From assembly GCF_016629565.1 (NCBI RefSeq), contig NZ_AP023057.1, forward strand, positions 1,612,001 through 1,676,000: a stretch of 64,000 nucleotides of DNA. The letters run 5' to 3'. Positions 1-64,000 of this stretch are shown one piece after another (the stretch's first letter is position 1; each line of letters begins with the position of its first letter). Origin of the DNA: Nitratiruptor sp. YY08-10 (lineage in GTDB: Bacteria > Campylobacterota > Campylobacteria > Campylobacterales > Nitratiruptoraceae). The notes below the pieces were generated by a model that saw only the letters and a list, made by a program, of their open reading frames with translations, had not been told where the DNA came from and ran no database searches. The position numbers and the translations under genes are program-made.

Positions 1-39
1 AAACGTGCATAGGGCTCCTCTATTTTTTTCCTAATTATA

Positions 40-48
40 TGTTAGAAT
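40..48 (+). promoter_or_regulatory. Extended -10 promoter element before topA
   Basis: TG at 40-41 followed by TAGAAT at 43-48 gives an extended -10 element 27 bases before the topA start. No clear -35 hexamer is visible, which is usual in Campylobacterota promoters. The bases before it hold no gene that I can support. Confidence 0.5.
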
Positions 49-75
49 AGCGAAAAAAACAATTCAGGTTACTCA

Positions 76-2286
76 ATGGGAAAGAATCTAATTATCGTCG
101 AATCACCGGCAAAAGCAAGAACCATCAAAAATTTTTTAGGCAAAGAGTATGAAGTTATCGCCTCTAAAGGCCATATTCGGGATTTACCCAAAAGCAGTTT
201 CGGCATCAAGATAGAAGAGGATAAGTTCATCCCGCAATACCGTGTGGACAAAGAGCATTCTCAAATCACAAAACAGCTCAAAGAGCTGGCAAAAAAGGCA
301 GATAGAGTCTATATCGCAACGGATGAGGATCGAGAAGGAGAGGCTATCGGGTACCATATCGCCGAAGCAATCGGGAAAAAGCCCCAAGAACTTCCTCGTA
401 TCGTCTTTCACGAAATCACCAAGTCAGCTATCCAAAAGGCTCTGCAAAATCCAAGAACAATCGATATGAACAGGGTCAACGCCCAGCAAACAAGAAGGCT
501 TTTGGACCGAATTGTAGGTTACAAGCTCAGTCCGCTTCTTTCATCCAAAATCCAAAGAGGTCTGAGTGCCGGACGGGTTCAGAGTGCAGCGCTCAAACTC
601 GTGGTTGATCGAGAACGTGAGATACAAGCTTTCAAACCGCAAGAATACTGGAGCATTGATGCTGTTTTCAATGATACCATCGAAGCTGCTTTGCATGAAT
701 ATATGAACAAAAAAATCGGCAAGATGGATATCAAAAACGAAAACGAGGCAAAAGAGATTGTTGAAAGAGTCAAAAACGAATCTTTCGTCGTTGCCAAAAT
801 CGAAAAGAAAAAACGCATCACCAAATCGCCTGCTCCTTTTATGACTTCAACATTGCAACAAACCGCTTCCTCAAAGCTCGGATTTAGTCCTAAAAAGACG
901 ATGATGATAGCCCAAAAGCTTTATGAAGGTGTCCAGACACCAAAAGGTGTTACGGGAGTCATCACCTATATGCGAACAGACAGTCTCAATATCGCAAAAG
1001 AGGCGCAAGAGGCAGCAAGAGAGCTCATTAAAAAGCAGTTTGGAGAAGAGTATCTGCCAAAAACACCAAAGGTGTACGCAACAAAAAGCAAAGGGGCACA
1101 AGAGGCTCATGAGGCGATTCGTCCAACGATGCTCGATTTTACCCCTGAAGTGGCCAAAAACTATTTGAGCACCGATGAACTCAAACTCTATACCCTCATC
1201 TACAACCGCTTTCTTGCTTCTCAGATGGAAGATGCAATCTTTGAAACTCAAACGATCTATTTCAAAAGCCCAAGCGCCACTTTTAAAGCAACCGGAAGAA
1301 AACTCATTTTTGATGGCTTTTACAAAGTTTTGGGCAATGAGGATAAAGACAGACTCCTTCCAGACCTTAAAGAAGGAGAACCTGCCACACTCACCAAAAT
1401 AGAAGCCAACCAACACTTCACAGAACCCCCTGCCAGATTCACAGAAGCAAGTCTTATCAAAATGCTCGAGTCTCTTGGTATCGGACGACCATCTACCTAT
1501 GCACCGACTATTGCTCTTTTGCAGGCACGTAACTATATCGAGCTTGAAAAACGAGCTATCAAGCCTACTGAAACCGCTTTTAAGGTGATCGAAGTACTGG
1601 AAAAGCATTTCCCGGAAATCGTAGATAGCTCATTTACTGCAAAAATGGAAGAGGAACTGGATGAAATAGCCCAGGCAAAAAAAGATTGGCAAAAAGTATT
1701 GAAAGCCTTTTATGATCCTTTCATAGAACTGGTCGAAAAAGGCAAAAAAGAGATCAAAAGCCAAAAAGTTGCCATTCCGGTAGGAAGATCATGCCCAGAA
1801 TGCGGAGCAGAGCTTGTTAAAAGAAAGGGGCGTTTTGGAGAGTTTATCGCTTGCAGCGCCTTTCCGAAATGCAAATATACCGAACAGATAGAATCTGAAG
1901 AAAAAGAGCCCCAAGAGAGCAACGAAGTGTGTGAAAAGTGCGGTTCACCGATGGTTGTCAAGCAAGGACCTCGAGGATCGTTTTTGGCTTGCAGCGCCTA
2001 TCCAAAATGTAAAAATACCAAACCGTTAGCGAAAAATGAACCCAAAAAACTGGATGTGAAATGTCCTGAGTGCGGTGGAGAGATCGTTGAGCGATTCAGC
2101 AGACGCGGAAAATTTTATGGATGCTCCAATTATCCAAAATGTACATTCGTCTCAAAATTTGAGCCGGTCGACAAGCAGTGCAGCGAATGTGGATATATGA
2201 TGGCAAAACGCACATACCGCAATAAAGAGGTATATGAGTGCATCAAATGTAAACACAGAGAAGAGATTGGGCACGAGGAAAAATGA
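76..2286 (+). CDS. topA: DNA topoisomerase I
   Basis: Type IA topoisomerase (736 aa) that relaxes negatively supercoiled DNA through a transient 5'-phosphotyrosine break. The N-terminal TOPRIM domain carries the acidic DEDREG cluster at residues 83-88. The catalytic tyrosine lies in YMRTDS, at about residue 298. The C-terminus has four Cys4 zinc-ribbon units between about residues 570 and 730 (CPEC...CSAFPKC, CEKC...CSAYPKC, CPEC...CSNYPKC, CSEC...CIKC). Length and architecture fit bacterial TopA. The ATG at 76 has only a weak AGG upstream, but the MGKNLIIVESPAKA opening is the conserved family start. The next gene starts inside the stop region, so the two are translationally coupled. Confidence 0.97.
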   Translation: MGKNLIIVESPAKARTIKNFLGKEYEVIASKGHIRDLPKSSFGIKIEEDKFIPQYRVDKEHSQITKQLKELAKKADRVYIATDEDREGEAIGYHIAEAIGKKPQELPRIVFHEITKSAIQKALQNPRTIDMNRVNAQQTRRLLDRIVGYKLSPLLSSKIQRGLSAGRVQSAALKLVVDREREIQAFKPQEYWSIDAVFNDTIEAALHEYMNKKIGKMDIKNENEAKEIVERVKNESFVVAKIEKKKRITKSPAPFMTSTLQQTASSKLGFSPKKTMMIAQKLYEGVQTPKGVTGVITYMRTDSLNIAKEAQEAARELIKKQFGEEYLPKTPKVYATKSKGAQEAHEAIRPTMLDFTPEVAKNYLSTDELKLYTLIYNRFLASQMEDAIFETQTIYFKSPSATFKATGRKLIFDGFYKVLGNEDKDRLLPDLKEGEPATLTKIEANQHFTEPPARFTEASLIKMLESLGIGRPSTYAPTIALLQARNYIELEKRAIKPTETAFKVIEVLEKHFPEIVDSSFTAKMEEELDEIAQAKKDWQKVLKAFYDPFIELVEKGKKEIKSQKVAIPVGRSCPECGAELVKRKGRFGEFIACSAFPKCKYTEQIESEEKEPQESNEVCEKCGSPMVVKQGPRGSFLACSAYPKCKNTKPLAKNEPKKLDVKCPECGGEIVERFSRRGKFYGCSNYPKCTFVSKFEPVDKQCSECGYMMAKRTYRNKEVYECIKCKHREEIGHEEK

Positions 2287-2780
2287 AAATAGGAATTATC
2301 TCAGATACGCATAATAGAGTGGATTTTACAAAAGAAGCAGTAGAAAAGTTGAAAAGCTTTGAGATTGCTTATCTCATTCATGCAGGCGATATTGGCGAAG
2401 AGGTGTGTCAATACCTTGATGGCTTAGATATTCCTGTCATCGCTGTTTATGGCAATACAGACTCGGCGCATCTATTTGAAATGTATCCACACGTCAATCT
2501 TCAAAAACAGCCCTACTATTTTACAATTGAAAATACCACATTCAAACTGATGCACCAGCCATACTATCTCACCCCGGATAGTGATATAGTCATTTATGGT
2601 CATCTGCACGAATTCGAATGCCAGAAGGCAAAAGCGCTCTTTCTCAATCCAGGAGAAGTGTGTGCAAGGGAGAAACCCCGTATCGAATCGGCTCTTTTGG
2701 AGCTTGAGTCACGAAATGTTTTTTATATATACAAAGATTTGGAAAAAAATAGCTGGATGGAAGAGAGGGTTTGTGCATGA
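2283..2780 (+). CDS. YfcE/MJ0936-type metallophosphoesterase
   Basis: Small calcineurin-like phosphodiesterase (165 aa). The metal-binding motifs are in order: GIISDTHN near residue 4, HAGDIG near 38, YGNTDS near 58, and IYGHLHEF near 106. A late Asn/Gly motif (FLNPGE) is also present. This matches the single-domain YfcE/MJ0936 family, whose members hydrolyse phosphodiesters in vitro but mostly lack a settled physiological substrate. It overlaps topA by 4 bases (ATGA) and overlaps the bioB start, so topA, this gene and bioB probably share one transcript. Confidence 0.85.
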   Translation: MKIGIISDTHNRVDFTKEAVEKLKSFEIAYLIHAGDIGEEVCQYLDGLDIPVIAVYGNTDSAHLFEMYPHVNLQKQPYYFTIENTTFKLMHQPYYLTPDSDIVIYGHLHEFECQKAKALFLNPGEVCAREKPRIESALLELESRNVFYIYKDLEKNSWMEERVCA

Positions 2781-3616
2781 AAGTCTATTTGTGTGCTATT
2801 AGCAATATCAGCAGTGGTGTGTGTGCTGAGGATTGCAAGTTTTGTACCCAAAGCACCAAGTATAGAGCCGATATCCCAAGATATAAATATAAACCAATCG
2901 AAATGATCGTCGAGGAGGCAAAAAAAGCAAAAGCGGCAAAGGCTATTGGATTTTGTTTGGTAACGGCTGGGAAAGGCATCGATGACAAAATTCTCGATTT
3001 CGTTACACAAGTGGCCAGCGCCGTTAAAAAAGAGGTACCCGATATCAGTCTTATAGGCTGCAACGGTACGGCTGAGGTATGGCAGCTCAAAGAGCTCAAA
3101 CGTGCCGGCATCGACAACTACAACCACAACCTCGAAACGGCAAAAAGCCACTACTCTTCTATCTGCTCAACGCACAGCTGGGAGGAGCGATATCAAACCT
3201 GTCTCAATGCAAAAGAAGCAGGACTCAATCTTTGTACAGGAGGTATCTTCGGTCTGGGAGAGACAGATAAACAAAGGGAAGAATTTATAGAGCAAATAGC
3301 AAGCCTGAAGCCTATGAGTATTCCCATCAATTTTTATCATCCCAATACAGCGCTTCCTCTGCCACAGAGAGTTGTTGAGCCATCTGAAGCACTTTCTATT
3401 ATCCAGACTATGAGAAAAAGAGTTCCAGATGCTATGATTATGGTGGCAGGTGGAAGAGAGTTGGTTTTTGGCGAACGGTGGCCAGAAATCTTAGATGCCG
3501 GGGCAAACGCCATCGTCATCGGTGACTACCTCACAACGAAAGGTGAACGTCCGGATAAAGATATCCAAACGTTGCAAAAACTCGGAATTGAAATAGCCAC
3601 CAGCTGTCATGAATGA
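2777..3616 (+). CDS. bioB: Biotin synthase
   Basis: Radical-SAM enzyme (279 aa) that inserts sulfur into dethiobiotin to make biotin. The 4Fe-4S/SAM motif CAEDCKFC (C-x3-C-x2-C) lies near residues 16-23, preceded by SNISSG. Later family motifs include NHNLET, the GIFGLGET stretch and IPINFYHP. The protein is about 279 aa, shorter than the roughly 340-residue E. coli enzyme but typical of the short epsilonproteobacterial form. I start it at the ATG at 2777, which overlaps the previous stop as ATGA, rather than at the upstream TTG. It overlaps the antiporter start by 8 bases. Confidence 0.93.
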   Translation: MKVYLCAISNISSGVCAEDCKFCTQSTKYRADIPRYKYKPIEMIVEEAKKAKAAKAIGFCLVTAGKGIDDKILDFVTQVASAVKKEVPDISLIGCNGTAEVWQLKELKRAGIDNYNHNLETAKSHYSSICSTHSWEERYQTCLNAKEAGLNLCTGGIFGLGETDKQREEFIEQIASLKPMSIPINFYHPNTALPLPQRVVEPSEALSIIQTMRKRVPDAMIMVAGGRELVFGERWPEILDAGANAIVIGDYLTTKGERPDKDIQTLQKLGIEIATSCHE

Positions 3617-4772
3617 AATTCACATTATCCTTGTCGTCTCCTTAATTATTTTTACATCCCCTTTTATATCCAAAATAACAAGACTCCCGACCTCGGTCGT
3701 AGAGATCGCTCTTGGCACCATTTTTGGAGCATTGGGACTGCTATCGCATGTAGCACTGTTTGAACTGGTCGCAGAGTTTGGCTTTTTGTATCTTATGTTT
3801 TTGGCCGGGCTTGAAGTGGATCTCAAAGAGCTCTTTTCCTTAGAAAAATCCATCATCAAACGTGGTATTGTCTATATCGCTCTACTCTATCTTTTCTCCT
3901 TTTTGCTCGTTCGATACAGCGGTCTTGCGGATATCTATATTGCCATATTTCCATTGATCTCTGTAGGATTGATCGCCGCTTTGAAAAAAGAGTATGGCAA
4001 AGGGGTCTCCTGGCTCAATCTCTCCATGGCCATCGGAAGCCTTGGAGAAGTTGTCTCCATTACCGTTTTAACCATTATGAGTGCTGTGATGGAGTTTGGA
4101 CTGGGAAAACAGTTTTATGAAAGTATTTTTATCTTGTCGCTTTTTCTCCTGCTTACAATGCTTACTTTTAAACTGCTTCAAGTTCTTTTTTGGTGGTATC
4201 CTGAACTCAAAACCACACTCATGCCCCGCATCGATACAGAAGAGCAGGATATTCGACTCTCTATGGCACTTCTTTTTACTTTTATCGCCATTATGATCTA
4301 TCTGCATCTTGAAGTTGCTTTTGGAGCGTTTATCGCCGGTATCATCATCGCCACCTTTTTCGAGCACAAAAAGACACTGCCCCATAAACTCTCTTCTTTT
4401 GGATTTGGATTTTTGGTACCGATATTTTTTATCTTTACTGGCAGCAGTTTCAAAATCGAAGCTCTATTCATGAAAGGAATGGTTGTCAACGCACTTTTTA
4501 TCACTCTTGCGATGATAGGGGTACGATTTCTTGGCTCCATTGCTTTTTATCGCTTTTTTTCACTAAAAGAAGGCATACTCTACGCACTTTCACACTCTAT
4601 GCCTCTCACACTTCTTGTTGCGATCGCTACGATAGCGTTGCATACGAAAGTTTTAGGAAAAGAGGCCTATTTGACGCTCATCTTGGCAAGTATCATCGAA
4701 GTTTTGATTGTCATGATAGCAATTCGCTGGATCGTCAAATTTACTTACAAGAAACCAGATACCCCTCATTAG
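3609..4772 (+). CDS. CPA2-family cation:proton antiporter (Kef/NapA-like membrane domain)
   Basis: Integral membrane protein (387 aa) with about 11-12 hydrophobic helices and the Na+/H+ exchanger (CPA2) pattern: an early P-rich helix (LPTSVVEIALG), the loop FLAGLEVDLKEL, and a half-site near GAFIAGIII. It should exchange Na+ or K+ for H+ across the inner membrane. It lacks the C-terminal TrkA/RCK domain of KefB/KefC, so it is a minimal exchanger and ion specificity cannot be read. Its 3' end overlaps the oppositely oriented AMIN-domain gene by 32 bases. Confidence 0.8.
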   Translation: MNEIHIILVVSLIIFTSPFISKITRLPTSVVEIALGTIFGALGLLSHVALFELVAEFGFLYLMFLAGLEVDLKELFSLEKSIIKRGIVYIALLYLFSFLLVRYSGLADIYIAIFPLISVGLIAALKKEYGKGVSWLNLSMAIGSLGEVVSITVLTIMSAVMEFGLGKQFYESIFILSLFLLLTMLTFKLLQVLFWWYPELKTTLMPRIDTEEQDIRLSMALLFTFIAIMIYLHLEVAFGAFIAGIIIATFFEHKKTLPHKLSSFGFGFLVPIFFIFTGSSFKIEALFMKGMVVNALFITLAMIGVRFLGSIAFYRFFSLKEGILYALSHSMPLTLLVAIATIALHTKVLGKEAYLTLILASIIEVLIVMIAIRWIVKFTYKKPDTPH

Positions 4773-5229
4773 TTTTTACAATCTTTTTAGCACACGCTTT
4801 TTTGAGTTGCAATGCTATACGAAAATAGTCTTTGTGCGACCCGGCAGCTATGTCTACAAAAAGATCGGATGTTTTTACCTTTTGTTTGACAGTACGAAAA
4901 CTTTTGTTACCGGCAAAATCAAGGACCAGTTTTTTCGGTTTTGTCGTAAAAAAGGATCGAATCAGTTTTGATTGGGTTTTGATTAGCAAATGATCGGTAT
5001 AGATATAGATGGTTGCAGGTTTGATGACGAGCTTGAGCAGCTCTTTTTGAACGCTTTTTTGCTTGGAAGAGTGGAGCACTTTTTTTGGAAGATTCTTTTT
5101 CACAGCGTTGGGAGTCTGGTCAACACTCCTTGGTATTTCAGAAGTTTTTTTGGGCAATTCATTGGGTAGAAAAAAGGGGTTTTCCCGAGCCAACAGCATC
5201 ACAGGAATCAAAAGAAGTAGACGTTTCAT
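4741..5229 (-). CDS. Secreted AMIN-domain protein
   Basis: 162-aa protein with an N-terminal hydrophobic export signal (MKRLLLLIPVMLLA). A low-complexity Lys/Pro linker follows, then a C-terminal AMIN-like beta domain from about residue 85, with pattern ATIYIYTDHLLIKT, KLVLDFAGNK and FRIALQLKK. AMIN domains target periplasmic proteins such as amidases and secretins to the envelope or peptidoglycan. No amidase domain is attached. The recA-eno-(FtsB-like)-this order matches Campylobacter jejuni Cj1673c to Cj1670c as I recall it, where the last gene encodes a periplasmic glycoprotein. Start ATG at 5229 overlaps the upstream gene by 4 bases. Confidence 0.7.
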   Translation of the reverse strand: MKRLLLLIPVMLLARENPFFLPNELPKKTSEIPRSVDQTPNAVKKNLPKKVLHSSKQKSVQKELLKLVIKPATIYIYTDHLLIKTQSKLIRSFFTTKPKKLVLDFAGNKSFRTVKQKVKTSDLFVDIAAGSHKDYFRIALQLKKACAKKIVKTNEGYLVSCK

Positions 5230-5495
5230 TCGGTAGGCTCCAACTCTTTTAGTTCGAAATACTCTTTTTGTAGTCTCGCATTTTCGGCCTTTAGATATTT
5301 GATGCTTCTCTCCAGGTTTTTTTGCGTTACATTGAGCTGAAACAGCACTTCCAAAGAGTTCGTCCCAAAAAGCAAAAATCCGATATACACCGCAACTGCA
5401 CTGACAATGCCAAGTATCAGCAAATATCGGCCAATTGCGGCCAGAAGGCCTTTGCCGTTTAAGGAGTCGATGAGCTCCTCATGTCGTTTGGCCAT
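5226..5495 (-). CDS. FtsB/DivIC-like small coiled-coil membrane protein
   Basis: 89-aa bitopic protein. It has a short cytoplasmic N-terminus (MAKRHEELIDSL), one transmembrane helix at about residues 18-42, then a heptad-rich segment (about 50-80) ending in acidic residues. Size, topology and coiled coil match the FtsB/DivIC septum-initiator family, which joins the FtsQLB division subcomplex. It sits 3 bases after eno, as FtsB does in many Proteobacteria (eno-ftsB). The family call rests on architecture and position, because sequence similarity at this length is weak. Confidence 0.65.
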   Translation of the reverse strand: MAKRHEELIDSLNGKGLLAAIGRYLLILGIVSAVAVYIGFLLFGTNSLEVLFQLNVTQKNLERSIKYLKAENARLQKEYFELKELEPTE

Positions 5496-5498
5496 CGG

Positions 5499-7809
<2,311 letters not shown>

Positions 7810-7886
7810 AGACCCCTCTTGAAATATTTTTGAACATTTTAGCTTTTTTTAAGTAAAATATCCATAAAAATTTTAGAAAGGCTCTA

Positions 7887-8750
7887 ATGTCCACCTATAC
7901 CGTCGCCCACTCACCCGATGCAGATGATATCTTTATGTTCTATGCCATCAAATTTGGCTGGATCAGCTCCAAAGAGATCAGGTTTGAAAACATAGCCCTC
8001 GATATTGAAACCCTCAATGAAAAAGCCTTGGAAAATTTTTACGATATTACCGCTATCAGCTTTGCGCTCTATCCAAAAATCAGAAACGAATATGCTCTTT
8101 TGAAAACAGCGGTTAGCTTCGGACAAGAGTATGGACCGAAACTAATCAAAAAAAAGGGCAAACGACTCAAAAAAAATTTCAAGGTGGCCTTGAGCGGCCG
8201 ATACACCACCAACGCCATGCTCTTTCGTATCGCCTATCCTGAAGCAAGACCGGTTTATATGAATTTTTTAGAGATTGAACAAGCTGTTTTGGATGGAAAA
8301 GTAGATGCGGGCGTACTTATTCACGAGTCGATTTTGGATTTTGATGAGAGCCTGGAAGTAGAAAGGGAAATTTGGGATATCTGGATAGAGCTAGCCAAAA
8401 AGGAGCTGCCATTGCCTCTTGGCGGTATGGCTTTAAGACGTTCCATCCCCCTCAATAAAGCGATTGAAAGCGAAAGGATGCTTATCAAAGCCGTGGAAGT
8501 CGCCCATAATCACGGCAAACTCCTTTCCCGTATGCTTCTAGAGAGAAATCTCGTTCGCGTGGATGACAAGCAGCTCGAAAAATATCTGAGCCTTTATGCC
8601 AATGAACACTCTATCGAAATGAATGAAACGCAATATGAAGCGCTTGATACCCTCTTTGCCATAGGGTATGAACATGGGTTGTATGACTGTCCCATTCGCA
8701 CAAAAGATTTTCTCATTCCCACCGAGTATAAAAAGCTTAGATTCAGTTGA
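7887..8750 (+). CDS. mqnD: 1,4-dihydroxy-6-naphthoate synthase (futalosine menaquinone pathway)
   Basis: 287-aa member of the MqnA/MqnD periplasmic-binding-protein-fold enzymes, opening with the characteristic YTVAHSPDADDIFMF. MqnD converts cyclic dehypoxanthinyl futalosine to 1,4-dihydroxy-6-naphthoate in the futalosine route to menaquinone, which Campylobacterota use instead of the MenF-MenB route. Other family segments are TAVSFGQEYGP, LSGRYTTNAML, DAGVLIHES and LPLPLGGMALRR. It is divergent from recA across 77 bases. AGAAAGGC precedes the ATG. Confidence 0.9.
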   Translation: MSTYTVAHSPDADDIFMFYAIKFGWISSKEIRFENIALDIETLNEKALENFYDITAISFALYPKIRNEYALLKTAVSFGQEYGPKLIKKKGKRLKKNFKVALSGRYTTNAMLFRIAYPEARPVYMNFLEIEQAVLDGKVDAGVLIHESILDFDESLEVEREIWDIWIELAKKELPLPLGGMALRRSIPLNKAIESERMLIKAVEVAHNHGKLLSRMLLERNLVRVDDKQLEKYLSLYANEHSIEMNETQYEALDTLFAIGYEHGLYDCPIRTKDFLIPTEYKKLRFS

Positions 8751-8761
8751 GACACTTTACA

Positions 8762-9796
8762 ATGCATAATATGAAACAATATGATTTACTAAAAGATTTT
8801 CGTAACAAAATAATTAAATTTTCTATCATTCTTACTATCGTCGTTATCATCACCAGTATTTTTATCCACACACTATCACACTCTAAACATCTTAGTTCCT
8901 TTCTAGTATTCGATTTTTTCGCTCTTATAACTCTTGGTATAACGCTTTTTCTTTTCGAAAAGAAATTAGAGTTTTTGTCACTTTTTTTGATCGGCAACTA
9001 TATAATTTTAATCTCGCTTGTCTATTTTGTCACCAAGTATGAGTTTAATCCTTATGCTATTGTTTGGTATCCTCCTATCGCCATGTCAGCCATGATTCTT
9101 GCCAGGTTGAAAATTGGTACACTCATCACTTTCATCACTTTGGCTGCTGCAATATCACTTTTTCACACCACTATTCCGTACATACAAGCTTCCATATATC
9201 TTTCTATTATTGCTGCAGCTCTTTTTGGATGGATTATAGAACAGAAACTATTCGAATTTGCACAAAAATATCAACAAATTACTGAAAATCTTTACAAACT
9301 CTCTACAACAGATCCCTTGACTCAGCTCTATAATCGCCGTTTTTTTTTCGAAGAGTGCACGAAAAAGATCAATCTGGCAAAACGCAAATCTCTTCCAATC
9401 GCCCTGCTTTCCATAGACTTAGACCATTTTAAGCAGATCAATGACCAATTTGGTCATGCCAAAGGTGATGAGATTCTTACCAGTTTCGCCAAAATTTTAC
9501 AAAAGAGTTTGCGGGGGTACGACATCGTCGCACGTATGGGTGGCGAAGAGTTTGCCGTATGTATCATCGATGAAAATTTGAACAACGTACGATTCATAGC
9601 CAACAAAATTTTAGAAAATATTCGAAAAATTGAGGTCGCTCCATCAAACAACCTCAGTGTCAGCATTGGCATAGCTTTTTCAAAACCCCATGAAGACACC
9701 AATTTGCAACAGCTACTGGTACAAGCGGATAAAGCACTGTATCGTGCTAAAGAGCGTGGACGAGATCGGATCGAGGTTTATGAAGAAAAAAATTGA
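8762..9796 (+). CDS. Membrane-anchored diguanylate cyclase (GGDEF)
   Basis: 344-aa protein with about five to six transmembrane helices in the first 170 residues and a C-terminal GGDEF domain. The active site is GGEEF in ARMGGEEFAV, and the inhibitory I-site RGYD lies five residues before it, so it should make cyclic di-GMP under product feedback. The substrate-binding stretch TDPLTQLYNRRFF and IDLDHFKQIND are intact. The N-terminal region has no recognised ligand-binding domain. I start at ATG 8762; a TTG at 8747 and an ATG at 8771 are also possible. Its end overlaps the murB start by 17 bases. Confidence 0.88.
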   Translation: MHNMKQYDLLKDFRNKIIKFSIILTIVVIITSIFIHTLSHSKHLSSFLVFDFFALITLGITLFLFEKKLEFLSLFLIGNYIILISLVYFVTKYEFNPYAIVWYPPIAMSAMILARLKIGTLITFITLAAAISLFHTTIPYIQASIYLSIIAAALFGWIIEQKLFEFAQKYQQITENLYKLSTTDPLTQLYNRRFFFEECTKKINLAKRKSLPIALLSIDLDHFKQINDQFGHAKGDEILTSFAKILQKSLRGYDIVARMGGEEFAVCIIDENLNNVRFIANKILENIRKIEVAPSNNLSVSIGIAFSKPHEDTNLQQLLVQADKALYRAKERGRDRIEVYEEKN

Positions 9797-10553
9797 TTTT
9801 GCCAAGTATAGTTCCATTAAAATAGGCCCCATAGCAGATGTCGAGCTGATTGAACAGATCGATCCAAAATTTGAAGAGTACTTTTTGATCGGCGGAGCCA
9901 ACAATCTTTTAGTCTCACAAAATCCTCCAAGACTCGCCAGTCTCTCAAAAGCTTTCGACTATATCCGAATCGATGGGGACAAACTCAAAATTGGTGCTGC
10001 AACACCAACCGGAAAAGTAGTCTCTTTTTGCAAAAAACATGATATTGGCGGATTTGAGTTTTTGAGCAAGCTTCCCGGAACCATCGGGGGTGCCGTGAAG
10101 ATGAATGCGGGTGTCAAGGAGTATGAAATAAAAAACCTTTTGCTAGGTATCGAAACAGCTAAAGGCTTTCTTCCAGCAAAGGCTCTTGGTTTAAGCTACC
10201 GAAAAAGTAGTATCAACACCATTATCTATGAAGCGGTGTTTCATATCGAAAAAGGCTATGATGAAGCTCTTCGCCAAAAACTGCTGTCACTTCGATCCAA
10301 TCAGCCAAAGGAGCCAAGTGCTGGAAGTGTTTTTAAAAATCCACCTGGTGAATATGCTGGAAGGCTTATTGAAGCTGTAGGTCTTAAAGGCAAGCGGATC
10401 GGTGATATGGCTTTTAGTCCTGTACATGCCAATTTTTTGATCAATTACGGCAAAGGTACCTTTGCAGAAGCAGTGAAACTCATCACGATCGCAAAAGAGA
10501 AAGTTTTACAAAAATATGGAATTGTTTTAGAAGAAGAAGTGATCATCGTTTAG
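9780..10553 (+). CDS. murB: UDP-N-acetylenolpyruvoylglucosamine reductase
   Basis: FAD-dependent enzyme (257 aa) that makes UDP-N-acetylmuramic acid for peptidoglycan. Visible motifs are the FAD-binding LIGGANNLLVS, GFEFLSKLPGTIGGAVKMNAG, LSYRKSS with its active-site neighbourhood, and PSAGSVFKNP with the catalytic serine. At 257 aa it is of the short type common in Campylobacterota. The start at 9780 (MKKKIDFAKYSS) lies inside the end of the upstream cyclase gene, which implies translational coupling of a signalling gene with a wall gene. Confidence 0.93.
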   Translation: MKKKIDFAKYSSIKIGPIADVELIEQIDPKFEEYFLIGGANNLLVSQNPPRLASLSKAFDYIRIDGDKLKIGAATPTGKVVSFCKKHDIGGFEFLSKLPGTIGGAVKMNAGVKEYEIKNLLLGIETAKGFLPAKALGLSYRKSSINTIIYEAVFHIEKGYDEALRQKLLSLRSNQPKEPSAGSVFKNPPGEYAGRLIEAVGLKGKRIGDMAFSPVHANFLINYGKGTFAEAVKLITIAKEKVLQKYGIVLEEEVIIV

Positions 10554-10569
10554 GGGAAAAACCCCTAAA
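10549..10569. terminator. Hairpin between convergent murB and tpx
   Basis: TTTAGGGG at 10549-10556, a 5-base A loop, then CCCCTAAA at 10562-10569 form a perfect 8-bp stem. It lies exactly between the ends of two convergent genes. The murB stop codon is inside the left arm. T-tracts on either side are poor (GTTTTATG on the plus strand), so it may work as a shared, weak bidirectional terminator or mRNA 3' stabiliser. Confidence 0.55.
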
Positions 10570-10572
10570 GTT

Positions 10573-11088
10573 TTATGCAGCTGCCGCTTTTTTTGCAGCT
10601 TCCAAAGCCTCTTCGTAGTTTGGCTCTTCAGTGATTTCTGGAACAAGCTGTTTATACACAACATTTCCGTCTTTATCGATAATGAAAATTGCTCTTGCAA
10701 GGATTCCTTTGAGTGGCCCTTCTGCAATCACAACGCCATATTTTTCACCAAAATCTCTGTTTCTATAGTCACTTGCAACAGTTAGGTTTTCAACACCTTC
10801 AGTCGAACAGAATCTTTTGCTTGCGAACGGAAGGTCCATGGATACTACAGTAACATCAACGCCTTCAATGTTTGAAGCTTCTTCGTTGAATTTTCTTGTT
10901 TCAGTAGCACACACTGGAGTGTCAAGAGATGGAACTACAACGATCATCTGTACGTTCCCTTGTGCACCACCCACTTTTTTCTCTTCAAGACCTGTTGTAA
11001 CAACAGTAGCCTCAGGAGCTTTATCTCCTACGTTTACTTCATTTCCTTCCAAATTTACTGGATTTCCTTTTAGTGTAACAGTTGCCAT
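10573..11088 (-). CDS. tpx: Thiol peroxidase (atypical 2-Cys peroxiredoxin)
   Basis: 171-aa Tpx that reduces hydrogen peroxide and alkyl hydroperoxides with thioredoxin. The peroxidatic Cys is in PSLDTPVCATETRKFN (about residue 60), and the resolving Cys is in ASKRFCSTEGVEN (about residue 94). Core motifs KGNPVNLEG, GDKAPEAT and FIIDKDGNVVYKQLVPEI are present. The start is ATG 11088, preceded by AGGAGG eight bases upstream; an in-frame TTG six bases earlier is less likely. It appears monocistronic. Confidence 0.95.
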   Translation of the reverse strand: MATVTLKGNPVNLEGNEVNVGDKAPEATVVTTGLEEKKVGGAQGNVQMIVVVPSLDTPVCATETRKFNEEASNIEGVDVTVVSMDLPFASKRFCSTEGVENLTVASDYRNRDFGEKYGVVIAEGPLKGILARAIFIIDKDGNVVYKQLVPEITEEPNYEEALEAAKKAAAA

Positions 11089-11212
11089 ATGCAACCTCCT
11101 TTTTCATTTTTTATTTTGGAGCAGATGCTCATAAAGAAATTATAGCTCAAATAAGACAAATTTTCTCTCATTTTTTCTTTGAAGAGAGAATGGCGGCCAA
11201 TATGTTACCTTT

Positions 11213-12202
11213 TTACACAAAGCAGCTTCTTGGAATGGCAACAAGAGCATCCATATCGGTAAAATCGTTCATCAAAAACGCTTCCACTGCCGCTCTTCCA
11301 ATCATCGCAGCGTTATCACTGCAAAATTCAAGTTTTGCAAAAGTGATAGGAATACCCCTTTTTTCGCACTCTTTCTCAAAAGTTTGGCGAAGTGCCATAT
11401 TTGCACTGGCTCCTCCAACAATGGCAAAATCAGAAGGTTTGTAGATTTCACACGCTTTTTTCGTTTTTTGCAAAAGATGGGCAATTGCCGCTTTTTGAAA
11501 AGAGGCAGCGATATCCGCCATATCTTGTTGACTGAGATTTTCCATCTCACTCAGTGCCAGGCGCACGGCATTTTTCAAACCTGAATAGCTAAAGGCCAAC
11601 TCTTTTGCATTTTTGAGTGGAATTGGGAAATCAAATCTATTTGCATCACCCTTTTGAGCCAGTTTTTCGATGACAGGCCCTCCAGGGTATCCAAGCCCCA
11701 TCATCTTCGCCACCTTATCGAAACTCTCTCCAAAACTGTCATCCAGTGTCGTTGCCAAAACCTTGATATCTTTATACCCTTTGACATCAAGTATCATCGT
11801 ATGGCCTCCACTGACAAGGAGTACCATTTTTGGCAAAACAGCCTCTTTTTCGATAAAAAGCGAATAGACGTGACCGATGAGGTGATTGACGCTAATAAGC
11901 GGCACATTCAGGGCCAAATGAAGCGCCTTTGCCATTATGATCCCCTCAAGTAGTGTCACAGAAAGTCCAGGCTCATTGGTAACAGCAATCGCTTTGATGT
12001 GCGGTAAAAACTCTTTTGCCTCTTCCAAAATTTTCGGCAATGCCTCGGCATGGAGCCTGCTTGCAAGCTCTGGGACTACTCCTCCATACTCGCTGTGTGC
12101 AAGTTCCTGGGATATTTTTTTGTGAAATAGAAGTTTATAATCTTTAATCCTTGTTATAGCGATAGAGCTATCGTCACAACTGCTTTCGATACTCAAAATC
12201 AT
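11213..12202 (-). CDS. tsaD: tRNA N6-adenosine threonylcarbamoyltransferase
   Basis: 329-aa Kae1/TsaD ATPase-fold protein that transfers threonylcarbamoyl to A37 of ANN-decoding tRNAs. The metal-binding HLIGH motif ([11 protein letters not shown]) lies near residues 108-113. [10 protein letters not shown] opens the protein, and [16 protein letters not shown] and [12 protein letters not shown] follow. The ATG at 12202 overlaps the upstream hydrolase stop as ATGA and gives the conserved N-terminus. It ends the cdsA-dxr operon, a position TsaD also holds in Campylobacter jejuni as I recall. Confidence 0.94.
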
Positions 12203-12756
12203 ATCGGCTCCGATACAATACTGGGGTCTCTTTTGGCCCACTCCAGTACCCATGGCCACTTGCCATAACCGCTTTTTTCATTGATATGCCCTGCATCTTG
12301 CAAAATGAGCATCTCGCAACCGAAATGGTTTTGCAAATGGTGGGCCTCTTCAAGGCGTAGGTATGGGTCGTTCGTCGAAACCACCAACTGTACCTCTTTT
12401 GCAAAAAGGTTTTTAGGTAAAACGTGTGGGAAAAACTGCTCTAGAAGTTTTATATCGGTATGCTTGCTTGGAGGTGCCACAAGGAGTAACCGCTCAACCT
12501 CTTCAATCTCTCCCTCTTCGCACAGCGCCATCCATACGGTACACGCAAGTGAATGACATATTACGGTTGTTGGCTTAAAATTTTGTACATGTTTCTTGAA
12601 CTGGCTCATCCATTTGCTTTTATTAGGATGGTGAGGATGATGGATAAGGGGAAAACTAACCGTTCCATACTCTTTGGCCAGTTCACCAGCCAGCCAGCTT
12701 TGCCAGTGGGGATAGTCGCTTCCTCCCCATCCGTGTAAAATCAAAAACCTATCCAT
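12199..12756 (-). CDS. RBBP9/YdeN-family alpha/beta hydrolase
   Basis: 185-aa small serine hydrolase of the RBBP9/YdeN group. The oxyanion and N-terminal motif is [18 protein letters not shown]. The nucleophile Ser lies in the elbow CHSLAC (about residue 69). The acid is probably Asp in VSTNDPYL and the base His in QDAGHINE. Bacterial members are uncharacterised esterases, so no substrate is assigned. GAGGAG followed by AAAAAGG precedes ATG 12756. The gene overlaps both its neighbours by a few bases. Confidence 0.8.
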
Positions 12757-13465
12757 CCTTTTTCTCCTCAACTTCTGCCTCTATCGGTTCCTCTTTTTTG
12801 TTCTCTATCTCTTTTGGAAGCTCTTTCGTCTCTCCTTTGAGTACGCCAAGCAAGCGTTGCTCTTGCTCGGGTGTGAGTTTTCCTTCTGCGATCGTATCAA
12901 TGATCTTATTGGCGATTGCCACTTTCGCTTCGTTCTCTTTGAGACGAAAATATTTTTCCAAATTGTCGTGATAGGCGATAAGTTTGTCTTTTCTCTTTTT
13001 GTAAAAGTACAGCACGATTAAAACTACAACTAATATGATCACCAGTGCGATCAAAGAAAAAAGCAAAAACTGCTTTTTGAGTTCAAGCTCTTTTTGTGCG
13101 ATAATCTTTTGATTTTGCAGTTCCAAAAGCTCTTTTTGCTTTTTGAGTTCAAGCTCTTTGAGTTTATAGGCTTGCTCAATTTTTTGGAGTTCCAGAGCCT
13201 GTTTTGCTTTGATTCTTGCTATTTCCACCTCTTTTTGGGCTTCATTTTTGCTTCTTTGCAGCGCCAGTTTTTCTATCTCTTGCTGCATCTTTGTGAGTGC
13301 CAGCTCTTTTTGCTTATCCGCTTCTTCTCTAGCCTTTTCAAGCCTAGCTTCAATTCTCGCTTTCCTTTCCAAAAGCTCATCTTTTTTTTGATCAAGTTTT
13401 TGCGTACTCTCCATACAACCACCAAATAACAAAACGATCAATACAAGATTAAAGAGTCTGAACAT
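12749..13465 (-). CDS. Predicted lipoprotein with long coiled coil and central membrane helix
   Basis: 238 aa. The N-terminus is a lipoprotein signal ending in LLFGGC (Cys about residue 17). Residues about 25-125 form an almost uninterrupted Lys/Glu/Leu-rich coiled coil. A strongly hydrophobic helix follows at about 130-152, then a basic stretch (YFYKKRKDK) and an acidic tail ending in EVEEKKDG. The positive residues after the second helix suggest a cytoplasmic C-terminus, so the coil would lie in the periplasm between a lipid anchor and the inner membrane. I do not recognise a family. ATG 13465 lies inside the dxr 3' end. Confidence 0.65.
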   Translation of the reverse strand: MFRLFNLVLIVLLFGGCMESTQKLDQKKDELLERKARIEARLEKAREEADKQKELALTKMQQEIEKLALQRSKNEAQKEVEIARIKAKQALELQKIEQAYKLKELELKKQKELLELQNQKIIAQKELELKKQFLLFSLIALVIILVVVLIVLYFYKKRKDKLIAYHDNLEKYFRLKENEAKVAIANKIIDTIAEGKLTPEQEQRLLGVLKGETKELPKEIENKKEEPIEAEVEEKKDG

Positions 13466-14513
13466 AGTTTCGTACCTCTGAATCGATTGTAAATATGGCA
13501 TCGATATTTTCTGTTTGCACATCGAAAAATTTGTCCATACTTCGCAAAACAGCCTCTGCAATAAATCCAAACGCTTTCTTACCTTCGATAAACTGTTCGA
13601 TTGCCGCTTCGTTCGCTGCATTGACTACAACACCAAGTTCAGGGCGCTTGAGAAGCTGCTCTTTTATCTGCCATATAGGATAACGTTTTTGGTCAATTGG
13701 CTCAAAGGCTGTCTTTATCTTAAAAATATCTACAGATTCCAAGATTGGCTGATTGCTGATACCAAGAGCATAGGCAATGGGGAGTTTCATATCGGGTATG
13801 CTCGCATGAAACGTGGTGCTGCCGTCTATAAATTCCACAATTCCATGAACAATCGAGCTCGGCTCAATTACGCCATCAATATTGTCACATCCAAAAAGCC
13901 AGTAGGCTTCCAAAACTTCAAAAAGCTTGTTGGCCATCGTAGCGCTGTCGATGGTGATTTTCGTTCCCATACTCCAGTTGGGATGTTTCAAGGCATCCTG
14001 CAGTGTAGCGCTCGCAATCTTTTCTATCTTCCAGTCGCGAAAAGCCCCGCCGCTGGCCGTCAAAATGAGTCGTTTTGGTTTGAAACTGTTTTGCAAAAGG
14101 TACCAGAGTCCAAAATGCTCACTATCGATCGGCGTGATTTTGGAGGTATCGATAAATTTTCCCGCCACAACAAGCGACTCTTTGTTGGCCAAGGCCACTC
14201 GTTTGCCAAGTTCGATAGCTTTGAGTGTGGGTCGAAGTCCCAAAAATCCAACCAGTGCATTGACTACCAGCTCACTGTCACTTCTTTCAATGGCCTCTAT
14301 GATACCCTCTTCTCCACGCAAAACGACAGGAGCTTCTATATCGCAAGGCTTGGCAGTTACAACGATTTTTGGATGAAATGCATTTACTTGCTTTTTCAAA
14401 AGCTCAATATTGTTTCCGGCAACCAGTACTTCAACATCTATTCCAAACTGCTCACAAATTTTTAGTGTATTTGTTCCAATTGAACCAGTAGAGCCTAAAA
14501 GTGCAATTTTCAT
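13449..14513 (-). CDS. dxr: 1-deoxy-D-xylulose 5-phosphate reductoisomerase
   Basis: 354-aa NADPH- and metal-dependent enzyme converting DXP to 2-C-methyl-D-erythritol 4-phosphate in the MEP isoprenoid pathway. The nucleotide-binding GSTGSIG is at residues 7-13. LTASGGAFRDW (flexible active-site loop), the metal-binding IDSEHFGL, and WSMGTKITIDSATMANK are all present. It overlaps cdsA by 4 bases (ATGA) and continues into the coiled-coil lipoprotein gene. The order cdsA-dxr is conserved in Campylobacterota. Confidence 0.95.
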   Translation of the reverse strand: MKIALLGSTGSIGTNTLKICEQFGIDVEVLVAGNNIELLKKQVNAFHPKIVVTAKPCDIEAPVVLRGEEGIIEAIERSDSELVVNALVGFLGLRPTLKAIELGKRVALANKESLVVAGKFIDTSKITPIDSEHFGLWYLLQNSFKPKRLILTASGGAFRDWKIEKIASATLQDALKHPNWSMGTKITIDSATMANKLFEVLEAYWLFGCDNIDGVIEPSSIVHGIVEFIDGSTTFHASIPDMKLPIAYALGISNQPILESVDIFKIKTAFEPIDQKRYPIWQIKEQLLKRPELGVVVNAANEAAIEQFIEGKKAFGFIAEAVLRSMDKFFDVQTENIDAIFTIDSEVRNYVQTL

Positions 14514-15259
14514 AGCAGTCCTCGAAGCAGTATCACCATTGTCGGTGCTGCAAACAGATATCCATCCACTCGATCAAGGATCCCCCCATGACCCGGCAAA
14601 ATATTGCCACTATCTTTGACACCGGCTCTTCTTTTGAGATAGCTCTCAAAAAGATCCCCAAAAACGCCAGCAAATGAAGCCAAGAGCGATATCACGATAG
14701 ATTGCCACAACTCCACCAGTTGTACTCCATACCAGCTTCCAAAAATTGTGGCGATGACTACCCCACCAAAGACACCCTCCCATGTCTTTTTGGGAGAGGT
14801 TTTGCAAAAAGGGTGTTTGCCGATAGCACGGCCTGTAAAGTAGGCTCCTACATCGGTCAAAGCCACAACGATGACAAGCCATACAAGCGCTTCCATGCCA
14901 AAATCGTGGTACAAAGAGAGCAAAAATAGAAAGGAGGCCATTGGATAGAGAAAAGGCAAAAACTTCTTTGGATCCCTGTCCTGCGTAAAGGCTTCGTAGC
15001 CGGCAAAAACAAGTGCAACCAAAAAGAAGAGATCATCAGGGTTGGGGTAGAATGATGCGACAATCCAGGTAAAAAATGCCCAAAAATAGAGAGAATTGTA
15101 GTTTTGCATTCCATACAGTCGCATCGCTTCATAAAATGCAAGCAAAAAGATTATGCCAAAAAAGAGCCATGTGAGAAAAAAACTATCGATCCAGGCAACA
15201 AGAGCGACAACAGCGATTAAAACCGCTCCCGTTACCATTCGTTTGGCAAATTCACTCAT
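14510..15259 (-). CDS. cdsA: Phosphatidate cytidylyltransferase
   Basis: 249-aa inner-membrane enzyme making CDP-diacylglycerol, the precursor of all phospholipids. It has about seven transmembrane helices. The C-terminal CDP-DAG synthase signature includes SYLKRRAGVKDSGNILPGHGG and then LDRVDGYL. It leads the minus-strand run cdsA, dxr, coiled-coil lipoprotein, hydrolase, tsaD. Thirteen bases separate it from the NFACT gene upstream, which is probably in the same transcript. Confidence 0.94.
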   Translation of the reverse strand: MSEFAKRMVTGAVLIAVVALVAWIDSFFLTWLFFGIIFLLAFYEAMRLYGMQNYNSLYFWAFFTWIVASFYPNPDDLFFLVALVFAGYEAFTQDRDPKKFLPFLYPMASFLFLLSLYHDFGMEALVWLVIVVALTDVGAYFTGRAIGKHPFCKTSPKKTWEGVFGGVVIATIFGSWYGVQLVELWQSIVISLLASFAGVFGDLFESYLKRRAGVKDSGNILPGHGGILDRVDGYLFAAPTMVILLRGLL

Positions 15260-15271
15260 TCAATCCCTTTT

Positions 15272-16582
15272 TTATTCAATTGTAACACGGATCGTCTTAT
15301 ATTTCACATACTCCACGTTTGCTCCCTCTTTTGGCTTGACGTTTCGCCTTTGGGTATAGTCTATATTGTAACTGCCGGGATGTTTGACACTGAAACTCGC
15401 ACACAGTTTCGCCGCTTGCTCCAGCACTTCCATAGGTACGTTTTGTTTGTTTGTCGAGATAATCACATGGGCAGATGGCATATCTTTGAGATGCATCCAA
15501 ACATCACTCGCTTTTGCTTTTTTCAAAAGCTCTATATTACCTTTTTTATTTTTGCCTATATAGACATCATAGCCAGCAATATTGAACCTTTCGTAGTTTT
15601 TATCCTTTTTGGACTCTTTTTTGGCACTTTTGCTAAAAAGCAGTTCTATATCTTCCACTTTTTTGGCATTTCTCACAAGATTGGCTTTCTTTTCCAAAAA
15701 GTCCAGCTTTTCTTGGATATTTTCTCTTTGGATATGGATATTTTGCGCTTTTTGACGAAGCTTCTTTGCACGCTTGAAAAAGAGATCACTCATCATTGCA
15801 GCACTTTTTGCTTCTTGGGGCAGTTCAAAGCGTATGGCATTGCCTTCAAAATCGCTTCCTTCATATACCCGTTGATATGGTTTGATTGTATGAAGATTTG
15901 CCAGTACAATCTGCCCTTTTTTCTCCTCTTCATTCGCTTCATGCAAAAGTGTACTTTCTTGATCAAGATTTTGTAGAAGCTGTTGGAGTTTTTCTTTTTG
16001 CTTTTGAAGCTGCAAGAGTTTCGATGTTTTTGCAATCTGCAGACGTTTTGCCAGCGCCTCTTTATAAATGTCCAGCAAATAGTTTTTCATATCTTCGATA
16101 TGCAGTTCACTTCTATCAAGCTTTTTGGGTGGCGTCAAAGGTAAAAGTGGACGACCGGGCTTGATATCTCGATGAAAATCATGATGCAGCGCTTCTAAAA
16201 CATTTTCTTTTTCATCCAAAATGATCGCATTTGCATGGCGCCCGGTAAATTCAAGCTGTAAAATGGCTGACTCTTCTTTATAGGAACCTTTTTTCCTGCA
16301 GTATATGCGAACAATTTTATCATTCTCGTCAAGTTCTATTCTTTCAATGAGACTTTTTTTGCACTTTTTCGCAAGCATTTTGTCAAAAGGAGCGTTGTAA
16401 AACCTTGTTTTTACAAAGTCATCCCGCATATAAATAAGATTTTTACTGCGATTGAGATCAAAAAAGATCTCCTCTTTATCAAAAACAGCCCGCAAAACAT
16501 TATCATCAACCCGAGCGATATCATTGAGATGTCGAAAATGCTTGAGATACTTTACGATCTCCCGTAACTCTTTATATTTCAT
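15272..16582 (-). CDS. NFACT family protein (RqcH/Rqc2-like)
   Basis: 436-aa NFACT protein: an N-terminal NFACT-N-like domain, a central coiled coil (about residues 175-300), and a C-terminal NFACT-R domain with DVWMHLKDMPSAHVII and a typical ending (RRNVKPKEGANVEYVKY). Bacterial NFACT proteins (RqcH) bind stalled 50S-peptidyl-tRNA and add C-terminal alanine tails; older annotations call them fibronectin-binding proteins. A ribosome-rescue role here is family inference. The window contains no RqcP or other rescue gene to support it. Confidence 0.8.
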   Translation of the reverse strand: MKYKELREIVKYLKHFRHLNDIARVDDNVLRAVFDKEEIFFDLNRSKNLIYMRDDFVKTRFYNAPFDKMLAKKCKKSLIERIELDENDKIVRIYCRKKGSYKEESAILQLEFTGRHANAIILDEKENVLEALHHDFHRDIKPGRPLLPLTPPKKLDRSELHIEDMKNYLLDIYKEALAKRLQIAKTSKLLQLQKQKEKLQQLLQNLDQESTLLHEANEEEKKGQIVLANLHTIKPYQRVYEGSDFEGNAIRFELPQEAKSAAMMSDLFFKRAKKLRQKAQNIHIQRENIQEKLDFLEKKANLVRNAKKVEDIELLFSKSAKKESKKDKNYERFNIAGYDVYIGKNKKGNIELLKKAKASDVWMHLKDMPSAHVIISTNKQNVPMEVLEQAAKLCASFSVKHPGSYNIDYTQRRNVKPKEGANVEYVKYKTIRVTIE

Positions 16583-16600
16583 TGCCGCCTCAATCTTTTT

Positions 16601-16609
16601 TGATAAAAT
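16601..16609 (+). promoter_or_regulatory. Extended -10 element before leuC
   Basis: TG at 16601-16602 and TAAAAT at 16604-16609 lie 27 bases before the leuC ATG. This is the same layout and distance as at topA. No convincing -35 element is seen. Confidence 0.45.
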
Positions 16610-16635
16610 AGCAAAAACTCTTTTAAAGGCGCATA

Positions 16636-17901
16636 ATGGGTCAAACGATTACAGAAAAAATCTTTAGCGAACATGTAGGACGAAAGGTCAAAGCGGGAGA
16701 GATAGTCGAATGTGAACTTGATATGATCATCGGAAACGATATCACTACGCCAATTTCCATCAAAGCGTTTCGTGAAAGTGGTGCTAAAAAACTAGCAAAA
16801 CCGGACAATTTTGCCATTGTGCTTGACCATTTTATCCCGGCAAAAGATATCGCGAGCGCAAACCAGGCAAAAATAAGCCGAGAGTTTGCCTATGAGCATA
16901 ACCTCAAACACTTTTTTGATGAAAAGGACATGGGGATCGAACACGCCCTTTTGCCTGAAAAAGGACTTGTGGTTCCGGGTGATGTGATCATCGGCGCAGA
17001 CTCGCATACCTGTACCCATGGAGCTCTTGGAGCCTTTGCTACTGGAATGGGAAGTACGGACCTGGCATATGGGATGATCACGGGCAAAAACTGGTTTAAA
17101 GTACCACCATCAATCAAAGTAGTCTACACCGGAAAACTTGGTAAGTATGTATACGGAAAAGACCTCATTTTGGAGCTTATCCGTAGAATCGGCGTAGATG
17201 GAGCGCTTTATAAAGCACTTGAATTTACAGGTGACACGATAGAAAATCTCGATATGGATGGACGATTTAGTCTTTGCAATATGGCCATCGAAGCGGGAGC
17301 GAAAAACGGAATCATTGCCGTTGATGAAGTAACAAAAGCCTTCTTGGCCGATAAGCCCCTCGCGCGCGAACCAAAAATCCACTATAGCGACGAGGATGCT
17401 GAATATGAGCAAGTAATCGAAATCGATGTGAACAATCTTGAGCCAGTGATCGCCTTTCCGCACCTTCCAAGCAACGGCCGTCCTATCAGTGAAGCCGCAA
17501 AGATGGATCTCAAAGTGGATCAAGTCTTTATCGGAAGCTGTACCAATGGTAGATTAAGTGATATTGCAATAGCGGCTGAGATCTTAAAGGGACGCAAAGT
17601 AGCACGCCATACACGAATGATCGTCACTCCTGCAACGCAAAAGATCCTTAAAGAAGCAGAAAAACGAGGTTATATCGATATACTTATTGACGCCGGAGCA
17701 GTTGTAAGTAATCCTACATGTGGAGCATGCCTTGGGGGATATATGGGAATTTTGGCTGACAACGAGCGGTGTGTAAGTACTACAAACAGGAACTTCGTTG
17801 GACGAATGGGCGCAAGAACGAGTGAAATTTACTTAGCAAACTCAGCAGTTGCAGCTGCAAGTGCCGTAGCCGGCAAGATCGCAGATCCTAGAGAGCTGTG
17901 A
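16636..17901 (+). CDS. leuC: 3-isopropylmalate dehydratase large subunit
   Basis: 421-aa aconitase-family subunit isomerising isopropylmalates in leucine synthesis. The 4Fe-4S cysteines are in GSCTNGR and NPTCGACLGG. Substrate-binding and structural motifs (GADSHTCTHGALGAFATGMGS, TTNRNFVGRMG) are intact. The approximately 420-residue, HacA/archaeal-like form pairs with a separate small subunit LeuD, which is not in this window; LeuC of this subtype can be hard to separate from homoaconitase. The gene ends with a GTGA overlap onto sfsA. Confidence 0.88.
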   Translation: MGQTITEKIFSEHVGRKVKAGEIVECELDMIIGNDITTPISIKAFRESGAKKLAKPDNFAIVLDHFIPAKDIASANQAKISREFAYEHNLKHFFDEKDMGIEHALLPEKGLVVPGDVIIGADSHTCTHGALGAFATGMGSTDLAYGMITGKNWFKVPPSIKVVYTGKLGKYVYGKDLILELIRRIGVDGALYKALEFTGDTIENLDMDGRFSLCNMAIEAGAKNGIIAVDEVTKAFLADKPLAREPKIHYSDEDAEYEQVIEIDVNNLEPVIAFPHLPSNGRPISEAAKMDLKVDQVFIGSCTNGRLSDIAIAAEILKGRKVARHTRMIVTPATQKILKEAEKRGYIDILIDAGAVVSNPTCGACLGGYMGILADNERCVSTTNRNFVGRMGARTSEIYLANSAVAAASAVAGKIADPREL

Positions 17902-18590
17902 TCCTCTTTGATCTTGCAACCTTGGGCGAGCTGACAACCGGCTCGCTGATAAAGCGCCAAAACCGCTTCTTGGCAACTGCTTTTGTTGATAATCAAGTCA
18001 AAAAAGTCCATATCGCCGATACTGGAAGGCTTGAAGAGATCCTCACACCAAACAGAGACCTCCTTCTACTCAAAAACCGCCCAGGTCTCAAGTCCGACTA
18101 CACTTTGATAGCCGCCAAAATGGAAGAGGGATGGGTTTTGATCAACACAAAACTTCATCGCCCAATCGCACAAAAAGCGATTAAGCAGGGTGTTTTGGGA
18201 TTTATTCCAAAAACACTCCAAGCAGAAGTACTTTTTGAAAACAGCAGGCTCGATTTCAAAGCAGACGATGCGTTCATCGAACTCAAAGGATGCAGCCTCG
18301 TCCAAGACAATCTTTGTCTCTTCCCCAATGCTCCAACGTCAAGAGGCGTCAAGCATATACAAGATCTCATCAAAGCAAAAGAAAAAGGTTTCAACGCCTA
18401 TATCCTCATCATGGCCGTGAGAAAATGTGCATGCTTTAAACCGCATCCGACACGGGATCTAGAATTTCAAACAATATTTTTTGAAGCGCTCCAAAAAGGT
18501 GTTCGTTTCAAAGGCTTTTTTATACGAATCGATACATCCTTGCATCTCGTTTTTGATGGACCTTTGACACTGTGTCATGATAAGATATAA
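17898..18590 (+). CDS. sfsA: SfsA family protein
   Basis: 230-aa SfsA: an N-terminal OB-like DNA-binding region (LIKRQNRFLATAF, HIADTGRL) and a C-terminal nuclease-like domain (ELKGCSL, FPNAPTSRGVKH). E. coli SfsA affects sugar-fermentation gene expression and binds DNA; the catalytic role is unproven. The start is GTG at 17898, overlapping the leuC stop by 4 bases, and the predicted protein opens MILFDLATLGELTTGSLIKR. Together with leuC it forms a two-gene operon. Confidence 0.87.
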   Translation: MILFDLATLGELTTGSLIKRQNRFLATAFVDNQVKKVHIADTGRLEEILTPNRDLLLLKNRPGLKSDYTLIAAKMEEGWVLINTKLHRPIAQKAIKQGVLGFIPKTLQAEVLFENSRLDFKADDAFIELKGCSLVQDNLCLFPNAPTSRGVKHIQDLIKAKEKGFNAYILIMAVRKCACFKPHPTRDLEFQTIFFEALQKGVRFKGFFIRIDTSLHLVFDGPLTLCHDKI

Positions 18591-18604
18591 TTGAGACAAA
18601 ATGG

Positions 18605-19864
18605 ATGGGTATGATGAAAAAAATCCTCTTTGCACTCTTTATCTCAATTCTACTATTTGTAGGACTTCTTTTTCTTTGGCAACATAAAAAAGATCGAAAC
18701 AAGCTCCTTCATACCGTTGAAGTAACGGTTACAAAAGGGGATGTAATCCAAAGCGTTGAAGCCACAGGGGTCATCAAACCTTCAGTGGGAGCGGAAGTTA
18801 AAATTGGGGCACGAGTGACTGGAATGGTCACAAATGAACCGATCAAAGTGGGAGACTTTGTCAAAAAAGGAACCATTATCGCCAAAATCGATGACCTAGA
18901 GCTCCAAAAAGCTCTTGAAATTGCTCAAGAGGAGCTACAAAAAATACTCGATACCTATCCAAAAGAGATAGAACGTCTCCAAAAAGAGGTTGAAAAAGCA
19001 AAACTCTCTGTCAAAAATGCAAAGCTTGTACTTGATGCTGCCAAAGCAGATGCCAAAACGGCTAACTGGCTATGCAAAAATAAAAAACAACTTCGAAAAA
19101 GAAAAAGTATAAGCGAAAAAGAGTACAAAACTGTCTGTACCGAAGCATACAGAAAACAAAAAAACTATGAAGAGGCTCTCAATGCCCTACAACAAGCCAA
19201 ACTCAACGCCCAAGCAGCACAACTGGCCCTGGAAAAGATGCAAAAAAGCTTCATCCACGATTCGGCAATTGCCAAAGCAAAAATGGAGCAAGCGAAAATC
19301 CGCCTCAGCTACGCTACAATCAAAGCCCCTTTTGACGGAATCATCACCTATATCTCTACACAAAAAGGCGAAACGGTAGTCGCAGGACTCAATGCTCCAC
19401 AGTTTGCGAAGATTCTTGATCCAAATCGATTGGAAAATCGCATCTATATCGACGAAACTGTCATAGCAAAAATAAAAAAAGGTATGCATGTCCTCTTTCA
19501 CGTGGATAGTTTTGGAAAAAAAGATTTTCAAGGAAAGATCGATCAAATCTATCCTCAACCAGAGATTCAAAACGGGGTTGTCTACTATGTAGGTGTTGTC
19601 AAATCATTTAACGATGCTTCGTTGCTGCGGCCAGAAATGACAACACACAACAAAATCATCGTACAAATCATTAAAAATGTTCTTCGCCTCCCAAATCAAG
19701 CAGTCAAATTCAAAAATGGACACTTTTTCGTCTATCTCAAAAAGGATAGCAAAGTGGTAGAACAGAGCGTACAACCCGGGATTTCCGATGAACACTATAC
19801 ACAAATCCTTTCCGGTCTCAAAGAAGGCGATATCGTTTTGATGGAGTCAAAGAGTGCTCATTGA
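18605..19864 (+). CDS. MacA-like periplasmic adaptor (membrane fusion protein)
   Basis: 419-aa HlyD/MacA-type adaptor. It has an N-terminal inner-membrane helix (about residues 5-25), a barrel-sandwich/lipoyl half (VEATGVIKPSVGAEVKIGARVTG), a long coiled-coil hairpin (about 100-220), then the second lipoyl half (YATIKAPFDGIITYIS) and beta-barrel domains. It should bridge the following ABC complex to an outer-membrane duct; no TolC is adjacent, the nearest being at 42-43 kb. Starts at 18605, 18611 and 18614 are all possible. The GTG start of the ATPase gene lies within its last codons. Confidence 0.85.
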   Translation: MGMMKKILFALFISILLFVGLLFLWQHKKDRNKLLHTVEVTVTKGDVIQSVEATGVIKPSVGAEVKIGARVTGMVTNEPIKVGDFVKKGTIIAKIDDLELQKALEIAQEELQKILDTYPKEIERLQKEVEKAKLSVKNAKLVLDAAKADAKTANWLCKNKKQLRKRKSISEKEYKTVCTEAYRKQKNYEEALNALQQAKLNAQAAQLALEKMQKSFIHDSAIAKAKMEQAKIRLSYATIKAPFDGIITYISTQKGETVVAGLNAPQFAKILDPNRLENRIYIDETVIAKIKKGMHVLFHVDSFGKKDFQGKIDQIYPQPEIQNGVVYYVGVVKSFNDASLLRPEMTTHNKIIVQIIKNVLRLPNQAVKFKNGHFFVYLKKDSKVVEQSVQPGISDEHYTQILSGLKEGDIVLMESKSAH

Positions 19865-20516
19865 GTGTAAACATATCATAAAAAAGTACCGCACAGGTGA
19901 TATCGAAACAACGGTTTTAAAGGATGTAAGTTTCTGTGTCGAACAAGGCGAATTCGTAGCCATCATGGGAAGCAGCGGAAGTGGCAAATCAACTCTGCTC
20001 TATATCTTAGGATGCCTCGATAAGCCCTCTATGGGAGAGTATCGTATCAATGGACAAGATGTAGCCAACTTGAGCGACGATGAACTTTCACATCTTCGAA
20101 ACAGCATGTTTGGATTTATTTTTCAAGCTTTTTATCTCATTCCATATCTCACTATTCTCGATAATGTTCTGGTACCAACACTCTACGCCAAAACCTCTAA
20201 GTCAAAAGAGGATGCAAAAGCACTCCTTGAAAAACTGCAACTCCTCGATAGAATCGATTTTTATCCGGAACAGCTCTCGGGAGGTCAAAAACAGCGCGTC
20301 GCCATCGCAAGAGCACTGATCAACAACCCCCAAATCATCCTCGCTGATGAGCCAACGGGTCAGCTGGACACCAAAAATGCCACAATCGTCATGGAGATTC
20401 TCAAAAACCTCAACAAAGAGGGGCGTACCGTTATAGTAGTCACCCATGATGAAAATATGGCCAGATATGCACAACGGATCATTCGGATACAAGATGGTCA
20501 GATTCTATCTACGTGA
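19854..20516 (+). CDS. MacB/LolD-type ABC ATPase
   Basis: 220-aa nucleotide-binding protein. Walker A is GSSGSGKST (about residues 37-45), the Q-loop is IFQAF, the signature is LSGGQKQR, Walker B is IILADEPTG, and the H-loop is VVTHD. It belongs to the MacB/LolD/FtsE-like class that powers FtsX-fold permeases by mechanotransmission rather than transport through the membrane domain. It starts with GTG inside the adaptor gene and ends 23 bases inside the first permease gene. Confidence 0.9.
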   Translation: MLIECKHIIKKYRTGDIETTVLKDVSFCVEQGEFVAIMGSSGSGKSTLLYILGCLDKPSMGEYRINGQDVANLSDDELSHLRNSMFGFIFQAFYLIPYLTILDNVLVPTLYAKTSKSKEDAKALLEKLQLLDRIDFYPEQLSGGQKQRVAIARALINNPQIILADEPTGQLDTKNATIVMEILKNLNKEGRTVIVVTHDENMARYAQRIIRIQDGQILST

Positions 20517-21687
20517 TCTTTTCGCGTTTCTTCTTTTCTATAAAGGGCGCACACTCTTTGCACTGCTTGGAATTATTCTTGGCATTGCTTCACTCGTTTT
20601 CATTGTAGCAGCCATCGAAGGCAGCCAACTCAAAGCAAAAAAGATCATCGACATGCTTGGGAGCGACACTATTTTGATACGCTCGAGCTTTGGAAGTCGC
20701 GTCTCTTTTCGACACATTCCCATGAAACTGGACATTCATCAATACAATCTCATCAAAAAAATAGATGGAATCAAAAGTCTTGACTACTTCTACGTCAAAA
20801 AAGTGAACGTAAAACGGAAGAGTTTTGGGAAAAAACTACTTGTCGAAGGCTTTACACTGGGCACGCTTGAACATTTTGGATATAGGCCAAAATGGGGACG
20901 GTTTTTCTTGCCAAAAGATTTTCAAAATTTTTCCAAAGTAGTCGTCGTTGGACAAGACATTGTCCAGGAGTTTTTTCAAGGAAAAAACCCTTTAGGAAAA
21001 AGCCTATTGATCGGGAAAGAGCCATTTTGGGTTATTGGTGTCTATCAAAAAAGAGGGAAAAGTCCCAGAGGCAACAGCATGGATGAACGTATCATGATGC
21101 CTGTCTCTACATATAGAAAATTTATCCAGCACGAATATCATAAAATATTTGCGATGGTGGCAAAAGTCTCCCGTGACGCCAACTATAAAAGAGTTTTGAA
21201 AGATATTCAGACAATTTTAAACAAAACGCTCAAACCCGATGACTATTTTCTCATCACACCCCAAAAAATCATGAAGTTTCTCTCGATGCTCAGTACATCT
21301 TTGACGCTCTTTTTGGGCATAGCATCTTTCACAGCACTGTTCGTAAGTGGTTTTGTCCTTTCCAATATCTTTCTTATCAACAACAAAACACGAGCGTGGG
21401 AACTTGGTTTGCGGCGAGCAATCGGTGCAACCAAAAAAGATATTTTCCTTCGTATTGTTTTTGAAGCCTCTATAATCGCACTGATGGGAGCACTCCTTGG
21501 AACACTCTTTGGATTTTTGAGTGTGCATTATATCTTGCCTCTGTTGCAAATTCCTGTACTCTATCCCATAAAAGCGTTTTTCATAGCAACTATTTTTTCT
21601 ATTGTCACCGCGTTTTTAGCCGCTTTATCTCCAGCCAAAGAGGCTGCATCACTTAATCCGATAGAAGCATTGAGGCAACGCCTATGA
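20494..21687 (+). CDS. FtsX/MacB-type ABC permease, first copy
   Basis: 397-aa permease. It has an N-terminal transmembrane helix, a large periplasmic MacB-PCD-like domain (about residues 45-265), then three helices with the FtsX fold. The coupling motif GLRRAIGATKKDIF (about residues 305-318) is typical of this class, as is the ending LSPAKEAASLNPIEALRQ. MacB itself is an ATPase-permease fusion, whereas here the ATPase and two permeases are separate, as in YknXYZ and LolCDE. ATG 20494 overlaps the ATPase gene; earlier in-frame starts would add a non-membrane segment. Confidence 0.87.
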   Translation: MVRFYLRDLFAFLLFYKGRTLFALLGIILGIASLVFIVAAIEGSQLKAKKIIDMLGSDTILIRSSFGSRVSFRHIPMKLDIHQYNLIKKIDGIKSLDYFYVKKVNVKRKSFGKKLLVEGFTLGTLEHFGYRPKWGRFFLPKDFQNFSKVVVVGQDIVQEFFQGKNPLGKSLLIGKEPFWVIGVYQKRGKSPRGNSMDERIMMPVSTYRKFIQHEYHKIFAMVAKVSRDANYKRVLKDIQTILNKTLKPDDYFLITPQKIMKFLSMLSTSLTLFLGIASFTALFVSGFVLSNIFLINNKTRAWELGLRRAIGATKKDIFLRIVFEASIIALMGALLGTLFGFLSVHYILPLLQIPVLYPIKAFFIATIFSIVTAFLAALSPAKEAASLNPIEALRQRL

Positions 21688-22877
21688 AATGGCTTTACAT
21701 AGAAGAACTGTACGCTTATCTTGCAAGAAACAAAAAAAGGACCGCTATTGCCATCGCAGGCATTGCACTTGGAGTACTGACATTGGTTCTCATGAGTGGT
21801 ATCAGCGGAGCGATGCGACAAAAGACATTGCAAGAACTTGGGACATTTGGGAGTCGGCTCATTGTCATTGCACCGGGTGATTTAATCGTTTTTGGCCATA
21901 AAAGTGCTACATTGGGCAATGTTCAGACACTCACAATAAGTGATGCTGTTGCGATCCGAGACAAGATTGAAAGCGTAGAAGGTATAGCCTTGATGAAAAA
22001 TGCGATGTTGCCTGTCAGTACCAAAAAGCGCCTGGAACCAAGGGAGATCATAGGCGTCGATAGTGCTTTTTTTTCTCTTTTGGATTTTACATTTTTATGC
22101 GGAGGAACTTTTACAGACTTTCAAAAAGTAGCTGTGATAGGGTCGCAAACAACAAAAGATTTTTTCGACACCTCCTGTCCCCTTGGCCAACATATATGTA
22201 TAGCAAAAATCCCTTTTGCGATTCGAGGAGTCTTGGCTCCTCGTGGCAATATCGGTATGGAAGATTATGATAGCACTCTTTTTATCCCTATACGTGTAAT
22301 GCAAAGGCTTCTTACAAAAAGCAACTGGCTCGATGGTATTTTTGTGCTCTCGAAAAGCAGTGATCAAAACAGATTTCTCATCAAGCAGATCAGCGATCTT
22401 TTACAAAAAAGACACGGCAAAAAAGATTTTAGCGTTATGGAATACGAAGTAGCCAGTACAACTTCGACAAAGATGGAACAACTTTTTTCTATCCTCAGTA
22501 TCATTGTTGCCACGATCGCCTATAGTGTAGGTATCCTTGGTATCATTGCCATAATGGCACTTTCAGTCTATGAAAGGGTGATAGAGATAGCCATTAAGCG
22601 GGTTGTTGGTGCCAGGAAAACAGATATTTTTGGGCAATTTCTACTAGAGTCAACGATACTCAGTATGGCAGGAGCGGTACTGGGCACAGGAGTTGCTCTG
22701 ATTCTTCTTTTTCTTATCGAATATATCGCCCATTGGCCATGGTTTATTCCTATTCAAACATTGATTATAGCAACGATGCTCTCTATAATTATTGGTATCA
22801 TTGCCAGCCTCTATCCGGCCTTCAAAGCCATCTCATTGGAACCTCTGAAAATTCTCAAACTCTATGAAGAGGGCTAA
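21684..22877 (+). CDS. FtsX/MacB-type ABC permease, second copy
   Basis: 397 aa with the same topology as its neighbour: first helix near residues 20-42, a periplasmic domain, and three C-terminal helices with coupling motif IAIKRVVGARKTDIF and ending LYPAFKAISLEPLKILK. The two permeases diverge strongly in their periplasmic domains, so they probably form an asymmetric heterodimer around the single ATPase and the adaptor. It overlaps the first permease gene by 4 bases and ends the operon. The cargo (antibiotic, lipid or peptide) cannot be inferred. Confidence 0.87.
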   Translation: MKWLYIEELYAYLARNKKRTAIAIAGIALGVLTLVLMSGISGAMRQKTLQELGTFGSRLIVIAPGDLIVFGHKSATLGNVQTLTISDAVAIRDKIESVEGIALMKNAMLPVSTKKRLEPREIIGVDSAFFSLLDFTFLCGGTFTDFQKVAVIGSQTTKDFFDTSCPLGQHICIAKIPFAIRGVLAPRGNIGMEDYDSTLFIPIRVMQRLLTKSNWLDGIFVLSKSSDQNRFLIKQISDLLQKRHGKKDFSVMEYEVASTTSTKMEQLFSILSIIVATIAYSVGILGIIAIMALSVYERVIEIAIKRVVGARKTDIFGQFLLESTILSMAGAVLGTGVALILLFLIEYIAHWPWFIPIQTLIIATMLSIIIGIIASLYPAFKAISLEPLKILKLYEEG

Positions 22878-22950
22878 GGCATAATAGCTCTTCATCTCAC
22901 ATTAAAAAGATAGAATGTTTGGTATAAAACCAACGGATTTTGTACACATA

Positions 22951-22979
22951 TTGACTTCGCAAAAGAATCGATTTATAAT
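22951..22979 (+). promoter_or_regulatory. Sigma-70 promoter of the tRNA-Pro/tRNA-Thr unit
   Basis: TTGACT at 22951-22956 and TATAAT at 22974-22979 are separated by 17 bases, near the ideal spacing. The predicted transcription start is about 8 bases before tRNA-Pro. Confidence 0.75.
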
Positions 22980-22993
22980 TTCCATAAAAATTT

Positions 22994-23071
22994 CGGGGTG
23001 TGGCGCAGCCTGGTTAGCGTGCTACCTTGGGGTGGTAGAGGTCGCGGGTTCAAATCCCGCCACTCCGACCA
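22994..23071 (+). tRNA. tRNA-Pro (anticodon GGG)
   Basis: The acceptor stem CGGGGTG pairs with CACTCCG with one G-T pair. The D-arm is GCGC/GCGT, and the anticodon stem CTACC/GGTAG encloses loop TTGGGGT, giving GGG at positions 34-36. The T-arm is CGGGTTCAAATCCCG. CCA is encoded at 23069-23071. This GGG tRNA reads CCC and CCU proline codons. Confidence 0.95.
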
Positions 23072-23113
23072 TTATTTCTTTCCTCCTATGCAATCCTTTC
23101 ATCTATACTTTAA

Positions 23114-23190
23114 GCCAACGTAGCTCAGCTGGCGAGAGCACCTGATTCGTAATCAGGAGGTCACGGGTTCGAGTCCCGTCGTTGGCTCCA
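23114..23190 (+). tRNA. tRNA-Thr (anticodon CGT)
   Basis: The acceptor GCCAACG pairs with CGTTGGC. The anticodon stem CCTGA/TCAGG holds loop TTCGTAA, giving CGT, which reads ACG. The T-arm is CGGGTTCGAGTCCCG, and CCA is encoded at 23188-23190. It lies 42 bases after tRNA-Pro and is probably co-transcribed with it. Confidence 0.95.
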
Positions 23191-23242
23191 CTTTTGAAAC
23201 GTTTTTGAAACACTTTTCAGCTACCATATCTTTTGATTATTT

Positions 23243-23264
23243 TGTAAAATTAATGTAAAATTAA
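23243..23264 (+). repeat. Tandem 11-bp repeat in the leader of the envelope cluster
   Basis: TGTAAAATTAA occurs twice head to tail immediately before the AAAGGA ribosome site of the next gene. Each copy contains a TG-T-AAAAT core that could act as an extended -10 element. Slippage between copies would move or duplicate the promoter. Confidence 0.6.
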
Positions 23265-23279
23265 AAATAAAGGAAATCC

Positions 23280-24668
23280 ATGGTTCAAAAAAGAGTCGCT
23301 TTCATCGCTACTTCTATTATTCTACTTCTTTTTACCGGATGTGGACCGGGACTGAAAAATCTTGGAAAATCATCAGCGCACATGCAAGAAGCTCGGCAAG
23401 CTTCTACAAAAGCACAGTATCAAAATCTTTTTCATAAATACAAAGAAGAAAACAAAACCGATGATTTATTATGGGATTACGAGGCAGGAACTGTTGGCTA
23501 CTATGTACAACACTATAAAGACAGTATCTTTTATTTCGACAAAGCAGAAGAATTGATCAAAAAGTATGATGAAGAGATTTTAGCTTCAAAAGTTCTCAGT
23601 AACGTAGGAGCGGTTCTGACCAACGATACGTTCATGGATTATCGTCCTAGAATCTATGAAAAAATCATGGTCAATACCTATAAAGCAATCGACTTTATCA
23701 ACAAAGGTGATTTCCAAAATGCCAGAATTGAGTTTAACAGAGCGTTAGTCCGAGAAGACAGAGCAAAAGAGTTTTTTGCAAAAGAAATAGGGAATGAGAA
23801 AGAGAAACTTCAAAAAGAAAAAAAGAAAAAACTGCAAAATGTCCAAATAAAAAAACAGACCACAAGTCCGATAGAGAAAAAATACTCCAACCTATTCGCT
23901 TTCAAGCCATACAGAGATTTTACCAACCCATTTACCAACTATCTTGCAGGCATCTACTTTCTAAGCATCGGGGATTATGGAAAAGCAACAAATCTTTTAA
24001 AAGAGTGCTACGGTATGGTAAAAGGAATGGATAGTGGAGCTGAGTATGTTAAGGCTGATTTTGAACTCGCCGACAAAATGAAAGGCTCAGTATTGGCTCG
24101 AAAACAACATTATACTTGGGTGATTTTCATGAACGGCCTCGCTCCAAAAAAAGAGGAGTTGAAAATCAATGTCCCCGTTTTTCTAGTATCCAATAAAGTT
24201 TTATATACTGGTATTGCACTTCCAACGCTGAAAATGAGACCACGGGCTTTCGATGCTCTTGAAGTCAAAACACCAACGGAACAAAAGAAAACAAAAACTG
24301 TAGCAACAATGGATAGAGTTATCAAACTAGAATTCAAAAAACGGTTTCCTATAATTATGACACGGGCTTTGACAAGAACGATCACTCAAACCATCATCCA
24401 AAAACAGCTTCATGACAGAGCAGGTTTTCTAGGAGGACTTGCTGGAGCTGTATATCAAGGTATAATGAACAGAGCAGATACAAGAATGTGGGAGAGACTC
24501 CCAAAAGAGTTTCAAGTTGCAAGAATACAAAGTTCATCGGAAGTGGCTATCTATTCACCCAATGGTGAAATAGCAAGAATCCCAACTGATGCAAATCATG
24601 ATTTTCTTGTATTTGTTACAATCCAGACACCACACAGTGAGCCGATTATCTCATGGCAAAAACTTTAA
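23280..24668 (+). CDS. COG3014-type lipoprotein with TPR-like repeats
   Basis: 462-aa predicted outer-envelope lipoprotein; the signal ends in LLFTGC (Cys about residue 21). Residues about 40-280 are helical and TPR-like (for example DYEAGTVGYY and NYLAGIYFLSIGDYGKATNLL), interrupted by a Lys/Glu-rich linker near 175-200. The C-terminal third is beta-rich and holds a Gly/Ala patch (GFLGGLAGAVYQ). It resembles the uncharacterised COG3014 family, which in other Proteobacteria sits with YcfL- and LpoB-like genes as it does here. It leads the five-gene cluster, with AAAGGA before the ATG. Confidence 0.72.
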   Translation: MVQKRVAFIATSIILLLFTGCGPGLKNLGKSSAHMQEARQASTKAQYQNLFHKYKEENKTDDLLWDYEAGTVGYYVQHYKDSIFYFDKAEELIKKYDEEILASKVLSNVGAVLTNDTFMDYRPRIYEKIMVNTYKAIDFINKGDFQNARIEFNRALVREDRAKEFFAKEIGNEKEKLQKEKKKKLQNVQIKKQTTSPIEKKYSNLFAFKPYRDFTNPFTNYLAGIYFLSIGDYGKATNLLKECYGMVKGMDSGAEYVKADFELADKMKGSVLARKQHYTWVIFMNGLAPKKEELKINVPVFLVSNKVLYTGIALPTLKMRPRAFDALEVKTPTEQKKTKTVATMDRVIKLEFKKRFPIIMTRALTRTITQTIIQKQLHDRAGFLGGLAGAVYQGIMNRADTRMWERLPKEFQVARIQSSSEVAIYSPNGEIARIPTDANHDFLVFVTIQTPHSEPIISWQKL

Positions 24669-24679
24669 AAGGATCAAAA

Positions 24680-25057
24680 ATGAAAAGATGGCTCATAGCA
24701 TTGAGTGTTCTATTTTTACTCACAGGATGCGCCAAAAGTGTCAGCAACGAAGCTGTTTCAAATCCAGATAGAAATATCATAAAAAATAGTTACCTAGAAC
24801 AAAAAGTAGAGATTCTTGATCATCATACACGATATACAAACGGTCTTTTAGAAGCAATGGTTCGGCTTCACAACAAGACAAAAGATTTTCAAGATTTGGA
24901 ATACCGATTTATCTGGCTTGATAGTGATGGATTTGTAGTAGAAAAAGAGCCGTGGCAACCTCTTACGCTCAATGGCCTTGAAACGACACAGGTGAGTTCC
25001 ATTGCCCATTCACCAAATGTTGTTGATTTTAAGTTCGAAATTCGTCAAAAACAGTAA
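24680..25057 (+). CDS. YcfL-like (DUF1425) lipoprotein
   Basis: 125-aa lipoprotein with signal MKRWLIALSVLFLLTGC. The remainder is a small beta-sandwich with the YcfL/DUF1425 pattern: YLEQKVEILDHHTR, a motif on changes to interaction partners, YRFIWLDSDGFVVEKEPWQPL, and an ending of short strands. In E. coli ycfL is next to lpoB, and here it also precedes an LpoB-like gene. ATG 24680 has AAAGGA upstream; earlier in-frame codons lack a signal peptide. Confidence 0.75.
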   Translation: MKRWLIALSVLFLLTGCAKSVSNEAVSNPDRNIIKNSYLEQKVEILDHHTRYTNGLLEAMVRLHNKTKDFQDLEYRFIWLDSDGFVVEKEPWQPLTLNGLETTQVSSIAHSPNVVDFKFEIRQKQ

Positions 25058-25069
25058 AGGAGTTTTTAT

Positions 25070-25714
25070 ATGAAAAAATTGGTACTACTCTCAACCACTG
25101 CCGCTATGCTTTTTTTTAGTGGATGCGCGACTTCCTCGTCGCAAGTGCGTTATATCAATCATGAAAAGGCTGGTACATCAGCACCCGTTTCCCTAGGACT
25201 CGACTATGAAGATATCAATAGAGCAGCACAAAAACTTGTCAACTCTATGCTCAAATCTCCCTACCTTGATAGAATGTATAGGATTAAAATGAGAAAAGAG
25301 GGAAAACCACTTGTTTTGATGATCAGTGACTTTACCAATGATACCACACAAAGACTCGACATAGATCAAATTGTCAAAAAAATAAGAATTGCGCTTTTAA
25401 ACAGTGGAAAATTTATTGTCACTACTGCACTAAGAGCTGGAGGCCCGGAAGATAGAGCGACAATGGAACTTAGAAAGTTAAGAAAAAATAAAGAGTTTAA
25501 TCAAAAAACGATTGCAAAACAAGGAACGGTTATTGCACCAGATTTGAGTCTTTCTGGCAAAATCATCCAACGAACCACTCCTTTGCCAAATGGGGAGCAG
25601 CGAGTGGATTACTATATCCAGATGAGCCTTACAGATGTTACAAGCGGACTCGCTTTCTGGGAAGGTGAAGAGGTTATCAGTAAAGCCGGCAGCAGCAAAG
25701 CTGCACCATGGTAA
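25070..25714 (+). CDS. LpoB-like lipoprotein (penicillin-binding protein activator family)
   Basis: 214-aa lipoprotein (lipobox LFFSGC, Cys about residue 19). A short linker follows, then a TolB-N/CsgG-like alpha/beta domain: LVLMISDFTNDTTQRLDIDQIVKKIRIALLNSGKFIVTT. A long insertion precedes LSLSGKIIQRTTP and VDYYIQMSLTDVTSGLAFWEGE, as in LpoB. E. coli LpoB reaches from the outer membrane to activate PBP1B. Whether this one activates a PBP is unknown, since epsilonproteobacterial PBPs lack the E. coli UB2H docking domain as far as I know. AAAGGAG precedes the ATG. Confidence 0.8.
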   Translation: MKKLVLLSTTAAMLFFSGCATSSSQVRYINHEKAGTSAPVSLGLDYEDINRAAQKLVNSMLKSPYLDRMYRIKMRKEGKPLVLMISDFTNDTTQRLDIDQIVKKIRIALLNSGKFIVTTALRAGGPEDRATMELRKLRKNKEFNQKTIAKQGTVIAPDLSLSGKIIQRTTPLPNGEQRVDYYIQMSLTDVTSGLAFWEGEEVISKAGSSKAAPW

Positions 25715-25735
25715 AATTGAATAAAAGGAGTAAGA

Positions 25736-27046
25736 ATGAAAAAACTGGTAACACTATTGATCGTTTGTATAAGTTTCCTCTATGCCACAGATATAGAGAG
25801 CTGGAAAAACGATTTTATCAAAGCACATGGCAATTTTGGTCAAACAGATGATCATGGAAGAACATTTTACTATGGTGAGGCTACAATCAATGTAACACCC
25901 CTTGATCCAGCCTATGTAAAAGAGTTGGTTCTAGCTTATGAAAAGGCGATGCTCAATCTGCAATCTGACTTTATCCTCCAGACATTTGGACGAGAGACTG
26001 TTCAAAGACTTGCAGAAATCGTAGAAAACGACTCTACGAACGCTGATCAATTTCCTCCTTTACCGGAAGCCCAAAAAATGGCTCAGCAGGGAAAAATCGC
26101 TACCATTTTCAACAAGGCCTTGGATGTTATCGACAAAAAACTTGACAAAGAGTTAGAAAAATTGGGCGTTCCTCCTCAACAACTACAAAAAATGACCGTT
26201 GAGCAACAAAAGACGCTTTTTAAAGATAAATTGAGCTCTCAAATTGTCAAAAAAGCATTTAGCAGTATGGAAGGACTCGTGCCATATCAAGTAAAAATAG
26301 GTACTATAATTACACCGGTAGGAAAAGCGACAAAAGTTGCTATCATTGCTATAACATCACCTAAAACAATCCAGTTTGCCAAAGATATCGCTCGACAGCG
26401 ACCAACGCAAGTTCGCGGAAAACCACATATGTTAAGCGATCTTCTTCCGAAGGCAAAAGAGGATTATCTCAATGAAATAGGACTACGATACAGCTATGAT
26501 GAACAGGGCCGACCGCTGCTCATCTCTTATGGTATGTGGTCTGTCTCGCAAAAAGTCACCTCCCCATCGCGCTATCTCAAAAAGATCGATCTGGCCAAAA
26601 GAAAAGCGAGAATGCGTGCAGAATCTTATATTGGTGATTTTATAAAAACCAATATACAAGCAATTGAAAGCCAAGATGCATCCTCTTTAGAGGAAGAGGT
26701 AGCAAAGAAAATCACTACGGTCGATGCTGCAGGCAACAGCAGTCAAAAAATAAGAGACAACATTAAAGAGACATTGGATAGTTACTTCAAAAAATTCAAA
26801 TCCTCCTCGAACTTTAGTCTTCAAGGAACAAGTGAGGCCTATAACTGGGATTATAAAGAGCCTAAAACAGGTATGATATACGTGGGTTCTGTGGTGACAT
26901 GGAACTATAACCAGCTCAACAATGTCAAAAGATATATTCATCAAAAACACAATACTGCCAAAACAACAAAGACTCAAGCCAAAACAAAATCGTCTGTTAC
27001 AATTGAAAGAGAATCAAAAGTCATCAACGATGTAGAGGATTTCTAA
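25736..27046 (+). CDS. Secreted protein of unknown function in the LpoB/FlgT-like cluster
   Basis: 436 aa with a cleavable-type signal (MKKLVTLLIVCISFLYA). The mature protein is mixed alpha/beta. It has a conserved-looking YYGEATINVTPLDPAYVKE opening, a central segment (VKIGTIITPVGKATKVAIIAITSPKTIQFA), and a later strand-rich region with YDEQGRPLLISYG. The C-terminal 40 residues are Lys/Thr-rich and probably disordered. I do not recognise a characterised domain. It sits 21 bases after the LpoB-like gene and 1 base before the FlgT/CsgG-like gene, so it is very likely part of the same assembly. Confidence 0.7.
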   Translation: MKKLVTLLIVCISFLYATDIESWKNDFIKAHGNFGQTDDHGRTFYYGEATINVTPLDPAYVKELVLAYEKAMLNLQSDFILQTFGRETVQRLAEIVENDSTNADQFPPLPEAQKMAQQGKIATIFNKALDVIDKKLDKELEKLGVPPQQLQKMTVEQQKTLFKDKLSSQIVKKAFSSMEGLVPYQVKIGTIITPVGKATKVAIIAITSPKTIQFAKDIARQRPTQVRGKPHMLSDLLPKAKEDYLNEIGLRYSYDEQGRPLLISYGMWSVSQKVTSPSRYLKKIDLAKRKARMRAESYIGDFIKTNIQAIESQDASSLEEEVAKKITTVDAAGNSSQKIRDNIKETLDSYFKKFKSSSNFSLQGTSEAYNWDYKEPKTGMIYVGSVVTWNYNQLNNVKRYIHQKHNTAKTTKTQAKTKSSVTIERESKVINDVEDF

Positions 27047-27047
27047 T

Positions 27048-28274
27048 ATGAAACGATTGCTTCTTTGTCTTGTTCTATTGAATAGTTTCCTATGGGCTGG
27101 AGCGCACAAAGTTGTCTCCACCCGTGTAGTACAAGGAGTAGGAGAAGGAACAACGCGATCCGAAGCCATCACGGAAGCCTTAGTCGATGCCCTTGGACAA
27201 CTTCAGGGAGTCCGATTGTCGAAAACCGCTTTTTCCAAAGACCAACTCATAGAAACAGACACATCATCAAAATCGGCTTATCTTTACAGCAGCAAAATCA
27301 AAAAGATAACACATGGAAAAGTAAATAGCTATAAAGTTGTTGAGGTGATGGAAATTGAACCGCACCATTATAAAGCCATCGTTGAAGTAACAAAACGCAC
27401 TACCAGATACAATTATAAAGATGTGGGTTACAATCCCCATAATCGCCGTACTTTGGCGGTACTCCCTTTTGAATATAAGCCAACTTATTCGCTACATGGA
27501 ATAACTATCGATGGAAGAGAGCTGAGTCGCCGGCTTACACAATCGATCATCAATAAGTTAACCCAAACAAGAAAATTTACCATTTTGGATAGACAAAATA
27601 GTAAATATTATGAATTCGAGAAAAGTTTCTTACTCTCCCCAGGAACGGATCCTGTTGAACTGGTTCGTATCGGTAAGCGACTTGGGGCAGACTACTTTAT
27701 CATTGGTCAGATATTAGACTTTGGGACTGATGAAAAGGAAGGCAACTATCTATTAGGTCCCGATGAGACTACAGAGGAGGCTTATGCCACAATAGCCTAT
27801 CGCGTTCTTTATGTTCCAAGACAACAGATCAAGTGGTCCGATACTATCGATATAGCATTTGAAGTGCCTCCTACCAAAAGAGCTGAAAGTCTTACCGTAA
27901 AAGCAGGAGATAAAATAGCTCAAGTTTTAGTTGATCAAATAATGTTCAATATTTATCCGCCACGTATCGTTCGCTCTTCTGGTAAACATATCATTCTTAA
28001 TATGGGAGGCAACACCCTCCATCCGGGAGATAGATTTGAAATATATGCTCTGGGCAAAAAAATATATGATCCCTATACAAAAGAGTCTTTAGGACGTGAA
28101 GAGATAAAGATAGGAGAGCTGGAAATAACAAAGGTTTTACCTAAATTTTCCTATGCAAAAGTTATAGAAGGAAAAGCAAAAAAAGGAGCAATTATCAGAC
28201 CGGCAGCAAGCAATTACAATGAAAATCAAAATGTAGGCAAAGAGTCCATGTTTGAGGAGATGTTCCACAAGTGA
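27048..28274 (+). CDS. FlgT/CsgG-like secreted protein
   Basis: 408 aa with signal MKRLLLCLVLLNSFLWA. Three parts can be seen. An N-terminal region has an EGTTRSEAITEALVDALGQLQG helix, like FlgT-N. A middle CsgG/TolB-like domain contains RRTLAVLPFEYK, RKFTILDRQN and RLGADYFIIGQILDFG. A C-terminal strand-rich domain contains HIILNMGGNTLHPGDRFEIYALG. That order parallels Vibrio FlgT, a flagellar H-ring protein, but no flagellar genes are nearby. It has no lipobox Cys, unlike CsgG. The stop overlaps the mobA GTG start by 4 bases. Confidence 0.72.
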   Translation: MKRLLLCLVLLNSFLWAGAHKVVSTRVVQGVGEGTTRSEAITEALVDALGQLQGVRLSKTAFSKDQLIETDTSSKSAYLYSSKIKKITHGKVNSYKVVEVMEIEPHHYKAIVEVTKRTTRYNYKDVGYNPHNRRTLAVLPFEYKPTYSLHGITIDGRELSRRLTQSIINKLTQTRKFTILDRQNSKYYEFEKSFLLSPGTDPVELVRIGKRLGADYFIIGQILDFGTDEKEGNYLLGPDETTEEAYATIAYRVLYVPRQQIKWSDTIDIAFEVPPTKRAESLTVKAGDKIAQVLVDQIMFNIYPPRIVRSSGKHIILNMGGNTLHPGDRFEIYALGKKIYDPYTKESLGREEIKIGELEITKVLPKFSYAKVIEGKAKKGAIIRPAASNYNENQNVGKESMFEEMFHK

Positions 28275-28831
28275 TCTGCGTTATATTTGCTGGCGGGAAA
28301 AGCTCACGAATGGGAAGGGACAAATCCCTTCTCTCATTTGGAGACAAACCACTTATTCAGTATCAGTTTGAGCGTCTGCTTCCTCTTTTTGATGAGGTTT
28401 ACATCTCCTCAAAGAGCGAGAAATTCAACTTCACCGCTCCACTCATTCTTGACAGCAGCGATATTTACGCGCCAACTCCCGCATTTTTGGATATTTTTCA
28501 AAATCTTGAAGAGTTTTTCGCCATAAGTGTCGATGCTCCTTTTATCGATAAACCGATCATAGAAAAACTGATTGAAGAAGCAAAAAAATATCCAAATAAA
28601 GACGCCATTATCGCAAAAACCAATTTCCCCCATCCTCTTATAGGAATCTACCGCAAATCGATTCAATCAAAGATAGAAAATGCTCTCGAAACAAACAATC
28701 TTAAGCTCAACTCTATTTTAAAAGAAGCAAATACCCATTATGTGGACTTTCAAGAGGATGAAAGATTTTTAAATCTCAACTATCCCGATGAATACAAAAA
28801 AGCTTTGCAACTCAAAAAAGTTTTGCTATAA
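28271..28831 (+). CDS. mobA: Molybdenum cofactor guanylyltransferase
   Basis: 186-aa enzyme that attaches GMP to molybdopterin to form the bis-MGD cofactor of DMSO-reductase-family enzymes such as periplasmic nitrate reductase. The GTP-binding signature FAGGKSSRMGRDKSLL is at residues 6-21. ISVDAPFID contributes the metal-binding Asp, and LIGIYRKS is the later family motif. It starts with GTG overlapping the FlgT-like stop, which couples a cofactor gene to an envelope cluster. moaC follows 0.8 kb later. Confidence 0.9.
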   Translation: MICVIFAGGKSSRMGRDKSLLSFGDKPLIQYQFERLLPLFDEVYISSKSEKFNFTAPLILDSSDIYAPTPAFLDIFQNLEEFFAISVDAPFIDKPIIEKLIEEAKKYPNKDAIIAKTNFPHPLIGIYRKSIQSKIENALETNNLKLNSILKEANTHYVDFQEDERFLNLNYPDEYKKALQLKKVLL

Positions 28832-28832
28832 T
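28827..28832 (+). promoter_or_regulatory. -10 box for tRNA-Lys inside the mobA stop
   Basis: TATAAT at 28827-28832, with TG two bases earlier (TGCTATAAT), overlaps the mobA stop codon. It lies 10 bases before the tRNA-Lys 5' end, so the tRNA can be transcribed independently of mobA. Confidence 0.6.
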
Positions 28833-28842
28833 TTCGACTCTT

Positions 28843-28918
28843 GACCCGTTAGCTCAGTTGGTAGAGCAACTCCCTTTTAAGGAGTGGGCCGTTGGTTCGA
28901 ATCCAACACGGGTCACCA
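28843..28918 (+). tRNA. tRNA-Lys (anticodon TTT)
   Basis: The acceptor GACCCGT pairs with ACGGGTC. The anticodon stem ACTCC/GGAGT holds loop CTTTTAA, giving TTT. The T-arm is TTGGTTCGAATCCAA. CCA is encoded at 28916-28918. The next base begins the stop codon of the convergent gene. Confidence 0.96.
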
Positions 28919-29371
28919 CTACTGTAGCATCTTTTCCGCTTTTTTAGCATCAAAATTGTTATAAATCCTTCTTAAAATTTTGAAATTGTGCATTACAAAA
29001 AAGTGAGTGTTTCCAACTTTTTGCTTAAAGAGTTGGTAGCTTTTCTTAGCGGCCTCCTCATCGCCCAAAATCAAATAGGCATCTCCCAAATATTCATATG
29101 CAAAATTCTCTCCCATCTGTATCGCTTTTTTTGCCGCTTCTATCGCTTTTTTAGGCTTTAACGCCAAGAGATAATACCAGCTGGCCTTCCCATACACTTT
29201 CGTTTGATCGAGATAATCCGCATAAAAAACACACTCTTTCGCTTTGCTCGTATCTCCCTTTTGAATGAGATAGTATTCACATTTCATCTGTGATTTATTG
29301 AGATTACATTTCGTACATGGCTTATCGGCACCAAAGAGCAAAAGTGGTAGAATAAGTAAAAGTTTTTTCAT
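28919..29371 (-). CDS. Small secreted TPR/Sel1-like protein
   Basis: 150 aa with signal MKKLLLILPLLLFGA. A Cys-rich segment follows (CTKCNLNKSQMKCEYY, then AKECVFYADYL), and then two TPR-like helix pairs at about residues 65-125 (KASWYYLLALKPKKAIEAAKKA and AYEYLGDAYLILGDEEAAKKSYQLF). The CxxC could be redox-active or bind metal. The function is unknown. I prefer ATG 29371, which begins the signal peptide, over an upstream in-frame start. The gene is divergent from the Dabb gene and ends one base from tRNA-Lys. Confidence 0.7.
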   Translation of the reverse strand: MKKLLLILPLLLFGADKPCTKCNLNKSQMKCEYYLIQKGDTSKAKECVFYADYLDQTKVYGKASWYYLLALKPKKAIEAAKKAIQMGENFAYEYLGDAYLILGDEEAAKKSYQLFKQKVGNTHFFVMHNFKILRRIYNNFDAKKAEKMLQ

Positions 29372-29392
29372 AACACCTCCTAAAGGATTACA

Positions 29393-29677
29393 ATGGTTCG
29401 ACATATTGTCTTTATGAAGTTTCCTGATTTTAGTTTAGCAAAAAAAGCCAAAGAGAAGCTTCTGGGTATGAAAGAGCATATTGACGTACTCAAAGAGATC
29501 GAAGTCGGTATCGATTTTAGTAGAAGCCAAAGAAGTTATGATCTAGCCCTTGTAACAACATTTGAATCAAAAGAGGATCTTGAAACATATAGAGTCCATC
29601 CCTATCACCAAGATGAAATAGTGGCATGGCTCAAAGAGATAGGAACCGAAACGAAGGTGGTTGATTATGAACTCTGA
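29393..29677 (+). CDS. Dabb (stress-responsive A/B barrel) family protein
   Basis: 94-aa single-domain ferredoxin-like alpha/beta barrel with the Dabb pattern: [11 protein letters not shown] at the start, [22 protein letters not shown] in the middle, and the [18 protein letters not shown] signature near residue 70. Dabb proteins are usually dimers of unknown or varied function. AAAGGA precedes the ATG. It overlaps moaC by 11 bases, so the two are probably co-expressed. Confidence 0.85.
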
Positions 29678-30143
29678 TTTAACCCATTTAGATGAAAAAA
29701 AACGTCCCAAAATGGTAGATGTGGGGGTCAAAGATGAGACGGAGCGCATCGCCGTTGCCAGCGGAATTATCGAAGTTACCCCCGAGGCATTTGACGCGGT
29801 AAAAAACGAAACGACTAAAAAAGGGGCGGTTCTTCACACAGCCGTTATAGCTGCCATCATGGGAGCCAAAAAGACACCGGATCTCATCCCTATGTGCCAT
29901 CCGCTGCTTTTAACCTCTATCAACTGTGACGTGGACGAGCTTCCAGAGCTTCCCGGATTTAAACTGGTGGTCACTTGTAAGCTAAAAGGCAGAACCGGCG
30001 TGGAGATGGAAGCTTTGACTGGTGTGAGCATCGGACTTTTAACCATTTATGATATGCTCAAAGCGATCGACAAAGGGATGGTGATTAAAAATATCCAGCT
30101 TGAACGAAAGAGCGGAGGCAAAAGCGGCGATTTTGTGCGCTAA
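29667..30143 (+). CDS. moaC: Cyclic pyranopterin monophosphate synthase
   Basis: 158-aa second enzyme of molybdopterin synthesis, converting 3',8-cyclo-GTP to cyclic pyranopterin monophosphate. Conserved segments are [32 protein letters not shown] (catalytic His), [25 protein letters not shown] and [22 protein letters not shown] 29667 is chosen over TTG 29661. With mobA nearby this marks molybdoenzyme use, but moaA, moaE and the enzymes themselves lie outside the window. Confidence 0.94.
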
Positions 30144-30823
30144 CGGCACACATACTTCACTTTCGCCTTCACCTCGACACGCTGTTTAGTCTTAGCAGGT
30201 TCGGGAGCTTGGATATCTGATTTTACGGTCATGCTCTTGAGCATTCGTACCACAGGGAAATATCTGGTAGTATAATCGATACTTGTAATATGACACTGTT
30301 TCGAAAGTTTTTCACCAGCTTTTTTTCCAAAAGTCTTGGCCTTGTCTATAAGCCGTAACTGCAGATCTTGCATAACACTCTCGCGTCTGCTTCGTGAAAC
30401 TTCCCAATGAGGATAACGTATACTAAATCCAAAACCTTTATGTATTCTGCTTTTTAGCTCATCTATTGCTTGTAAAACTCTATTTTGCGTTTTTGGGTCT
30501 TGGATAAAAAATTGATAACCAACCTCCCCTTTATATCCTTCACATACCCTTTTATCTTTTTCCCAGTGGCAATTTTGATAGAGCGAATATCTTCCTCCTT
30601 CATAACGAAGCCCTAAAGAACGAATGGTTTTATCCACGATTCCCAAACTGTTTATGATGGTTTTTTCACTCAAGTTTGTCATAAAGACAAACAAACCAAA
30701 ACTATAGATATCTGGCTCGATATTTGCGGATGCATTGAGCGTAACATGTACATCTGTCGCCTCTTTAGAAGAGGCAAACAGACTCGAAAAGGCAATAAGC
30801 ATGACCAAAAGGATCTGTTTCAT
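30140..30823 (-). CDS. Secreted SIMPL-like (DUF541) protein
   Basis: 227 aa with signal [18 protein letters not shown]. The mature part has the SIMPL-like layout: a strand with [20 protein letters not shown], helix pair [19 protein letters not shown], a [21 protein letters not shown] helix, and a late [20 protein letters not shown] helix followed by strands. Four Cys residues could form two disulfides. SIMPL proteins are periplasmic or outer-membrane proteins of ill-defined role. It is convergent with moaC, overlapping by 4 bases. Confidence 0.6.
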
Positions 30824-30837
30824 TTTAAGCCTTTATC

Positions 30838-31104
30838 TCAAAGGACCATTTTCACATCTTTATGGGCCTTGAGTTCTTGATAGATATTTTCCCTCTCCTC
30901 TTCAGAGTGTACCATGATATCCGCATTGAAACTTTGATATTTTCCACGATTGCTCTGCTTTGAAAAGGTAATCGTTGTTGGACGATTTGTTACGCTTTCA
31001 ATAGCTTCTCGTGTCTTTTTGGCATTTTCGCCAATCACTTTATACCGCCAAATGGTTGGATACTCAATTTTTACTTTTTGATCAAAATCTTTAAGCTCTT
31101 TCAT
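30838..31104 (-). CDS. DUF493/YbeD-like protein
   Basis: 88-aa ACT-like alpha/beta protein of the YbeD/DUF493 type: YPTIWRYKVIGEN, a helix KKTREAIESV, strand TTITFSKQSNRGKYQSFNADIMV, and a helix ENIYQELKAHKDVKMVL. E. coli YbeD lies near lipB and has been proposed as a regulatory ACT-type domain; nothing here defines a partner. I start at ATG 31104, preceded by AAGGAG; a longer reading frame upstream lacks such a site. Confidence 0.78.
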   Translation of the reverse strand: MKELKDFDQKVKIEYPTIWRYKVIGENAKKTREAIESVTNRPTTITFSKQSNRGKYQSFNADIMVHSEEERENIYQELKAHKDVKMVL

Positions 31105-31543
31105 CAAAACTCCTTTTTTGCTTATCATAGCAAAAAGAAACAAAAACTACTGCTACTTAAGTTACAATTAAGCTTATACTTCGATCAACTCATTTGCCAA
31201 TATTTTGGCTTGCTCTAAAACTGTCTGGATTGCTAACTTTTGCATATTGGGCAGATATCCATTTTAAATAATAATTTTTATTTTTGTTCTTGTATTTTCC
31301 CTGATAGTCCAGTTTATTGTCGTATTTTCTTTAAATTTTTGAGAACAAGGCAATCTGAAGGGATATTTTTCAAAAATCAATGTCTATTCGTGATGATTTT
31401 GATGGAAGTATTTATTTTCCTCAAACATGTGAGGATTTTCTTCAATAAGAGGTGTACCTTTTTGACTCAATCCTCAAAAGATAAATCATTAGAGAATTTT
31501 ATATTAAGAAGTATAAAAAAGCCACTTTTCAGTGGCTAAAAAA
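31105..31543. other. Gene-poor AT-rich interval
   Basis: About 440 bases without a supportable gene. The minus strand at 31174-31260 encodes a 28-residue protein-like tail (YLPNMQKLAIQTVLEQAKI and ANELIEV), with stops just upstream, so it could be a decayed gene end. The plus-strand open frame across 31240-31539 has composition and residue use unlike a real protein. The only functional element I can support is the terminator at its right edge. Confidence 0.4.
31514..31543 (-). terminator. Rho-independent terminator of the small secreted-protein gene
   Basis: Read on the minus strand, AGCCACT, a 4-base loop (GAAA) and AGTGGCT form a perfect 7-bp stem at 31520-31537. TTTTTTATA follows directly. 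It begins within ten bases of the stop codon at 31544. Confidence 0.8.
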
Positions 31544-31750
31544 TTATGAAGAATAAGGAACTGTTTTTAATAAAACCTCTTTTTTTATTTGGTATTTTGC
31601 ACTATCTTCTTCTTCAAACCAGTAAGGATTAACCTGTTCGATTTCAACAGCCATAATTTGCATTTCCTCATCTATTTTGTCATTTTGACTTCCAGTATTT
31701 CCAAAAACAGCAATAGTCAATAATGCCATTATTGTTAATGTTTTTTTCAT
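31544..31750 (-). CDS. Small secreted protein under a Fur-box-like operator
   Basis: 68 aa. A signal peptide (MKKTLTIMALLTIAVFG) precedes an about 50-residue acidic mature peptide with NPYWFEEEDSAKYQIKKE. I know no family for it. Reality is supported by AAAGGAG six bases before the ATG, a TATAAT box 35 bases upstream, a Fur-box-like operator next to that box and a rho-independent terminator right after the stop. It is a monocistronic unit in an otherwise gene-poor interval. Iron or metal-stress expression is inferred from the operator. Confidence 0.7.
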   Translation of the reverse strand: MKKTLTIMALLTIAVFGNTGSQNDKIDEEMQIMAVEIEQVNPYWFEEEDSAKYQIKKEVLLKTVPYSS

Positions 31751-31784
31751 TGATGCTCCTTTAAAGTATTTTGTTGGAGCTGAT

Positions 31785-31806
31785 ATTATACTAATAATAA
31801 TTATCA
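31785..31806 (-). promoter_or_regulatory. Promoter with Fur-box-like operator
   Basis: On the minus strand TATAAT (31790-31785) is a perfect -10 box. Immediately upstream, 31792-31806 reads on the plus strand TAATAAT-A-ATTATCA. That matches the 7-1-7 Fur pattern TGATAAT-N-ATTATCA at 13 of 14 positions and the H. pylori form TAATAAT-N-ATTATTA also at 13 of 14. Binding there would block RNA polymerase. Confidence 0.6.
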
Positions 31807-31858
31807 AAATCTTTATTTTTACATAGTAGATCTTATTTTTTTGTATTTTTTTATTTTT

Positions 31859-31873
31859 TGATGATTGTTATCA
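31859..31873. promoter_or_regulatory. Second Fur-box-like site
   Basis: TGATGAT-T-GTTATCA matches the 7-1-7 Fur pattern at 12 of 14 positions. It lies 53 bases from the first site and just before a plus-strand GATAAT (31879-31884) that could be a -10 box. It might control a rightward transcript or act cooperatively with the first site. Confidence 0.45.
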
Positions 31874-31889
31874 TATTAGATAATAGAGT

Positions 31890-32012
31890 GCACTAATATT
31901 CGCAATTAAATTTGAATACTCTTTGGAAGAGTTTGAGAAATTTAAAAGAGCCAGTTTAGTCAGCAATCAATCAGCAGCTTTGAATAAGCTTTGCTCAAAA
32001 CTCTCTTTTTAT
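31890..32012 (+). ncRNA. Candidate structured RNA or attenuator
   Basis: ACTCTT-TGG-AAGAGT (31918-31932) is a perfect short hairpin. Its right arm lies in AGAGTTTGAG (31928-31937), which can instead pair with CTCAAAACTCT (31994-32004, one bulge), directly followed by CTTTTTATTT. The two pairings exclude each other, as in attenuators, and the second resembles a terminator. A further small hairpin (AGCTT/AAGCT) lies between. Start and end are estimates from the -10-like box and T-tract. It could be a free sRNA or the leader of the helicase gene. Confidence 0.3.
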
Positions 32013-32050
32013 TTATATTAAATATTAATTTGATTTTAAGGATAAACAGC

Positions 32051-32197
32051 TACAATACGCTCCAAGCCTTTGATAGGCGACTATTTACGATTCGATCCCC
32101 TTATCACCTCTACAATCCCTAAAAAACTTAGAAGTGACCTTTGATTGAATCGTCTGTGATTCGCTCATTGAAGGTTAATATTTTTTAAAGAGGCATA
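32051..32197 (+). promoter_or_regulatory. Structured 5' leader of the DEAD-box helicase gene
   Basis: A TACAAT -10-like box at 32051-32056 would give a leader of about 135 bases. Within it ACGATTCGATC (32087-32097) pairs with GATTGAATCGT (32143-32153) over 11 bp with one G-U. An inner stem TCACCTCT/AGAAGTGA (one mismatch) and outer GCGA/TCGC can extend it. The right arm can instead form a local hairpin, GAATC/GATTC, at about 32147-32162. Such alternatives suit a temperature- or helicase-responsive leader. Confidence 0.45.
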
Positions 32198-33613
32198 ATG
32201 ACTTTTACTGATTTCAATCTGAAACCCCAAATAATGAAAGCGATAGATCAAGCTGGCTTCAAAGAGCCAAGTCCTATCCAAAAAGAGGCGATTCCTGTCG
32301 TATTAGCTGGAAAAGATATGGTGGGCCAAGCCCACACAGGTACCGGTAAAACGGCTGCTTTTGCGCTTCCAATTTTAAATATGTTAGAGCTCGATGGCGA
32401 AGTAGAAGCCCTTGTGATCGTTCCAACGAGAGAGTTAGCTACTCAGGTTAGCGACGAGATTTTTCGCCTTGGAAAATATCTTGGCATCAAAACAGCCACA
32501 GTCTATGGAGGAAGCTCCTATTCAAGACAGCTCAATCATATAGCCAATGCAGCAGTGGTTGTGGCTACTCCTGGAAGACTATTGGATCTTTTAAAAAGCG
32601 GCAAAATCGAACTCAATCCAAAATTTGTCGTTTTGGACGAAGCGGATGAGATGCTTGATATGGGCTTTTTAGACGATATAAAAGCCATTTTTAACTATCT
32701 TCCGACCAATAGACAAACTCTTTTGTTTAGTGCAACAATGCCACAGGCCATCAAAGAGTTGGCTCAACAGATTCTCCACTCACCCGAGTTTATCTCTATC
32801 ACAAAAAAAGAGGTAACAAATGTAAATATCAAACAGTTTTACTATGTTGTAGATGAGCATGAAAGAGACGAAGCACTTATTCGTTTACTCGACTATAAAA
32901 ACCCAACAAAATCAATCATCTTTTGCCGTATGAAAATAGAAGTAGATCGCCTTGCACAATTTCTTGAAGCACAAGGCTACAGCGCAAAAGGACTGCACGG
33001 CGATATGCAGCAGCGTCAAAGAGAAGAGACCATCAAAGCGTTTAAACGAGGTCAAATTGAAATTTTAATCGCCACAGATGTAGCCGCGAGAGGACTAGAC
33101 ATTAGCGATGTCAGCCATGTTTTTAACTACCATATTCCTTTTGACCCTGAAAGCTATGTTCATAGAATCGGACGAACGGGAAGAGCCGGAAAAGAAGGAA
33201 TAGCGATCAGTTTAGTAACTCCTCATGAATTTAAGCAACTTTTACGCATCCAAAAAGAGGTTGGAAGCTCTTTAATCAATAAAGAGATTCCAACCTCTGC
33301 GGAAGTAAAAAACGAAAAGCAAAAATCGATGCTGGATATGATTCTTTCTCAAGAAGTATCCAAAGAAGCGATAGAACTTGTTGAACTTCTCGAATCACAA
33401 ATAGATATCTCCACAGCTGCACTCAAACTGGCTTCCATGGTTATCAAAAACGATACTGTCAGTGGGAACGAAAGAATCGGCAAAAGTCTCAAAGAGATCG
33501 AAAAGATGCTTGAACAGGCAAAAAGAGAACTTTCCAGACCCCAAAGAAGCGGCGGACGCAACAATAGAGGATATCGAGGCAACCGAAGAGGCCGTAACGC
33601 CCATAGACGATAA
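32198..33613 (+). CDS. DEAD-box ATP-dependent RNA helicase
   Basis: 471-aa RNA helicase with the full motif set: Q motif and F upstream (GFKEPSPIQKEAIP), AHTGTGKT (I), PTRELATQ (Ia), TPGRLLDL (Ib), VLDEADEM (II, the DEAD box), SATMP (III), ARGLDISDV (V) and YVHRIGRTGRAG (VI). The C-terminus is short and ends in an Arg/Gly-rich tail (RPQRSGGRNNRGYRGNRRGRNAHRR region), as in RhlE and CsdA. Likely roles are ribosome assembly, mRNA turnover and cold growth. I cannot separate RhlE from DeaD by eye. The long structured leader suggests autoregulation. Confidence 0.94.
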   Translation: MTFTDFNLKPQIMKAIDQAGFKEPSPIQKEAIPVVLAGKDMVGQAHTGTGKTAAFALPILNMLELDGEVEALVIVPTRELATQVSDEIFRLGKYLGIKTATVYGGSSYSRQLNHIANAAVVVATPGRLLDLLKSGKIELNPKFVVLDEADEMLDMGFLDDIKAIFNYLPTNRQTLLFSATMPQAIKELAQQILHSPEFISITKKEVTNVNIKQFYYVVDEHERDEALIRLLDYKNPTKSIIFCRMKIEVDRLAQFLEAQGYSAKGLHGDMQQRQREETIKAFKRGQIEILIATDVAARGLDISDVSHVFNYHIPFDPESYVHRIGRTGRAGKEGIAISLVTPHEFKQLLRIQKEVGSSLINKEIPTSAEVKNEKQKSMLDMILSQEVSKEAIELVELLESQIDISTAALKLASMVIKNDTVSGNERIGKSLKEIEKMLEQAKRELSRPQRSGGRNNRGYRGNRRGRNAHRR

Positions 33614-33615
33614 TT

Positions 33616-33650
33616 TGCTATAATAGTCCAACTTCACACAAGGTTGGACT
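33616..33650 (+). promoter_or_regulatory. Extended -10 promoter with an overlapping dyad
   Basis: TGCTATAAT (33616-33624) is an ideal extended -10. It is followed at once by AGTCCAAC (33625-33632), a 10-base spacer, then GTTGGACT (33643-33650), a perfect 8-bp inverted repeat abutting the ATG at 33651. The transcription start should fall within the left arm, so the dyad is more likely a DNA operator than an RNA hairpin. The AAGG ribosome site (33640-33643) lies at its inner edge. Confidence 0.5.
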
Positions 33651-34562
33651 ATGCAACTAGGCCCAAATCCCATTGAAACGATTCGTAAAACAATCGAAGA
33701 GAAAAAAAGACCCAGAACCCAAAAGATCCATGACCTTCTTCAGCAAATCGACAAGCTTCGCAGTGAAATCGAAGCAGAAAAAAGCGAACTGAAATCCGAA
33801 CTTATCGAAACATTTGAGATTCTTGAAAAAGCTATCGCCTCCCTTCCCAAAGATCAGCGCACAGAAGCCCAAAAGATCTTAGACGAGTACAAACTCAAAT
33901 CACTGGAACTTTTGGGGATCCTTGCCGAAACTACAGAAGCTGCCATCATCACGGCTTTGGAAAAGGCTCAGAATGTAGAAGAAACAGTCTTTGAAATCAC
34001 CAAAGATCTTGCCCATCAGACGATCGATATCAACGTAGATACACGACATATACAAGATGTCAGCCAAACGATCTTGCAAGTTGCCGCCAATTTGTCCGAA
34101 GCCAGCATCAACTATGCAGATGAGATTTTAAGAGGAACAATTCTTGGGGTAAAAAAGGGAATTCGTCTCAGTATCAAAAAATTCTACCAAACAATTCAAT
34201 ATACACCCGACGAAGCGCGTACACTGATTATAGAAAACTATGCATCTATCATTGAAAATTTACCCCATATGGATGAAATCTATATGCAGACTATTCATAA
34301 AGTAGCAAACCAGAGTGAACCGGGTATCAAAGAAAAGATCGAAATAATTGCCAAAAACAGTGAAACTTTGATAGAAAAAATCAAAAATGAAGCAGAAATA
34401 GCTGCCAATCTTCTTAAATCACGTTTTGAGGATCTCACCCACATACCATCTGTAAAACTGGATGTCCAAGAAGCAAAAAAACTTGGTTTAAGAGCCTTTT
34501 CGAAAGCGAAAGAGACTATCGAAAACGCCATTAAAGGGGCTAAAGATGCATTGGGCAAGTAG
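33651..34562 (+). CDS. All-helical cytoplasmic protein, unknown function
   Basis: 303 aa with no signal peptide or membrane helix. The N-terminal part (about residues 15-75) is a Lys/Glu-rich coiled coil; the rest is a run of amphipathic helices rich in Ala, Ile, Glu and Lys (for example ETTEAAIITALEKAQNVEETV and KIEIIAKNSETLIEKIKNEAEIAANLL). The pattern resembles phasin- or apolipoprotein-like helical bundles but I recognise no family. Its end overlaps the next gene by 17 bases, which pairs a cytosolic helical protein with a secreted BON protein. A dyad sits at its promoter. Confidence 0.7.
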   Translation: MQLGPNPIETIRKTIEEKKRPRTQKIHDLLQQIDKLRSEIEAEKSELKSELIETFEILEKAIASLPKDQRTEAQKILDEYKLKSLELLGILAETTEAAIITALEKAQNVEETVFEITKDLAHQTIDINVDTRHIQDVSQTILQVAANLSEASINYADEILRGTILGVKKGIRLSIKKFYQTIQYTPDEARTLIIENYASIIENLPHMDEIYMQTIHKVANQSEPGIKEKIEIIAKNSETLIEKIKNEAEIAANLLKSRFEDLTHIPSVKLDVQEAKKLGLRAFSKAKETIENAIKGAKDALGK

Positions 34563-35004
34563 ATTGCTTCTTATTCCTCTGTTTACTTTTCATCTACAGG
34601 CTCAAACAGAGGATGAGGTAGAAAAAGCACTACAAAACCTTATGATTCTTATGGAGAAATCTGCTTCCACTATAAAAGATTTTACACAAAACAGACAACC
34701 TGCAACTCCGGAAGAGCAATCTAGTTTCCAACTTTACTATAAACAGGTTCAAAACGGAGCCAAAGTCGAAAAAAGAAACGATTTTTTGATCAAAGCCCAA
34801 ATCCAGTACAGACTACTAAGAGCAAAAAATGTTTCATTCAACTCCCTTCTTATTGTAGTTCACAATCAAAACGTTGAATTGTACGGAAAAGTTCACTCCG
34901 AAAAAGAGGCCGAAGACATTATAAATACGACACTACACACCAAAGGGGTTCGCTCAGTCACCTCCTATCTTATCGTCAAAAAGCTCAAAAGAGTAGTCTT
35001 GTAA
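34546..35004 (+). CDS. Secreted BON-domain protein
   Basis: 152 aa with an N-terminal signal (SRLLLIPLFTFHLQAQ). A helical middle part (about 20-80) precedes a C-terminal BON domain: KAQIQYRLLRAKNVSFNSLLIVVHNQNVELYGKVHSEKEAEDIINTTLHTKGVRSV. BON domains bind lipid or peptidoglycan in the periplasm (OsmY, DolP). A role in envelope stability is likely by family. It is coupled to the helical protein gene and is followed two bases later by a microprotein. Confidence 0.75.
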   Translation: MHWASRLLLIPLFTFHLQAQTEDEVEKALQNLMILMEKSASTIKDFTQNRQPATPEEQSSFQLYYKQVQNGAKVEKRNDFLIKAQIQYRLLRAKNVSFNSLLIVVHNQNVELYGKVHSEKEAEDIINTTLHTKGVRSVTSYLIVKKLKRVVL

Positions 35005-35006
35005 CC

Positions 35007-35111
35007 ATGAATGCCGTTGTCGAATATCTTCAAAATACTCCAGAATGGTTTTTTGTCATTCTTGTTGTTTCAATCGTACTTATAGAGATTTTTGGCGATA
35101 GACCCAATTAA
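35007..35111 (+). CDS. 34-aa single-helix membrane microprotein
   Basis: The frame from ATG 35007 to TAA 35109-35111 encodes MNAVVEYLQNTPEWFFVILV, continuing through VSIVLIEIFGDRPN. It has a soluble amphipathic N-terminus, one transmembrane helix (about residues 14-28) and a short polar tail. It starts two bases after the BON gene stop and its own stop overlaps the convergent gene by 4 bases. GTAACC upstream is a poor ribosome site, so translation may depend on coupling to the BON gene. Its existence is plausible but unproven. Confidence 0.5.
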   Translation: MNAVVEYLQNTPEWFFVILVVSIVLIEIFGDRPN

Positions 35112-35878
35112 TTATATGCTCCCAGATTTTTGAGTAACTCTTCATGGATCTTTCCATTGGAAGCTACGATAATATCCCCAAATTTATAGGGCTCTCCCAA
35201 GTGATTTGTCACAATACCCCCAGCTTCCTGCACAAGCAAAATCCCGGCAGCCACATCCCAAGGCTTGAGATTCACTTCATAAAACCCGGCAAATCTGCCA
35301 CACGCCACATAGGCGAGATCGATCGCCGCACTTCCTAGACGCCTAATATCTCTTGTTTTTGGAAGAATCTTTTGCATACTCTCAATTACAAAGCGATAAT
35401 CTTTTCCCATCTGCACTTTCGTGTAAGGAAACCCCGTAGCCAAAAGGGCATCTATCAAATTTTCAGTGTCGTTAACTGCTATCTTTTGATCATTTAAATA
35501 TGCACCTGCACCTTTTTTGGCATAAAACAACTCATTGAGTATCGGATTATAAATCACTGCTTCCAAAGGCTCTCCCTCTTGCCAAACACCGACAGAGATA
35601 CAGGTATAGGCGATGGAGTGAACAAAGTTTGTGGTTCCATCGATGGGATCGATATAAATCCCATCATTGGGTATTTCCCCCTCGAAACTCTCTTCTCCTA
35701 CAATTTCCACACCTGGATAGATTATTTGCATTTTCTCTTTTAAAAAATTTTCTATTTTTGTGTCATACTGTGTGACAAGATCCACACTACCTTTTTTATG
35801 CACCTCTTTTTTGCCAAAATAGCCCTCTTTTAAAATCGCGCCTGCTTCCAAAATCTTATTTTGTAAATCTCTATTCAT
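35108..35878 (-). CDS. Inositol monophosphatase family protein (SuhB-like)
   Basis: 256-aa Mg2+-dependent sugar-phosphate phosphatase family member. The metal-binding motif is DPIDGTTNFVHS (about residues 79-90), with GEESFEGEI upstream, and the C-terminal motif is KPWDVAAGILLVQEAGG. Substrates in the family include inositol-1-phosphate, fructose-1,6-bisphosphate and 3'-phosphoadenosine 5'-phosphate, and these cannot be separated by eye. I start at ATG 35878 (MNRDLQNK), with AGAAGG upstream. It is divergent from htrA. Confidence 0.88.
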   Translation of the reverse strand: MNRDLQNKILEAGAILKEGYFGKKEVHKKGSVDLVTQYDTKIENFLKEKMQIIYPGVEIVGEESFEGEIPNDGIYIDPIDGTTNFVHSIAYTCISVGVWQEGEPLEAVIYNPILNELFYAKKGAGAYLNDQKIAVNDTENLIDALLATGFPYTKVQMGKDYRFVIESMQKILPKTRDIRRLGSAAIDLAYVACGRFAGFYEVNLKPWDVAAGILLVQEAGGIVTNHLGEPYKFGDIIVASNGKIHEELLKNLGAYN

Positions 35879-35960
35879 GTTTACCTTCTGTTTAATATTT
35901 GTTACTTTTTGTTTGCCATCATATCTTATCATTTCACAAATTAAATATCGAGGAGGAAAA

Positions 35961-37367
35961 ATGAAAAAAGCCGTTTTTCTATCTGTAGCAACAGCATTGA
36001 TGCTGAGTGCCGCAACTATTCATTTCAATGAAGCGCCAAACAACGTTCAACGAGTCATGCCAGGAAAAGGTAACAATGTCGTCCTTTCCTTTTATGATGC
36101 TATTAAGGATGCCAAAGAGAGCGTGGTCAACATCTCAACGAAGAAACGCATCAAGATGCCTGCTATGAGTCAGATGCCATTTTTCAATGACCCTTTTTTC
36201 AAACAGTTCTTTGGTCCAATGTTTCGCAATCAGGTCCCTAGAAGCAGAATCCAAAGAAGCCTTGGAAGTGGCGTTATCATCAGCAGCGACGGTTATATCG
36301 TTACCAACAACCATGTGATAAACAATGCCGACGAGATCACTGTCACCCTTCCAGGAGACGACACGGAATACAAAGCGAAAGTGATTGGAAAAGACTCTTT
36401 AACAGATATTGCTGTTATCAAAATCGACAAAAAAGGTCTCAAAGCGATTAAAATTGCTGATTCATCAAAAATCAAACCAGGAGATATCGTCTTTGCTATT
36501 GGAAACCCTTTTGGTATCGGTGAGACCGTCACACAGGGAATTGTCAGTGCCACAAACCGAAACAATGTCGGTATCAACACGTACGAAAACTTTATTCAAA
36601 CAGACGCTGCTATCAATCCGGGCAACAGCGGTGGCGCTTTGGTAGACAGCCGTGGAGCTCTAATAGGTATCAACAGCGCCATTATCACAAGAAGCGGTGG
36701 AAACAACGGTATAGGTTTTGCGATACCATCCAATATGATGAAAAATGTCGTGAAAAAACTGATCGAAAAAGGCAAAATTGAACGAGGCTATCTCGGTGTC
36801 ATGATCGAAGATCTCAAAGGCGATCTCAAAGATGTTTACAAGCACCAATATGGTGCGGTTATTGTCGATGTGACAAAAGATAGTGCAGCCCAAAAAGCGG
36901 GTCTCAAACGAGGCGATCTCATCATTGAAGTCAATGGAGAAAAGATTGAGGATTCCAATAAACTCAAAACGATTATAGGGTCGTATCCTCCAGGAAAAGA
37001 GGTAACGATAAAATATGAACGAAACAAAAAGCTCTATACCACAAAAGTCAAACTCGGCGAGCGTCCAGGAACCAATAGTTCTGCAGCGGAAGAGACACTC
37101 AAAGGTTTGGAGGTACAAACGCTCAACGACCAGATTCGAAGAATGTACAACATCCCACAAAATGTAGAAGGGGTTTTTGTCTCCAATGTCAAAGAGAAGT
37201 CAGCTGCAGAAAAAGCGGGTATCAAACCGGGAGATGTTATAATCGGTGTTGAAGATATGAACATCAAAAATGTCGAGGATCTCAAACACGCTTTCAAAAA
37301 ATATAAAGGTCCGAAAAAAATATTTGTTAAAAGACAAGGAATACCTCTGATTCTCGTGCTTCGATAA
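35961..37367 (+). CDS. htrA: Periplasmic serine protease/chaperone HtrA (DegP type)
   Basis: 468-aa Do-family protease with a signal peptide (MKKAVFLSVATALMLSAA). The catalytic triad is His118 (TNNHVI), Asp149 (LTDIAVI) and Ser223 (GNSGGAL). Two PDZ domains follow: the first near residues 275-365 (YLGVMIEDL... GLKRGDLIIEVNG), the second near 385-465 (AEKAGIKPGDVIIGV). It degrades or refolds misfolded periplasmic proteins. GAGGAGG precedes ATG 35961. The next gene, a response regulator, starts 8 bases later; in C. jejuni the orthologous CprRS pair also adjoins htrA. Confidence 0.95.
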   Translation: MKKAVFLSVATALMLSAATIHFNEAPNNVQRVMPGKGNNVVLSFYDAIKDAKESVVNISTKKRIKMPAMSQMPFFNDPFFKQFFGPMFRNQVPRSRIQRSLGSGVIISSDGYIVTNNHVINNADEITVTLPGDDTEYKAKVIGKDSLTDIAVIKIDKKGLKAIKIADSSKIKPGDIVFAIGNPFGIGETVTQGIVSATNRNNVGINTYENFIQTDAAINPGNSGGALVDSRGALIGINSAIITRSGGNNGIGFAIPSNMMKNVVKKLIEKGKIERGYLGVMIEDLKGDLKDVYKHQYGAVIVDVTKDSAAQKAGLKRGDLIIEVNGEKIEDSNKLKTIIGSYPPGKEVTIKYERNKKLYTTKVKLGERPGTNSSAAEETLKGLEVQTLNDQIRRMYNIPQNVEGVFVSNVKEKSAAEKAGIKPGDVIIGVEDMNIKNVEDLKHAFKKYKGPKKIFVKRQGIPLILVLR

Positions 37368-37375
37368 GGAGTTGT

Positions 37376-38038
37376 ATGAAAGTAGCGATGATAGAAGATG
37401 ATGTAGAGCTTGCCGAAATCCTGAGCGAATTTCTTGAGCGATACGGGATCGAAGTAGAAAACTACGAAGATCCCTTCATCGCACTTTCTGCACTGCATCT
37501 CAACAACACGTATGATGCTTTGATACTTGACCTTACCCTTCCCGGTATGGATGGACTTGAGATTTTAAAAAAGTTGCGTGAATTTAGTGACATACCCATC
37601 ATCATAAGCAGTGCGCGAAGCGATCTCAGTGATAAAGTGATCGGTTTGGAGCTTGGAGCGGACGATTATCTTCCCAAACCCTATGATCCAAAAGAGCTGG
37701 AGGCAAGACTCAAAGCAATTTTGAGAAGACGTGCAAAACCCCAAACAAAAGAGCAGAGTTTTACTCTCTACCCCAATAGACGAGAGATCCATTTTCATGG
37801 AAAACCTCTTCAGCTTACACCTGCAGAATTTGAGATATTATCCTATCTCATAGAACGTCCCAATCAACCAATATCAAGAGAAGATCTCCTTTACAACTGT
37901 GAACACCTGAGCGAAAATGCATCTGATAAAACAGTGGATGTCATTATCAGTCGTATACGCCACAAACTGGGGGAAAATCCAAAGCAACCCAAACATATCC
38001 AATCTGTCCGTGGTGTGGGATATAAGTTTACTCCATGA
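37376..38038 (+). CDS. cprR: OmpR-family response regulator (CprR/ArsR-like)
   Basis: 220 aa. The receiver domain has EDD at residues 7-9, phosphoacceptor Asp52 (LILDLTLPGMDG), Ser/Thr (SSAR) and Lys (LPKPYDPKEL). The C-terminal winged-helix domain shows LTPAEFEILSYLI and VDVIISRIRHKLG, ending VRGVGYKF. It should bind DNA as a dimer when phosphorylated by the kinase encoded next. The name follows position after htrA and similarity to Campylobacter CprR as recalled. AAGGAG lies before the ATG, and the gene overlaps the kinase gene by 4 bases. Confidence 0.9.
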   Translation: MKVAMIEDDVELAEILSEFLERYGIEVENYEDPFIALSALHLNNTYDALILDLTLPGMDGLEILKKLREFSDIPIIISSARSDLSDKVIGLELGADDYLPKPYDPKELEARLKAILRRRAKPQTKEQSFTLYPNRREIHFHGKPLQLTPAEFEILSYLIERPNQPISREDLLYNCEHLSENASDKTVDVIISRIRHKLGENPKQPKHIQSVRGVGYKFTP

Positions 38039-39258
38039 AAAAAAGTTCCATCTTTTTATGGATCACTCTCATTTTTTTACTTGGTTTCGTAGCTGTGGGA
38101 GGAGCCTACTGGCTATCTTTGCAACATCTCAAGGAGAGCGCTCAAAACCGATATCAAAAACGATTCGAATTTGTCTCCCAATCCCTCCTTTGGCAACTCA
38201 GCTCGGTCGATTACAATAAACTCATACAAGAGCTGCAAAAATTGGAATTTGTACCCATAACCCATCCCAAAGAGATTGTCAAAATCGCCAAGCACTCCAC
38301 TATAATCAAACGAACAAAATATCCTGTTGGTGAGGTCATTATCCTCAAATATAAAGGTGATTACTATATCTGGGTTCAAAGTTATGGAAACATGCTTCTT
38401 CTCAAAGATATTTCCATGGATATCCAGCAAAGCCGTATTCTCTATACGGCGATCTTTGCAGTAACACTTATTTTGCTTTTGATCTTGTATATTCTTATCA
38501 TCTTGAAACTGCGACCTCTCAAAAGCATCACAAAAGAGTTACAGCGCTTCTCAAAAGGCGATCTCGATATCGATCTCAATGTGGAAGGATTCAAAGAGAT
38601 CAATGAGGTGGCCAACGCCTTACAAAACGCTGCAGACTCCTTAAAAGCGATTCAAAATTCAAGAAAACTGCTTTTGAGAAATATTATGCATGAACTCAAA
38701 ACCCCAATTGCGAAAGGACGTATCCAAGCAGAGATGGTAGAGGACGAGAAACAGAAAAAGCGACTCATACAGATTTTTGAAAAACTCAATTCTCTCATCA
38801 ACGAGCTGGCAGCTTTGGAAGCGGTGAACTCAAAAATCAAACCGAGCCTTGAAACCATTACGCTCAAAGATATCGTCGAGGAAGCGATCCATATCGGTAT
38901 GTTCGACAAACAGGATATTGAAATTATCGAAAAGCAAAATCCGACAATAAAAGCAGATTACAAACTCTTAGCCATTGCAGTCAAAAACCTTATCGATAAT
39001 GCACTGAAATACTCATTGGACGCAAAAGCGACAATCGTCCTAACTCAAGATGCATTGATCGTTCAAAATAGAGGCAAACCTTTACAAAAAGAACTCTCTT
39101 TCTATATCGAGGCTTTCAATAAAGAGGGGAAAAGAAGCGGTTTTGGGCTTGGGCTGTATCTAGTGGACAATATTTTGAAACTCCATGGATATACACTTCA
39201 ATACCACTATGAAGATAATCACAACAAATTCATCATCTCTTTGAAACCTTCACACTAA
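38035..39258 (+). CDS. cprS: Membrane sensor histidine kinase (CprS/ArsS-like)
   Basis: 407 aa with two transmembrane helices (about residues 7-28 and 137-160) bounding an approximately 105-residue periplasmic sensor. A HAMP-like linker, the H-box with His219 (MHELKTPIAKGR), the N-box NLIDNALKYS and the G2 box GFGLGLYLV follow. The G1 box reads VQNRGKPL, with Asn in place of the usual Asp of DxG, a variation seen in the ArsS-type family. It partners the preceding regulator and, by context, senses envelope stress that calls for HtrA. It overlaps the Nudix gene by 9 bases tail to tail. Confidence 0.88.
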   Translation: MKKSSIFLWITLIFLLGFVAVGGAYWLSLQHLKESAQNRYQKRFEFVSQSLLWQLSSVDYNKLIQELQKLEFVPITHPKEIVKIAKHSTIIKRTKYPVGEVIILKYKGDYYIWVQSYGNMLLLKDISMDIQQSRILYTAIFAVTLILLLILYILIILKLRPLKSITKELQRFSKGDLDIDLNVEGFKEINEVANALQNAADSLKAIQNSRKLLLRNIMHELKTPIAKGRIQAEMVEDEKQKKRLIQIFEKLNSLINELAALEAVNSKIKPSLETITLKDIVEEAIHIGMFDKQDIEIIEKQNPTIKADYKLLAIAVKNLIDNALKYSLDAKATIVLTQDALIVQNRGKPLQKELSFYIEAFNKEGKRSGFGLGLYLVDNILKLHGYTLQYHYEDNHNKFIISLKPSH

Positions 39259-39687
39259 CTGCTGAAGTCTTTCCAAAAAAACTTTTTGTGCCTCAAGAAT
39301 CACCTCTTTCGCTTCTTCAATCGTGAACCATTTGGCTGCATCAATCTCCGGAAACTCCAATATCCTTCCTTTATACTCCATATGAACCATATTGGATCGA
39401 ATATCGGTATCCAGGTCTGTCTGCAGAGCAAAAATATGCAAGATCTTATTAGAGGTTTTCGTCTCTCCAAGATCCAAAAATTCTCCATCCAACCGCTTGC
39501 CAGTCTCTTCGAAAAACTCCCGCTTTGCTGCCTCCAAATCATTTTCCCCCTCTTCCACCTCCCCTTTGATAATCCCCCAGCTTCTTCTCTTTCTCTTCCA
39601 AAAAGGGCCTCCAAGATGTCCCAAATAGACATACAGCTCCCCATTTTCCGTTTTATATGGCAAGATACCGGCACTCTTTTTCATCAT
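39250..39687 (-). CDS. Nudix hydrolase (MutT/Ap4A-hydrolase type)
   Basis: 145 aa. The Nudix box is GEVEEGENDLEAAKREFFEETG (Gx5Ex7REUxEExG pattern, about residues 42-64) and coordinates the catalytic Mg2+. The opening KKSAGILPYKTENGELYVYLGHLGGPFW and the RRSWGIIKG approach match a subgroup annotated as NUDIX/Ap4A-type hydrolases in which an Arg/Trp segment precedes the box. The exact substrate (nucleoside polyphosphates or damaged NTPs) is not visible. Confidence 0.85.
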   Translation of the reverse strand: MMKKSAGILPYKTENGELYVYLGHLGGPFWKRKRRSWGIIKGEVEEGENDLEAAKREFFEETGKRLDGEFLDLGETKTSNKILHIFALQTDLDTDIRSNMVHMEYKGRILEFPEIDAAKWFTIEEAKEVILEAQKVFLERLQQLV

Positions 39688-39702
39688 GCAACCTTTAATG
39701 AG

Positions 39703-39719
39703 ATGTTAAGTTATAACAT
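39703..39719. promoter_or_regulatory. Dyad between divergent Nudix and DUF6394-like genes
   Basis: ATGTTA, 5 bases, TAACAT form a perfect 6-bp inverted repeat in the 58-base divergent gap. It overlaps AT-rich -10-like sequence, so it may be an operator. No regulator gene is adjacent. Confidence 0.3.
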
Positions 39720-39745
39720 TTTACACTTATCTCAAAAGGAGTGCG

Positions 39746-40126
39746 ATGAATCTACAAAAAGTGCTGTCAGGATTCTTTTTCATTTTGGCAATGACGACAA
39801 ATTTCGGATTTTTTTACGGCAACCCTGCCGATATTGAATTTCATAGCAAATATGAGCTTTTTGCAGCGATTATAGTCAACCTCATCGCAACTATTTTGAA
39901 ACTGGGCGATAAGACGCAACTCGGCTCCGTTTTGCTTGCAACAAGCCTTGTTGCAGATATACAACTTATTGGAGCAGCCAGCGTGTGGGCATTGGCAGTC
40001 TATGTTCTAGGGGGTCTCAATACCGAATCTACTGTCGCTATCATTTCCATGAGCGGTGGAGCGCTTCTTGCCAATATCGTCTCTGTTTTACTGTTTGTAG
40101 GCGATACACTCAAATCCAAAAGGTAA
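39746..40126 (+). CDS. Small four-helix membrane protein (DUF6394-like)
   Basis: 126 aa with about four hydrophobic helices (residues 8-25, 38-53, 63-80 and 84-120) and short polar loops (NPADIEFHSKYE and KLGDKT). I recall similar Campylobacterota proteins being listed as DUF6394; the function is unknown. AAAAGGAG precedes the ATG. It ends 2 bases before the K+ channel gene, so it may be an accessory or partner of that channel. Confidence 0.65.
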   Translation: MNLQKVLSGFFFILAMTTNFGFFYGNPADIEFHSKYELFAAIIVNLIATILKLGDKTQLGSVLLATSLVADIQLIGAASVWALAVYVLGGLNTESTVAIISMSGGALLANIVSVLLFVGDTLKSKR

Positions 40127-40128
40127 TC

Positions 40129-41844
40129 ATGGAAAGCAACAGTGCATGGATCATCATCCACAGGATGAGGATTCCTCTGCTTGTTATCATACTCACATTT
40201 GCCATCTCCATCATCGGGCTTACACTCATTCCCGGTGTTGACGACCAAGGTCGTCCATACCATATGAGTTTCTTTGATGCATTCTACTTTGTCAGCTACA
40301 TGGCTACCACTATCGGCTTTGGTGAAGCACCCTATACATTTACCTATCCGCAACGACTTTGGGTCAGTTTTTGCATCTATTTAACTGTTATCGGATGGTT
40401 TTATGGTATCGGTAATATCATCGCGCTTATTCAGGACAAAAAACTGGCACGAGAACTGGCAATCGCCAGATTTCGATCTAAAGTTGCTAAACTAACCGAG
40501 CCCTTCATCATCGTCCTTGGTTACAACAATGTTACAAAAGAGATCATTCAAAGGCTTAGTCAAGAAGGTATTCGGATCGTCGTTGTGGACAAGGATGAGA
40601 GTAAAATAGAAGAAATAGAACTTGAAAACTTCATCCCGGAAGTCCCGGCCATCAGCGCAGACACCACAAAACCACAAACTCTTAAACTTGCAGGCATACA
40701 CCAAAAAAACTGTAAAGCGGTCGTGGTACTTTTTGAAGATGATATCAAAAACGCCAAAATTGCTCTTATGTGCCGGCTTCTCAATAAAAAGATCGATATC
40801 ATTGTCAAATCTACCACCAAAGAAAACACAGAGCACCTCCGAAATATCGGAATCCGTCATATAGAAAATCCTTTTAAAATCATCTCTGACAGACTCTATT
40901 TTGAAATCACCGCCCCCTATATCTGGCTTTTGGAGATGTGGATTTTCGGTCATATTTTACGCATCCGCAAAAGAGAATTTTTGCCAAAAGGAAAATATAT
41001 CATCTGCGGGGCCGGTCGTATGGGAAAAGCGTTGGCCGAAGGGTTGCAAAGAGCCGGTATCGAGTATGTCTTCATCGACATCAAATCGAGTGAATATAAA
41101 AAGATGAAGCAAAGCGCCATATATGGTGATGCAGAGGATATCAAGATACTGCTTGATGCGGGAATACAGTCGGCTTCGTGTATTATTGCTGCAACAAAAG
41201 ATGATATGATCAATCTCACCATTTTATCAACTGCAAAAAAACTCAATCCGGGAATCTATACGATAGCCAGAGAGAACTCTCTTGAAGATATCAGTATCTT
41301 TAAATCGGCACGAATCGACAAAATCTACATTCTTGAACGTATTTTGGCCAAATATACCTACAATTTCATTGCAAAACCTTTAGCCAATCGATTCATCCGA
41401 CTCATCCACAGAAAAGATAATCTGTGGGCTATGAACGTTGTAGGAAAATTGAGCGCAACAATAGGAAAAAATCCTATCCTTTTTGAGATCCAGATCACTG
41501 AAGAAAACGCATACGCACTCTGTAATTTTATACAGCAAGGCCAAAAAATCACTTTAGATGTTCTTAGACGATCCAGAAGAGATTACAGAGTGAAAAACAA
41601 AATACTCTTTTTGCTCTACCATTATGAGGAGGAAGAGCACAAAGAGACGATCCTGGTTCCTTCAGACGACGTAGAGGTCAAAATAGGCTGTTCTTTGCTG
41701 GTAGCATGTGACGAAGAGGCAAAATCGGATTTTGAATACATTTTGAATAACTATTATGAACTCTACTACGTCTTGACAGGACGTGAGCAAAGAGTAGGTA
41801 TTTTCAACCTTTTAACACAAACAGCATCAAATAATCATCAATAG
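40129..41844 (+). CDS. Two-TM potassium channel with two TrkA (RCK-like) domains
   Basis: 571 aa. The N-terminal part (about residues 1-110) has two membrane helices around a pore loop with selectivity filter TTIGFGE (TxGFG). Two TrkA-N nucleotide-binding modules follow, starting near IIVLGYNNVTKEIIQRL (about 125) and IICGAGRMGKALAEGL (about 290), the second with an intact GxGxxG. A C-terminal TrkA-C-like region ends the protein. The architecture matches MthK/Kch-type channels gated by cytosolic ligands. ATG 40129 is used; upstream in-frame codons run through the neighbouring gene and add no helix. Confidence 0.88.
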   Translation: MESNSAWIIIHRMRIPLLVIILTFAISIIGLTLIPGVDDQGRPYHMSFFDAFYFVSYMATTIGFGEAPYTFTYPQRLWVSFCIYLTVIGWFYGIGNIIALIQDKKLARELAIARFRSKVAKLTEPFIIVLGYNNVTKEIIQRLSQEGIRIVVVDKDESKIEEIELENFIPEVPAISADTTKPQTLKLAGIHQKNCKAVVVLFEDDIKNAKIALMCRLLNKKIDIIVKSTTKENTEHLRNIGIRHIENPFKIISDRLYFEITAPYIWLLEMWIFGHILRIRKREFLPKGKYIICGAGRMGKALAEGLQRAGIEYVFIDIKSSEYKKMKQSAIYGDAEDIKILLDAGIQSASCIIAATKDDMINLTILSTAKKLNPGIYTIARENSLEDISIFKSARIDKIYILERILAKYTYNFIAKPLANRFIRLIHRKDNLWAMNVVGKLSATIGKNPILFEIQITEENAYALCNFIQQGQKITLDVLRRSRRDYRVKNKILFLLYHYEEEEHKETILVPSDDVEVKIGCSLLVACDEEAKSDFEYILNNYYELYYVLTGREQRVGIFNLLTQTASNNHQ

Positions 41845-41863
41845 ACCACCTCTTTTCCAATAA

Positions 41864-43153
41864 CTATTTCATTACAAAACTTTCAAATTTTTTAACTCCC
41901 CCAAGTAGATAGATATAGACTTTTTGATCAAAAATTTTTGCTTTTATAGCCTCTTTTTGTGCCCGGGCTGCCGATAAATCTGCGATAGAGCGACCAAGCT
42001 CATCCGCACTGGCAAGCTGATTGTCAAATCGTCCTTGCGTGAGTCTGTAATACTCTTCTTGAGCTTTGACTCTTGCTTGAGCGCTTCTAAGCTTCTTTTT
42101 TAAAGCCTTGAGTTTGACAAAAGCATTTTTAACATTTGTTATGATCTGTTTTTGATACTGGACTATTTGCAAAGCAGTAGCTGCTTTTTTTATTTTTGCT
42201 ACTTCAACGCTATTTTTATCACTTCCTCCAGCAAAAAGATTCCACTGCAAAGCTACTCCCGCATAACTTTGATCTGCGTTGGTATAGCCATCACCATTAA
42301 GAGCAAGGCTGTCTCCATGTTTTTTGAGTGCCGCTATCAAAGCAACATTTGGATAAAATCTGCTTTTTGCCAAAACGATATCTTTTTCATCGATGTGCAG
42401 TGATTTTTGTAACGCCAACAGATCCTCTCTTTGGTGCAATGCAGTCTGTAATATTGTCTCTTCGTTTGGCTCAGGAAACGCTACAACACCATCAATAGAA
42501 GTTATTTTCGTATCTAGAAGATAAGAAAGCTTATTGAAAAGAGTATCTACTTGGCTTTTTACTTCTGTTAATGCAGCCTCTATCTCATACTTTTTAGCTT
42601 CAAGATTGTACAATTCACTAGGAGCTAACAGACCATTATCATAAAAGCCTTTTGCCTTTTTGTAGGCAAGCTCTATTGCCTCCTTTGCCTTTTGAAGTGC
42701 TTTTTGTTTTTGATTTAGAGCAAAAATAGAGCTATAAAGTATCGTCGTTTGCATGTAAAGATTTCTTTTTAGATCCTTTTTTTTCAGTTTTGCTTTTTCA
42801 TACTCCAGTTTTGCTTTATCGATTGAAGCGGTAATAGCAAAACCGCTAAAGAGTGGATATGTAAGCCTCAGCTCTCCTTGCCACTGCTCCTTTTTACCCA
42901 TTGGAACTCCCATTACGGGAGTCAGAGGCATATGCAGATACATTGTGGGGGTATCTTTAAGATGGACTCCTTGCAAACTCAGATCAAGCGATGGCAAAGC
43001 TTTCCCTTTAGCAGCCTCTACCATATTCTTTGATGCTTGTGTCATTTTTTGAGCCTGTTTTAAAAGAAGTGAATTATCAACACTTTTTATAATCTGCAAA
43101 TAGCTTTGCGCAAAAAGAGACAAAGCGGATGCAAGCAGTACTATTTTTTTCAT
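41864..43153 (-). CDS. TolC-family outer-membrane efflux protein
   Basis: 429 aa with a signal peptide (MKKIVLLASALSLFAQS) and two outer-membrane-efflux repeats rich in long helices, for example AAKGKALPSLDLSLQG and LSYLLDTKI, then LAKSRFYPNVALIAALKKHGDSL in the second half. It supplies the trimeric outer-membrane duct of a tripartite exporter. It is the third gene of the leftward EmrA-EmrB-TolC operon and overlaps the EmrB-like gene by 4 bases, so all three pump parts are encoded together. Confidence 0.88.
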   Translation of the reverse strand: MKKIVLLASALSLFAQSYLQIIKSVDNSLLLKQAQKMTQASKNMVEAAKGKALPSLDLSLQGVHLKDTPTMYLHMPLTPVMGVPMGKKEQWQGELRLTYPLFSGFAITASIDKAKLEYEKAKLKKKDLKRNLYMQTTILYSSIFALNQKQKALQKAKEAIELAYKKAKGFYDNGLLAPSELYNLEAKKYEIEAALTEVKSQVDTLFNKLSYLLDTKITSIDGVVAFPEPNEETILQTALHQREDLLALQKSLHIDEKDIVLAKSRFYPNVALIAALKKHGDSLALNGDGYTNADQSYAGVALQWNLFAGGSDKNSVEVAKIKKAATALQIVQYQKQIITNVKNAFVKLKALKKKLRSAQARVKAQEEYYRLTQGRFDNQLASADELGRSIADLSAARAQKEAIKAKIFDQKVYIYLLGGVKKFESFVMK

Positions 43154-44706
43154 CTATTCCCCTTTGGTATTTTAATAAACAGCAACACCACAAAAAGTAC
43201 CCCAAGTATACCCCAGTATCCTGCGTGCATAAAGGTATTGTAAAATCCATAGTTAAAGCTCATAAACTCTTCATAATTTCCAAAAATGATTTTGACTTGA
43301 TTCCAACTCATACCAAGCAGATTTTGTATATTGTGAAGAAAATTGTGAACATACTCATAATTTTGCAGTTCATTCATCCGCAAAAAGTGCATATTTTTAA
43401 AATACTCCATATTGTTTGTAGCCAAAGCCGTGCCAAAGCTTCCGCCTACAAAACGAAAATAGTCCATGAGCACTATGGCAAGCTCCCCTTTGTTTTGGGG
43501 CGCACTTTGAAGCACCATAACCGTAACCGGTGCAAAAAAGAGCCCCATTCCTATACCAAAAGGAATTGTTAGAAGCATTGCTTGATGCATTGGCGTATAG
43601 TAGTTGAGCTTTGGCAAAAGAATGATGGAAGTTACAACATAAAAAAATGCCGCAATGGCAACCGCCTTTTTTGCCCCAATTTTGTCGGACAAAATCCCGG
43701 CAATTGGCGAAAAGATCCCGATAAACACCGCAAAGGCAAAAACGGCAATTCCGGCGTTTAGTGTAGGAAGCATTTTGATGCGCTCATAGTAAACAGGTAG
43801 CAAATAAAAATATTGATACATCGAAAAGCCAAGAATAAAAAAGTAGATCATCATTCCATTAAAAAAGTCAAAATTTTTAAAGAGCGAAAAATCGATAAGC
43901 TGATATTTTGAATTGATTTCACTCAATGCATAGAGCAAAAATCCAATAATCGTACATACAAGAAGCAAACCTATCAAAGAGCTGCTAAACCATCCGTACT
44001 GCTGCCCTTTTGAAAGCATTATTAGCAAAGAAACCGTAGCAAAGCTCAGCAGAATAAAACTAACAAAATTAAATCTTAGTTTTTCAAAAAGCTTCTCTTT
44101 TGGCAAAAAGATAGCTCCTGAGATGAAGAGCAAAATACCTACCGGCACATTGATAAAAAAGACCATCCTCCAATTATAAAATTCTGTCAAATACCCACCA
44201 ATCGTAGGACCCAACGATGGTGCAAAACTGACTCCAAGAGCAAAAATCCCCATCGCCAAGCCCTTTTGATGCGGCGGAAAATAGCTAAAGATCATAATAT
44301 GGCTTGTTACCATAATAAAGGCTTCGCCAACTCCTTGCAATACCCGAAAAAGAATCATCTCTTCAAGTGCATTGGAGATACCGCAAGCAAAGGAAGCAAC
44401 TGTAAAGAGAGCCACGCCTGCCAAAAAGATCTTTTTGGAGCCAAAATTTTTGATAAGCCACTCAGTAATAAGTAAGCCAATTGCAGCAGCTATCATGTAG
44501 CTTGTGATGATCCATTGCACACCATACAGATCAGTAGCAAGAGGACCGGTAAGTTTGGGAACTATGACATCTACTACAGTCGTATCTAATATTGCCATAA
44601 AAGCACCTGCCATAACAATAACAGAGTATATGGCGCGTTCTGCGGAAGTTATATTCCAGGGCTTTTTTCCCTCATCCAAGATGGCATCTTCAGCTGGTAT
44701 TGCCAT
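43150..44706 (-). CDS. EmrB/QacA-type (DHA2) MFS drug:proton antiporter
   Basis: 518 aa with about 14 transmembrane helices. DHA2 motifs are LDTTVVDVIVPKLTG in TM1, the loop ITEWLIKNFGSKKIFLAGV, and motif C-like GPTIGGYLTEFYNWRMVFFINVPVG. It would drive proton-coupled export into the EmrA-TolC conduit. ATG 44706 is preceded by GAGGAG and lies 1 base after the adaptor stop. Substrate cannot be read from the sequence. Confidence 0.9.
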   Translation of the reverse strand: MAIPAEDAILDEGKKPWNITSAERAIYSVIVMAGAFMAILDTTVVDVIVPKLTGPLATDLYGVQWIITSYMIAAAIGLLITEWLIKNFGSKKIFLAGVALFTVASFACGISNALEEMILFRVLQGVGEAFIMVTSHIMIFSYFPPHQKGLAMGIFALGVSFAPSLGPTIGGYLTEFYNWRMVFFINVPVGILLFISGAIFLPKEKLFEKLRFNFVSFILLSFATVSLLIMLSKGQQYGWFSSSLIGLLLVCTIIGFLLYALSEINSKYQLIDFSLFKNFDFFNGMMIYFFILGFSMYQYFYLLPVYYERIKMLPTLNAGIAVFAFAVFIGIFSPIAGILSDKIGAKKAVAIAAFFYVVTSIILLPKLNYYTPMHQAMLLTIPFGIGMGLFFAPVTVMVLQSAPQNKGELAIVLMDYFRFVGGSFGTALATNNMEYFKNMHFLRMNELQNYEYVHNFLHNIQNLLGMSWNQVKIIFGNYEEFMSFNYGFYNTFMHAGYWGILGVLFVVLLFIKIPKGNR

Positions 44707-44707
44707 G

Positions 44708-45823
44708 CTATCTCCTCTCGATTGCCACAGTGGCGCCCATACCTGCACGAAGTCCTTCGATATTATCCAACTTTATGCGCACTTTGAAGCGCTGGTCGAG
44801 CTTAGTGAATTCTCCGCTTGCTATATCGCGAGGTACGAGGCTAAAAGTGGCTGCAGATGTCGGTGCGATAGACTCCACCACTCCAGTGTAAACTCTATCA
44901 GGAATTGCATCTACCTCAATTTTTACGCTGTTTCCCGGTTTTACCCCGTGCATCTTTTTTTCTGAGAGCAACACTTCACAGTAGAGCTTCTTCGGATTTG
45001 TTATGGCATAAACGGGGCTACCTTTTTTAATCACCTTTGGTGCGTCGAAAAACTTTTTGGCAACTACTCCATCAAAAGGAGCATAGAGTTTTGTGTAAGA
45101 TATTTTTAGCTCTATCTCATCAATTGCACTTTTTAAAGCATCTTTTTCTTTTTGAAGCGATTCAATCTCTTTTTTTAGCTCAAAAATAGATTTTTCTTGA
45201 TTTTTTGCTATTTTGGCTCTCTCTTTTAACTCTTTTCGTTTTATTAAAAGAGCAGCTATCCCTTTTTGCATCGCTTGAAGCTCTTTTTGCATCGCTACTT
45301 TTTGCGTCTGGACTCTTTCATAGCGATCTTTTGCAATGAGTCTTTTTTGAAGGAGAGTTTTAAAGCGCTTTTCATCTTTTTGTATCTTTTTTAGCTTTGC
45401 ACCAAATGCTGCCAACTGTGCTTTTTTGGCTTCAATCTCTTTTTGCAAAGCTACAATTTCTTGAGTAGCAATCTTGCTTTGTAAAACAAGATTTTTTTGA
45501 AGCCTTTTTTTCTTTAGTTGCAACGCCTCTATCTTTTTTTGTAAAGCATTCTTTTTATTTTGAAGCTTCTGCTTTGCTTTTAAAAAGTCCTTATCATCAA
45601 TTACAGCTAAAAGTTCACCTTTTTTAACTATATCGTGCTCATTTTTATTCATTTGTATGACTTTTCCACCAACTTTAAAACCAAGCATCACAAGTTCATC
45701 ACTTTTGATAAACGCTGCATCACTGACAGCATTGATTTTTCTAAAATGCAGATAATCAAATCCAAACCAACCAAAAACAATAACAAGCAAAATGATAATA
45801 ATTGAGCCAATTTTCTTGCTCAT
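44708..45823 (-). CDS. EmrA/HlyD-type membrane fusion protein
   Basis: 371 aa with one N-terminal membrane helix (about residues 5-22). Barrel-sandwich halves (DELVMLGFKVGGKVIQMNKNEHDIVKKG and YTKLYAPFDGVVAKKF) flank a very long Lys-rich coiled-coil hairpin (about 75-225), and a C-terminal beta barrel follows. It links the MFS pump to TolC. It leads the leftward operon, and a 21-bp inverted repeat lies 9 bases before its ATG. Confidence 0.9.
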   Translation of the reverse strand: MSKKIGSIIIILLVIVFGWFGFDYLHFRKINAVSDAAFIKSDELVMLGFKVGGKVIQMNKNEHDIVKKGELLAVIDDKDFLKAKQKLQNKKNALQKKIEALQLKKKRLQKNLVLQSKIATQEIVALQKEIEAKKAQLAAFGAKLKKIQKDEKRFKTLLQKRLIAKDRYERVQTQKVAMQKELQAMQKGIAALLIKRKELKERAKIAKNQEKSIFELKKEIESLQKEKDALKSAIDEIELKISYTKLYAPFDGVVAKKFFDAPKVIKKGSPVYAITNPKKLYCEVLLSEKKMHGVKPGNSVKIEVDAIPDRVYTGVVESIAPTSAATFSLVPRDIASGEFTKLDQRFKVRIKLDNIEGLRAGMGATVAIERR

Positions 45824-45831
45824 ACCTTCCC

Positions 45832-45852
45832 TTTGTGAACGAGATTCACAAA
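45832..45852. promoter_or_regulatory. Inverted-repeat operator between divergent efflux operons
   Basis: TTTGTGAA, 5 bases (CGAGA), TTCACAAA form a perfect 8-bp inverted repeat. It lies 9 bases from the EmrA-like start and 63 bases before the TetR start. Its size and symmetry suit a TetR-family dimer, so the adjacent TetR is the likely ligand. Confidence 0.6.
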
Positions 45853-45887
45853 AATGATATATAATTTTTCATTAAGATGTGCTGAGT

Positions 45888-45893
45888 TATAAT
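45888..45893 (+). promoter_or_regulatory. -10 box of the tetR-led operon
   Basis: TATAAT at 45888-45893 lies 22 bases before the TetR ATG. The operator centre is about 50 bases upstream of it, so repression of this direction would be weaker or need a second site. Confidence 0.5.
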
Positions 45894-45914
45894 GGCTAGG
45901 AACAAGAGGTGCAT

Positions 45915-46499
45915 ATGAAAGAGCTCATAAAACAGAAAATTGTAGAGACAAAAAAAGAGATCCTACTTGAAGCGGTTTCAAATCTTTTTGAGCAACAGGG
46001 ATTTGCAAATCTTAAAATGCAAGATATAGCCAAGTATCTTGGTATATCCGTAGGGGCTCTCTATAAGATTTTTGCTTCAAAAGAGGATCTTCTATTAGCC
46101 TATATAGAGTTCGAGATACAAAAATTTTATAGGATGCTACGAAACCAGACAAAGAACATAAACGACCCCTTTTTTTGTCTCCAACACTATGTCAATCTTA
46201 AATTTGAAGTTTTCAGACAAAAAAGAAGAGCAATAGAAGATCCCTTGATGGGAGATCCTCTCTTCTTTTTGAAAATGGGTAAAAAACAGTATATGCTGAT
46301 AGAACCTATTCACAAACTCCTTGCTTCATGGTTTGAAAGACTCCATACAAAGCATCCTTTGAAAGAGAAGAATTTTTTAAAAATTGCATATCTGTTTAAC
46401 TCCTATACCAATGGTTATGTGGAATATTGGATTGTTCAAGGAGACGAACTTGACCCAAAACAGGTTGTAGAACTTTTTTTACAGGGTGTGCAACAATGA
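45915..46499 (+). CDS. TetR/AcrR-family transcriptional regulator
   Basis: 194 aa. The N-terminal HTH is typical: KKEILLEAVSNLFEQQGFANLKMQDIAKYLGISVGALYKIFASKEDLLLAYI (about residues 12-60). The C-terminal domain is ligand-binding and has no family-specific match I recognise. AAGAGG precedes ATG 45915. It is the first gene of the rightward operon and divergent from the EmrAB-TolC operon, the arrangement expected for a regulator of both. In E. coli a TetR protein (CecR) similarly precedes the YbhGFSR transporter genes. Confidence 0.9.
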   Translation: MKELIKQKIVETKKEILLEAVSNLFEQQGFANLKMQDIAKYLGISVGALYKIFASKEDLLLAYIEFEIQKFYRMLRNQTKNINDPFFCLQHYVNLKFEVFRQKRRAIEDPLMGDPLFFLKMGKKQYMLIEPIHKLLASWFERLHTKHPLKEKNFLKIAYLFNSYTNGYVEYWIVQGDELDPKQVVELFLQGVQQ

Positions 46500-47356
46500 A
46501 AAAGATAGCCTTGGTACTTGGAAGCGGAGGTGCAAGAGGATATGCCCATATAGGAGCTATCGAAGAACTACAAAAGCATTTTGAAATCATAGCTATCAGC
46601 GGGGCATCTATGGGTGCACTTATTGGAGGTCTTTGGGCTGCTGGGAAACTGGATGAATATAAAAAGTGGGTTTTGGGACTGAGCGCATTTGAAGTGATGA
46701 AACTGCTCGATTTTTCCTTTGACAAGCGAGGGCTTGTTGGAGGAGAAAGGGTTATGAAAAAGCTTCGTCAAATTTTGGGAGATATCAAAATCGAAGAACT
46801 TCCTGTCACTTATACGGCCGTAGCCACAGATTTGAATAAAAATAGAGAAGTCTGGTTTCAAAAGGGCGATCTTTTGGAAGCCATCAGAGCTTCTATTTCG
46901 ATTCCATCCTTTTTTACTCCCATAGAACAAGATGAAATGCTGTTGGTCGACGGCGGAGTCCTCAATCCTCTACCCGTAGCTCCTACAATGGCTACACCGG
47001 CTGATTTGACCATCGCCATATCGCTTCTTGGGGAAGAAAAAGATATAAAAATAAAGGTTCCCAAAAAAGTCGAGCAAAAAGAGTCTGAACTTGAAGGTTT
47101 GGTAAATGAGGCAATAGAAAAAGCTCGCTCACTCTTTGCAGATCGACAAAAAGAGTATCATCTTTTCGATATTATGGATATGACCATAGAGACAATGCAA
47201 AAAACGCTGCTCAATTACCGCATAGGCGGATATCCTCCCGATATTTTAATAGAGATTCCACAGAATATAGGAGGAACACTCGATTTTCATAAAGCATATG
47301 AGATTATAGAGATAGGTCGAAAAAAAGCAAAAGAGGTTTTAAAGGATATTGCATGA
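46496..47356 (+). CDS. Patatin-like phospholipase (RssA-like)
   Basis: 286-aa patatin-fold lipid acyl hydrolase. The oxyanion hole is GSGGARGYAHIGAI (about residues 9-22), the nucleophile is Ser in GASMG (GxSxG, about 37), and the catalytic Asp is in DGG (DGGVLNPLP, about 150). The body resembles the bacterial RssA/YchK group. It has no signal peptide, so it should act on the inner leaflet. It is coupled by ATGA overlaps to TetR before and an HlyD adaptor after, an unusual place for a phospholipase. Confidence 0.88.
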   Translation: MKKIALVLGSGGARGYAHIGAIEELQKHFEIIAISGASMGALIGGLWAAGKLDEYKKWVLGLSAFEVMKLLDFSFDKRGLVGGERVMKKLRQILGDIKIEELPVTYTAVATDLNKNREVWFQKGDLLEAIRASISIPSFFTPIEQDEMLLVDGGVLNPLPVAPTMATPADLTIAISLLGEEKDIKIKVPKKVEQKESELEGLVNEAIEKARSLFADRQKEYHLFDIMDMTIETMQKTLLNYRIGGYPPDILIEIPQNIGGTLDFHKAYEIIEIGRKKAKEVLKDIA

Positions 47357-48510
47357 AAATAGTACAAAAATATTGGATCGGCTTTTTTGCATTGGCTCTT
47401 TTTGTCATTGCTTCAGCGCTTATCTATATCAAACTCCACCCAAAAGAGCTTCCGCCAAACCTTATTGAAGGAGTTGGAAGATTTGACGGGGACCTTGTCA
47501 ATCTCAACACCAAATATCCGGGACGAGTGCAAAAGATATTTTTTGATGATGGTGATAGAATAAAAAAAGGAGATGTTGTAGCTGTTTTAGGCAGCATTGA
47601 GTATGAAAAACAAAAAGAAGCACTCCAAAAGCAGATAGAAGCCAAACAAAAAGAGCTGAGAGCAAAAGAGAATGAGTTTGCCGTTGAGAAGACGAAAATT
47701 CCCAATATACTGCAAAAGGCTAAATCTGCATATGAAGCAAAACAAAAAGTTCTTCAAGAACTATTAAGCGCCATTTCGTCCCAAAAAGAGGTGGTGGCAC
47801 AAGATAGACGGGATTTCCTTCGTATTCAAGATCTCTATCGTAAAAAACTGCTCCAAAAACATAAACTTGAAGAGATTACTTTAAAATACAAAACGGATAA
47901 AAACCGCCTAAAAGCACTTTTGGCCAAAAAGGATCAGCTCCAAGAAGCGATTGCCATTGCCAGACGGGATGTGGAAGATGCAAAAGCGGCGCAAAGGAGT
48001 CTACAGGCCATTGAGGATGGAATCGAGGCGTTGAAAAAGGCGATCGCTGCTTTGCAGGCGCAAAAGGCGCAGATTGAAGCAGTTATAAATGAGCTTACCA
48101 TCAAAAGCTCCCTTGATGGATATGTAGTCGAAAAAATAGCAAATGCCGGTGAAGTGTTGGGTGCTGGAATGCCGGTAGCCACCCTTATCGATCCAAAAAC
48201 GCTCTATCTAAAAATCTATGTGGATACAATCTCCAATGGCAAAATAAAACTGCACGATAAAGCAGTGATTTTTTTGGACGCCTATCCCAACAAACCGATT
48301 CCGGCTGAGGTAGTGAGAATTGCGCAAAAAGCGGAATTTACCCCAAAAGAGGTAGCTGTACGAAGTGATCGAATCCAAAGGGTCTATGCTGTACATCTAA
48401 AACCAATCAAGCCAAATCCTTTGTTAAAACTTGGGCTTCCTGCCATTGGCGTGATCTCTTTGGATGGCAAAGGTTTGCCAAAGAGTCTTGATGAAATACC
48501 GCAGATTTAG
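47353..48510 (+). CDS. HlyD/YbhG-like membrane fusion protein
   Basis: 385 aa with an N-terminal membrane helix (about residues 8-27). A barrel-sandwich half (DLVNLNTKYPGRVQKIFFDDGDRIKKG), a long coiled coil (about 85-245) and the second half (LTIKSSLDGYVVEKIANAGEVLGAGMP) follow. It resembles YbhG, the adaptor of the YbhFSR ABC exporter, which agrees with the two-NBD ATPase and two ABC-2 permeases downstream. An MFS gene intervenes between it and the ATPase gene. Confidence 0.87.
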   Translation: MKIVQKYWIGFFALALFVIASALIYIKLHPKELPPNLIEGVGRFDGDLVNLNTKYPGRVQKIFFDDGDRIKKGDVVAVLGSIEYEKQKEALQKQIEAKQKELRAKENEFAVEKTKIPNILQKAKSAYEAKQKVLQELLSAISSQKEVVAQDRRDFLRIQDLYRKKLLQKHKLEEITLKYKTDKNRLKALLAKKDQLQEAIAIARRDVEDAKAAQRSLQAIEDGIEALKKAIAALQAQKAQIEAVINELTIKSSLDGYVVEKIANAGEVLGAGMPVATLIDPKTLYLKIYVDTISNGKIKLHDKAVIFLDAYPNKPIPAEVVRIAQKAEFTPKEVAVRSDRIQRVYAVHLKPIKPNPLLKLGLPAIGVISLDGKGLPKSLDEIPQI

Positions 48511-48530
48511 GAATTTGGAATTGGTAAAAA

Positions 48531-49718
48531 ATGAATAAAAATTCAAATATCCAATCTTCAAGGTCCAATGTCCACAAAATAGACAAAAATGTTGTGGTTC
48601 TTGGCTGGGTCAGTTTTTTTACTGATATGGCTACAGCTATGATCAATCCCATTTTACCAATTTTTGTAGTAGTAATCCTTCATGAGGGAGTAGACAAGCT
48701 TGGCATTATCGTAGCAGTCGCTACTTTTGTCTCTTATGCTCTGCGGCTTCTTTCAGGCTATATCTCGGATCGATACGGCATCGTCAAACCTTTGGTTGTG
48801 AGCGGATATGCACTGTCTGCCTTAAGCAAACCTCTTATCGGATTTTCTCACTCCTACAAAAGTGTAGCGGCTCTAAAAGGACTAGAGCGCCTTGGAAAAG
48901 CGCTAAGAAGTGCGCCAAAAGATCTGTTGATAGCAAGTTACAGCAAAAAAAGAGCTGCCGGAAAGACCTTTGGTTTTCATAAAACATTGGATATTGCCGG
49001 AGAGCTAACAGGCACGCTTATTGCCTTTTTTGTGCTTTGGAATTTGGGAGAAAATGAACATATTTTTAGATCCATCTTTCTCTTTACCATCATTCCGGGG
49101 CTCATCGGTTTTATTTTAGTGGCATTTTTTGTCAAAGATATTCCTAAAAAGCCTAAAAAAGAACGATTTACTCTTACTGTAAAAGACAAAAAGGTCATGG
49201 GGGTTTTGCTCTTTTACTTTTGGTTTGTCTTTTTTATGTGGAGTGATGCCTTTTTTGCAATAAAGGCAAAAAGCGTAGGAATTGCGGTGATGCTTATTCC
49301 TTTACTTTTTGCCGTCTCAACAGGCACGCAGACGCTCACAAGCTATCTACTGGGTATTTGGATAGACAGAGTTGGATCGATAAAGGTAATGAGCTTTGGT
49401 TACCTAAACGCCATACTTGCTTTGATAATGCTATGGATGAAAAATCCTCTTTTTATCTGGTTTGCTTATGCTCTTTTGGGACTCTTTAGCGTTTCAACAC
49501 TCAATGCCATTCGAACCTATATCGCAACAAAGAGTGATAACAAAGGCTCTGTTTATGGAGTCTTTTACGCCGGTGTGGCACTTTTTGGCGCATTGGGAGC
49601 GTATGTGTGTGGAACAATTTGGCACTCTTTTGGAATGGAAGCAGCAATCAGTTTTTCTTTGGCTGGAACGACTCTGCTTTTTTTGCTCTTTTTAGGAAAA
49701 ATGTATGCTAGAAGTTAA
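48531..49718 (+). CDS. MFS transporter
   Basis: 395 aa with about 12 membrane helices. The TM2-3 loop carries the MFS motif SGYISDRYGIVKPLV, and a KALRSAPKDLLIASYSKKRAAGKTFGFHKTLD loop lies between TM4 and TM5. That loop recalls a bacterial subgroup of uncharacterised MFS carriers. A polar 20-residue extension precedes the first helix. It lies within the HlyD-ABC operon and overlaps the ATPase gene by 14 bases, so it is part of that system. Substrate unknown. Confidence 0.85.
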   Translation: MNKNSNIQSSRSNVHKIDKNVVVLGWVSFFTDMATAMINPILPIFVVVILHEGVDKLGIIVAVATFVSYALRLLSGYISDRYGIVKPLVVSGYALSALSKPLIGFSHSYKSVAALKGLERLGKALRSAPKDLLIASYSKKRAAGKTFGFHKTLDIAGELTGTLIAFFVLWNLGENEHIFRSIFLFTIIPGLIGFILVAFFVKDIPKKPKKERFTLTVKDKKVMGVLLFYFWFVFFMWSDAFFAIKAKSVGIAVMLIPLLFAVSTGTQTLTSYLLGIWIDRVGSIKVMSFGYLNAILALIMLWMKNPLFIWFAYALLGLFSVSTLNAIRTYIATKSDNKGSVYGVFYAGVALFGALGAYVCGTIWHSFGMEAAISFSLAGTTLLFLLFLGKMYARS

Positions 49719-51321
49719 CAATGTAACGGTGCGCTATAAAAATCGCATAGGCATCCAAAACGCTAGTCTTCAAGCCAACAAAGGAGAGATTGTAGGATTT
49801 ATCGGAGCAGATGGTGCCGGAAAAAGCTCATTGATGCATGCGATTGCCGGAGTCATCTCCTTTGAAGGAGCAATTCGCTTTGAAGATACAACCTACCACT
49901 CCCCAAAAGAAGCGGAACCAGTGAAAAAGGATATAGGCTTAATGCCTCAAGGCCTGGGACTGGTTTTGTATGATACATTAAGTGTTGGAGAGCATCTGGA
50001 TTTTTTTGCAGATATTAGAGCCTTAAAAAAAGATACAAAGTTTTATGAATATCGCCAAAAACTCCTTGAAATGGCTGGACTTTCTGAGTTTTGTGACCGG
50101 CTTGCTGGCAATTTAAGTGGCGGAATGCGCCAAAAACTCTCCCTTATCTGCACTCTTTTGCATAAACCAAAGCTTTTACTGCTTGATGAGCCAACTACTG
50201 GTGTCGATCCTCTGAGCCGACTGGAGCTCTGGGAGATACTCGATAATATTCGCAAAGAAGAAGGTACAATTGCCCTTGTAAGTACTGCCTATATGCAAGA
50301 AGCTGAGCGTATGGACAGAGTACTTTTATTTGAAGAGGGGCAAATTATTGCCAGAGGCAAAGCAAAAGAGCTTATAGATTCGATAAAAAATTATGTCTAT
50401 GAAGAGACAGAGTGTGAAAAGGAGTGTTTCACTCTTCATGGTACAACCTACTCCCTTAAACCGCTGAGCACTCCTCATAAAGAGGCAAAGCTGGAAGACA
50501 TCTTTTTTGTCAGTGCCCTCAAAGCTGGCAAGATACCACCAAAAATCGAAATTGAAGAGCGATCAAAAAAAATCGATCTCCCCCAAATCGTGATGGAAGC
50601 CAAAGGTCTTACCAAGAGATTTGGCTCCTTTATAGCAGACGATCATATCGATATGGTGTTGAAAAGAGGAGAGATTTTAGGACTTTTGGGAGCCAATGGA
50701 GCCGGAAAAACCACTTTTATCAAAATGCTTTTGGGACTCTATCCAATCGATGAGGGGGAGTTGATTTTGCTTGGCAAACCGATAAAAAGTGGTAAAGACA
50801 GGCAAGAGCTGAAATCGAAAATCGGCTATGTCTCTCAAAGATTTGCTCTGTATAAAGATATGACGGTGCGAGAAAACCTCATCTATTTTGCCAATATGCA
50901 TAAACTTCCTCCCCTGAAAGCTCTTAAAAAGATCAATAAATATGCAAAAGAGCTTGGATTTGAGGAGTTTTTAGATGATTTTCCAAATTCACTTCCACTT
51001 GGAGTGAACCAGCGCTTCTCTGTAGCAGCAGCACTGCTCCATGAGCCGGTGGTTCTCTTTTTGGACGAACCGACAAGCGGAGTGGATGCGATTGCCAGGG
51101 CTCAGTTTTGGGAGCTTTTGAAACTATTGAAACGAAAATGGGGAATCTCTATCTTGATAACCACCCACTACATGAGTGAAGCTGAATTTTGCGATAGAGT
51201 TGTGCTTTTAAAACGGGGGAAAAAGATTGTCGATGAGACCGTTCAAAACCTGCATGCAAAACACCCTGATGCAAAAAGTTTTAAAGATATTTTTCTTTAC
51301 TATTACAGGACAAACCAATGA
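49705..51321 (+). CDS. ABC exporter ATPase with two fused nucleotide-binding domains (YbhF-like)
   Basis: 538 aa. NBD1: Walker A GADGAGKSS (about residue 34), signature LSGGMRQKL, Walker B LLLLDEPTTGVDP. NBD2: Walker A GANGAGKTT (about 331), Walker B VLFLDEPTSGVDA. The NBD2 signature is altered to SLPLGVNQRF, so the second ATP site is probably degenerate or regulatory, as in many asymmetric exporters. YbhF/RbbA-type fusions serve ABC-2 permeases, and two such permeases follow with ATGA overlaps. Confidence 0.9.
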   Translation: MLEVNNVTVRYKNRIGIQNASLQANKGEIVGFIGADGAGKSSLMHAIAGVISFEGAIRFEDTTYHSPKEAEPVKKDIGLMPQGLGLVLYDTLSVGEHLDFFADIRALKKDTKFYEYRQKLLEMAGLSEFCDRLAGNLSGGMRQKLSLICTLLHKPKLLLLDEPTTGVDPLSRLELWEILDNIRKEEGTIALVSTAYMQEAERMDRVLLFEEGQIIARGKAKELIDSIKNYVYEETECEKECFTLHGTTYSLKPLSTPHKEAKLEDIFFVSALKAGKIPPKIEIEERSKKIDLPQIVMEAKGLTKRFGSFIADDHIDMVLKRGEILGLLGANGAGKTTFIKMLLGLYPIDEGELILLGKPIKSGKDRQELKSKIGYVSQRFALYKDMTVRENLIYFANMHKLPPLKALKKINKYAKELGFEEFLDDFPNSLPLGVNQRFSVAAALLHEPVVLFLDEPTSGVDAIARAQFWELLKLLKRKWGISILITTHYMSEAEFCDRVVLLKRGKKIVDETVQNLHAKHPDAKSFKDIFLYYYRTNQ

Positions 51322-52433
51322 AAGCAAGAGTCATTTTAGCCTATATGCGCAAAGAGTTTACCGAACTTGCGCGATCAAAGCTCATCTATCTAGTGTATCT
51401 GGTCCCAACAATGATTTTACTTCTTTTTGGCTATGGAATACGGCTTGAAGTAACCCATGCAAGAGTACTTTTACTTGACAATGATACAAGCAAACTCTCA
51501 ATTCATCTTATAAGCAAGTTTGAACACTCAAAATATTTTACTCCAACTATCTCTCATATAAGCGAACAAAAAGCTCTGCGCCTTATGAAACAAGCAAAAA
51601 TCGATGCCATCATCATTATTCCAAGCTCCTTTGAAAAGCGCCTTTTACACGGGCAAAAAAGTGAAATTGGTATCTTCATAGACGGTTCCTTTCCTATGCG
51701 AGCACTCACTATTCAAAGCTACATAGAAGGCACGATTTTACAAGCAGCTCAAGATTTTGGCGCAAAAAGGGGATTAAACCTAAAAATTTTAATCAACCAA
51801 AGAACACTTTTTAATCAGGCTATGCGAGATGAGGATGCAATAGTCCCAGGACTCATAGGACTTGTTTTGCTTGTTGCTCCGGCACTGCTTTCAACGCTTT
51901 TGATTGTCAAGGAAAAGGAAAAAGGAACGATTTTCAATTTCTACGCTTCACCTCTTTCAAAATCTGAATTTTTGGCAGCAAAATTGATACCTGTCTTTCT
52001 TTTGCACTCCATCACCATCTTTTTGCTTTTTCTTTTGGCGCTTTATATTTTTGAAGTACCCTTTCGAGGAAATTTTTTGCTTTTTTGGATAGCAAGTGAA
52101 GTTTATGTGCTTATTAGTCTCTCCATTGGGCTTTTAATATCCATCATCACCAAAAGACAGATCGTTGCAGTGGTGCTTACCGTCATTGTTACTGTGATCC
52201 CCGGATTTTTATACTCTGGAATCTTGATGCCAATTTCGTCCATGAAAGCAGAGTCTTACATAGAAGCCCATCTTTTTCCTGTAATGTACTACAACCATAT
52301 CGTATACGATACCTTTTTGATCGGTCAGAGCTTTCATTCACAAAAAAATATTTTCTATTTAGGGATTTTAGTGGGATTTTTCCTGTTTTATTTTCTCATT
52401 GGTTTGTCTCTTTTAAAAAAGGAGATGCGATGA
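51318..52433 (+). CDS. ABC-2 type permease (YbhS-like)
   Basis: 371 aa. The first membrane helix is at about residues 22-40, then a roughly 130-residue extracytoplasmic domain (VLLLDNDTSKLSIHLISKFEHS region), then five helices from about 175 on with the ABC-2 pattern KEKEKGTIFNFYASPLSKSEFLAAKLIP. It pairs with the following homologue as a heterodimeric channel powered by the fused ATPase. It overlaps both neighbours by 4 bases. Confidence 0.88.
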   Translation: MKARVILAYMRKEFTELARSKLIYLVYLVPTMILLLFGYGIRLEVTHARVLLLDNDTSKLSIHLISKFEHSKYFTPTISHISEQKALRLMKQAKIDAIIIIPSSFEKRLLHGQKSEIGIFIDGSFPMRALTIQSYIEGTILQAAQDFGAKRGLNLKILINQRTLFNQAMRDEDAIVPGLIGLVLLVAPALLSTLLIVKEKEKGTIFNFYASPLSKSEFLAAKLIPVFLLHSITIFLLFLLALYIFEVPFRGNFLLFWIASEVYVLISLSIGLLISIITKRQIVAVVLTVIVTVIPGFLYSGILMPISSMKAESYIEAHLFPVMYYNHIVYDTFLIGQSFHSQKNIFYLGILVGFFLFYFLIGLSLLKKEMR

Positions 52434-53512
52434 TACGCTTCCTTGCAGCTACATTTATCAAAGAGATTGTAACCTTTTTACGCTCTCCTTTACTAGTACT
52501 TGCTGTACTTTACTTTTTTACTCTTGATGTGTACATTGCAGGAGCTGGAATTGCGGTCAAACCTAGAAATGTAACGATTGGGTATGTCGATTATACCGGC
52601 GGAAGAGTAAGTCAAAAGATTCTTTCTCATTTCCATGCTCCGGAATTTAAAAAGCCAAAACCTTTTTTGGATGAAGAGCATCTAAAAAAAGCAATTTTTA
52701 ATAAAGAGATAATGGTTGGAATTATTTTTGACAGAACATTTGCAGTAAACTATGCGCAAGGCAAAAAAGCCACGATCAACGTTCTTCTTGACTCCACAGC
52801 CGCTGCGCAAAGTTTCATTACGCTGAGCTATCTACAAAATATTATCCTTGAGTTTCAAAAACTGCCTTTACCGCTAAAACTCAAAACCCATAAACTCTTC
52901 AATCAAAATGCCGATACCCATATGTTCATCTCTTTGGCTGAGCTTCTATCAGTCATCACGCTGCTGAGCGTGATTCTTACAGCAATGGTCTTTGTAAAGG
53001 AAAAAGAGGATGGAACATGGGATTTGATGCTTTTGATGCCAGTTGATGCAAAAATCACTATTTTGGCAAAAAGTCTCTCCCAAGTGATTATCATCCTTAT
53101 AGGGACATTAATATCTGTCGGATTTGTGATTTTAGGAGCTTTTCATACACCTATTAATGGCTCTTTTTGGGCTTTTGTACTGCTAAGCTTTTTTTATATT
53201 CTTAGCAGTGCCGGTATTGGGCTTTTTATTGCAGCCGTAGCCAAAGATACGATGCAAGTAGCACAGCTTGCCATTTTAATCATGATGCCAATAATCTTTT
53301 TAAGCGGTGCTTGGACGCCAATTTATGCAATGCATCCGATTTTACAAAAACTCTCACTGCTCTCTCCACTTCGCTACTATATAGAAGGAAGCGAGAGTAT
53401 CTTTTTTCGAGGCACTGCATTTACAGATCTTTGGCCCTATTTTGCCGGGGTTATTCTTTTGGGTATACTAACTTTTTGGTATGGTTATAAAAAAATTGGA
53501 AGGTTGTTTTAA
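52430..53512 (+). CDS. ABC-2 type permease (YbhR-like)
   Basis: 360 aa with the same layout: helix near residues 18-40, an extracytoplasmic domain (VTIGYVDYTGGRVSQKILSHF region), and five C-terminal helices with coupling segment VKEKEDGTWDLMLLMPVDAKITILAKSL. A conserved late motif, FLSGAWTPIYAMHPILQKLSLLSPLRYYIEG, is typical of YbhR/YhhJ-type permeases. The stop is immediately followed by the GTG of the DUF3187-like gene. Confidence 0.88.
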   Translation: MIRFLAATFIKEIVTFLRSPLLVLAVLYFFTLDVYIAGAGIAVKPRNVTIGYVDYTGGRVSQKILSHFHAPEFKKPKPFLDEEHLKKAIFNKEIMVGIIFDRTFAVNYAQGKKATINVLLDSTAAAQSFITLSYLQNIILEFQKLPLPLKLKTHKLFNQNADTHMFISLAELLSVITLLSVILTAMVFVKEKEDGTWDLMLLMPVDAKITILAKSLSQVIIILIGTLISVGFVILGAFHTPINGSFWAFVLLSFFYILSSAGIGLFIAAVAKDTMQVAQLAILIMMPIIFLSGAWTPIYAMHPILQKLSLLSPLRYYIEGSESIFFRGTAFTDLWPYFAGVILLGILTFWYGYKKIGRLF

Positions 53513-54436
53513 GTGAAAAAATTTTTTACTCTTTTTTTGCTATCAATTACTCTTTTTGCTGCACAACCTTTACTCACAACAACGATGCATCCTTTCAGAC
53601 TCGCTTTTTACTCTTTCTATCCGCAAAACCCGCAGATTTGGCAAGATGAGAAATGGCATACCCAACTGAGCCTTAGTGAAACAAACGATTATGATGAAGA
53701 GAAAGCCTATTTGATCGATTATGAAATAACCACTTTGACACTTGCATTTTCCAAAAATACAAATGGCAATGCACAATTTCGTATCATTCTTCCCGCCTAT
53801 TCTATAAATGGCGGTTTTCTGGACTCATTTTTAAACTGGTTCCATCGAGCCACCGCCACTTTGCCCTCTGCACACAATCAATACGGAAACAACAAAGTCC
53901 ATTTTTTCTTTGGCTCTATCCATAAAACCTCTTCTTACGCAACATTTGGCAATGTCCAGCTTGAATACACCCACCGATTGCCTTGGACCATTAAGGGCGT
54001 ACAACAGGCACTCCATTTTGGGATCAAGTTGCCTACTGCCAAAAAGAACAGCGGTTTCGGCTCCGGCAAAACAGATACGATGATAGGCTGGTTGGGATAT
54101 AAAAAATTTACAAAATCATCACTACTTCTCAATATCCAAGCAGCAAAAATAGGAAAATACACACAAGGAAATATCGCCAAGAGCAAAAAGTATCTCTATA
54201 CACTGTATGCACAATGGCAAAAACCCGTTTCATTTGGAAAAGTTTTGCTTGGATATCGTTTTCTTTCAAGTGCCTACGATTCACCATATGCAAGTATCGA
54301 CAGCTGCTCCAATATCGTCACTTTAGGACTCGCTACCCACTGGTTTGGTAAACAAACGATCATTTTTCTTAACGAAAATCTTGCTCCGTTTCGAGGAGCA
54401 CCCGATATCACAATAGGGATCAATATCTCATTATAA
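53513..54436 (+). CDS. Secreted DUF3187-like protein, probable outer-membrane beta-barrel
   Basis: 307 aa with a signal peptide (KKFFTLFLLSITLFAAQ). The rest is rich in alternating strands with aromatic girdles (YEITTLTLAFSKNTNGNAQFRIILPAYSINGG, and LYTLYAQWQKPVSFGKVLLGYRF) and ends TIGINISL, a C-terminal strand as in outer-membrane porin-like proteins. The pattern fits the DUF3187 family. It may be the outer-membrane element of the ABC exporter, which has no TolC of its own. It starts with GTG directly after the permease stop. Confidence 0.65.
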   Translation: MKKFFTLFLLSITLFAAQPLLTTTMHPFRLAFYSFYPQNPQIWQDEKWHTQLSLSETNDYDEEKAYLIDYEITTLTLAFSKNTNGNAQFRIILPAYSINGGFLDSFLNWFHRATATLPSAHNQYGNNKVHFFFGSIHKTSSYATFGNVQLEYTHRLPWTIKGVQQALHFGIKLPTAKKNSGFGSGKTDTMIGWLGYKKFTKSSLLLNIQAAKIGKYTQGNIAKSKKYLYTLYAQWQKPVSFGKVLLGYRFLSSAYDSPYASIDSCSNIVTLGLATHWFGKQTIIFLNENLAPFRGAPDITIGINISL

Positions 54437-54447
54437 AAGGATTAACA

Positions 54448-55254
54448 ATGCGATGGCATTATGAAGATATAGACTATTCCAAGGTAAATTCCAAAGAAGT
54501 ACGAGAATATGACTTTCTCTTTTTTCTCATCACTAGTGCCTCTTTCATCGAAATCACTTCGGATGTGTACGAAAAAAATCTTGCCATCTTTTATGCAGAC
54601 AACAAGAAAGTTGTCGATTGGCTTGAGAATGTGTGGGAGCCAGAAGAGCTGCAACATGGACGTGCATTGCGAAAATATGTTCAATCTGCCTGGCCCGACT
54701 TTGACTGGGACGCTGCATATGAGCGGTTTAAGAATGAATATCTGCCGCTATGTACCTTAGATGAGTTTCAACCCACAAAAGCAAAAGAGATGCTGGCAAG
54801 AATGGTGGTAGAAACAGGGACAAGCACCTTTTATAAAGCGATTGAAAGATTTTCCAAAGATCTTGACGCACCGGTTTTGGGAGAAATTGCTCACAATATT
54901 TCCAAAGATGAGGTCTATCACTATGATGTTTTCTATGATACATACAAAGAGTACAATAAAACAGAAAAACTAGGCCGTGACGAGGTCATCAAAGTCGAAT
55001 ACGACAGACTCAAAATGGTCGATGGAGAAGATGGAAGAATCGCGTTCAAAGCAATCTATGAAAGTACGCACGATACACCATTTCGTGATGAAATCTATGA
55101 GCAGCATAAAAAAAATGTGGCCAAATTTGCCAAAAAGTACTATCCATACAATATGGCGATAAAAATGCTTTTGCAACCGCTCAATCTCAATAAAACCGTC
55201 GAAAAGGTGACCGTTCCTATGGTCAGAGGAGCTTTGAAAATTTTAGGAATTTAG
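54448..55254 (+). CDS. Diiron ferritin-like protein related to acyl-ACP desaturases
   Basis: 268-aa all-helical protein without a signal peptide. Metal-ligand motifs appear in pairs, as in class I diiron proteins: EELQHG (ExxH, about residue 70) and DEVYHYD (ExxH, about residue 154), with candidate bridging Glu in SFIEITSD and VVETGTST. The order and the MVVETGTSTFYKAIE segment recall the ferritin-like/acyl-ACP desaturase superfamily. Co-occurrence with a patatin lipase and exporters suggests action on acyl chains, but oxidase activity is not proven by sequence. AAAGGA lies before the ATG. Confidence 0.68.
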   Translation: MRWHYEDIDYSKVNSKEVREYDFLFFLITSASFIEITSDVYEKNLAIFYADNKKVVDWLENVWEPEELQHGRALRKYVQSAWPDFDWDAAYERFKNEYLPLCTLDEFQPTKAKEMLARMVVETGTSTFYKAIERFSKDLDAPVLGEIAHNISKDEVYHYDVFYDTYKEYNKTEKLGRDEVIKVEYDRLKMVDGEDGRIAFKAIYESTHDTPFRDEIYEQHKKNVAKFAKKYYPYNMAIKMLLQPLNLNKTVEKVTVPMVRGALKILGI

Positions 55255-55821
55255 ATGCTTTTGCACCTTTTTGCCTATCCCGCCCATCTTCTGCTTGCAC
55301 ATGGATACTTGGCACTTTTTATCTGGAGTATTCTGGAAGGCGAGATAGGACTTATGCTAGCAGGCTGGCTAGCTTCGATGCATCAACTGTTTTCCTACGA
55401 AAAAGTAGTTCTTGTAGCCATCTGCGGAGCATTTCTTGGAGACCTCTTTACCTTTAGTTTCGGCAGGCTCTTTGAAAAAAAAGCCCTTAGTTATCTGAAT
55501 GCCCATCCTAATAAAAAAAAGATGGTGGATCGTTGGATCAAAAATTGGGGAGCGGCAGTTATTGTTTTTGAAAGATTTATCTATGGCACCCATATCCCCG
55601 TTCTTTTATCCTTTGGCATGAGTGGCTATCCCTTCTTGAAATTTATTTTCTTTGATATTATAGGCATTATTTTATGGGCTTTTACTTTTGTATCTATCGG
55701 CTATTTTTTTGGGCAAAGCGCCATTAATATCATTTTGCTTATCCAGAAAAATATACTGGTCGTTCTCTTTTTTATTCTTCTTTTCCTTTTTATTCTCCGT
55801 ACCCAAAAAGGCGAAACATGA
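55255..55821 (+). CDS. DedA/SNARE-associated family membrane protein
   Basis: 188 aa with about five hydrophobic segments. DedA features are the [15 protein letters not shown] opening, [19 protein letters not shown], and the conserved [22 protein letters not shown] region with ERF and G residues. DedA proteins include undecaprenyl-phosphate and phospholipid flippases. ATG 55255 follows the previous stop directly, and the end overlaps the mscS-like gene by 4 bases. Its presence fits an operon concerned with lipids. Confidence 0.85.
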
Positions 55822-57624
55822 AACAGCTGATTCTCCTATGCATGATGACGCTGTTTCTTTTTGGAGCCGATATCAATAGCACTTTGGTTCATGCCGATGC
55901 CAAAACATATGAGTCACTCTTGGCTACACTGAAAAAATCGCAAATTCATAATGACGAAACAGCTTTACAAAAAGCTCTTTTATACAAGATTATCAATATA
56001 ACCAAATATCCTCCAAAACCACCCTCTTTCGATATACGAGTGCAAAATCAAGAAGATTTTGAGCAACTGGTGCAAAAAACAATACAGTTTATCAATGAAT
56101 CTTTTGAAAAAAAGAGCACATTGCAGCATCTTCAGCAAAAACAGCAAACTTTAAAAGAGGAAATTTTGGGTGAAAACAATAACTCAAAACTTTTTACACT
56201 ACAACTGCAATATACATTTTATACAAAAGCGCTTCGTACTTTAAAAGAAGAACTCAACAAAAGAGAAACAATTTTTGGAAAACAGATTACTCCTCTTCTT
56301 CTTCGTAGCATACAAACAATCTCTTTTGATCAAAACAAACTGCAAAAAAGAGTTTCTCAAATAGAGCAGGATTTAGATTCCGTTCAGAAAAAGATTGAGG
56401 CAAAAGAGGTAGAAAAAGAACGTCTGGAACTTCTTGGCAGAAAAGATAGAGTTAAAAATATAGAACAGTCCCTGGCGCTTTTGCAAAAAGAGAAAAGAAA
56501 GCTTTTGGAAAAAAAATTAATCACCCTTTTTGACCTCTACACAATCGCCCTACAAAAAAAAGAGACCAAAACCGTTTTTAACTTGCAGAAAAAAATTCTC
56601 GATCTCGCGAAAATTCTCAATGACCCTCACACAGTAAAGCGCCTAAAAACTCTTTTGACAAAACTTAATGTACAAATCTTGGGAAAAGGTGAAACCATCA
56701 AAGGAGCCACTCTTCAACATATCAAAGAGGCGGCTAACCTTCTATGGGATAAACTCAACAGCCCCCTTTTTATGATCAATCAGACGCCTATAAGCACTTT
56801 GAAGCTTTTTATCACTCTGCTTATCCTCATTTTTGGGTATCTCCTTGGTGTTTTGTATAAAAAAAGTATTCAAAAACTGGCACAAAACTCTCATTCTATC
56901 ACACCATCTACCAAAACACTCCTGAGCAATATCGGTTACTATACAATAGTCATTGTCGCCTTTGTTATTACACTCAATGTATTAGGCATCGATCTTTCCT
57001 CCATCGCTTTAATTGCCGGAGCCCTTTCGGTGGGTATCGGTTTTGGATTGCAAAATATCGTATCCAATTTTGTCTCCGGACTTATTTTTGATGTTTGAAA
57101 GAAGCATCAAAATTGGCGATTTTGTAGAAATAGATGAGAATCTTCGGGGAAGAATTTCCGATATCCGTATGCGCTCGACCACAATAACGACAAATGACAA
57201 TATCGATGTAATCGTTCCGAACCAGGACCTCATCCAAAACAGAGTCATTAACTGGACGATGAACGATGATATTCGCCGATTTCGTATCCCTTTTGGAGTC
57301 GCTTATGGAACGGATGCCAAAAAGGTGATTCAAGTGATCAAAGATGCGGTCAAAAACAGTGGATTTGGAGATATTTACGAAGATTCCAAAAGGAAAACAA
57401 GAGTGATTATGACAAGTATGGGCGACAGTAGCGTCAATTTTGAGCTCCTTGTCTGGATCAAGGGGAAAGAGGCTCTCTATCCAAGACGGACGACCTCACG
57501 ATTTTTGATCCTTATCTATGAAACGCTCAACAGACATGGTATCGAAATCCCTTTTCCACAACGTGACTTGCATATAAAATCAATTGATGCAACCATTCCT
57601 GTAACAACCCGTAAAGCAAACTAA
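55818..57624 (+). pseudogene. MscS-family mechanosensitive channel, frameshifted
   Basis: The first frame (55818-57098) encodes 426 aa: signal peptide, periplasmic coiled-coil region (about residues 90-260), two membrane helices and the pore helix [23 protein letters not shown], then stops at 57096. The second frame continues at 57091 with [14 protein letters not shown] and the complete beta and alpha/beta cytoplasmic domains to 57624. The total of 1807 bases is one more than 602 codons. Removing one T from the T5 run at 57085-57089 gives [15 protein letters not shown], the standard MscS join. A true mutation, sequencing error or slippage are all possible. Confidence 0.85.
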
Positions 57625-59855
57625 ACAAGAGGATCTGGTTTATGAAAATAGTATCCTTGAGAATAATCTATTCCCAATTCTTTTACAAGCTCAAAAATTT
57701 CCTCATTCTCAACAAACTCTGCAACTGTCTTAATCCCTAAATCTTTTGCAAGACTGACGATATGCTTTACAATAGTATAGTTCACTTCATTTGAAAGATT
57801 CTTGATCAAACTTCCATCAATTTTAATATAATCAGCGCCCAACTTCAAAACATAATCGAAATTTGCATACCCGCTTCCAAAATCATCAATCGCAATTTTC
57901 ACTCCATATCGTTTCGCTTCTTGAAGAAAACTTTTTATGATACTCTCAGTTTCGATATATTCCGTTTCTAATATTTCGATCGTAATATATTCGCCATATT
58001 TTTTTAGATGTTTCAATAGATATATCCGAATTTTCTCATTTTCTATATCTTGAAAAGAGATATTGATGGAGATATTTGTTTTATTGTGTTGTAAATAGGA
58101 AAATATGTATTCATACATCTGTTTTACTAGTTCAAAATAAAGACCGCTCGTTTTTGCAATATCCATGAAATAATATGGTGTTATTATGGTCCCATCATTA
58201 TCTATTCGTGCCAATATTTCACAATAGACTCTTTGCTGCGTTTTGTTATCTATGACATATTGCTTAAATGCACGAACCTTTTTATTTTTAATCAATTGTT
58301 TCAATGTAATATATTTTTGTTTGAAATTTTCGTGCTGTTTTTCTATTTGATTCGGATCATATATCGCCACGGGATTGTTGAGTGTTGCTATTTTGACAGC
58401 AAAATAGGCCTTTTGCAATGCATTTTCAACATTTGCATCAATAATGGCACAGTGAATATGGATATCTATATCTACCCCATCCACATTTAGACTGATAGCA
58501 TCAAAATACTCGACTAAATTTGTACTAAACTCTTTTGCTTCTTCTAATGAACCATTAAAAAGCGTAAAAAATTGATCTGTCACAGCATGAAAAATAGGTA
58601 CATTAAACCGCTTCAACTCTTCAGAAAACTTTTTTAAGAGTTTATCGCCAAATTCTATACCAAAAAGTTCATTGAATAGCCTAAAATGATATATATCTAT
58701 ATAGATGAAATTCTGATATGTAAACTTGCTTTTATAAAGAAAAAAATAACTAAGATTGGGTAAATTGGTAATTCTATCGAAGAGGAGGATACTCTCTTTC
58801 TCCTGCCTTTGCAAAAAGGCGTGATACGCAAAGGCAATATCACCACCCAATTCTTCTAAAATTTGTACCTCTTCTTGCAAAAAAGAACCATCTTTTTCAA
58901 TATACAAATTTCCATATACTTCTTGAAAAGCAGACAATTGGACACATAACGCTTTTGTCACATCAATATTCCTATCTCCAATGCCATATTGTCCAATGAC
59001 TATATAAACCTTTTGAAAATAGATGTACTCTTTAAAATATTGAATACACTCTTGCAAAAACATTTCAAAATTTTCTTCCCGGACCATTGTCTCATTTATC
59101 TTTGAAACCAACTCCATTAATGTTCGTAAATACTTCTCTTTTTGATATGCCTCTTGAATTTTTTTATTCAGACTTTTGATTTTTTCAATTTTTTCATAGA
59201 TAGTATGTTCAATTTCATTAAGCTCGACAAAATGCAAATTGTCTATCTTCTCAGGTTGTTTCGTCCACAAATATAACTGCAAAACTTTTGTATAAAAATA
59301 GTAAAATCCAAACCCCAAAATTAAAAAAACCATTAAAATAAGACCTATCAATACAAAAAGCTGTTTTTGCATAGCTTGGACAACAACTTGTTTTACAAAA
59401 TCTGTTCGAAAAACAACAAATAATTTCATATTTTGATTTTGTTGCTTTTTTTCGTCAAACATCGTTAATGGCATTTCTACCTTCACCCACTGGCTATTTT
59501 GAAAAATGTTGACATGCATTTGATCCAATGGAACTGATTGTAAAGACAAAAATTTCTGTGTATTACCGCTACTCTTAAACACAATATGACCATTTAAATC
59601 AAGTATATAAATCGCTTCGATATGCTGTGAACTGTTTTTAATGCGATCCAAATAGGTAGAAATTTTTGCTCTATCCATCAAAGGATCTTCTAAAAAGATT
59701 TTAATTTCCAGCAATTTATCTTTTATATCATTGTAATAATGTTTATAAAGAGATTTTTGAATTGTATTTGCATAAATCACTATGGAAGAAGCAGTAAGAA
59801 AAAAGCCTCCAATCAAGATAAGAAGTGCAAAATGCTTAAAACGTAGTTTTTTCAT
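57621..59855 (-). CDS. Membrane sensor with degenerate GGDEF and EAL domains (c-di-GMP phosphodiesterase)
   Basis: 744 aa. Two membrane helices (about 8-30 and 165-190) enclose a periplasmic sensor of about 135 residues. A coiled linker, a GAF-like region (about 250-350), a GGDEF-like domain and an EAL domain (about 495-740) follow. The GGDEF position reads AVTDQF, so cyclase activity is lost. EAL residues look intact: CEILAR, NISF, EILETE, DDFGSGY, KIDGSLI, EFVEN and SQGYYF. It should hydrolyse c-di-GMP. It overlaps the binding-protein gene upstream by 4 bases and mscS by 4 bases tail to tail. Confidence 0.88.
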   Translation of the reverse strand: MKKLRFKHFALLILIGGFFLTASSIVIYANTIQKSLYKHYYNDIKDKLLEIKIFLEDPLMDRAKISTYLDRIKNSSQHIEAIYILDLNGHIVFKSSGNTQKFLSLQSVPLDQMHVNIFQNSQWVKVEMPLTMFDEKKQQNQNMKLFVVFRTDFVKQVVVQAMQKQLFVLIGLILMVFLILGFGFYYFYTKVLQLYLWTKQPEKIDNLHFVELNEIEHTIYEKIEKIKSLNKKIQEAYQKEKYLRTLMELVSKINETMVREENFEMFLQECIQYFKEYIYFQKVYIVIGQYGIGDRNIDVTKALCVQLSAFQEVYGNLYIEKDGSFLQEEVQILEELGGDIAFAYHAFLQRQEKESILLFDRITNLPNLSYFFLYKSKFTYQNFIYIDIYHFRLFNELFGIEFGDKLLKKFSEELKRFNVPIFHAVTDQFFTLFNGSLEEAKEFSTNLVEYFDAISLNVDGVDIDIHIHCAIIDANVENALQKAYFAVKIATLNNPVAIYDPNQIEKQHENFKQKYITLKQLIKNKKVRAFKQYVIDNKTQQRVYCEILARIDNDGTIITPYYFMDIAKTSGLYFELVKQMYEYIFSYLQHNKTNISINISFQDIENEKIRIYLLKHLKKYGEYITIEILETEYIETESIIKSFLQEAKRYGVKIAIDDFGSGYANFDYVLKLGADYIKIDGSLIKNLSNEVNYTIVKHIVSLAKDLGIKTVAEFVENEEIFELVKELGIDYSQGYYFHKPDPLV

Positions 59856-60709
59856 AACAGTAAACTCTTTGTATCAAAACCTTGGCGCTGAATATATTCA
59901 ACCAGTTCTCGTGATGGATGCAAAATCCATTTAACCTCTTTAAGAGAAGCCAAAAAATCCTGATACGTAACACCATCATCCATATATGGTTTAACAACTT
60001 TATAAAATTTTCTTGGATTTTTTTTCAAAACAGAAACTGCCCTTTCAAATTGTCGGAAAATAAACTCAGTATATTTTTTATCAAGATTGGAAAAAAAGAG
60101 ATCAATTATTTTTACAGTGTGTAAAGTTTTTGATGAAGCAACCTCTATAAATCCCTTTTTTTTTAAAATAGTTGCATACGGTTCATAAGTAACTACCAGT
60201 GAAGGACGATTAAACTTCTCCTTTATAAAACCATCTTGCACACCATCTATCAGTTCAAGATGTAAAGTGAGGTTATGCTCTCTCACGAAAGCTTCCAGAA
60301 GAGCCTGATTCACACTGGATACTTCAAGATATGCATCAATATCATGAAGCTTGTACAACTGCTGTAACGGTACATTTGAAAGTATCTTGTCTGCACCGTA
60401 TGAGATATCTACAAAAAAACAGGGTTTATACATATTTTTCAACTCTTTTTGGGAAAGTAACTCAAACTGTGTAGCAAAAAAACCATCACAAAGATTACTT
60501 TTACACAAAACCACACTCTCGCTTAAAGAATTCGTCCACTTAAGACGAATGTTCATCGGTTCCAGCCAGCCCTCTTCATATGCATAAGCAATAGGTAGAT
60601 AACCGATCCAACTATTTGCTGAAATAACAGTTTCTTTTTCCGGTTTTGTCGTACATCCGCCCATAAAACCGAAAAAAAGAACTATAAATATAATACTTAC
60701 GTATCTCAT
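59852..60709 (-). CDS. Periplasmic substrate-binding lipoprotein (NMT1/TauA-like)
   Basis: 285 aa. The lipobox is GFMGGC (Cys about residue 19), followed by a type-2 periplasmic-binding fold: SANSWIGYLPIAYAYEEGWL at the start, then a DGFFATQFEL segment and PSLVVTYEPYATIL. The order fits NMT1/THI5/TauA-like proteins that bind small organic ions or pyrimidine-like ligands. No ABC permease or ATPase gene adjoins. Instead its stop overlaps the start of the EAL sensor gene (ATGA), so it probably serves as that sensor's ligand-binding partner. Confidence 0.78.
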   Translation of the reverse strand: MRYVSIIFIVLFFGFMGGCTTKPEKETVISANSWIGYLPIAYAYEEGWLEPMNIRLKWTNSLSESVVLCKSNLCDGFFATQFELLSQKELKNMYKPCFFVDISYGADKILSNVPLQQLYKLHDIDAYLEVSSVNQALLEAFVREHNLTLHLELIDGVQDGFIKEKFNRPSLVVTYEPYATILKKKGFIEVASSKTLHTVKIIDLFFSNLDKKYTEFIFRQFERAVSVLKKNPRKFYKVVKPYMDDGVTYQDFLASLKEVKWILHPSRELVEYIQRQGFDTKSLLL

Positions 60710-60806
60710 AATTAAATTTTATCAAAAACTTTTTCAATTTTACTTATATTTTAACAACGAAACATTACAATAGATAGTAAAATGTTTGAATTTGTAAAGG
60801 TAATAT

Positions 60807-61766
60807 ATGAAAAAGATCTACAATATCGCAATTATAGGAGCTGGTCCGGCAGGTATTGGAACAGCAATAGAGAGTTTTATCTTTGGTATCAAAAATATTT
60901 TATTGATCGAAAAGGCCGAAAACCACTCAGCCACCATTAGAACATTCTATAAAGACAACAAAAGAGTGGACAAAGACTGGATGGGGCAAAAGGTGGAGTG
61001 CGAAGGACGAATTATCTTTATGGATGGGACCAAAGAGACCACTCTTGATCTTTTTGATAAACTTCTTGATAAACACAAAATCGAGACACAATTCAATACC
61101 GAAGTAGAAAAAGTGGAAAAAAAGGAAGATATATTCATTATATCGACTACAAACAACGATACATTTCAAGCAAAGAATGTGGTTATTGCCATCGGAAAAA
61201 TGGGTAAACCAAACAAACCATCCTACAAAATCCCACCAAGTATCCGACAGTTCATCAACTTCAATCTGGATAAATGCCAAAAGGGTGAGAAGATTTTAGT
61301 GGTTGGCGGTGGAAACTCTGCAGCAGAATATGCCTATTTTTTAGCCGATACGAATGATGTCACCCTCAATTACCGACGAGAAAAGTTCACAAGACTCAAT
61401 CCCGAAAATGAGCGAATCATCACTGAATATGCGAACAAAGGCAAATTGAAACTCAAACTTGGTGTTGATATAACAGCCCTTGAGAGCGAACACGGCAAAC
61501 CAAAGGTCAATTTTACCGATGGATCCAGTGAAGTGTATGATCGTATCATCTATGCCATAGGTGGCACGACACCAACGGAATTTTTGAAAAAATGTGGAAT
61601 TGAAGTGGTAGACAATAGAGTCGAAGTGGATGAAAACTATGAGACTAAAACGCCGGGACTCTTTGCAGCCGGGGATATTGTCACACCAACAGGAGGGTCC
61701 ATCGCCATCGCACTCAATCACGGCTACCATATAGCCAAACATATCAAAGAGCGATTAGGAGAGTGA
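60807..61766 (+). CDS. FAD/NAD(P)-dependent oxidoreductase of the thioredoxin-reductase-like fold
   Basis: 319 aa. The FAD-binding GAGPAGIGTA lies at about residues 11-20, NAD(P)-binding GGGNSAAEYA at about 170, and the flavin-closing motif GLFAAGDIVTPTGGSIAIALNHGY near the C-terminus. The CxxC redox pair of thioredoxin reductase is absent from its usual place, so it resembles YpdA-type or ferredoxin-NADP reductase-type flavoproteins. AAAGG precedes the ATG. It is convergent with the thioredoxin-like gene, meeting it with no gap. Confidence 0.8.
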   Translation: MKKIYNIAIIGAGPAGIGTAIESFIFGIKNILLIEKAENHSATIRTFYKDNKRVDKDWMGQKVECEGRIIFMDGTKETTLDLFDKLLDKHKIETQFNTEVEKVEKKEDIFIISTTNNDTFQAKNVVIAIGKMGKPNKPSYKIPPSIRQFINFNLDKCQKGEKILVVGGGNSAAEYAYFLADTNDVTLNYRREKFTRLNPENERIITEYANKGKLKLKLGVDITALESEHGKPKVNFTDGSSEVYDRIIYAIGGTTPTEFLKKCGIEVVDNRVEVDENYETKTPGLFAAGDIVTPTGGSIAIALNHGYHIAKHIKERLGE

Positions 61767-62168
61767 TCACTCTCCCATAAACCGCTTTTTCCTTCTTTGC
61801 ACATCATCAAGATAGGAGTGAAAATACTCACTGTTTTGATAGCCAAGAATCGGTCTGATGATCTCTTTGCCATCTGGCGTGAGGAAAAAGATCGTAGGAG
61901 TATATCTTGAACGTATCCACGAAGGAAAATTTTTCTCCTCTTTAAAAACTCTGACCGCTACGATATTTCGCATTCGGTGTATAATCGAGGGATCTTCAAA
62001 AGTAGTTTCGAGCATCTTCTTGCACCAGGAGCAGTTGTGGCTCTCATAAAAGACCATAATGGGAAGATCTCTTTTTTTTGCTACTTTTTGTGCCGTTTTG
62101 AAATCTTTTTGCCAAAGAATCCCGGCAAACAGCATCAAAGGCACCACTAAACTTACAAAAACTCTCAT
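61767..62168 (-). CDS. Secreted thioredoxin-like protein (SoxW/DsbD-gamma-like)
   Basis: 133 aa with an export signal (MRVFVSLVVPLMLFAG) and a thioredoxin fold: DLPIMVFYESHNCSWCKKML with active-site CSWC (about residues 44-47), and cis-Pro in RYTPTIFFLTPDGKEI. It would reduce periplasmic disulfides or haem-binding cysteines. ATG 62168 has AGGA six bases before it; two in-frame codons upstream are less suitable. It is the fourth gene of the TetR-led operon, after a cytochrome c whose haem attachment would need reduced cysteines. Confidence 0.82.
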   Translation of the reverse strand: MRVFVSLVVPLMLFAGILWQKDFKTAQKVAKKRDLPIMVFYESHNCSWCKKMLETTFEDPSIIHRMRNIVAVRVFKEEKNFPSWIRSRYTPTIFFLTPDGKEIIRPILGYQNSEYFHSYLDDVQRRKKRFMGE

Positions 62169-62176
62169 CACCATTC

Positions 62177-62500
62177 CTATCCGCAATTCAGACCATCACA
62201 GCTACGCACAACACCCATATCTCTGGCATTGTTTTTTAAAAAACGCTTCAGATATTTCGCGCGCCTTATAAAATAGTTCGAATCGATATACTTCATCGCT
62301 TTTGGATTATCTTTATGCACCTTGCGAAGTCTCTTTGCATTCTCTGCAAACATCTGTGTCCATTCGTCACTATAGAGCATAGCTGCACCTTTAAAAGCCG
62401 GTCCATGACAATGAACACACAATTTTTTGTAGGCATTCAACCCTTTTGCACCATATCCAAAAACAAAAATTGGTACAAAAAACACCATAAAACGTATCAT
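62177..62500 (-). CDS. Small monohaem cytochrome c
   Basis: 107 aa with a signal peptide (MIRFMVFFVPIFVFG) and one haem-binding motif, CVHCH (about residues 28-32). A later Met in KAAMLY/TQMFAEN or MGV could be the distal ligand. Two Cys near the C-terminus (RSCDGLNCG) may form a disulfide. It is a class-I-like mono-haem electron carrier. ATG 62500 immediately follows the AhpD-like gene stop, with GAGGAGG upstream. Confidence 0.8.
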   Translation of the reverse strand: MIRFMVFFVPIFVFGYGAKGLNAYKKLCVHCHGPAFKGAAMLYSDEWTQMFAENAKRLRKVHKDNPKAMKYIDSNYFIRRAKYLKRFLKNNARDMGVVRSCDGLNCG

Positions 62501-63037
62501 CTAAGCCTCCTCTCCCAGGCCAAATACATTGGACAAAGTATTGATATAGTTAAAATAGCCTGTAATCGCTACGGCTTCCAAAATCTCCTTATCACTCCAA
62601 CCAAGACTTTTAAGATACTCAATATCTTCTTTTGTGATTTTGTAGTTGTCTTTTTTGCTTGCTCGAATACAAAATCGAAGCAGCTCTTTTGTCCTCTCTT
62701 CCGCTTCTATTGCATCAACTCCTTGTAAAATCGATTCAATCTCTTTTTCATCAAGACCCAGCATTCTGGCAATATTTTTATGTACATCCACACACATCTT
62801 GCAGCTGTTTTCTTTCGATATCAAAAGTGCGATAGCCTCTTTGATAAAATAGGGAAGATGTGTCTGTTTTAAAAGATAGTTTTGCACCATCATATCCGTT
62901 GCATTGTAGATATTCTCATCTATTGCCAAAAGTTTGAAAATCTCTCCAAGTTTTCCGGTTTTTTCCAAAATAGGACGAGCTTTTTCTTGAATTGCAGGAC
63001 TCATCTGTTCAAATTCCGGCAAGTTTATATGCGCCAT
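62501..63037 (-). CDS. Carboxymuconolactone decarboxylase/AhpD-like protein
   Basis: 178-aa helical protein of the AhpD/CMD superfamily. The redox motif SCKMCVDVHKN (CxxC with His four residues after the second Cys, about residues 90-97) matches AhpD-type peroxidase/reductase sites. LIDRK-type acid/base residues cannot be placed with certainty. The N-terminal half (MSPAIQEKARPILEKTGKLGEIFKLLA) is typical of the peroxidase-related subgroup. It starts one base after the TetR stop with AAAGGAG upstream. A role in peroxide or thiol stress is inferred from family and neighbours. Confidence 0.8.
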   Translation of the reverse strand: MAHINLPEFEQMSPAIQEKARPILEKTGKLGEIFKLLAIDENIYNATDMMVQNYLLKQTHLPYFIKEAIALLISKENSCKMCVDVHKNIARMLGLDEKEIESILQGVDAIEAEERTKELLRFCIRASKKDNYKITKEDIEYLKSLGWSDKEILEAVAITGYFNYINTLSNVFGLGEEA

Positions 63038-63643
63038 CTACACTCCTTTACATTTTTTTAATGCTTGTACAGCTTTTTCAGTAAGATAGGGCATTAAAGC
63101 TTTGGAAACCTCCTTGGAAACCTCTAAAGCCATTGTTTGAGAAATCTTGTCTCCAAATATCTGTAAAAAAAGGATCCAAAAGTTGCTGTATAGCGCAACC
63201 GTATTCGCTATATGTCGTTTCATCTCTTCTGTCAGTGTAACCATACACTCTTTTTTGATAAGATGATCTATAAGATGGACAAGCTTTTCATACTGCACTT
63301 TTGTATCGTGCTCCACCTCCTGTTGCAAAAGAGGATCTTTTTGCATCAAAATAACCAACTCCTTTTTTAAAAAGCGGTATCGCCACCAAATAGCTGCGAC
63401 ATATTCGCAATACTCCATCATTTCACATAGAGTCTCAGGCAAAGCTTGATTCTCAAATCCCACCTCCTCTCGCATCTTCTGATACAAAAGACGGATAATC
63501 TCCTCTTTATTTCGGAAATGATAATAAAGATTTCCCGGACTGATACCAGCCGCTTTGGCAATATGATTTGTCGTCACATCTTTTGTTCCGAACCGATTGA
63601 AAAGCTCCAGTGCCACTGATAAAATTTTCTCTTTTGTTTCCAA
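63038..63643 (-). CDS. TetR-family transcriptional regulator
   Basis: 201 aa. The N-terminal HTH is complete: KILSVALELFNRFGTKDVTTNHIAKAAGISPGNLYYHFRNKEEIIRLLY (about residues 6-54). The C-terminal ligand domain resembles no subgroup I can name. Translation appears to start at TTG 63643, as the conserved HTH begins within its first residues. AAGGTGGGG lies just upstream. A palindrome 10 bases upstream of the start is the likely self-operator. It heads the operon of AhpD-like, cytochrome c and thioredoxin-like genes. Confidence 0.87.
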   Translation of the reverse strand: METKEKILSVALELFNRFGTKDVTTNHIAKAAGISPGNLYYHFRNKEEIIRLLYQKMREEVGFENQALPETLCEMMEYCEYVAAIWWRYRFLKKELVILMQKDPLLQQEVEHDTKVQYEKLVHLIDHLIKKECMVTLTEEMKRHIANTVALYSNFWILFLQIFGDKISQTMALEVSKEVSKALMPYLTEKAVQALKKCKGV

Positions 63644-63652
63644 ACCCCACCT

Positions 63653-63670
63653 TTAGAGTAATTACTCTAA
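63653..63670. promoter_or_regulatory. Perfect 18-bp palindrome, TetR operator candidate
   Basis: TTAGAGTAATTACTCTAA is its own reverse complement over all 18 bases. It lies between the -10 box and the start of the TetR gene, covering the expected transcription start, the standard place for autorepression. Confidence 0.75.
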
Positions 63671-63674
63671 TCAC

Positions 63675-63704
63675 ATTGTAGAACAAATTGATATGCTTTG
63701 TCAA
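63675..63704 (-). promoter_or_regulatory. Sigma-70 promoter of the TetR-led redox operon
   Basis: On the minus strand TTGACA (63704-63699) and TACAAT (63680-63675) are separated by 18 bases. This is the clearest two-hexamer promoter in the window apart from that of the tRNA genes, and is strong enough to need repression. Confidence 0.75.
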
Positions 63705-63717
63705 ATAGAAGAAAAAA

Positions 63718-64000
63718 TTATAGATAGCTTACTCTGTTTTTACCGTTTCTTTTCGAGAAGTAGAGGGCTTCATCCGCTCGTTCCAATAAAGTAGGAAGTG
63801 TATCGCCGTCTCTTTTGTTTGTCATGCCTATACTCACGCTCAATGGATATCCGAAACGTTGACTCAATGCCTCAAATTCGAAGCGGATACGTTCTGCTTT
63901 TTCCTTTGCCATCTCTTCATCCAGATCAAAATAGACAACAACAAATTCTTCTCCACCAAATCGACCGACAATATCGGATTTTCTTGAATTTTTTATGAGG
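63718..64000 (-). CDS. Diguanylate cyclase, C-terminal part (cut by window edge)
   Basis: Only the last 93 codons are present; the gene continues past base 64000. The frame reads SRKSDIVGRFGGEEFVVVY, with active-site GGEEF and the I-site RKSD five residues before it. SVSIGMTNKRDG and ERADEALYFSKRNGKNRV follow, a typical GGDEF ending. So it should make c-di-GMP with product inhibition. The N-terminal sensor is not visible. Confidence 0.88.
   Translation of the reverse strand, partial: LIKNSRKSDIVGRFGGEEFVVVYFDLDEEMAKEKAERIRFEFEALSQRFGYPLSVSIGMTNKRDGDTLPTLLERADEALYFSKRNGKNRVSYL

Follow-up and report, generated by a model that had tools for sequence, protein, structure and literature searches.

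The window, by which we mean the whole 64,000-nucleotide stretch analyzed, belongs to a genome (G000) of a deep-sea vent bacterium of the genus Nitratiruptor, which NCBI places in the phylum Campylobacterota, and carries on its minus strand a 68-codon gene (31544-31750, ATG to TAA) whose translation, P0001, is MKKTLTIMALLTIAVFGNTGSQNDKIDEEMQIMAVEIEQVNPYWFEEEDSAKYQIKKEVLLKTVPYSS. Read 5′ to 3′ along this strand, the unit opens with a Fur-like site, TGATAACAATCATCA (31859-31873), which agrees with the Fur consensus at 12 of 14 positions, and continues after a gap of 52 bases with a Fur box, TGATAATTATTATTA (31792-31806), which matches at 13 of 14 positions and has its single mismatch to the consensus TGATAATNATTATCA in its second half. 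One base further on is the −10 box TATAAT (31785-31790), followed by the Shine-Dalgarno sequence AAAGGAG (31756-31762), the gene itself, and an intrinsic terminator made of a stem-loop and a T run (31520-31537). An earlier sequence-only reading had described just such a small gene, with a 13-of-14 Fur-type site against TATAAT, AAAGGAG and a terminator of its own, and each of these elements was located on the minus strand, with the Fur-type site confirmed at 31792-31806. An alternative frame of 87 residues is possible from an upstream TTG, but this codon would fall inside the Fur box, and the ATG is therefore the likelier start.

The first 17 residues (31700-31750) form a predicted N-terminal export signal with a hydrophobic run, in line with the signal peptide claimed earlier; the predictions come from a crude script using hydrophobicity and the −3/−1 rule, and the predicted cleavage after residue 17 follows VFG (V-x-G) in the window protein and VFA (V-x-A) in its relative from G002, a second genome of the same genus. 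According to the same script, the mature peptide would have about 51 residues, 11 of them Asp or Glu, and a charge of −6, which bears out its description as acidic. The protein has no Cys, its mature part also lacks His, and its single NPYWF motif, at residues 41-45 (31616-31630), begins at mature residue 24. One AlphaFold job, run with an alignment of six proteins, returned a mean pLDDT of 51.7 and no usable fold.

Within the window, Fur sites at up to three mismatches are no better than chance, since 3 were observed versus 7.1 in shuffled sequence; the two best of them, at one and two mismatches, both lie at the peptide gene. When the local 450 bases were simulated 5000 times with a first-order model, 0.12% of the runs contained a site with one mismatch or none, and no run contained a pair of sites with two mismatches or fewer. 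Across the 1.82-Mb G000, a match with at most one mismatch occurs only four times: at C1:1643792, which is the site at the peptide gene; at C1:1160878, upstream of an operon of an OprD-family porin gene followed by FeoA and FeoB genes; and at C2:13757 and C2:14179, on the plasmid, ahead of a FUR-family gene and of a run of DUF2325, OprD, ferritin and imelysin genes. This plasmid iron cluster (G000:C2, L095), with its FUR-family, OprD porin, DUF2325, ferritin and imelysin-like genes, holds two of the four best boxes. Allowing two mismatches gives 24 sites, versus 12 for a reversed-pattern control; 11 of the 20 two-mismatch sites were given with their loci, and as most of these lie, by eye, beside genes without an evident iron role, many may be due to chance. 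Upstream of the chromosomal fur gene the best Fur match has 4 mismatches. A box in the promoter and the same operator at undoubted iron genes suggest that the peptide gene belongs to the Fur regulon, with Fur binding putative; G000 has three FUR-family genes, so that the choice of the acting one is an inference. The earlier proposal of iron-starvation control of an exported peptide thus finds support at the level of operators, the other three best boxes being at the porin-feoAB operon and the plasmid iron cluster.

Conservation of the frame in relatives, which the sequence-only reading had marked for checking, was found in G002, where the same frame encodes a protein 90% identical to the window protein; both Fur boxes (the second at 2 mismatches) and the terminator are kept there, and one base is inserted in the Shine-Dalgarno sequence. 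Over the 751 columns of the G000-G002 alignment the mean column identity is 95% and is equal in coding and non-coding positions, and dN/dS is about 0.8 with few changes, so that this pair alone, with its equally conserved flanking DNA, is insufficient to demonstrate selection on the protein. By profile, the window type occurs in 2 of 16 genus genomes (G000 and G002; 5 of the 16 are <90% complete), and hence the peptide gene is not a core iron function. Thirteen of the 16 genomes were found to have the gene that adjoins the peptide gene at its terminator end. In G011 and G004 this neighbor is adjoined by a 437-residue frame, 94% identical between the two, and the G011 copy has a Pfam match to the C-terminal portion of a type I restriction subunit; the stretches fetched from these two genomes stop short of the far side of the gap. 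In the window, a 59-residue remnant of the 3′ end of such a subunit (HsdR; 31180-31341, minus strand; tblastn E 5e-21 versus the G011 frame), which contains an internal stop, sits downstream of the peptide gene and before the next gene and is not part of the unit. In G008, which is without the restriction insert, and at six further loci, a frame judged by eye to be deaD-like comes after ~360 bases or less. The site of the peptide gene looks like an island site, and the gene appears to be accessory.

When 10 of the 15 family members described below were searched against Pfam and NCBIfam, nothing exceeded the curated cut-offs, the lowest E-values being 0.0027 (YmzC, for a repeat-type protein) and 0.0046 (Phr_nterm, on a signal peptide). 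PHROGs gave nothing below E 0.07 for four proteins, a PDB profile search gave one chain at E 0.071, and tblastn against plasmids gave no match. At Rfam gathering scores the window contains three tRNAs only, and a permissive search of 31000-32250 added three matches, all under their gathering scores; one of these, to MicA, covers the 3′ end of the gene and the terminator (31516-31586, minus strand; 29.4 bits against a gathering score of 41, E 0.036) and is probably due to chance. In the papers searched, NPYWF was met in plant proteomics only, and in the parts of PMC10092412, PMC3815106 and PMC2772861 that were available the peptide gene is unnamed and no Fur-box sequence is printed. Among the metal-induced genes in a table of PMC10092412 are the groEL and groES genes of strain SB155-2, and in the part of the paper that was available the two-motif paralogue described below was not found near them.

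When 60 relatives were searched first, the matches were weak and lay in small frames with NPYWF in common. A DNA pattern for NP[YF]WF[Q/E/D/H] is present in 30 of 398 genomes of the order, from which we kept the small exported-type proteins, found in family f1 (genera g1, g2 and g3) and in genus g25 of family f7; the remaining matches, which on inspection by eye looked like large enzymes or frames out of context, were dropped. Searching 397 genomes of the phylum with a 28-position profile then recovered the proteins in 8 of them (G349 would have been the ninth, but its match has an internal stop and was dropped), and within family f1 the profile gave E below 1e-8 in 8 of 22 genomes. In total there are 15 proteins in 11 Campylobacterota genomes, which fall into a window type (G000, G002), a two-motif type (G000, G011, G016, G018), a short type (G016, G017, G018, G019, G020) and a repeat type (G132 twice, G046, G235). 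The G016 two-motif copy has one NPFWF and the G018 copy NSYWF and DPYWF, whereas two repeat-type proteins combine NPYWF with NPYGF and two have NPYWF twice, with NAYSF or NAYYF additionally in three of the four. All 15 have, according to the crude script, an export-type hydrophobic N-terminus and no Cys, and after the motif or its variants there usually come Q/E and D/E. What is conserved in the alignments is the aromatic NPYWF.

Scored with a profile from which the two window-type rows had been removed, the window protein reaches 25.9 bits versus 11.0 for the best of 20,000 shuffles, a test that is favorable because the rows were chosen by motif; as an independent yardstick, NPYWF is expected by composition 0.012 times per 600,000 residues. 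Estimates of dN/dS are ~0.14 for a two-motif pair and 0.05 (the closest pair), ~0.3 and ~0.5 for three short-type pairs, two further pairs being not computable. In a named collection, which may leave out records near the genome of the window, the family was found in 5 of the 80 loci listed of 95 stretches, all in bins labeled Campylobacterales bacterium; short frames at L147 and L186 of that collection were judged by eye to be unrelated. NPYWFE also occurs in proteins of some of these genomes named by eye as Sir2-like (L040, L038, L029 and L030), and the two-motif genes of G000, G011 and G018 have a Sir2-like gene nearby, probably in both cases by coincidence. The NPYWF proteins are thus a new small family, unmatched in the libraries searched, of which the window protein is, on the evidence of its sequence, a real, small, predicted-exported and probably iron-controlled member. 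The earlier statement that the peptide matches nothing known therefore holds for Pfam, NCBIfam, PHROGs and PDB and fails for the NPYWF relatives.

The short and repeat types have a different operator. The palindrome AAATRRGAYN7RTCYYATTT, at 0-1 mismatch and starting within 80 bases of the start codon, precedes 8 of 9 short and repeat-type genes, and such a match was reached in 0 of 1000 simulations for each of the eight; the ninth gene, L059, has no palindrome at 0-1 mismatch. At the four two-motif genes the best match has 4 to 7 mismatches, at the window gene it has 5 (reached by 52% of simulations), and at the G002 copy of the window type 6 (reached by 96%). With up to 2 mismatches the palindrome occurs 191 times in ten genomes versus 69 for a reversed control, and 12 versus 7 times in G000, a modest enrichment. 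Two of its G000 sites stand upstream of a SufB-family gene and others upstream of NifU-like, Mrp/ApbC-like and SufE genes, and other sites examined there have neighbors with no obvious part in Fe-S metabolism. A further genome of the set has the palindrome before a gene named by eye as IscS-like (L116). The window has a putative Rrf2-type palindrome with 1 mismatch at 11149-11173, 54 bases upstream of a redoxin/thiol peroxidase-like frame (10573-11094). A version with 2-3 mismatches lies just upstream of an IscR-like rrf2 gene in 8 of 9 fetched copies and is absent upstream of the G002 rrf2 gene, and we infer that the IscR-like Rrf2 protein binds the palindrome. With a Fur box at the window type and the palindrome at 8 of 9 relatives of two other classes, the family seems to have been connected more than once to iron or Fe-S stress.

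The two-motif gene of G000 is located between genes for an OmpR-family response regulator and a 7TMR-DISM HisKA_2 kinase, as is that of G011 judged by gene order; in G018 it is ~2 kb from a relative of the kinase (52% identity), and in G016 it is not beside such a kinase. Before the TATAAT of the G000 and G011 genes there are 11-base direct repeats (L051 8135-8359 and L052 8348-8575; AGAACGTTTTT GGAACGTTTTT in L051), directly downstream of an OmpR-family regulator gene, and L240 contains a similar GGAACG...GAAAC stretch. The short-type genes of genus g2 are near genes for a trypsin/PDZ protease and a ferritin-like protein (by Pfam in G016, by eye in the others), and also near a second FUR-family gene.

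These surroundings raise the possibility that the small peptide modulates a sensor kinase of the envelope, its production being driven by one stress regulator and its action feeding back on a periplasmic sensor domain, a reading by analogy that would account for the place of the two-motif paralogue beside or near the kinase in three genomes and for the direct repeats in two of them. Among the 17 genomes searched, however, seven have no such kinase at E 1e-5, namely G002, whose peptide is of the window type, and G008, G013, G017, G020, G046 and G132; conversely, it is present in G004, G005, G012, G014 and G019, where the profile does not find a two-motif protein, and the G016 two-motif gene is not beside it. 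Being missing from 7 of 17 genomes, this kinase is not a general partner, and with G002 it does not accompany the peptide everywhere, though another kinase might; we regard sensor modulation as unlikely. The sequence-only reading had offered a metal binder as one possibility, and we give a similarly small probability to direct binding of iron or haem by the exported peptide, which would then serve as a metallophore or buffer iron in the periplasm. The Fur box and the strongly acidic mature part, with its charge of −6, fit a metal binder, but the 15 proteins have no Cys, the mature window peptide has no His, the conserved part is the aromatic NPYWF, and the MNIO-type maturation enzyme (PF05114) was found in none of the 11 genomes searched for it, so that metal binding by the peptide is possible yet unsupported.

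Two further alternatives concern the transcript and its operator. The box could belong to PerR or to the plasmid FUR-family protein instead of chromosomal Fur, the signal then being peroxide or another metal: it agrees at 12 of 14 positions with the Bacillus PerR consensus TTATAATNATTATAA, G000 has three FUR-family genes, and the g2 short-type relatives have both a second FUR-family gene and a ferritin-like gene nearby. We consider this improbable, as the Fur consensus matches the box better and the same consensus precedes feoAB; moreover, two operator positions set Fur apart from PerR in Bacillus, and these are occupied by G and C in the second box. Between perR and dps in G000, no match to either consensus has fewer than 4 mismatches. 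Finally, a short unit with a Fur box, its own terminator and a sub-threshold MicA match at its 3′ end might encode a Fur-controlled regulatory RNA, such as RyhB is, with the frame incidental or secondary. The Shine-Dalgarno sequence, the export signal, a protein-level motif common to relatives and purifying selection in two pairs of relatives all speak for a protein, and only tRNAs reach the Rfam threshold in the window, making a regulatory RNA very improbable.

We thus favor, with confidence that is evenly balanced and grounded in the features of the DNA and its translation, a Fur-repressed single-gene transcript for a Sec-exported, Cys-free, acidic NPYWF protein that would dock on an envelope partner. 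When iron is sufficient, Fe-Fur would cover the box at 31792-31806 beside the −10 box, helped by the second box, and block transcription, as established Fur biology suggests for plentiful iron; when iron falls, the peptide gene would be expressed together with the OprD-porin/FeoAB operon. The signal would presumably be cleaved on export, leaving about 51 residues in the periplasm or released, where the conserved NPYWF may dock on an envelope protein that is thereby adjusted to iron or Fe-S stress. Relatives have this module under the putative control of an Rrf2/IscR-like Fe-S regulator, or next to the genes of a two-component system. What the sequence itself establishes is the gene, its motif family and the boxes with their recurrence; the steps built on them are less firm, docking on a protein partner being the least supported; it is proposed because NPYWF is the best conserved segment, is repeated in several members, and belongs to a mature window peptide without Cys or His. 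A more tentative extension, which we think improbable rather than likely, is that Campylobacterota have an unrecognized envelope response to iron and Fe-S stress in which NPYWF, often present more than once, serves as a portable docking motif; Fur, an Rrf2/IscR-like regulator and a two-component system would each have independently recruited small exported proteins with one or two copies of it, all acting on one common periplasmic target. Small exported proteins are easily overlooked by annotation; here one operator ties such a peptide to iron uptake and a different operator ties its family to Fe-S assembly genes, across two Campylobacterota families, and the NPYWF segment could offer a direct handle for finding an envelope target of iron stress in vent bacteria.

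Several known systems resemble this arrangement in part. Bufferin/methanobactin-type metal peptides are likewise small and linked to metal stress, but they are matured by MNIO enzymes, whereas the NPYWF proteins have no Cys and none of the 11 genomes searched has an MNIO gene. MgrB, which acts on PhoQ, and CpxP, which acts on CpxA, are similar as small exported or membrane proteins made by a stress regulator and acting on a periplasmic domain; the window protein differs in its predicted cleavable signal, and no such Pfam match was listed for it. The FbpA, FbpB and FbpC proteins of Bacillus subtilis, which are Fur-regulated and serve the iron-sparing response, are, like the window protein, small orphans made on iron starvation under Fur (in our case a putative control), and are likened to it by description and not by sequence; they are cytoplasmic, whereas the window protein has an export signal and NPYWF. 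The other NPYWF proteins of Campylobacterota share with the window type the export-type N-terminus, the lack of Cys and stress-linked operators, but in them the motif either lies close to the start of the mature part or is repeated, where the window type has it once, from mature residue 24, and they have an Fe-S-regulon palindrome or a response-regulator neighbor in place of its Fur box.
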